A stretch of DNA of 20,252 bases from Candidatus Saccharimonadota bacterium. Lineage in GTDB: Bacteria > Patescibacteriota > Saccharimonadia > Saccharimonadales > Saccharimonadaceae. Numbering within the stretch: position 1 is the stretch's first letter; every line of letters starts with the position of its first letter. A program made the translations under genes and the position numbers. Positions 1 to 20,252 of this stretch are shown here, piece after piece. The DNA is taken from the NCBI GenBank assembly GCA_030527565.1, contig JAUNAO010000008.1, positions 1 through 20,252 on the forward strand, written 5' to 3'. Below the pieces are notes generated by a model. The model was given only the letters and a program-made list of their open reading frames with translations, did not search any database and was not told the origin of the DNA.

Positions 1-2509
1 TCTCTGGTTGCTCTTCTTCTTTTTCTTCTTCCGGAAGAACGATTCCAATCGAAGCGACAGTATCGCCTTCGGAAAGTCGCATAATACGGACGCCTTGGGT
101 TGCGCGACCGAGAGTCGGAATTTCCTTAACGGCGACTCGGATTGCTTGGCCGTTTGAAGACATCATAATAACTTCTTTTGCTTCTGGATCAAGAGTATGA
201 ACTGCGACAATAGAGCCAGTCTTTTCGGTTACGACGGCAACCTTGATACCGACGCCGCCACGTTTGTGGGCTGGGAAGTTAGAAACGAGAGTTGCTTTAC
301 CGTAGCCATTCGCGGAAACTGCGATAAGTTTCTGCTTTGGATCGGTTACGATATCCATACCGACGATTTCATCTTTCGGGCGGAGGCGCATACCCCGTAC
401 GCCCATTGCTGCGCGACCCATCACGCGAACTTCTTTTTCATTAAAGCGGGTAGCCTGACCAGCTGAAGTCGAGATGATGATATCATTTTCGCCAGTAGTT
501 TCTTTAACCCACTTCAACTCGTCTCCCTGATCGAGTTTAATCGCGATAAGGCCGTTGCTGCGGACATTGAAGAAATCTTTAATTGCGGATTTCTTAATCG
601 TTCCTTTCTTTGTAGCCATGAAGAGATAGCCATCAACATTGTCGCCCTGCTTAATGATCGCCGTGATTTTTTCTTCTGGGTGCATATTCAACATATTCAC
701 CGCTGCGGTCCCCTTAGCCGCGAGCGAAGCTTGCGGAACTTCGTAAGCCTTCATACGGAAGAGGCGACCTTGGTTCGTAAAGAAGAGGAGGAAGTCGTGC
801 GAGTTTGCAGTTAGAATCTGCGCAATGACATCTTCCTCTTTCGTCGTCATGCCACGTTTACCTTTACCGCCACGGTTTTGGCGGCGGAAATCGTTTTGTG
901 GAACGCGTTTCATATAATTTTCGGTCGTAAGAAGAATTACACTTTCTTCTTCCGGAATTAATTCTTCTTCAGAGAATTTACCAACTTCATGGTTGATAAT
1001 CTTTGAGCGACGTGGATCATCGTATTTTTCTTTAATCGCAATCAATTCTTCCTTGACAACGCGAAGAACTTCATTCTCGTCAGCGAGAATTGCTTCGAGT
1101 TTCGCGATTAATTCATGGAGCTGTTTCAACTCTTCTTCAATCTTGTCGCGCTCTAAGCCTTGGAGACGGCGAAGTTGCATCTGTAAGATGGCGTTAGCCT
1201 GAATTTCGGAAAGGCCGAATTTCGACATAAGTTGCTTATCAGCATCATCGTAAGAGCTTCGGATTGTTTTAATCACTTCATCAATATTATCGAGAGCGAT
1301 TTTCAAACCCTCCAAGATATGGGCGCGTTCTTTTGCCTTACGAAGATCAAATTCGGTTCGGCGGCGGATGACTTTCTGACGATGTTTAATAAATTCGGCA
1401 AGAATTTCTTTCAAACCAAGAATGCGTGGTTGGATACCGTCGACAAGCGCCAACATATTATAGTGGAACGAGGTTTGGAGTGGGGTGAGTTTATAGAGCT
1501 GATTCAGAATCTTTTTTGGATAGGCATCTTTCTTCAACTCAACAACTATGCGAACCTTACCACGAGCCGATTCGTCACGCGCGTCGGCAATATGGTCAAG
1601 TTTCTTTGCAAGTACGAGATCACGAACTTTTTCGATAAAGTCCTCTTTGCTCATACCATAAGGAACTTCGGTAATCACGATATTGTAACGGCCATTTTTT
1701 CGCTCTTCGATATTTGCGACCGCGCGAATTACGACGGAACCTTTACCGGTCGCGTAAGCCTGCTTCATCGGAGCGCCACCATAAACTTCGGCGCCGGTTG
1801 GAAAATCTGGACCTTTAACATATTTCATTAAGCCCTCTAGCGAAATTTCTGGATCGTCAATTTGTGCGACGGTAGCATCGATTAATTCCCCGAGGTTGTG
1901 TGGCGGGATGTTGGTTGCCATACCGACCGCGATACCCATTTGGCCGTTCAAGAGAATATTTGGAACGGCTGCTGGGAGAACTGATGGTTCTTTTTCGGAC
2001 CCATCAAAGTTATCACGAAAGTCAACAGTTTCCTTTTCAATATCGGAAAGGAGTTCAGCGCCAACTTTATCGAGACGGGCCTCAGTATAGCGCGAAGCTG
2101 CCGCTTCGTCGCCGTCCATCGAGCCAAAGTTACCTTGACCTTCAACAAGCGTATAGCGCATTTTCCATGGCTGAGCGAGATTGACCATCGCGTCATAAAT
2201 CGACGAGTCGCCATGTGGGTGATATTTACCCATTACTTCACCGACGATACGAGCAGATTTCACGGTTGCGTGTGGGGCGCGCCAGCCGTTTTTATTCATA
2301 GCATATAATATACGGCGGTTGACTGGTTTCAGGCCGTCGCGGACATCAGGAAGTGCACGATCGACGATGACCGAAAGCGAATAGCGAAGGAAGTAGTCCT
2401 CCATCGTATTTTCGACAGTACGAAGCTCAATTCCGGCCTCTGCGACTGGCTCTTCGACAACTTCGATGATTTCTTCTTGGTTTTCAATTGGTTTTTTGTC
2501 GTCTTCCAT
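1..2509 (-). CDS. gyrA: DNA gyrase subunit A (3'-truncated by window edge)
   Basis: This is the cleavage/religation subunit of DNA gyrase, which partners GyrB to introduce negative supercoils. Reading the minus strand from the ATG at 2509 gives 836 codons without a stop before the window ends. The product has the quinolone-resistance region [11 protein letters not shown] (Ser102 and Asp106 match E. coli Ser83 and Asp87, so it looks wild type) and the catalytic tyrosine at about Tyr141 in [10 protein letters not shown]. The GyrA box is QNRGGKG at residues 544-550 (canonical QRRGGKG), which marks it as GyrA rather than ParC. The visible C-terminus is an acidic, Glu-rich tail, so little is probably missing. 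The ATG follows a strong AAGGAGG 4 nt upstream. The stop codon of gyrB overlaps this ribosome site, and the gap between the genes is 9 nt, so the two are co-transcribed and probably translationally coupled. Confidence 0.97.
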
Positions 2510-2518
2510 ATTTCCTCC

Positions 2519-4504
2519 TTAAAAGTCCAAGTCATCAAGATCGACGGAAGCCGCTCTTGCCTGAATAAAGTTTTTACGTAATTCGGCTTGGTCGCCCATC
2601 AATTTCGAGAAGATACTATCGGCTTTTTCAGCATCTTCGATGTTTACCCTAACAAGCGTACGATTTTCTGGATTCATGGTAGTTTCCCAAAGTTGCTGGG
2701 CATCCATTTCACCAAGACCTTTAAAGCGTTGCTGCGCTGTATAGCCAGCCTGTTTGAAACGTTCAGCCTCAGGGTCAATTTTAACCCCAGCGGCTTTTCG
2801 CTCGGCGATTTTCTTCGCCAAAGCATCTTCGAGGGCCTGCTCATCATAAATATAGTCAATTTTGCGGCCATTCCCTGTTCCCTTAATGAGACCGAATAGA
2901 GGCGGTTTTGCAAGATAGACGTGTCCAGCCTTAATTACTTCCGGCATATAACGGAAGAAGAAAGTCAAGAGAAGTGTTGAGATGTGAGAACCGTCGACGT
3001 CGGCATCAGTCATGAAAACGATTTTATGATAGCGAAGACCATCGATGTTAAACTGATCGCCAATACCAACACCAAGCCCCTTAATCAGGGAGACGAGTTC
3101 GGCGTTTGCAAGCATTTTATCGAGACGGGCGCGTTCGGTATTCAAAACCTTACCACGAAGTGGCAAGATAGCCTGAATCTTCGAGTCGCGACCTTCCTTC
3201 GCGGAACCAGCAGCCGAGTTACCCTCCACGATAAAGAGTTCGCAGTCTTCTGCGTTGCGAGAAGAACAGTCTGCGAGTTTCGATGGTAAGTTAAGACCTT
3301 CGAAAGCGCCTTTTCGGATAACATTATCACGAGCGGCGCGAGCAGCTTTTCGAGCCCGAGCAGCGAGAGTTGCCTTCCCAACGATCTTTTTTGCGATAGC
3401 TGGGTTTTCTTCGAGATAGTAACCAAAGTATTCGGTCATAACCTTGTCGACATAACCACGAACTTCTGGGTTGCCAAGTTTGTTCTTTGTCTGACCCTCA
3501 AACTGTGGGTCTGGAAGTTTAACAAGGATGACTGCAGTAAGACCTTCTTTAATGTCATCAGCGGTTAGATTGTCTTCTTTTTCCTTCAGGAGACCATTTT
3601 TTCTCGCATAATCATTGATTGTGCGGTTTAAGCCGACGCGGAAGCCGACAACGTGCATACCGCCGTCAGGGGTGAGAACGTTGTTTGCAAATGGTTTCAT
3701 AATTTCGGCGTAAGTATCGTTATACTGGAGAGCGATTTCGACTCCGGCATCGCCAATCTGTTTTTCGACGTAGAAGATGTCGTCCGAAAGAACTTCCTTG
3801 CCATTATTAAGACGTTTAACATAGCTCTTAATGCCGCCTTCGAAGTAGAATGATTCTTTAGCGCCAGTTCGTTCATCGGCGACAGAGATGAGAATACCCT
3901 TCGTTAGATAGGCTTGGTGGCGGGCGTAGTTAGAAACCCAAGAATAGTCAAAAGTGACAGTTTCTTTAAAGATTGTAGGATCAGGATAAAATGTAATAGA
4001 GGTACCATGTTCGCGCGGCGAGCCCTTTGTAATTTTTAATTCCATAGTTGGGCGACCGGTGTCGAACTCGATATGGTGCGACTTTCCATCACGATAAACC
4101 TCGGCGACCATATGAGTTGAGAGGGCGTTTACGACGGATGAACCGACGCCGTGAAGACCGGAAGAAACCTTATAACCACCGTCGCCGAATTTACCACCGG
4201 CGTGAAGAACCGTAAGAACGGTTTCAAGGGTCGATTTTTTGGTTTTTGGATGAATATCTACGGGGATACCACGACCGTTGTCGTCGATACGAACGCCACC
4301 ATCGTTCAAGATTGTAATTTCGACCTTATTCGCGTAACCCGCGATAGCTTCGTCGATAGAGTTATCGGCGATTTCCTTAATTAAGTGATGTAGACCGTCA
4401 TATCCAGTCGAGCCGATATACATACCAGGGCGAAGACGGACAGGTTCGAGCCCCTCAAGGACGCGAATTTCTGACGAATCGTAAGCTTCCGTTTTGTCGG
4501 ACAT
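2519..4504 (-). CDS. gyrB: DNA gyrase subunit B
   Basis: This is the ATPase subunit of gyrase, 661 aa from the chosen start. The GHKL ATPase domain shows Glu44 (the catalytic base, E. coli Glu42) and Asn48 in KEIADNSIDEA, the lid motif GLHGVGSSVVNALS, and the EGQTKNKLGNP switch loop. The Toprim domain shows EGNSAAGSAKEGRD and DADVDGSHI. The C-terminus carries the GyrB/ParE signature RFKGLGEMDAQQLWETTMNP. I start at MSDKTEAYD (4504), not at the in-frame ATG at 4543. GAGG lies 8 nt before 4504, and the predicted promoter (-10 at 4535-4540) places the transcript start near 4528, downstream of 4543, so the longer start would not be on this mRNA. The gene lies between the HerA-like gene and gyrA on the same strand. 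Confidence 0.97.
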   Translation of the reverse strand: MSDKTEAYDSSEIRVLEGLEPVRLRPGMYIGSTGYDGLHHLIKEIADNSIDEAIAGYANKVEITILNDGGVRIDDNGRGIPVDIHPKTKKSTLETVLTVLHAGGKFGDGGYKVSSGLHGVGSSVVNALSTHMVAEVYRDGKSHHIEFDTGRPTMELKITKGSPREHGTSITFYPDPTIFKETVTFDYSWVSNYARHQAYLTKGILISVADERTGAKESFYFEGGIKSYVKRLNNGKEVLSDDIFYVEKQIGDAGVEIALQYNDTYAEIMKPFANNVLTPDGGMHVVGFRVGLNRTINDYARKNGLLKEKEDNLTADDIKEGLTAVILVKLPDPQFEGQTKNKLGNPEVRGYVDKVMTEYFGYYLEENPAIAKKIVGKATLAARARKAARAARDNVIRKGAFEGLNLPSKLADCSSRNAEDCELFIVEGNSAAGSAKEGRDSKIQAILPLRGKVLNTERARLDKMLANAELVSLIKGLGVGIGDQFNIDGLRYHKIVFMTDADVDGSHISTLLLTFFFRYMPEVIKAGHVYLAKPPLFGLIKGTGNGRKIDYIYDEQALEDALAKKIAERKAAGVKIDPEAERFKQAGYTAQQRFKGLGEMDAQQLWETTMNPENRTLVRVNIEDAEKADSIFSKLMGDQAELRKNFIQARAASVDLDDLDF

Positions 4505-4534
4505 TTTATACCTCATCTTTAAATATACCCCCCT

Positions 4535-4563
4535 ATTATACACCTTAGGGCAGATTTTTACAA
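4535..4563 (-). promoter_or_regulatory. gyrB-gyrA promoter
   Basis: On the minus strand, TTGTAA (4558-4563) is followed by a 17-bp spacer and a perfect TATAAT (4535-4540). It sits in the short gap after the HerA-like gene. Unlike most promoters in this window it lacks the TG of an extended -10. It fixes the gyrB start, because transcription should begin around 4528. Confidence 0.75.
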
Positions 4564-4578
4564 GGTTATAAGAATACT

Positions 4579-7317
4579 CTATCTGATTCTAAAAACCTGT
4601 TCTTCGGGTTGCTTGGCTGGTTCTGGTTGCGGCGCTGGGGCGGTTGCTGCCGGCTCTGGGGTCGGTTCAGGAGGGGTTGGGGCGGGGTTTTTAGCGAGCC
4701 AATCGTCAAGAAAACCCTTCTTGGGCTCTTCTGGAGCGCTAGGAGCGGCGGTAGGGGTTGAGGTGAGTGGTTCGGCGGTTTTTGTTTCGGAAGGGCTTGT
4801 TGGGGCTGCTGGAGACTCAGAGACGGTATTCTGAAGGGGCCCTTGAGGCGTTTCGAGGGCCTCTGGAGCCTTTTCCTTCTCAGCAATGCTCCAACGGTCG
4901 TTAATCTCCTTTTCGACTTCAACGCGAGTCTTCGCGTACTTAGTTGCAGAATAACTCTTTAGACTCTCCATAAGTTGCTCGTTCGGGTCGCCCATTGGGG
5001 CTGGAAGGTTCATCGTAAAAGCGGCAGATGGCATACCAAACATCATTACCTTACAAACGGCAGCGTGGTTTGGGGTTTTAGTTAGATCCTCAGCGGTGAA
5101 AGTCGGAGTGAAGGCCTTAACCATCAGATCTGCATCTGTAACACCAACGCGACCACAAATGATTGTACCGACGTTACCGAGGAGAGCTTCCCTAATTTTA
5201 TCGGTGAGTTGGGTCATAAACTGATTAGCAACGATCAGGTTGAGACGATATTTCCGAGCCTCGGAGAGAATAGATTCGAAGCTATCAGTTGCGAAGTTTT
5301 GGAACTCGTCGACATAGAGACAGAAATCTTTACGTTCGTGTTCTGGGATATCTTGACGAGACATAGCGGCTTGCTGGAATTTCATAACGAAGATCATACC
5401 GAGAAGGTTTGCGTTAATATCACCAAGTCGTCCCTTGGAGAGGTTAACGAGGAAAATTTTCTTGTTATCCATGATCTCGCGGATATTGAAGCCGGATTTG
5501 ACCTGACCGAGGGTATTTCGCATAATTGTATTAGAGAGGAATGGACCCCACTTCGAGGCGAACCAAGTAATTACCTCGCCGGCGTCGCTAGATTTTTGCG
5601 AAGCTGGAAATTCTTTCGTCCAATAATCGAAAACTGCTTTATCAGTCACGTATTTAAGTTTCGATTTGACGAATTCAGGATCGGTGAAACATTGCGGGAT
5701 GTCGATGAAGGTGGCGCCGGCAGGGTCGGACATAAGGAGGAGAGCGGCGTTCCGGAACATATGCTGGCCGCGCGGACCGAAGAAACCTTGATTTTGAGGA
5801 TCAAAGAGGCTCTGAAGCATTGAAATTCCCTCTTGGACGATGAAGTCCTTTTGATCTTCTGAGGTATATTCAAACATATTCATCCCGACTGGATGTTCGA
5901 TATCTGCGGGGTCGAAATAGATGACGTCGTCGATGCGTTCCTCTGGGACGCGCTGGAGAAGGGCTTCGACGGCGTCACCATGAGGATCGATAAAGGCAAA
6001 ACCGCGCCCGTCGCACATATCTTGAAAAGCGATATTCTCGAGGAAGACAGACTTACCCATACCAGTTTGACCGATAACATACATATGGCGGCGGCGGTTG
6101 TCGTCGTCAAGATAGATCGGCTTCTTTTGACCGCGGAATTCGTTAGTGCCCAGGAAAACCCCTTCGGTCGCGAGTTTGGCGGGACCGTCAACTTGTTTGG
6201 TGAGTTGACGCTCGACTTGAGAGTTAGGAATCGCGGATTGTTCTGGGAGATGAAAAATCGAAGCAAGCTCGACGCTATTTAATATATTATTGCGCGATTT
6301 TAGCGGGAAGAAACGGAAAGTATAGTCGACCGCAAGGCGTTTTTGATCCTTGAAAATGTTAACTTTGAATCCGTTGCCTTGTGGGGAGTCGAATTGCGAG
6401 AAGGCCGATATAATACCGCCCATAATCGCTTCTGAGCGGGCTTTATTTTCAGAGCTGGCTATTACACGGATTAGGGTCTCGAACGCCGGATAACGCATTT
6501 TATTGGCTACTGCGCTAATTTCTTCTTGTTTGACGCTTGAAATTTCGGTCTTTTCCTCTTTTTTGTGTTCTTCCGGGACTTCGATTGGGGCTTTGATAAT
6601 ATCCCAGGCGAGTGTTCCGAGTGAGGCGCCGCCAGTTTTTTTCGTTTTTCCCTTTTGGATGTTTTCGATATAAAGTTTCGAGGCGGAGGACCAATTTTTG
6701 TCTGCAGGTCGGAACAAAATTTGTACAGCGGCTCCTTCATTTTTGTTCACGGCCGATAATGCGTTCAAAAGCGCCATCGAGGCGTCTCGCTTGGTTTCTT
6801 CGTAGGTTGCAATCGGCAAAGCATATTCTTTTCTTAGCGCAAGTTCGGCGCCAGCGATATTATTAACGGTTCCATTAGGGGCAAAAATGTTTTCTTCGCG
6901 CTTTTCCTCGACGCGGGCGGTCGGATAGGCGGATTGGATAGCCTGCTTAACGGTCTCTGTAAGAACTGCCGGAACAATTGCGTAGTAGCGAATAAAGCCG
7001 TCTTTTGCGATAATTTCCAGAGAGAAGTGACGCTGGCCATAAAGTTTCGTTTTAATTCCCTTCGTTAAGGTCGAAGAGATGATTGAATACATAACCTGAG
7101 CCTTAGAAATTGTTTCGGCCGCAACTTCGCGCCTATCCCTACCGCCACCGTCAAGATCGTCGGTCGAAGGCGGAAGATGGATCAGAAGAGAGACCATTTT
7201 TAGGCCGCGTTCGTATTTTTTGGCTTTACGGAGTTTGCCGATTCGGATAGAAGAGATGATTGAAGCTAAAATAATGACCGAACTGACCGCGATTAGGATT
7301 GCCACCCAAGGTTCCAT
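4579..7317 (-). CDS. HerA/VirD4-like FtsK-HerA superfamily ATPase, membrane anchored
   Basis: The product is 912 aa. A single N-terminal membrane segment (about residues 4-24) is followed by a basic stretch. Residues about 50-400 form a large alpha/beta region of a kind seen in front of DNA-translocating ATPases. The ATPase core has Walker A GQTGMGKS (416-423), FIDPHGD just after it (about 442-448), and Walker B CLYVDEFQNF (about 666-675). After about residue 810 the tail is low-complexity and rich in Pro, Ala and Glu, ending EEQVFRIR. HerA/VirD4/TraG-type enzymes are hexameric pumps for DNA or protein at the inner membrane, so a role in DNA movement is plausible. The substrate is not evident, and no other secretion genes are nearby. 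Its ATG shares one base with the stop of the upstream gene (TAATG), so translation is coupled. gyrB follows 74 nt downstream with its own promoter. Confidence 0.85.
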   Translation of the reverse strand: MEPWVAILIAVSSVIILASIISSIRIGKLRKAKKYERGLKMVSLLIHLPPSTDDLDGGGRDRREVAAETISKAQVMYSIISSTLTKGIKTKLYGQRHFSLEIIAKDGFIRYYAIVPAVLTETVKQAIQSAYPTARVEEKREENIFAPNGTVNNIAGAELALRKEYALPIATYEETKRDASMALLNALSAVNKNEGAAVQILFRPADKNWSSASKLYIENIQKGKTKKTGGASLGTLAWDIIKAPIEVPEEHKKEEKTEISSVKQEEISAVANKMRYPAFETLIRVIASSENKARSEAIMGGIISAFSQFDSPQGNGFKVNIFKDQKRLAVDYTFRFFPLKSRNNILNSVELASIFHLPEQSAIPNSQVERQLTKQVDGPAKLATEGVFLGTNEFRGQKKPIYLDDDNRRRHMYVIGQTGMGKSVFLENIAFQDMCDGRGFAFIDPHGDAVEALLQRVPEERIDDVIYFDPADIEHPVGMNMFEYTSEDQKDFIVQEGISMLQSLFDPQNQGFFGPRGQHMFRNAALLLMSDPAGATFIDIPQCFTDPEFVKSKLKYVTDKAVFDYWTKEFPASQKSSDAGEVITWFASKWGPFLSNTIMRNTLGQVKSGFNIREIMDNKKIFLVNLSKGRLGDINANLLGMIFVMKFQQAAMSRQDIPEHERKDFCLYVDEFQNFATDSFESILSEARKYRLNLIVANQFMTQLTDKIREALLGNVGTIICGRVGVTDADLMVKAFTPTFTAEDLTKTPNHAAVCKVMMFGMPSAAFTMNLPAPMGDPNEQLMESLKSYSATKYAKTRVEVEKEINDRWSIAEKEKAPEALETPQGPLQNTVSESPAAPTSPSETKTAEPLTSTPTAAPSAPEEPKKGFLDDWLAKNPAPTPPEPTPEPAATAPAPQPEPAKQPEEQVFRIR

Positions 7318-7739
7318 TACGCTGACTCCCCTAATTTCCGATCAAATGAACCGAGGATGTAAGTTTCGGTGATGCCACCTTTCCCGCGCACTGATTCGTA
7401 AAGTTTTGCGGTGTCGCCATCGTGATTAAAATCGTTGATAACCTTTGTCGTGCTGTTTAGCGCGACCTTGCCGATTCTTTTTTTGCCTTTTTCTTCCTTT
7501 ATCAAGTTAGGATTGAACTTAGCGCCGTTTTCAGGCTCTAGATTTGGGGTTTCTGAGACGTTTTCAGCAGGCTCTACCGGTAAAATTTGACCGAGCTGTT
7601 CCCCGTTACCCTGAAGGTTCTCGAAAGATTTTTCCGGGGTAGAGATAATTTTATTGCCCAAAGCGCGAGCGTCACGATCTGGAGCGACTTCCCAAGGCGC
7701 TCTTTCGGCGTTAAAATCCCGCATCTTTTCATAATCCAT
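7317..7739 (-). CDS. Hypothetical protein, 140 aa, coupled to the HerA-like ATPase
   Basis: I do not recognise this protein. It is hydrophilic, has no membrane segment or signal peptide, and its first 90 residues look disordered (rich in Glu, Asn, Pro and Lys). The last 50 residues (KVALNSTTKVINDFN onward) look more ordered, with a beta-strand-like ITETYILGSF near the end. Its stop overlaps the ATG of the HerA-like ATPase by one base, so the two are made together, and it may be an accessory subunit (inference). There is no Shine-Dalgarno sequence. Instead TGATAAAAT (7746-7754 read on the minus strand) ends exactly 6 nt before the ATG, which suggests a leaderless mRNA in addition to any read-through from the gene before it. 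Confidence 0.75.
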   Translation of the reverse strand: MDYEKMRDFNAERAPWEVAPDRDARALGNKIISTPEKSFENLQGNGEQLGQILPVEPAENVSETPNLEPENGAKFNPNLIKEEKGKKRIGKVALNSTTKVINDFNHDGDTAKLYESVRGKGGITETYILGSFDRKLGESA

Positions 7740-7745
7740 ACGCTT

Positions 7746-7754
7746 ATTTTATCA
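7746..7754 (-). promoter_or_regulatory. Extended -10 element, probable leaderless start
   Basis: TGA-TAAAAT on the minus strand, then 6 nt, then the ATG at 7739. The spacing is the same as for the genes starting at 8110 and 18950. It overlaps the 3' end of the upstream gene. I see no convincing -35. Confidence 0.5.
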
Positions 7755-7756
7755 TA

Positions 7757-8110
7757 TTAAATGCGTTTTTGGACTAAAAATTCGGCCAAAATTATGAACA
7801 TAACGATCAGGCTGACCGTCCAGGGGTTAATAGCCGAAAAAGAGCGAGCCATAAGAAGCATAATGGGGCCAAAAGCGAGTACTGCGGCCGAAAGATAATC
7901 TTTATTTCTTAATTCTTTTCGTTTATAAGCGAGCCGCAGAAAGATTTGAAAAACTAAAATAACCCCACCAAAAATAGTGAGGTAAAGTGTTGTAAAAAAT
8001 AACAAAACTCCTAGCGGCCCAATTTCCGTCGGAGATGTTAAGGTAAGCATCAAGATTAAAGCTGCGAGTCCTATGATGCTGAGACGAGAGATAACACGGT
8101 TATGTTTCAT
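7757..8110 (-). CDS. Small integral membrane protein, 117 aa
   Basis: I do not recognise the family. There are four hydrophobic segments, at about residues 10-26, 32-58, 72-89 and 94-112, with a basic loop (AYKRKELRNKDY) between the second and third and a basic C-terminus (VQKRI). I see no catalytic motif, Cys cluster or signal-peptidase site. The ATG at 8110 has no Shine-Dalgarno, but TATAAT ends 6 nt upstream of it, so the start codon probably is the 5' end of the mRNA. It is the first gene of the leftward cluster running through the 140-aa protein and the HerA-like ATPase to gyrase, and may be functionally linked to the ATPase (inference). Confidence 0.7.
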   Translation of the reverse strand: MKHNRVISRLSIIGLAALILMLTLTSPTEIGPLGVLLFFTTLYLTIFGGVILVFQIFLRLAYKRKELRNKDYLSAAVLAFGPIMLLMARSFSAINPWTVSLIVMFIILAEFLVQKRI

Positions 8111-8116
8111 AACTCG

Positions 8117-8145
8117 ATTATATCATAACTGGTTTTGACCCCCAA
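8117..8145 (-). promoter_or_regulatory. Promoter of the leftward membrane-protein/HerA cluster (leaderless)
   Basis: On the minus strand, TTGGGG (8140-8145), 17 bp, then TGA-TATAAT with the hexamer at 8117-8122. The start codon begins 6 nt after the -10, where the transcript should start. The -35 is weak and the -10 is perfect and extended. Confidence 0.65.
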
Positions 8146-8496
8146 GATGCTTTTTGGAGAAAAGCGGGGAGTTATCTGGTACACAAATCTTAACTATTGA
8201 CCACAACTCTGGTCCGCTTCTCTGCCGTTGACCGCTTCACATTAGAGTGAAGCATATGTCCTTGCTAGTGTTCCCTTTCGCTCTTTTTTATGTTTTTGTT
8301 TTAGAATGTACTAACGAAAGATTTGCTAGCGCGCTCTACGCGTTTACTTCGCGGAGCTCTAGGTAATTCCTATATTGTAATTTATGGCTAGAAATTACCT
8401 TTTCGCCCGCCAAGTCTACGTTGGTCGTTTCAATGGTTTATCTCTTTTCATTTCCTGCCTTTTGTTTTTTAGTTTTTATTTTAGTCATCTCGACTA
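8145..8496 (-). ncRNA. Candidate structured RNA, unknown family
   Basis: The 8111-8749 interval has no convincing protein gene, but this part is dense in complementary stems. They are TAGTC/GACTA (8482-8496, at the predicted 5' end), CCAA/TTGG (8410-8424), GGTAATT/AATTACC (8362-8399), GCTC-CGCG/CGCG-GAGC (8333-8357), a two-part stem GCTAG plus CTTTCG with CGAAAG plus CTAGC (8264-8330), GCTTCAC/GTGAAGC (8234-8253), GACCA/TGGTC (near 8198-8213) and a 10-bp, one-mismatch stem enclosing the latter. A plausible minus-strand promoter lies at 8502-8530. The 3' end is uncertain: a GC-capped hairpin at about 8143-8170 lacks a U-run. I see none of the signature motifs of 6S, SRP RNA or 5S. It could be a stand-alone RNA or a leader of the leftward cluster, and its strand rests mainly on the promoter. 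Confidence 0.35.
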
Positions 8497-8501
8497 CTTT
8501 T

Positions 8502-8530
8502 ATCGTAACACGAGCGACAGAAAAAATCAA
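8502..8530 (-). promoter_or_regulatory. Possible promoter of the structured RNA
   Basis: On the minus strand, TTGATT (8525-8530), 17 bp, then TGT-TACGAT (hexamer 8502-8507). The extended TG is present and each hexamer matches consensus at 4 of 6 positions. Transcription would start at the first base pair of the 8482-8496 hairpin. Confidence 0.4.
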
Positions 8531-8598
8531 GGGATTTGTTCAAAAAATTTAATGTAATTTTTACAACATTTTATCTATTATTTCCCTGTTGTGTTTTG

Positions 8599-8644
8599 GC
8601 TCACTTTTTGTTGTATTTTTTACAACAAAAAGGCTATTTTGAGC
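8599..8644. repeat. AT-rich 12-bp perfect inverted repeat with outer stem
   Basis: CTTTTTGTTGTA (8604-8615) and its exact complement TACAACAAAAAG (8621-8632) flank a T5 loop. An outer GCTCA/TGAGC pair (8599-8603 and 8640-8644) encloses them. It lies in an AT-rich, gene-free stretch (about 8530-8700) that also repeats TTTTTACAACA. It could be a back-up terminator below tmRNA or a protein site. Neither strand shows a clean U-run after the stem. Confidence 0.55.
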
Positions 8645-8710
8645 AAAAAATTAGTGCAAAATTAGTTAAAATAGTTGAATAAAAGTTTTAAACTTAGACT
8701 TTTTGCGGCG

Positions 8711-8736
8711 CAAAAAATCGCTCAAAAGCGAGCGAT
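8711..8736 (-). terminator. Intrinsic terminator of ssrA
   Basis: On the minus strand the stem is ATCGCTC/GAGCGAT with loop GCTTTT, followed by a run of six or seven Ts. It starts 14 nt after the encoded CCA end of tmRNA. Confidence 0.85.
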
Positions 8737-8749
8737 CTATTTTCAAAAT

Positions 8750-9103
8750 TGGTGGAGCTGCCGGATACTGCCTCCGGGTCCGAAATACCACCTGGATACC
8801 ATTCTACGTATATAGTCTATCGTTTCGTCTTAGCAATTGCCGCCAGCTGCGATAAACAGAACGAGCGGCTGCCGTGGCAAAATTTTCGAATAATTCCTTG
8901 CCGGAAGAACTACCTTAGCCTCGTAATATAATAATTTACGACCTACGAGAAATTGGACGTAAACCAGCCTAAGTTAAATTAGGCAAAAGCTGGCATGTAA
9001 GCAACATGCGCAGTTTTCGTGTTTTTTACACTTATTAATACTTACGGTATTCAATCGACACGCCTGGCATCTGTTAATAATCCGTCTAAGCTTTGTCAGC
9101 CCC
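8750..9103 (-). ncRNA. ssrA: Transfer-messenger RNA (one-piece tmRNA)
   Basis: tmRNA rescues stalled ribosomes by acting as an alanyl-tRNA and then as a short mRNA for a degradation tag. The RNA is 354 nt. Its ends pair as a 7-bp acceptor, GGGGCTG with CAGCTCC, including the G3-U70 alanine identity pair, and are followed by A and an encoded CCA. A UUUCGGAC element precedes the T-arm, as in other tmRNAs. The probable tag frame ends in PAFA-stop (stop codon at 8979-8981), and the stop lies in a stem GCCTAA/TTAGGC as expected for helix 5. Upstream codons read VKNTKTAHVAYMPAFA, but the resume codon is uncertain (GUA at about 9029 aligns with the E. coli GCA). A pseudoknot follows: TTTACG/CGTAAA plus CTCGTA/TACGAG. 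The T-stem CCGGA/TCCGG is perfect, but its 7-nt loop is GGCAGTA instead of the usual TTCRANT. Confidence 0.93.
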
Positions 9104-9113
9104 AACTAGGTAA

Positions 9114-9142
9114 ATTATAGCATAAACAGGGTTTTTAGACAA
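9114..9142 (-). promoter_or_regulatory. ssrA promoter
   Basis: On the minus strand, TTGTCT (9137-9142), 17 bp, then TGC-TATAAT (hexamer 9114-9119). The mature tmRNA 5' end at 9103 is 10 nt beyond the -10, leaving a few bases for RNase P to remove. The -35 hexamer and spacing match the infC promoter. Confidence 0.8.
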
Positions 9143-9250
9143 TAGAATAAGGCCGGTAACTGCGAGGAAAACCGGCCTTACGTAGAGTGTGGAGTTATTT
9201 TGGCTATAATTTTTGTTTTTACCTTCTGAATAATTTTTTTATTCAGAAGC
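9140..9250 (-). ncRNA. Candidate small non-coding RNA upstream of ssrA
   Basis: A strong minus-strand promoter at 9258-9286 points into a stretch with no ATG. The predicted transcript begins with an 11-bp hairpin, CTTCTGAATAA/TTATTCAGAAG around a 5-nt loop (9223-9249). It continues through an A-rich linker and ends with a 10-bp GC-rich hairpin, TAAGGCCGGT/ACCGGCCTTA (9148-9180), followed by a U-containing tail (TTATTCTATTGT). The ssrA -35 element begins right after it. The length would be about 105-110 nt. I recognise no family and see no SRP-RNA GGAA tetraloop domain. An alternative is that this is simply a long leader of a second ssrA transcript. Confidence 0.45.
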
Positions 9251-9257
9251 TACCTCT

Positions 9258-9286
9258 ATAATACCGCGAAAAAATGCTCATGTCAA
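9258..9286 (-). promoter_or_regulatory. Near-consensus promoter of the candidate sRNA
   Basis: On the minus strand, a perfect TTGACA (9281-9286), a 17-bp spacer and TATTAT (9258-9263). It is the closest match to the sigma-70 consensus in the window. The predicted transcription start (about 9250-9251) abuts an 11-bp hairpin. Confidence 0.65.
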
Positions 9287-9368
9287 TACATTTTTTGAAC
9301 AATTTTTTTACTTTTTCGTAAAGTTTTCCACAAGCATTTTTGCCCCACCAGTAGTCAAAAAGAGTACC

Positions 9369-9428
9369 GCTATTGCTTTAAAATAGCATAAGTTTTAAAG
9401 CCTCTAAGCATAGACGGAAAAATTTCCG
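9369..9428 (+). promoter_or_regulatory. comM leader with mutually exclusive hairpins
   Basis: GCTATT/AATAGC (9369-9387) and the longer GCTTTAAAA/TTTTAAAGC (9375-9401) overlap and cannot form together. A third hairpin, CGGAA/TTCCG, follows at 9415-9428. They lie 46-105 nt before the comM ATG. This resembles an attenuator or protein-responsive leader, but I match no known riboswitch. The only promoter I can suggest is weak (TTGAAC 9295-9300, 18 bp, TAAAGT 9319-9324). The rest of 9287-9473 is AT-rich without other visible signals. Confidence 0.4.
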
Positions 9429-9473
9429 CAGGTATGGGTTGAAAAGAAATTTTGACTGTGCTAAAGAAAGCGC

Positions 9474-10979
9474 ATGATAGCAAAAATATATTCGGCGATT
9501 CCCTACGGCTTTGATGGCCGCGTCGTTGAGGTTGAGGGAGATATGAATCGGGGGCTGCCAGCGTTCAATATTGTCGGGATGGCAAGCAAAACAATTAATG
9601 AGGCAAAAGAACGTGTCAGGAGTGCCTTGGTGAATTCGGGATTTTCTTTTCCCGACAAAAAGGTAACAATTAATCTTGCGCCGGCGGATCTACTGAAAGA
9701 TGGCGCTTATCTTGATCTGCCGATTGCGTTGTCGGTCTTAATCTTATCGAAGCAATTATTACCAAATGATGCGATGGGCAAACTATTTGTTGGAGAACTT
9801 TCTCTTGACGGGAAGTTAAGACCGGTAAAAGGTATCATCAATATCATAGAGGAGGCGAAGAGGCATGGTGTTACAGAGGTTTTTATACCAATAGCCAATT
9901 TAAGCCAAGCGGCGATGATTACGGGCGTCACCATTTATGGTGTCGATACGCTAAAGGGCCTTTTCCTACATTTGAAACACCAACATGAGTGTTTGTCGGC
10001 TCATGATATGGAACCGCTAAAAACGGCCGAAAAAGAGCCCACAGGGCCAGTTTTGGACCATATTCGTGGGCAGAAATTGGCAAAGCGGGCAATGGCGGTG
10101 GCGATCGCTGGACATCATAACATTCTAATTTCCGGTCCGCCTGGGGCTGGAAAAACTTTGCTTGCCAAGGCGGCGGCCAATCTGTTGCCCGAACCATCAA
10201 TTAATGAGAAAACTGGCGTTACGAAGATTTATTCTTTAGCGGGGCTCGCTACGGATGAAATTATTGAGGTGCGTCCGTTTCGTTCGCCGCATCATACCGC
10301 AAGTGCGACCTCTATTATAGGTGGGGCGGCTGGTCCTGGAGAAGTCTCATTGGCCCATAAAGGCATTCTTTTTCTCGATGAAATACCGGAATTCCCGAGA
10401 TCAGTCCTCGAGGCATTAAGGCAACCGCTTGAAGATAAGACTATTGTTGTCTCTAGGGCGAACCGGAAGACAACTTATCCTGCGGACTTTATGTTGGTTG
10501 CTACGATGAACCCTTGTCCATGCGGATATCTCGGAGATCCAACGCATGAATGTAAATGTTCTGAGACACAAATTCAAAACTATCAGAAGCGCCTATCGGG
10601 CCCACTTTTCGATCGTATAGATATGCATATAAACGTTGAGAAAGTTGATAATTCTGATCTGTTAAGTCCCTTAATAACAGATAAGCATGAGCATAGTGTT
10701 GTAAAAAATAATATAACAGAGGCGATTCGACGCCAAGAAGTTAGATTTGGGAAAACTGGTATTTTTAATAGTTCCCTCACTTCTTTTGAAGTCTCCACAA
10801 AATTAACGCTCGAGCCGGCAGCGAAAAAGATGCTGGCGGAGGCGTCTGAACGGCTCAATCTTTCGGCGAGAGCCTATTTTAAAGTAATAAAAGTGGCGCA
10901 AACGATTGCGGACCTTGATGGCTCGGACGTAATTTTACAAAAACATTTAGCAGAAGCTTTAACTTACCGAAAAAGATAA
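9474..10979 (+). CDS. comM: ComM-type Mg-chelatase-like AAA+ ATPase (YifB family)
   Basis: ComM is a hexameric AAA+ helicase that drives branch migration when incoming single-stranded DNA recombines during natural transformation. At 501 aa it has the full family length. The N-terminal domain (about 1-170, a ribosomal S5-like fold) has the hallmark GLPAFNIVGMASKTINEAKERVRSAL. The ATPase core shows Walker A SGPPGAGKT (residues 220-228), Walker B GILFLDEIPEF (about 298-308) and the RSPHH motif. It also has the Cys-rich NPCPCGYLGDPTHECKC segment typical of this family, then a C-terminal helical domain. The ATG at 9474 gives the conserved YSA...G...EV start. The ribosome site is weak (AAAGAAAG). 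It diverges from ssrA and is followed closely by the infC promoter. Its presence fits a naturally competent lifestyle, although no other com genes are visible here. Confidence 0.93.
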   Translation: MIAKIYSAIPYGFDGRVVEVEGDMNRGLPAFNIVGMASKTINEAKERVRSALVNSGFSFPDKKVTINLAPADLLKDGAYLDLPIALSVLILSKQLLPNDAMGKLFVGELSLDGKLRPVKGIINIIEEAKRHGVTEVFIPIANLSQAAMITGVTIYGVDTLKGLFLHLKHQHECLSAHDMEPLKTAEKEPTGPVLDHIRGQKLAKRAMAVAIAGHHNILISGPPGAGKTLLAKAAANLLPEPSINEKTGVTKIYSLAGLATDEIIEVRPFRSPHHTASATSIIGGAAGPGEVSLAHKGILFLDEIPEFPRSVLEALRQPLEDKTIVVSRANRKTTYPADFMLVATMNPCPCGYLGDPTHECKCSETQIQNYQKRLSGPLFDRIDMHINVEKVDNSDLLSPLITDKHEHSVVKNNITEAIRRQEVRFGKTGIFNSSLTSFEVSTKLTLEPAAKKMLAEASERLNLSARAYFKVIKVAQTIADLDGSDVILQKHLAEALTYRKR

Positions 10980-10987
10980 AATAACCC

Positions 10988-11016
10988 TTGTCTTTTTTAT
11001 GGTTTTTTGGTATAAT
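10988..11016 (+). promoter_or_regulatory. infC operon promoter
   Basis: TTGTCT (10988-10993), 17 bp, then TGG-TATAAT (hexamer 11011-11016). Transcription should begin near 11023, giving a leader of about 26 nt before the AUA start. It begins 8 nt after the comM stop codon. Confidence 0.8.
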
Positions 11017-11048
11017 CTTTACAGGTTAATTCAAGAGAAAGGACTATC

Positions 11049-11567
11049 ATAAAAAGTACATCACGCACTCGCCTCAACGGAGAAATTCGATATCCTGAGG
11101 TGCGCGTAATTGGTCCAAGTGGCGAACAACTTGGCATAATGTCGAGTCGGGAGGCACAACTTCTCGCGAAGGAGCAGGGTGTTGATTTAGTGGAAATTGC
11201 CGCTAATGCGAACCCGCCGGTCGTTAAGATCATCGATTGGGGTAAATATCAGTACCAAAAGATGAAAGAAGAGGCTAAAAATCGTAAGAAGGCTCGCGAG
11301 AAACAATCCGAGCTTAAGCAAATGAAGATTGGTCTCAAAATTAGCGATAATGACCTTAACATTAAAGTCCGTAAAATGCGTGGATTCCTTGACGATGGAG
11401 ATCGAGTAAAGATTATGATCGTTTTCAAGGGGCGTGAAATGGCGCATAAAGAGCTCGGGCCAGCACTACTCGATAAAGTAGTAGCCTTGCTCGGGGAAGA
11501 CGCACTCATGGAGGGTAAACCACAAATGAGCGGACGAAACTTGTCAGTTCAGGTACGGAAGAAGTAA
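11049..11567 (+). CDS. infC: Translation initiation factor IF-3 with a non-canonical AUA start
   Basis: IF3 binds the 30S subunit, prevents premature 50S joining and proofreads the start codon and initiator tRNA. From 11049 it is 172 aa, the normal length. The N-domain signature RLNGEIRYPEVRVIG and the C-domain (KKAREKQSELKQMKIGLKISDND onward, ending GRNLSVQVRKK) are clear. No ATG, GTG or TTG lies between the in-frame stop at 11013 and GTG at 11100, and the GTG would remove the conserved N-terminal signature. The ribosome site AAAGGA (11038-11043) is 5 nt before ATA (11049) and only 2 nt before ATC (11046). Neighbouring genes use 6-8 nt, so ATA is the better choice. E. coli infC uses AUU for autoregulation by IF3 itself, and this looks like the same device with a different codon. 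It leads the rpmI-rplT-rpmB operon. Confidence 0.93.
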   Translation: MKSTSRTRLNGEIRYPEVRVIGPSGEQLGIMSSREAQLLAKEQGVDLVEIAANANPPVVKIIDWGKYQYQKMKEEAKNRKKAREKQSELKQMKIGLKISDNDLNIKVRKMRGFLDDGDRVKIMIVFKGREMAHKELGPALLDKVVALLGEDALMEGKPQMSGRNLSVQVRKK

Positions 11568-11630
11568 TTTCCTACTTCCACGGCCCCTGATTGTACATTA
11601 GAATAATAACTATAAACTAAAGGAAAACCT

Positions 11631-11825
11631 ATGCCAAAGTTAAAAACGCATAAAGGTACCGCTAAGCGTGTTAAGATTACCGGCTCTGGTAAAATTACCC
11701 GCGAACGGGCATTCGGGAATCATATTCTCGCGAAGAAATCTAAAGCTAGAAAGCGCAACATGAAAACTGCTGCAGCGATTAATGGCAAAATCAAGAAAAA
11801 CGTTAAGACTGCATTAGGAGTTTAA
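11631..11825 (+). CDS. rpmI: 50S ribosomal protein L35
   Basis: This is a 64-aa, strongly basic protein of the large subunit. The start MPKLKTHKGTAKRVKITGSGKI matches the L35 N-terminal signature (MPK-K-TH...KR...TG-GK), and the rest is rich in Lys, Arg and Ala. Length is typical. AAAGGA lies 6 nt before the ATG. It sits 63 nt after infC and 2 nt before rplT in the classic IF3-L35-L20 order, so it is probably co-transcribed from the infC promoter. In E. coli L20 represses this operon. I cannot assign an L20 site in the short gap, although a small hairpin spans the end of infC. Confidence 0.97.
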   Translation: MPKLKTHKGTAKRVKITGSGKITRERAFGNHILAKKSKARKRNMKTAAAINGKIKKNVKTALGV

Positions 11826-11827
11826 TC

Positions 11828-12175
11828 ATGAGAGTAAAACGTGGTGTGGCAGCACACGCAAAGCATAAGAAAATTTTGAACGCAGCTAAGGGGATGCAGC
11901 ACTATCGCACCCGAAGCTTCCGACTCGCTAACCAAGGCGTCATCAAAGCGCTTCGATATAGCTACCGGGATCGCCGAAACCGAAAACGCGATCTTCGTGC
12001 AATCTGGATTACGCGCATCAATAACGCTTCTCGGGAACTTGATCTTTCCTACTCGCAGTTAATTGCGGGAATGAAAGCTAAGAACATTAACCTTGATCGA
12101 AAAGTACTTGCGGATCTCGCAGTTAATAATCCAGAGGCGTTTAAGAAAATTGTTAATACTGTGAAGGAGAAATAA
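11828..12175 (+). CDS. rplT: 50S ribosomal protein L20
   Basis: L20 (115 aa) binds 23S rRNA early in 50S assembly. The long basic N-terminal extension begins MRVKRGVAAHAKHKKILNAA and is followed by GMQHYRTRSFRLANQGV and YSYRDRRNRKRDLRAIWITRIN, the core family signature. The C-terminal globular domain (LSYSQLIAGMKAKNINLDRKVLADLA) is complete. AGGAG lies 7 nt upstream of the ATG and overlaps the end of rpmI. rpmB starts 1 nt after its stop, so the three ribosomal genes are almost certainly translated in series. Confidence 0.98.
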   Translation: MRVKRGVAAHAKHKKILNAAKGMQHYRTRSFRLANQGVIKALRYSYRDRRNRKRDLRAIWITRINNASRELDLSYSQLIAGMKAKNINLDRKVLADLAVNNPEAFKKIVNTVKEK

Positions 12176-12176
12176 G

Positions 12177-12392
12177 ATGGCAGTTTGCGAAATTTCTGGA
12201 AAAGGCAAAATGTATGGTCACAATGTTTCCTTCTCGCAGCGGCATACGCGAAAGGTCTTCAAACCAAACGTTTCGAAACGAACTTTGATAATCGATGGCA
12301 AGAAAGTTAAATGTAATATTTCGACTTCAGCACTTCGAACTTTGAAGAAAAAAGGCATCGTTGACAGCCCAAAAGCTAAAGCGAACAAATAA
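12177..12392 (+). CDS. rpmB: 50S ribosomal protein L28
   Basis: A 71-aa basic protein of the large subunit. The N-terminal CEISGKGKMYGHNVSFSQRHTRKVFKPN matches L28 (C-.TGK....GNNVSH....T.R.F.PN), followed by V..........L...S...L......G. It has a single Cys in the N-terminal motif and no CxxC pair, so it is not the zinc-binding form. AAGGAG stands 7 nt before the ATG. rpmB is not part of the usual infC-rpmI-rplT operon in model bacteria, so its place here is a lineage feature. A strong bidirectional terminator follows. Confidence 0.95.
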   Translation: MAVCEISGKGKMYGHNVSFSQRHTRKVFKPNVSKRTLIIDGKKVKCNISTSALRTLKKKGIVDSPKAKANK

Positions 12393-12401
12393 CTAGTTCA
12401 C

Positions 12402-12430
12402 AAAAAGCCAGCCGGATGGGCTGGTTTTTT
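12402..12430. terminator. Bidirectional terminator between rpmB and rnpB
   Basis: The stem CCAGCC/GGCTGG (12408-12413 and 12419-12424) has loop GGATG. On the plus strand it is followed by T6 (12425-12430), ending the infC operon. On the minus strand it is followed by C and T5, ending rnpB, whose 3' end lies at about 12431. Confidence 0.9.
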
Positions 12431-12771
12431 GACGATGAGCCGTCAGTAAGCCGGGTTCTGTAATCTTACAGAAGTAAAACCGATGATCATCTATCTAGGC
12501 ACTACATTGCTATAGCACTCGAGCGGTGAGCGTGCATCCTCGGGTCGAGGTTGATAGCACTCCTTGCAACAGGTAGGGTTTGCCGCCGCATCGTATCGCT
12601 ACAACGCGCTGTGAGCTCTTACCTCACTCTTTTCACCCTTACCTCCGAAGAGGCGGTTTTGTTTCTGTGGTACTTTCCCTATCCTTGCGGACGGTCGCCG
12701 TTAGCGACTACCATTCCCTGTGTTGCCCGGACTTTCCTCTTGTAAAAAACAAGCGACCATCTTTCAGGCTC
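12431..12771 (-). ncRNA. rnpB: RNase P RNA (bacterial type A-like)
   Basis: This is the catalytic RNA that removes 5' leaders from tRNA and tmRNA precursors. The minus strand carries the near-universal 5' block GAGGAAAGTCCGGGCAACAC and the 3' block ACAGAACCCGGCTTA, which pair to form P4, plus GGCAAACCC and GCCTAGAT. P1 is formed by GAGCC (12767-12771) with GGCTC (12437-12441). The length is about 340 nt. Where L15/L16 normally presents a GGU that pairs with tRNA CCA, I see only a short hairpin (12532-12560) with no GGU. It is transcribed from a promoter buried in the 3' end of the Nudix-RNase H gene and stops at the terminator shared with rpmB. The exact 5' and 3' ends are estimates. Confidence 0.95.
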
Positions 12772-12777
12772 CAACAG

Positions 12778-12807
12778 ATTATATCACGGGGTTCAAGATC
12801 TGGTCAA
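12778..12807 (-). promoter_or_regulatory. rnpB promoter, inside the 3' end of the upstream gene
   Basis: On the minus strand, TTGACC (12802-12807), 18 bp, then TGA-TATAAT (hexamer 12778-12783). The -10 overlaps the stop codon of the Nudix-RNase H gene. Start of transcription is predicted at about 12771. Confidence 0.8.
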
Positions 12808-13633
12808 TAGCTTCGTTTGCTTCGGTGTCAGCAACGACGTTCGAAGAACGCTGGACGTGAGTAAATGAAACATTTTCGAAATTCTTTAATAATTCTTTAA
12901 TGTCTCGATAAATTGGCATGATGTCTTTATTTTTTACCGAGAAAATACCGTTGAGTTGGTTAACTACCATTAGGCTATCGGAAACAAAGCGGACTGACTT
13001 TAATCCCTTTTCAATTGCTAATTCAACACCTTTTCGCATGGCATAATATTCGGCCACCCTAGAAGTTGCGAAGCCAATGAATTCGCCGCCTTGCGCAATG
13101 ACTTGGCCGGCACTATCGTAGATACAATAGCCGATTCCGGACGGCCCCGGATTGCCTCGCGAGGCGCCATCAACGTACACGGTTGCGGAATTCGCAGTTG
13201 AGCGCGGGGTTGTATTATTTGGCGTAAGTTTATTTTCCTCGATTTCAAACACGGAAGCGGAGGCTTCGCTAAGATGGACTGTTGTTTCGCTAGGATCTTT
13301 AATGAATTTATAGGCAGTATAGCGTCCGAGAGGGTTTATTTTCTGGTCCTTGGAAATACCAACTTCGTAAACTATGTAAAGATTGCTCAACCGACTAGCG
13401 CCCTCTAACCCGAGAAAAGTGATAACATCTTTTAACTTAACCGAAGTTGCGGTAAGCCCGGTAAACTCAGCCAAAGCGCGCGCCATGGCTTCTTCTGGCT
13501 GTTCGCCAAACTTAATCTTCCCGGTTGGGAGCTCCCAAAAAACCGGCGCCTCAGAACGGGACCGGCTTCGTTTCAAAATTAGAACCCCGTTTTCGTTTCT
13601 AACAATTCCAACTACTCGAATTCTCTGTTTCAT
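12779..13633 (-). CDS. Nudix-like domain fused to RNase HI
   Basis: The product is 284 aa from the ATG at 13633. Residues about 1-110 form a Nudix-type fold with the box at about 38-60, but the box is degenerate: the REUxEE core reads RALAEF, so two of the metal-binding glutamates are missing. Hydrolase activity is doubtful and the domain may only bind a nucleotide or RNA (inference). Residues about 149-284 are an RNase HI domain with an intact catalytic set: Asp155 (YVDGASRGNPGP), Glu195 (AEYYA), Asp219 (VSDSLMVV) and Asp269 (NVVADTEAN). This domain should cut RNA in RNA-DNA hybrids. A GTG two codons upstream (13639) is possible, but AAAAGAG lies 5 nt before the ATG and abuts the GTG, so I prefer the ATG. 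It has its own promoter and a structured leader of about 145 nt. Confidence 0.88.
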   Translation of the reverse strand: MKQRIRVVGIVRNENGVLILKRSRSRSEAPVFWELPTGKIKFGEQPEEAMARALAEFTGLTATSVKLKDVITFLGLEGASRLSNLYIVYEVGISKDQKINPLGRYTAYKFIKDPSETTVHLSEASASVFEIEENKLTPNNTTPRSTANSATVYVDGASRGNPGPSGIGYCIYDSAGQVIAQGGEFIGFATSRVAEYYAMRKGVELAIEKGLKSVRFVSDSLMVVNQLNGIFSVKNKDIMPIYRDIKELLKNFENVSFTHVQRSSNVVADTEANEAIDQILNPVI

Positions 13634-13639
13634 GCCCAC

Positions 13640-13778
13640 TCTTTTCAGGAACCCTGCTGACCTGTTTTCCCCGTAATATATACAAGGTGGGTAAAATCTT
13701 ATGCGATATGTCCACGGACATAAGCCACGAAATCCCTAAAACATGATTATTCAGGAAAATCATGTCGCCAACAGGGCT
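13640..13778 (-). promoter_or_regulatory. Structured 5' leader of the Nudix-RNase H gene
   Basis: The predicted leader (about 145 nt) contains an 8-bp hairpin ACATGATT/AATCATGT (13741-13765) enclosed by CCCT/AGGG. Below it are two competing stems that share the same bases: TATGTCC/GGACATA (13707-13722) and CTTATG/CATAAG (13698-13724). A leader of this length is unusual in a window where most transcripts have little or none. I recognise no riboswitch. Confidence 0.4.
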
Positions 13779-13784
13779 AATTTA

Positions 13785-13813
13785 ATTATACCAAAAATGT
13801 AAAAAACTGTAAA
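13785..13813 (-). promoter_or_regulatory. Promoter of the Nudix-RNase H gene, inside the site-2 protease gene
   Basis: On the minus strand, TTTACA (13808-13813), 17 bp, then TGG-TATAAT (hexamer 13785-13790). It overlaps the last codons and the stop of the upstream protease gene. Transcription should start near 13778. Confidence 0.75.
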
Positions 13814-14424
13814 ATTGCGTTCATGCCGTTTAGCATGAGACTCGAAAAGACGTCGCTAAAAAGGAAGATGAGAAGATAAATTACGATGACGCCATATCTT
13901 TCGAGATAGGCTAAGAGATTGCGAACCTGATCCGGAGAAATTGCATAGAGAACGCGTGAACCGTCAAGCGGAGGAATTGGGATCAGATTAAATAGCATAA
14001 AACCGAGATTTACAACGATTAATTCGGCGAAAATGAATGCTGGGACTTCACCACCAACACCATAAAGAAGTCCGGAAAAATGGCCAATTAAAAACGCAAT
14101 GAAAGCAATCAGAAAATTCGTAAGTGGACCCGAAACCGCTACTAGGGCCATTCCCCATTCTTTCCCTTTTAAATTATGATAGTTGACTGGGACTGGTTTT
14201 GCGCCACCAAAAACTGGAGCGCCAAGAATATATAAAACTACTGGAACTAGAATCGACATATACGGGTCGATATGTTTTAATGGGTTAAAACTGAGCCGCC
14301 CAGCATTCTTAGCAGTTTCATCGCCAAGAAGATAGGCAACGCCACCATGAGCCAGTTCATGCAAAATAACAGAAAAAACTGTAATTATAAGAATAATGAC
14401 TATATATAATATATTCGTGTTCAT
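13786..14424 (-). CDS. Site-2 protease family (M50) zinc metalloprotease
   Basis: This is an intramembrane zinc protease of 212 aa with about five or six membrane segments. The zinc motif HELAHG (His22, Glu23, His26) lies in the first transmembrane helix, and the third ligand is the Asp of NLIPIPPLDGSRVL (Asp154), as in the compact SpoIVFB/S2P-like group. There is no PDZ domain. Such enzymes cleave membrane-bound regulators or clear membrane peptides, and no obvious substrate is encoded nearby. The ATG directly abuts the stop of the preceding gene (TAAATG) and has no Shine-Dalgarno of its own, so translation depends on coupling. It is the last gene of the thrS-led cluster. Confidence 0.92.
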   Translation of the reverse strand: MNTNILYIVIILIITVFSVILHELAHGGVAYLLGDETAKNAGRLSFNPLKHIDPYMSILVPVVLYILGAPVFGGAKPVPVNYHNLKGKEWGMALVAVSGPLTNFLIAFIAFLIGHFSGLLYGVGGEVPAFIFAELIVVNLGFMLFNLIPIPPLDGSRVLYAISPDQVRNLLAYLERYGVIVIYLLIFLFSDVFSSLMLNGMNAILQFFTFLV

Positions 14425-14871
14425 TTAGCTAAGGACAACCACTTCTTTTGTAGCCGGAAGGCTGTCGAGATTCTTAACTTTTAATCTCTTTTCAGAACGG
14501 GCAGAAAGTTTCAAATCAGCAACCATAGCATCAACATTGCCTATAGCGACGATTAGTTTTGGTTCGATTTCGCGGATTGCGCGGACTGATGAGGTACAAA
14601 GTATATCCGCCACAATATCATCAAGTCCTTCTTCGATATTACCAAGAATGCCAACATGTACGCCGCCAATTTCGGCGTCATAAATAGTTTTGCCCGATTC
14701 AGTTGCGACGCCACGAACAGCCACATCGCCAATTTCAAATTCGCCTGGTCCAGCGATCTTACCAACAGCAAGACCCGCGTCGATCAGGGCGTCTGCAATG
14801 TTAAATTTAATTGTAGTTTTCTTGGTAATAATAGTTATTTCGTCTTGGTTTTTGCTTTCAATGTCAAACAT
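14425..14871 (-). CDS. Degenerate beta-lactamase-fold-like protein
   Basis: At 148 aa, its middle part resembles beta-lactamase-superfamily proteins common in CPR genomes: the segment GPGEFEIGDVAVRGVAT, then TIYDAEIGGVHVGILGNI, aligns with the GPGEYEI...V.G......TIY.....G..V.HLGD pattern. The HxHxDH metal-binding motif that should come before it is absent, and the later HLGD is replaced by ILGN. I therefore expect no zinc hydrolase activity, and the protein may be a structural relic or a binding protein (inference from memory of the family). AGGAGG lies 4 nt before the ATG. The gene starts 11 nt after the wHTH gene and is immediately followed by the site-2 protease. Confidence 0.6.
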   Translation of the reverse strand: MFDIESKNQDEITIITKKTTIKFNIADALIDAGLAVGKIAGPGEFEIGDVAVRGVATESGKTIYDAEIGGVHVGILGNIEEGLDDIVADILCTSSVRAIREIEPKLIVAIGNVDAMVADLKLSARSEKRLKVKNLDSLPATKEVVVLS

Positions 14872-14882
14872 ATAGCCTCCTG

Positions 14883-15488
14883 TTAGCCTTTAATTAGTTT
14901 TTCCGGATCAATAATTTCGGAAATTTCCATTTCGAAAACGTCAGAGAGAAAACGGTCACGGACGTTTTTTCGGTATGCAAAATCATCAGCGGACATAATT
15001 ACGTAATTAATCGGTTTCCCTTGTTTCTTTTCAATAACTTCGGCCCAACGCGTCAGTTTTTTCGTTTTATCGTTGCCGATAATCAAAAGATCGATACCAT
15101 CTTGACCCGGGAGTCGATTCGTCACCACGAGTCCCTTTAAATAATTTTTAACTGGACGACAATAATCTTCCCACGTAGTCTCGTGAACATCTTTTTCACG
15201 ATTTGTATCAATTTTTTTCGCAAAGATATCAATAAGCGGGCGGCAGAAAGGATGCTTGTTGTTAGCTGAGTAATAAACTTTATTGTCAAAAGTCTCATTT
15301 TTAATAATTGCGATGCTCTCGAGGTTCAAAAGTTCGCGGCGAACTGAGTTAATCTGCTCGTCAATAACTCTAGTCATCTCGCGAACATAAAAAGATTTCT
15401 CAGGATTTTCGAAAAATAGTTTCAAGAGCTTCGCTCGAGTCTTCGAGCCGAACAATTTTTCGGTTGGGGAGTTAGTTTCTTTACTCAT
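14883..15488 (-). CDS. Winged-helix regulator with nucleotidyltransferase-like domain
   Basis: The product is 201 aa. Residues about 10-75 form an ArsR/MarR-like winged helix (LFGSKTRAKLLKLFFENPEKSFYVREMTRVI, then INSVRRELLNLESIAII). Residues about 115-195 resemble a minimal nucleotidyltransferase: a strand with GIDLLIIGN, then the INYVIMSADDFAYR segment seen in these HTH-NTase proteins. The GSxxRG loop that normally precedes the catalytic Asp pair is not conserved (TNRLPGQDGID), so catalysis is doubtful. Related proteins act as transcription regulators or as antitoxin-like partners. No toxin (HEPN) gene is adjacent. Its ATG overlaps the end of miaA by 8 nt (ATGAGTAA). Confidence 0.7.
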   Translation of the reverse strand: MSKETNSPTEKLFGSKTRAKLLKLFFENPEKSFYVREMTRVIDEQINSVRRELLNLESIAIIKNETFDNKVYYSANNKHPFCRPLIDIFAKKIDTNREKDVHETTWEDYCRPVKNYLKGLVVTNRLPGQDGIDLLIIGNDKTKKLTRWAEVIEKKQGKPINYVIMSADDFAYRKNVRDRFLSDVFEMEISEIIDPEKLIKG

Positions 15489-16230
15489 TCTGTATATATT
15501 TTAGCACGAATGGATAAATTTTTTCAAGTTCACACCAAATGATTTCCGAGTTGCGTTTAAACCAAGTTTCTTGTCGCTTTGCAAGGTGCCAGTCTTCATA
15601 GAAACACTGCTCCTTTGCCTCTTCTAGAGTCAATTCTCCGCTTAGGTACTTCCAGGCATACTCGTAAATATTGCTCGTCATGGCCCCGTTACCCCAGCCA
15701 TAAGTTTGAACAAGTTTTTTAGTTTCATTATAAAGCGGCTGATCAAACATTTTATCGATCCGTAATTTTAATCTTTCACGAAGAACATCCCTTTCGGTCT
15801 TCACTCCAATAATTAGAAAATCACCTTTCACCTCTTTACGGTCTGAACAACTTTTTTGTTCAAAGTCGCCAATCCTCTCGCCGGTCGGACCTTTAAACTG
15901 ATAGTTATAAATTAGGGCGTCAATATATAGTCCAGTACCGCCAACAATGATTGGGACGTGTCCGCGGGCTTTAATCTCCTCGATTTTAGCCTCCGCATAG
16001 GTTTTCCAGTCAGCAACTGTGAAACGCTCACCTGGTTCGACCAAGTCGAGGCCAAAATGCGGGATTCCGGCCTGTTCTTCTTGGCTTGGTTTTGCGGTGC
16101 CGATATCCATACCCTTATAAATTGCACGCGAATCGGCGGAGATAATTTCTCCGCCAAGCGCCTTGGCTATTTCAATAGAAGCCCCTGTTTTACCAGAACC
16201 AGTGGGCCCAAGAATGATAATAGTTTTCAT
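15481..16230 (-). CDS. miaA: tRNA dimethylallyltransferase
   Basis: MiaA transfers the dimethylallyl group of DMAPP to A37 of tRNAs that read UNN codons. The product is 249 aa, shorter than the usual 300 or so. The P-loop GPTGSGKT (8-15), the DSR motif (ISADSRAIYKGMDIGTAKPS, with Ala where Gln is common) and IIVGGTGLYIDAL are intact. The insertion region after about residue 110 is cut down, and the C-terminal tRNA-binding part keeps AKRQETWFKRN. The ATG abuts the thrS stop (TAAATG) without a Shine-Dalgarno, so it is coupled to thrS. The tRNA-Cys in this window has A36-A37 (anticodon loop CTGCAAA), so it is a possible substrate. Confidence 0.95.
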   Translation of the reverse strand: MKTIIILGPTGSGKTGASIEIAKALGGEIISADSRAIYKGMDIGTAKPSQEEQAGIPHFGLDLVEPGERFTVADWKTYAEAKIEEIKARGHVPIIVGGTGLYIDALIYNYQFKGPTGERIGDFEQKSCSDRKEVKGDFLIIGVKTERDVLRERLKLRIDKMFDQPLYNETKKLVQTYGWGNGAMTSNIYEYAWKYLSGELTLEEAKEQCFYEDWHLAKRQETWFKRNSEIIWCELEKIYPFVLKYIQNE

Positions 16231-17985
16231 TTATTTCAGATCTTTAAGAAAGTTAGCGAGATCTTCTAGCTTCACTTTTTCTTCTTTATCGCGCAAGCGA
16301 ACCGAGACGATTCCCTCTTCAGCATCTTTTGGACCGACAATAAGGATCGCTGGAATCTTTAATTCGGTAGCACGTTTGATTTTCTTTCCGAGCGAATCAT
16401 CCGACAGATCGACCGAGTAGCGCACTTCATTGTTTTTTATAGGCTTCTGCAACGCTACGCCGTCTAAAACATCCTTAATTTTCGCAACATAATCAGAAAC
16501 TGTATTATTTACCGTAACGATACGGATTTGTTCTGGGGCGCACCAGAATGGGAACCAGCCGCCAGTATGCTCAATAAAGACGCTCATAAACCGCTCGATC
16601 GAGCCGATCAGCGCGCAGTGAACCATGATTGGGGTTTTCTTTGAGCCGTCAACATCGGTATACTCAAGACCGAAGCGTTCCGGCATTGCATAGTCGAGCT
16701 GGACTGTCGCGAGTTGCCATTCGCGGCCGAGTGCGTCTACCGCCATAAAGTCCATCTTAGGGCCGTACATTGCTGCCTCGCCAATACCGATAAAATAATC
16801 CATTTCAAACTTATCAGCCATCTTCTGGATTGAATTTTGAGCGCGCTCCCACATCCCAGCATCGCCAATATAACCATCACCATCGTCTTTAAAAGATAAG
16901 CGAAGGCGAAGTTTCATGTCGACAAGCGAGTAAAGATCTTTTGCGCTTTCAATTAATTCGCCAAAGACCTGCTCAACTTGATCTTCGGTGCAGAAAACGT
17001 GAGAATCGTCTTGGGTGATAGCACGGACACGAGAGAGACCGCCGAGCTCACCTTTCCGTTCATCACGATAGACCATCGTTGTCTCGAGGTATTTTACCGG
17101 TAATTCTTTATAAGAACGCGGCGCGGAAGCAAAAATTTGAGTATGATGTGGGCAGCTAACTGGCTTAATTGCTAGATGGTCACCAGATTCTTGCGAGACG
17201 AACTGAAGAAGTTCTGGGAATTTTTGAAGATGTCCGGAAGTTTTATAAAGGTCGATGTTTGCAATATGTGGGATACAAACCTTACGATAGCCGCAGCGAA
17301 CGCGATAGCCCTGTGCGAGCTCGTTTAGCATATCGCGTAAAATCGTCCCACGAGGGGTGAATAACGGAAGGCCGGAGCCAACGAGATCCGAAGAACAGAA
17401 CAAATCAAGTTCTTTACCTAATTTGCGATGGTCACGGGCTTTCGCTTCTTCTTGTCGTTTCAAGTAGTCTTCAAGTTCTTCCTCGGTCGCAAAGGCTACA
17501 CCGTAAATTCGGGTGAGCATTTCCCTTTTTTCGTCACCACGCCAGTAAGCGCCAGCCACGCGAATCAACTTAAACGCACCGACTTCGGAAGTATTTTCGA
17601 CGTGTGGGCCTTTACAGAGGTCAGTAAAGAGATCGCCGAGGTCGTAAACGGAAATTTCCGAGCCTTCTGGCAAATCCTCAATGAGTTCAACCTTATAATC
17701 TTGTCCGTTTTCTTTAGCCCAAGCGAGCGCTTCTTCTTTTGAGAGGATACGTTTCTTTAGTTCTAGTTTACGAGCAATAATTCCCCGCATTTTCTTCTCA
17801 ATTTTCGGAAGATCAGCCTCGTTAACTTTTATATCACCAAAATCAATATCATAATAAAAGCCATTATCGATCGCTGGACCGATGCCGAATTTTGTTGTTG
17901 TAGGATAAAGCTCCCGTACTGCGGCCGCAAGAATGTGGCTTAGGGTATGACGCATGTTTTCTAAATTGTTGTCTTGGTTTACCAT
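16231..17985 (-). CDS. thrS: Threonyl-tRNA synthetase lacking the N-terminal TGS domain
   Basis: ThrRS charges tRNA-Thr. The product is 584 aa against about 640 for the E. coli enzyme, because the TGS domain is missing and the protein begins almost at the editing domain. Editing motifs HTLSH (His13, His17) and CKGPH are present, so mischarged Ser-tRNA should be cleared. The class II core shows DLYKTSGHL, KPVSCPHH, YRDERKGELGGLSRVRAITQDDSHVF, YGPKMDF, and motif 3 GSIERF. The three zinc ligands are there (Cys in SCPHH, His in DSHVF, His in VHCALIGS). In the last motif the usual HRA reads HCA. The anticodon-binding domain follows (PEQIRIVTVNN onward). AAAGGA is 6 nt before the ATG. It leads a cluster with miaA, a regulator, a beta-lactamase-fold protein and a site-2 protease. 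Confidence 0.97.
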   Translation of the reverse strand: MVNQDNNLENMRHTLSHILAAAVRELYPTTTKFGIGPAIDNGFYYDIDFGDIKVNEADLPKIEKKMRGIIARKLELKKRILSKEEALAWAKENGQDYKVELIEDLPEGSEISVYDLGDLFTDLCKGPHVENTSEVGAFKLIRVAGAYWRGDEKREMLTRIYGVAFATEEELEDYLKRQEEAKARDHRKLGKELDLFCSSDLVGSGLPLFTPRGTILRDMLNELAQGYRVRCGYRKVCIPHIANIDLYKTSGHLQKFPELLQFVSQESGDHLAIKPVSCPHHTQIFASAPRSYKELPVKYLETTMVYRDERKGELGGLSRVRAITQDDSHVFCTEDQVEQVFGELIESAKDLYSLVDMKLRLRLSFKDDGDGYIGDAGMWERAQNSIQKMADKFEMDYFIGIGEAAMYGPKMDFMAVDALGREWQLATVQLDYAMPERFGLEYTDVDGSKKTPIMVHCALIGSIERFMSVFIEHTGGWFPFWCAPEQIRIVTVNNTVSDYVAKIKDVLDGVALQKPIKNNEVRYSVDLSDDSLGKKIKRATELKIPAILIVGPKDAEEGIVSVRLRDKEEKVKLEDLANFLKDLK

Positions 17986-18009
17986 TCTTTATCCTTTCTT
18001 TATCTTACT

Positions 18010-18018
18010 ATTATACCA
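18010..18018 (-). promoter_or_regulatory. thrS promoter (extended -10)
   Basis: TGG-TATAAT on the minus strand (hexamer 18010-18015) with no good -35. The leader would be only about 18 nt, so a T-box or other long attenuator upstream of thrS can be excluded. It lies just after the stop of the AEC carrier. Confidence 0.6.
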
Positions 18019-18023
18019 TAATT

Positions 18024-18950
18024 TCAGAAAAGAAGAAGGACCATCAGGGGCATGGTTGCGACGGAAAGAATAGTAGAAATCGAGACTAACTCGGCCGATT
18101 CACCAGCGTCGCCGCGATACTTTACGGCGAAAAGTCCGAGCGAAGTTGCGGTTGGGAGAGCTTGGATGAGGGTGCAAACTTCGATTACTTCGCTTGGAAA
18201 GTTGAGGAGTTTAAGAAGTCCAAAAGTTGCGAGCGGGCCAAGAATAAGTTGGATTAGGGCGGTTAAAGCAAGGCGCCATTTTTTAAAGATCCCAAGGAGA
18301 CTTGCGCGGGAGAGCATAAAACCGATGCAAATAAGCGAGAGCGGAGTTGTTGCAGCGCCGATGTATGAGATTGGCTCAGTGATGATAGTCGGGAGCTGGA
18401 TGCCGAGGAGAAAAATCGTCATCCCGAGTAAAACCGCAATGATGTTAGGGTTAAAAATAACACTACGAATTAGTTGCCAGGTAATTTTGCGCTGAAAAAG
18501 CCAAATTCCATACGAGAAAAGCGCGATATTGAAGGCGACGATAAAGCCGCAATAGGCGAGAATGCCGGTTGCGCCGAAAGTATTCACAACAATCGGGTAA
18601 CCAAGGAAGGTTGCGTTGTTAAAAGCGAGTGCAAACTGTGACTCATAACGTAAATTTTTATCTTTGTAGAGTTTTTTATTGAAAATAATCTTGCCGAGTA
18701 AGATAACGGTAAACATAACAATGAAACCACCAATCAAACCGGCGAAGAAGATGTTAGCGTGAATTTCGCTATAGGTGGTCGGAAAAGCCATGAAAAGCGA
18801 AGCTGGCATAAAAATAGTTAGAAGGAGATTCGTTAAGTCTTTATTCGTTTTTTCGCTAATTAGTTTAAACTTGCCAAGCAGAAATCCGAGCACGATAATA
18901 ATCGCGATCGAGCCAAGCCGAATATAAAAATCTGTCAGTTCAATCTGCAT
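18024..18950 (-). CDS. AEC-family (auxin efflux carrier-like) transporter
   Basis: At 308 aa it is an integral membrane protein with about ten helices in two similar halves, the layout of the AEC/bile-acid transporter fold. It has the family's N-terminal GFLLGKFKLIS.......LTNLLLTIFMPASLF, then SQFALAFNNATFLGYPIV and FNPNIIAVLLG. The second half has PLSLICIGFMLS and a C-terminal LIQALPTATSLGLFAVKYRGDAGESAELVSISTILSVATMPL, typical of the family. The substrate (a small organic acid or amino acid) cannot be told from the sequence. It ends in TGA, showing UGA is used as a stop. The ATG has no Shine-Dalgarno but lies 6 nt after a perfect TATAAT, so the mRNA is probably leaderless. Confidence 0.9.
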   Translation of the reverse strand: MQIELTDFYIRLGSIAIIIVLGFLLGKFKLISEKTNKDLTNLLLTIFMPASLFMAFPTTYSEIHANIFFAGLIGGFIVMFTVILLGKIIFNKKLYKDKNLRYESQFALAFNNATFLGYPIVVNTFGATGILAYCGFIVAFNIALFSYGIWLFQRKITWQLIRSVIFNPNIIAVLLGMTIFLLGIQLPTIITEPISYIGAATTPLSLICIGFMLSRASLLGIFKKWRLALTALIQLILGPLATFGLLKLLNFPSEVIEVCTLIQALPTATSLGLFAVKYRGDAGESAELVSISTILSVATMPLMVLLLF

Positions 18951-18956
18951 AATTTT

Positions 18957-18965
18957 ATTATAACA
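18957..18965 (-). promoter_or_regulatory. Extended -10 promoter, leaderless start of the AEC gene
   Basis: TGT-TATAAT on the minus strand (hexamer 18957-18962), followed by 6 nt (AAAATT) and the ATG at 18950. No -35 is recognisable. The arrangement matches 8117-8122 and 7746-7751. Confidence 0.6.
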
Positions 18966-19004
18966 TAAGCCTTTTAGGATATTTTGGTGCTCTAGACGAA
19001 ATTG

Positions 19005-19034
19005 TTGCCAAAAAACGAGAAAATGTGATATAAT
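19005..19034 (+). promoter_or_regulatory. tRNA-Gly promoter
   Basis: TTGCCA (19005-19010), an 18-bp spacer, then TGA-TATAAT (hexamer 19029-19034). The precursor would carry about 5 nt of 5' leader before the tRNA at 19046. Confidence 0.8.
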
Positions 19035-19045
19035 GTATTTAACGT

Positions 19046-19122
19046 GCGAATGTAGCTCAGTTGTTTAGAGCGCTTCCTTGCCAAGGAAGAGGTCGAGAGT
19101 TAGAGTCTCTTCATTCGCACCA
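19046..19122 (+). tRNA. tRNA-Gly (GCC), CCA encoded
   Basis: The 77-nt cloverleaf is complete. The acceptor is GCGAATG/CATTCGC with discriminator A and encoded CCA. The D-stem is GCTC/GAGC, the anticodon stem CTTCC/GGAAG has loop TTGCCAA (anticodon GCC), and the T-stem is GAGAG/CTCTT. The D-loop reads AGTTGTTTA where AGTTGGTTA is usual (G19 to U), and the T-loop reads TTAGAGT where TTCRANT is usual (C56 to A). The two changes together would swap the G19-C56 tertiary pair for U19-A56. A T6 run follows CCA directly and probably ends transcription. Confidence 0.97.
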
Positions 19123-19153
19123 TTTTTTGTGTCTTCATTTTTCAAAATTTTTA

Positions 19154-19162
19154 TGTTAAAAT
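19154..19162 (+). promoter_or_regulatory. Possible promoter of the EamA gene
   Basis: TGT-TAAAAT (hexamer 19157-19162) with a poor -35 (TTCATT at 19134-19139, 17 bp). The leader would be about 40 nt and includes an 11-codon open frame (19187-19222, MKKIETLLWIG-stop) that overlaps the EamA start codon out of frame. Confidence 0.45.
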
Positions 19163-19209
19163 AAAGCTACGATAAACAAAACAAACATGAAAAAGATAGA
19201 AACGTTATT

Positions 19210-20142
19210 ATGGATTGGCTAGCGTTAGTTGTGCTCTCTGTGACAAGTGATTCTTTGAATTTGTTTTTTGATAACTATATTTCTGACTACTATTTTAAGG
19301 GTCGCGGGGCATTCTCGCAAAATTATTTTTATGCGTTTACTTATCTGCTCGTAGCGGTAATTATGGCGCTTGCGAGTAATTTTGATTTTACAACGGTTGC
19401 CCCGCTGACGGTTGTATTGCTACTTCTGTCTGGCGTAATTAGTGCGATTGATACGCTTCCCTATTATAAGGCGCTTGAATTGGACGACTCGACAAACCTC
19501 GGGATTTTTATCCAGCTCGCACCGGTTTTGTATTTAATTTTTGGCTGGATGTTCCTTGGCGAGACAATGTCGATTTCACAGTTAGTTTCGTTCTTTATCA
19601 TCGTTTCGGCGCCGTTTTTAATTATTAATAGTGCACGGAAGCGTAGCCGCGGGATCCGTCTAAAGGCGGCGCTTTATGCATTTTTGTACGTTTTAATGTC
19701 GGTTGCGAGCTCGTTGATTTTCGCGCAGCAGCTCGGAGCGGGCGCAGATTTCCCGACTTTCCTCGCTTTAACTTCAATTGTGTTGCTCGGGCGAAGTGTT
19801 GGGACCTTAGCAATTTTTGTGTTCCAGCCAAAACGCCGGAAACGCTTCTTCCAAGTTGTTAAGTCTAGCAAAAATAAGGTTTTCTACCCGATGGCGTTTA
19901 ACTCGATTCTTGACGTAACGTCGACGGTTGCTTACCGGGCAGCGTTGATTGCGGCGCCATCAGTCGCCTTAGCTTCAGCGGCCTGCGATGCATCGCAGCC
20001 GATTGTGATTTTCTTTATGGGGATTATCTTAACTTTAATTTGGCCGAAATTCGGGCGAGAAAAGTTAGACCGAAAAACAGTGCGGGTTCACGTTATTGCG
20101 ACGATCCTCGTTGTGATCGGAATCGCCTTGCTCCAAAGCTAG
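19210..20142 (+). CDS. EamA/DMT-family membrane transporter
   Basis: The product is 310 aa with about ten hydrophobic helices arranged as two EamA-like repeats (about 1-140 and 150-310), the drug/metabolite transporter layout. The pattern DTLPYYKALELDDSTNLGIFIQLAPVLYLIFGWMFLGETMSISQLV is the recognisable end of the first repeat (helices 3-5, with the conserved LGE before the last helix). A basic loop (NSARKRSRGIRLK) separates the repeats. The substrate is not predictable. The start at 19210 gives the first helix a normal length. There is no Shine-Dalgarno, so expression may depend on the small overlapping upstream frame (inference). It is flanked by two tRNA genes on the same strand. Confidence 0.85.
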   Translation: MDWLALVVLSVTSDSLNLFFDNYISDYYFKGRGAFSQNYFYAFTYLLVAVIMALASNFDFTTVAPLTVVLLLLSGVISAIDTLPYYKALELDDSTNLGIFIQLAPVLYLIFGWMFLGETMSISQLVSFFIIVSAPFLIINSARKRSRGIRLKAALYAFLYVLMSVASSLIFAQQLGAGADFPTFLALTSIVLLGRSVGTLAIFVFQPKRRKRFFQVVKSSKNKVFYPMAFNSILDVTSTVAYRAALIAAPSVALASAACDASQPIVIFFMGIILTLIWPKFGREKLDRKTVRVHVIATILVVIGIALLQS

Positions 20143-20148
20143 GTTTTA

Positions 20149-20157
20149 TGATACAAT
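20149..20157 (+). promoter_or_regulatory. tRNA-Cys promoter (extended -10)
   Basis: TGA-TACAAT (hexamer 20152-20157), 11 nt before the mature tRNA start, with no strong -35. It immediately follows the EamA stop codon. Confidence 0.5.
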
Positions 20158-20168
20158 TAAGTCTAGGT

Positions 20169-20242
20169 GGTGCTTTGGCGGAGTGGTTACGCAGCGGTCT
20201 GCAAAACCGCGTACACCGGTTCAATTCCGGTAGGCACCTCCA
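20169..20242 (+). tRNA. tRNA-Cys (GCA), CCA encoded
   Basis: The 74-nt cloverleaf has acceptor GGTGCTT/AGGCACC (one T-G pair), discriminator U73 (the cysteine identity base) and encoded CCA. The anticodon stem is GCGGT/ACCGC with loop CTGCAAA (anticodon GCA), the variable loop is GTAC, and the T-stem is ACCGG/CCGGT with a canonical TTCAATT loop. The D-loop keeps the usual GG. It serves as a control for the odd tRNA-Gly nearby. A T6 run follows CCA. Confidence 0.97.
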
Positions 20243-20252
20243 TTTTTTATGC

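Follow-up and report, generated by a model that had tools for sequence, protein, structure and literature searches.

The window, by which we mean the whole stretch of 20,252 nucleotides that was analyzed, is contig C50 of a 595 kb genome (61 contigs, 95% complete) that we assign to the Saccharibacteria (GTDB class Saccharimonadia). It carries a tRNA-Gly(GCC) gene that was detected by both ARAGORN and Rfam (19046–19122/19119, + strand; Table 1). The RF00005 match scores 70.1 bits and ranks third among the 33 tRNA matches of the genome. All four stems are paired, with a single G-U at 49-65, and the gene has the cloverleaf, the GCC anticodon, and the score above the Rfam cut-off that are expected of a functional elongator. 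A likely -10 box ends 11 bases upstream of the gene, and a box resembling it was also seen by eye 5' of the gene in the relatives displayed.

The D-loop AGTTGTTTA reads A14 G15 U16 U17 G18 U19 U20 U20a A21 and the T-loop reads U54 U55 A56 G57 A58 G59 U60. With U19 and A56, the gene departs from the canonical G19 and C56, and the Watson-Crick character assigned to its 19-56 pair derives from covariation only. The original prediction of U19 and A56 in an otherwise intact tRNA-Gly was verified by ARAGORN, Rfam, and stem-pairing numbering, and the nearby tRNA-Cys is canonical, as had been stated (G18 and G19 with U55 and C56).

Table 1. Positions of the features discussed, in window coordinates unless a genome and contig are given.
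Feature	Position	Strand	Basis
TATAAT, likely -10 box	19029..19034	+	by eye
tRNA-Gly(GCC), CCA encoded, discriminator A73	19046..19122	+	ARAGORN, Rfam
D-loop AGTTGTTTA (14-21)	19059..19067	+	numbered by stem pairing
U19 (canonical G19)	19064..19064	+	stem-pairing numbering
Anticodon GCC	19080..19082	+	ARAGORN
T-loop TTAGAGT (54-60), U54 and A58 intact	19100..19106	+	
A56 (canonical C56), predicted to pair with U19	19102..19102	+	
tmRNA	8750-9103	-	Rfam (87.5 bits), missed by ARAGORN
Class A RNase P RNA	12432-12772	-	Rfam (229.9 bits)
286-aa frame, putative Nudix hydrolase joined to RNase H domain	12779-13639	-	by eye
tRNA-Thr(UGU), source genome	G000:C33:1708-1780 (L028:1501-1576)	+	Rfam (54.2 bits), missed by ARAGORN
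tRNA-Gly(CCC), source genome	G000:C21:26155-26226 (L030)		
AlaRS, source genome	G000:C14 (L362:755-2635)	-	

Only one of the 33 tRNAs of the source genome is a Gly(GCC) gene according to ARAGORN and Rfam. ARAGORN recovers 32 of the 33 Rfam tRNAs, and the sole-gene claim holds because the remaining one is Thr(UGU) by its anticodon loop. The one-contig relative G131 likewise has one Gly(GCC) gene among 43 tRNAs, and the second, canonical tRNA-Gly(GCC) that the original prediction proposed looking for was found in neither set. The same 77-nt gene occurs letter for letter in 19 further genomes of the genus; it is the only such gene in a 95% complete genome and is conserved in relatives. The best reading is that it would serve as an ordinary elongator, and as the sole one for GGC/GGU codons.

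Several further elements were observed around these genes. The RNase P RNA of the window lies ~6.3 kb from the tRNA-Gly gene. In several congeners, partial or decayed copies of the 3' half lie downstream of tRNA-Gly (26–31 nt with 97–100% identity in L044, L047, and L049, spaced 83 bases apart in L044), and L052 has a downstream copy with the D and T arms in which the anticodon arm is replaced.

Joint change of positions 19 and 56

Among 244 evenly drawn class genomes surveyed with the TAGCTCAG/AGAGC D-arm pattern, U19/A56 was found in 198 and A19/U56 in 117, and neither form of one-sided change was found in any of them (A, C, or U19 with C56, 0/244; G19 with A, G, or U56, 0/244). At least one switched tRNA was present in 235/244 genomes by hand count. 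Three of the nine remaining genomes have a switched Gly outside the pattern (Gly(GCC) in G227 and G084, Gly(UCC) in G095), and another, G192, has a switched Pro. In a sample of 286 genomes from the phylum, non-G19 together with non-C56 was observed in 25/25 class genomes and 10/261 other genomes; the 10 non-class Patescibacteria all have A19-U56. The 43 switched rows of this sample are all U-A or A-U. Mismatched combinations (U-U, A-A, A-G, U-G, C-A, and C-U) were looked for in this phylum sample and, using the D-arm type of Pro, in 274 class genomes; neither search yielded one.

When 84,980 species genomes were scanned for Gly(GCC) with A56, leaving position 19 free, at least 118 stretches were recovered. 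Of the 118 listed, 96 are named as Saccharibacteria or Saccharimonadales, two as Nomurabacteria, and one as Streptomyces, whereas 19 bear none of these names. ARAGORN called Gly(GCC) in 114 of them and called no tRNA in the Streptomyces stretch. All 145 ARAGORN Gly(GCC) calls have U19, where 114 calls come from the A56 scan (among the matches listed) and were chosen for A56 but not for position 19. The remaining 31 calls represent the gene of the window itself and its nearest copies, with the window gene counted twice. A C56 Gly(GCC) pattern, in turn, matched 0/28 class genomes and 29/276 non-class genomes, all 29 with G19, which serve as a positive control and not as a frequency because the pattern is narrow. 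Related genomes with G19-C56, which had been named in advance as a refutation, were seen with this pattern only outside the class. Fifteen additional best matches, taken from the same genus or order, comprise 11 intact Gly(GCC) genes, all switched (six U-A and five A-U), two stretches without a call at contig ends, and two other tRNAs (Asp and Ala).

A corrected parse placed 418 distinct class-I tRNA sequences, leaving out Leu, Ser, and Tyr as well as one Gly and one Arg that were unplaceable, and tRNAs missed by ARAGORN are absent from it. At 19-56 these are 322 G-C, 48 A-U, 46 U-A, one U-U, and one G-U, i.e., Watson-Crick in 416/418 by script, although only the joint distribution is meaningful, not the frequencies, because switched tRNAs for Gly, Ala, and Pro are overrepresented in the set. 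The lone U-U is a placement artifact and is A19-U56 by hand. The lone G-U is a second tRNA-Trp(CCA) in the one-contig relative (G131:C1:76607-76682) with G19-U56, the only non-Watson-Crick case in the set. Among 90 distinct Gly(GCC) sequences, 42 are U-A, 22 are A-U, and 26 are G-C, and these three states are the whole set. By corrected mutual information, 19-56 ranks fourth of 2278 column pairs in these 90 sequences, after three helix pairs; the alternative pairing 19-55 is possible in 22 of them and 19-57 in none. The covariation counts cover Patescibacteria, and the patterns detect two D-arm types.

Across what was searched, these surveys show one-sided, apparently broken 19-56 pairs to be nearly absent. 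Judged from gene sequences, the one-for-one swap is a class-wide saccharibacterial trait with repeated covariation, and its spread across the class makes it ancestral or near-ancestral. The original prediction of real covariation rather than decay is borne out by the 0/244 one-sided changes together with the identical and class-wide genes, and its suggestion of a lineage-wide quirk agrees with the lack of canonical Gly(GCC) in 28 class genomes and the 11/11 switched extra genes.

The direction of the pair has also changed within the class. On an AlaRS tree, the Gly(GCC) state (U-A or A-U; 17 class rows) changes at least seven times, a number that is approximate since the tree does not cleanly reflect species relationships, with the non-class G320 and G491 placed among class rows. 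The tree was a quick maximum likelihood reconstruction from 27 proteins of 31 loci; four loci were dropped (G444, G515, G062, and G346), having no frame by the motif filter. With one labelled non-class genome added, seven changes were again obtained, six of them forced by well-supported branches. Close relatives give the same picture: G181, from the same genus, has a tRNA-Gly with A19-U56 that over 55 nt differs from the window tRNA at 19 and 56 only, and Ala(UGC) of G178 and G022 differs from that of G109 and G148, in the window's genus, only at 19 and 56 over the compared stretch. These comparisons show that one and the same tRNA has repeatedly exchanged U-A for A-U or the reverse.

Isoacceptors carrying the switch and the second elbow contact

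In the source genome, Gly(GCC) is U-A, Ala(UGC) and Ala(GGC) are A-U, and Ala(CGC) and Gly(CCC) retain G19 and C56. Of the three tRNA-Ala genes detected there, two show the mirror switch A19-U56. Since switched and unswitched isoacceptors coexist in one cell, 19-56 does not act as a fixed identity element. Four of the 43 tRNAs are switched in the one-contig relative (Gly(GCC) as U-A; Ala(GGC), Ala(UGC), and Pro(UGG) as A-U), and in 693 kb of G061 the only switched tRNA among 36 called is Gly(GCC). Pro(UGG) with A19-U56 was found in 48/274 class genomes, all 49 rows being A19-U56. Among the matches listed, nearly every switch is in a tRNA for Gly, Ala, or Pro; a few genomes have a switched Gly(CCC) or Gly(UCC), and Val(GAC), His(GTG), and Thr(GGT) are represented by single switched genes. 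The 10 non-class switches are distributed over Gly(GCC) (four), Ala(CGC) (four), His (one), and Thr (one). The tRNA-Gly(CCC) of the source genome, like that of L070, has C55 in place of U55 and retains G18, G19, and C56.

The neighboring contact 18-55 varies as well. The 93 tRNA-Cys genes in relatives comprise 26 with A18/G55 and 65 with G18/U55, plus two that by inspection are numbering artifacts, and there is no clear one-sided change. Position 19 is G and 56 is C in the A18/G55 examples (L099, L119, L169, and L178). A18 combined with G55 also occurs in one initiator tRNA (G227, L327:224-298) and in the Thr(UGU) of the source genome, which has the anticodon loop CTTGTAA, the D-loop AGTTAGTA (A18 G19), and the T-loop GGCAGAG (G54 G55 C56 A57 G58), a further T-loop change in addition to A18/G55. 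A regular-expression scan of the fetched loci found no further tRNA like it. As the A18/G55 genes of tRNA-Cys, the initiator, and Thr(UGU) show, the two partners of the 18-55 contact change together, too. By eye, the tmRNA of the window appears to have AG for GG in the D-loop and GGCAGTA as the T-loop, much like Thr(UGU); a pattern search found no tmRNA in relatives.

Synthetases and competing explanations

Canonical Patescibacterial tRNA-Gly(GCC) (29 genes, 26 distinct sequences) shares the cloverleaf, the anticodon, and similar arms with the switched gene. The canonical non-class genes have G19-C56 and U73, whereas the class genes have U19-A56 or A19-U56 and A73. A link to the discriminator base was ruled out, as the four switched non-class Gly(GCC) genes, all A19-U56, also have U73. 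Suppressor tRNAs with altered D/T-loop pairs were reportedly selected in the Steinberg laboratory and indicated that other pairs can work; those are selected variants, whereas the saccharibacterial switch is natural, class-wide, and recurrent. Natural departures from the canonical D/T-loop contacts are described for tRNA-Pyl, which is without either interloop pair, and for bovine mitochondrial tRNA-Ser(UGA), which is built on the scaffold of tRNA-Pyl and uses 16-55 and 17-56 with an altered core (PMC6337575). In contrast to both, the window tRNA retains the canonical core and swaps the Watson-Crick pair at 19-56.

That the two bases reflect a sequencing or assembly error, a single-strain variant, or a pseudogene has a vanishingly small probability: the window belongs to a draft genome of 61 contigs, but 19 other genomes from the genus carry an identical gene and the switch is present class-wide, which refutes error and decay independently. 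A dedicated, non-translational tRNA for peptidoglycan synthesis, as in staphylococci, was the specialized role raised by the original prediction and is highly improbable. The resemblance lies in the glycine isotype and the altered D-loop GG, position 19 included; as described in passages of PMC4052509, the non-proteinogenic isoacceptors of S. aureus have UU or CU at 18-19 and the weak EF-Tu pairs A49-U65 and A51-U63 in place of the strong pairs G49-U65 and G51-C63. The window tRNA differs from them in having G18 U19, in having position 19 changed together with its partner A56, and in keeping the strong pairs G49-U65 and G51-C63. Moreover, the non-proteinogenic type in S. aureus is extra to a proteinogenic isoacceptor, whereas the window tRNA is the sole GCC gene found, as it is in the one-contig relative, and Ala and Pro tRNAs undergo the same change.

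Changes in the synthetases offer a possible, though doubtful, explanation, according to which tRNA-Ala and tRNA-Gly lost their requirement for G19-C56, or had it altered, through the loss of the C-Ala domain of AlaRS and through a dimeric GlyRS. The search for AlaRS covered 24 class genomes and 14 others, and in two of these 38 (G084 and G279) a contig end cuts the gene. In the 36 uncut genomes the matches span the catalytic and editing regions and stop at profile positions 690–713 of 847, barring G072, in which the match reaches 770 through a stop codon. The AlaRS of the source genome has 626 aa, its last residue corresponding to position 698 of the 876 in E. coli AlaRS, and its Pfam matches are to the catalytic and SAD domains only; with E. 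coli AlaRS 699–876 as the query, tblastn (E up to 1) found no match in either the one-contig G131 or the 693 kb of G061. The C-Ala domain thus seems to be absent from AlaRS of the class and of the other sampled Patescibacteria, and in other organisms it is described as binding the elbow or D-loop of tRNA-Ala (PMC10036535; PMC10485164). Dimeric GlyRS was above the cut-off in 35/38 genomes. However, C-Ala is also missing where no switch was detected (e.g., G276, G280, G296, and G311), for which reason its loss would be at most permissive; as a sufficient cause it was ruled out, being present across the phylum sample. In G227, G065, and G515, Gly(GCC) is switched although dimeric GlyRS falls below the cut-off, and the Pro switch is left unexplained. 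Active recognition by a synthetase is unlikely because Ala(UGC) is A-U and U-A within one genus and Ala tRNAs are G-C and A-U within one genome. According to PMC9976931, leucine identity in E. coli involves both G18-U55 and G19-C56, which implies that partners differ in what they need from the elbow. We found no open-licence paper combining Patescibacteria, alanyl-tRNA synthetase, and tRNA. Absence of TruB was rejected as a cause, given a TruB match in G131; none was found in 693 kb of G061, whose other 67 kb may carry TruB. A tblastn search with E. coli DTD (E up to 1) was likewise without a match in both G131 and those 693 kb of G061.

Less probable still is selected tuning, in which a weaker A-U or U-A elbow would soften the tRNAs of the strongest codons (GGN, GCN, and CCN) and equalize accommodation and rejection. 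The near confinement to Gly, Ala, and Pro among the matches listed and the switched set of the one-contig relative (4/43 tRNAs) are consistent with such tuning, and codon-strength tuning is known in the anticodon arm at 31:39 and 32:38, as described in passages of PMC11231383. On the other hand, Arg is G-C in 19/19 distinct sequences, several of them reading CGN, and lone Val, His, and Thr switches exist among the matches listed. Ala(CGC) and Gly(CCC) of the source genome remain G-C, G061 is switched only in Gly(GCC) among the tRNAs called, and the isotype bias may stem from few founding events, with patterns that cover two D-arm types. A broader version seems similarly unlikely: a two-class elbow, in which Gly, Ala, and Pro tRNAs would have a selected, weaker, and freely interconvertible A-U/U-A pair whose stiffness follows the strength of codon-anticodon pairing, the translation system having been released from constraint as C-Ala and perhaps other elbow readers were lost. 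If it were true, 18-55 and 19-56 would be evolvable tuning knobs instead of invariants.

Pairing geometry at the elbow

The explanation we favor, with a probability of roughly 0.85, is that the gene encodes an elongator tRNA-Gly(GCC) in which G19-C56 was replaced by U19-A56 under selection for the Watson-Crick geometry of the elbow and not for base identity. In PMC6337575 both G18-U55 and G19-C56 count as invariant, and PMC4810234 presents the exposed face of G19-C56 as a stacking surface for the ribosome and many enzymes. With the ribosome, RNase P, and maturation enzymes stacking on the 19-56 platform, selection would protect the Watson-Crick geometry of this exposed surface and not its letters, and in the switched isotypes no remaining partner would read G19 or C56 as such. 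For Ala, the loss of C-Ala, a domain that elsewhere holds on to the tRNA elbow, may well have been a permissive condition.

We found no report of the switch in Saccharibacteria in the titles or abstracts of the open-licence papers that our searches listed. A class that swaps G19-C56 in compensation, and does so repeatedly within a genus, amounts to a natural double-mutant series, and it poses the question of whether the elbow requires G and C themselves or whether any flat Watson-Crick pair suffices. The switch is also relevant to the annotation and engineering of tRNAs and to how the reduced translation systems of Patescibacteria are understood. The genes compared here suggest that nature conserves the pairing at the elbow and lets its letters vary.
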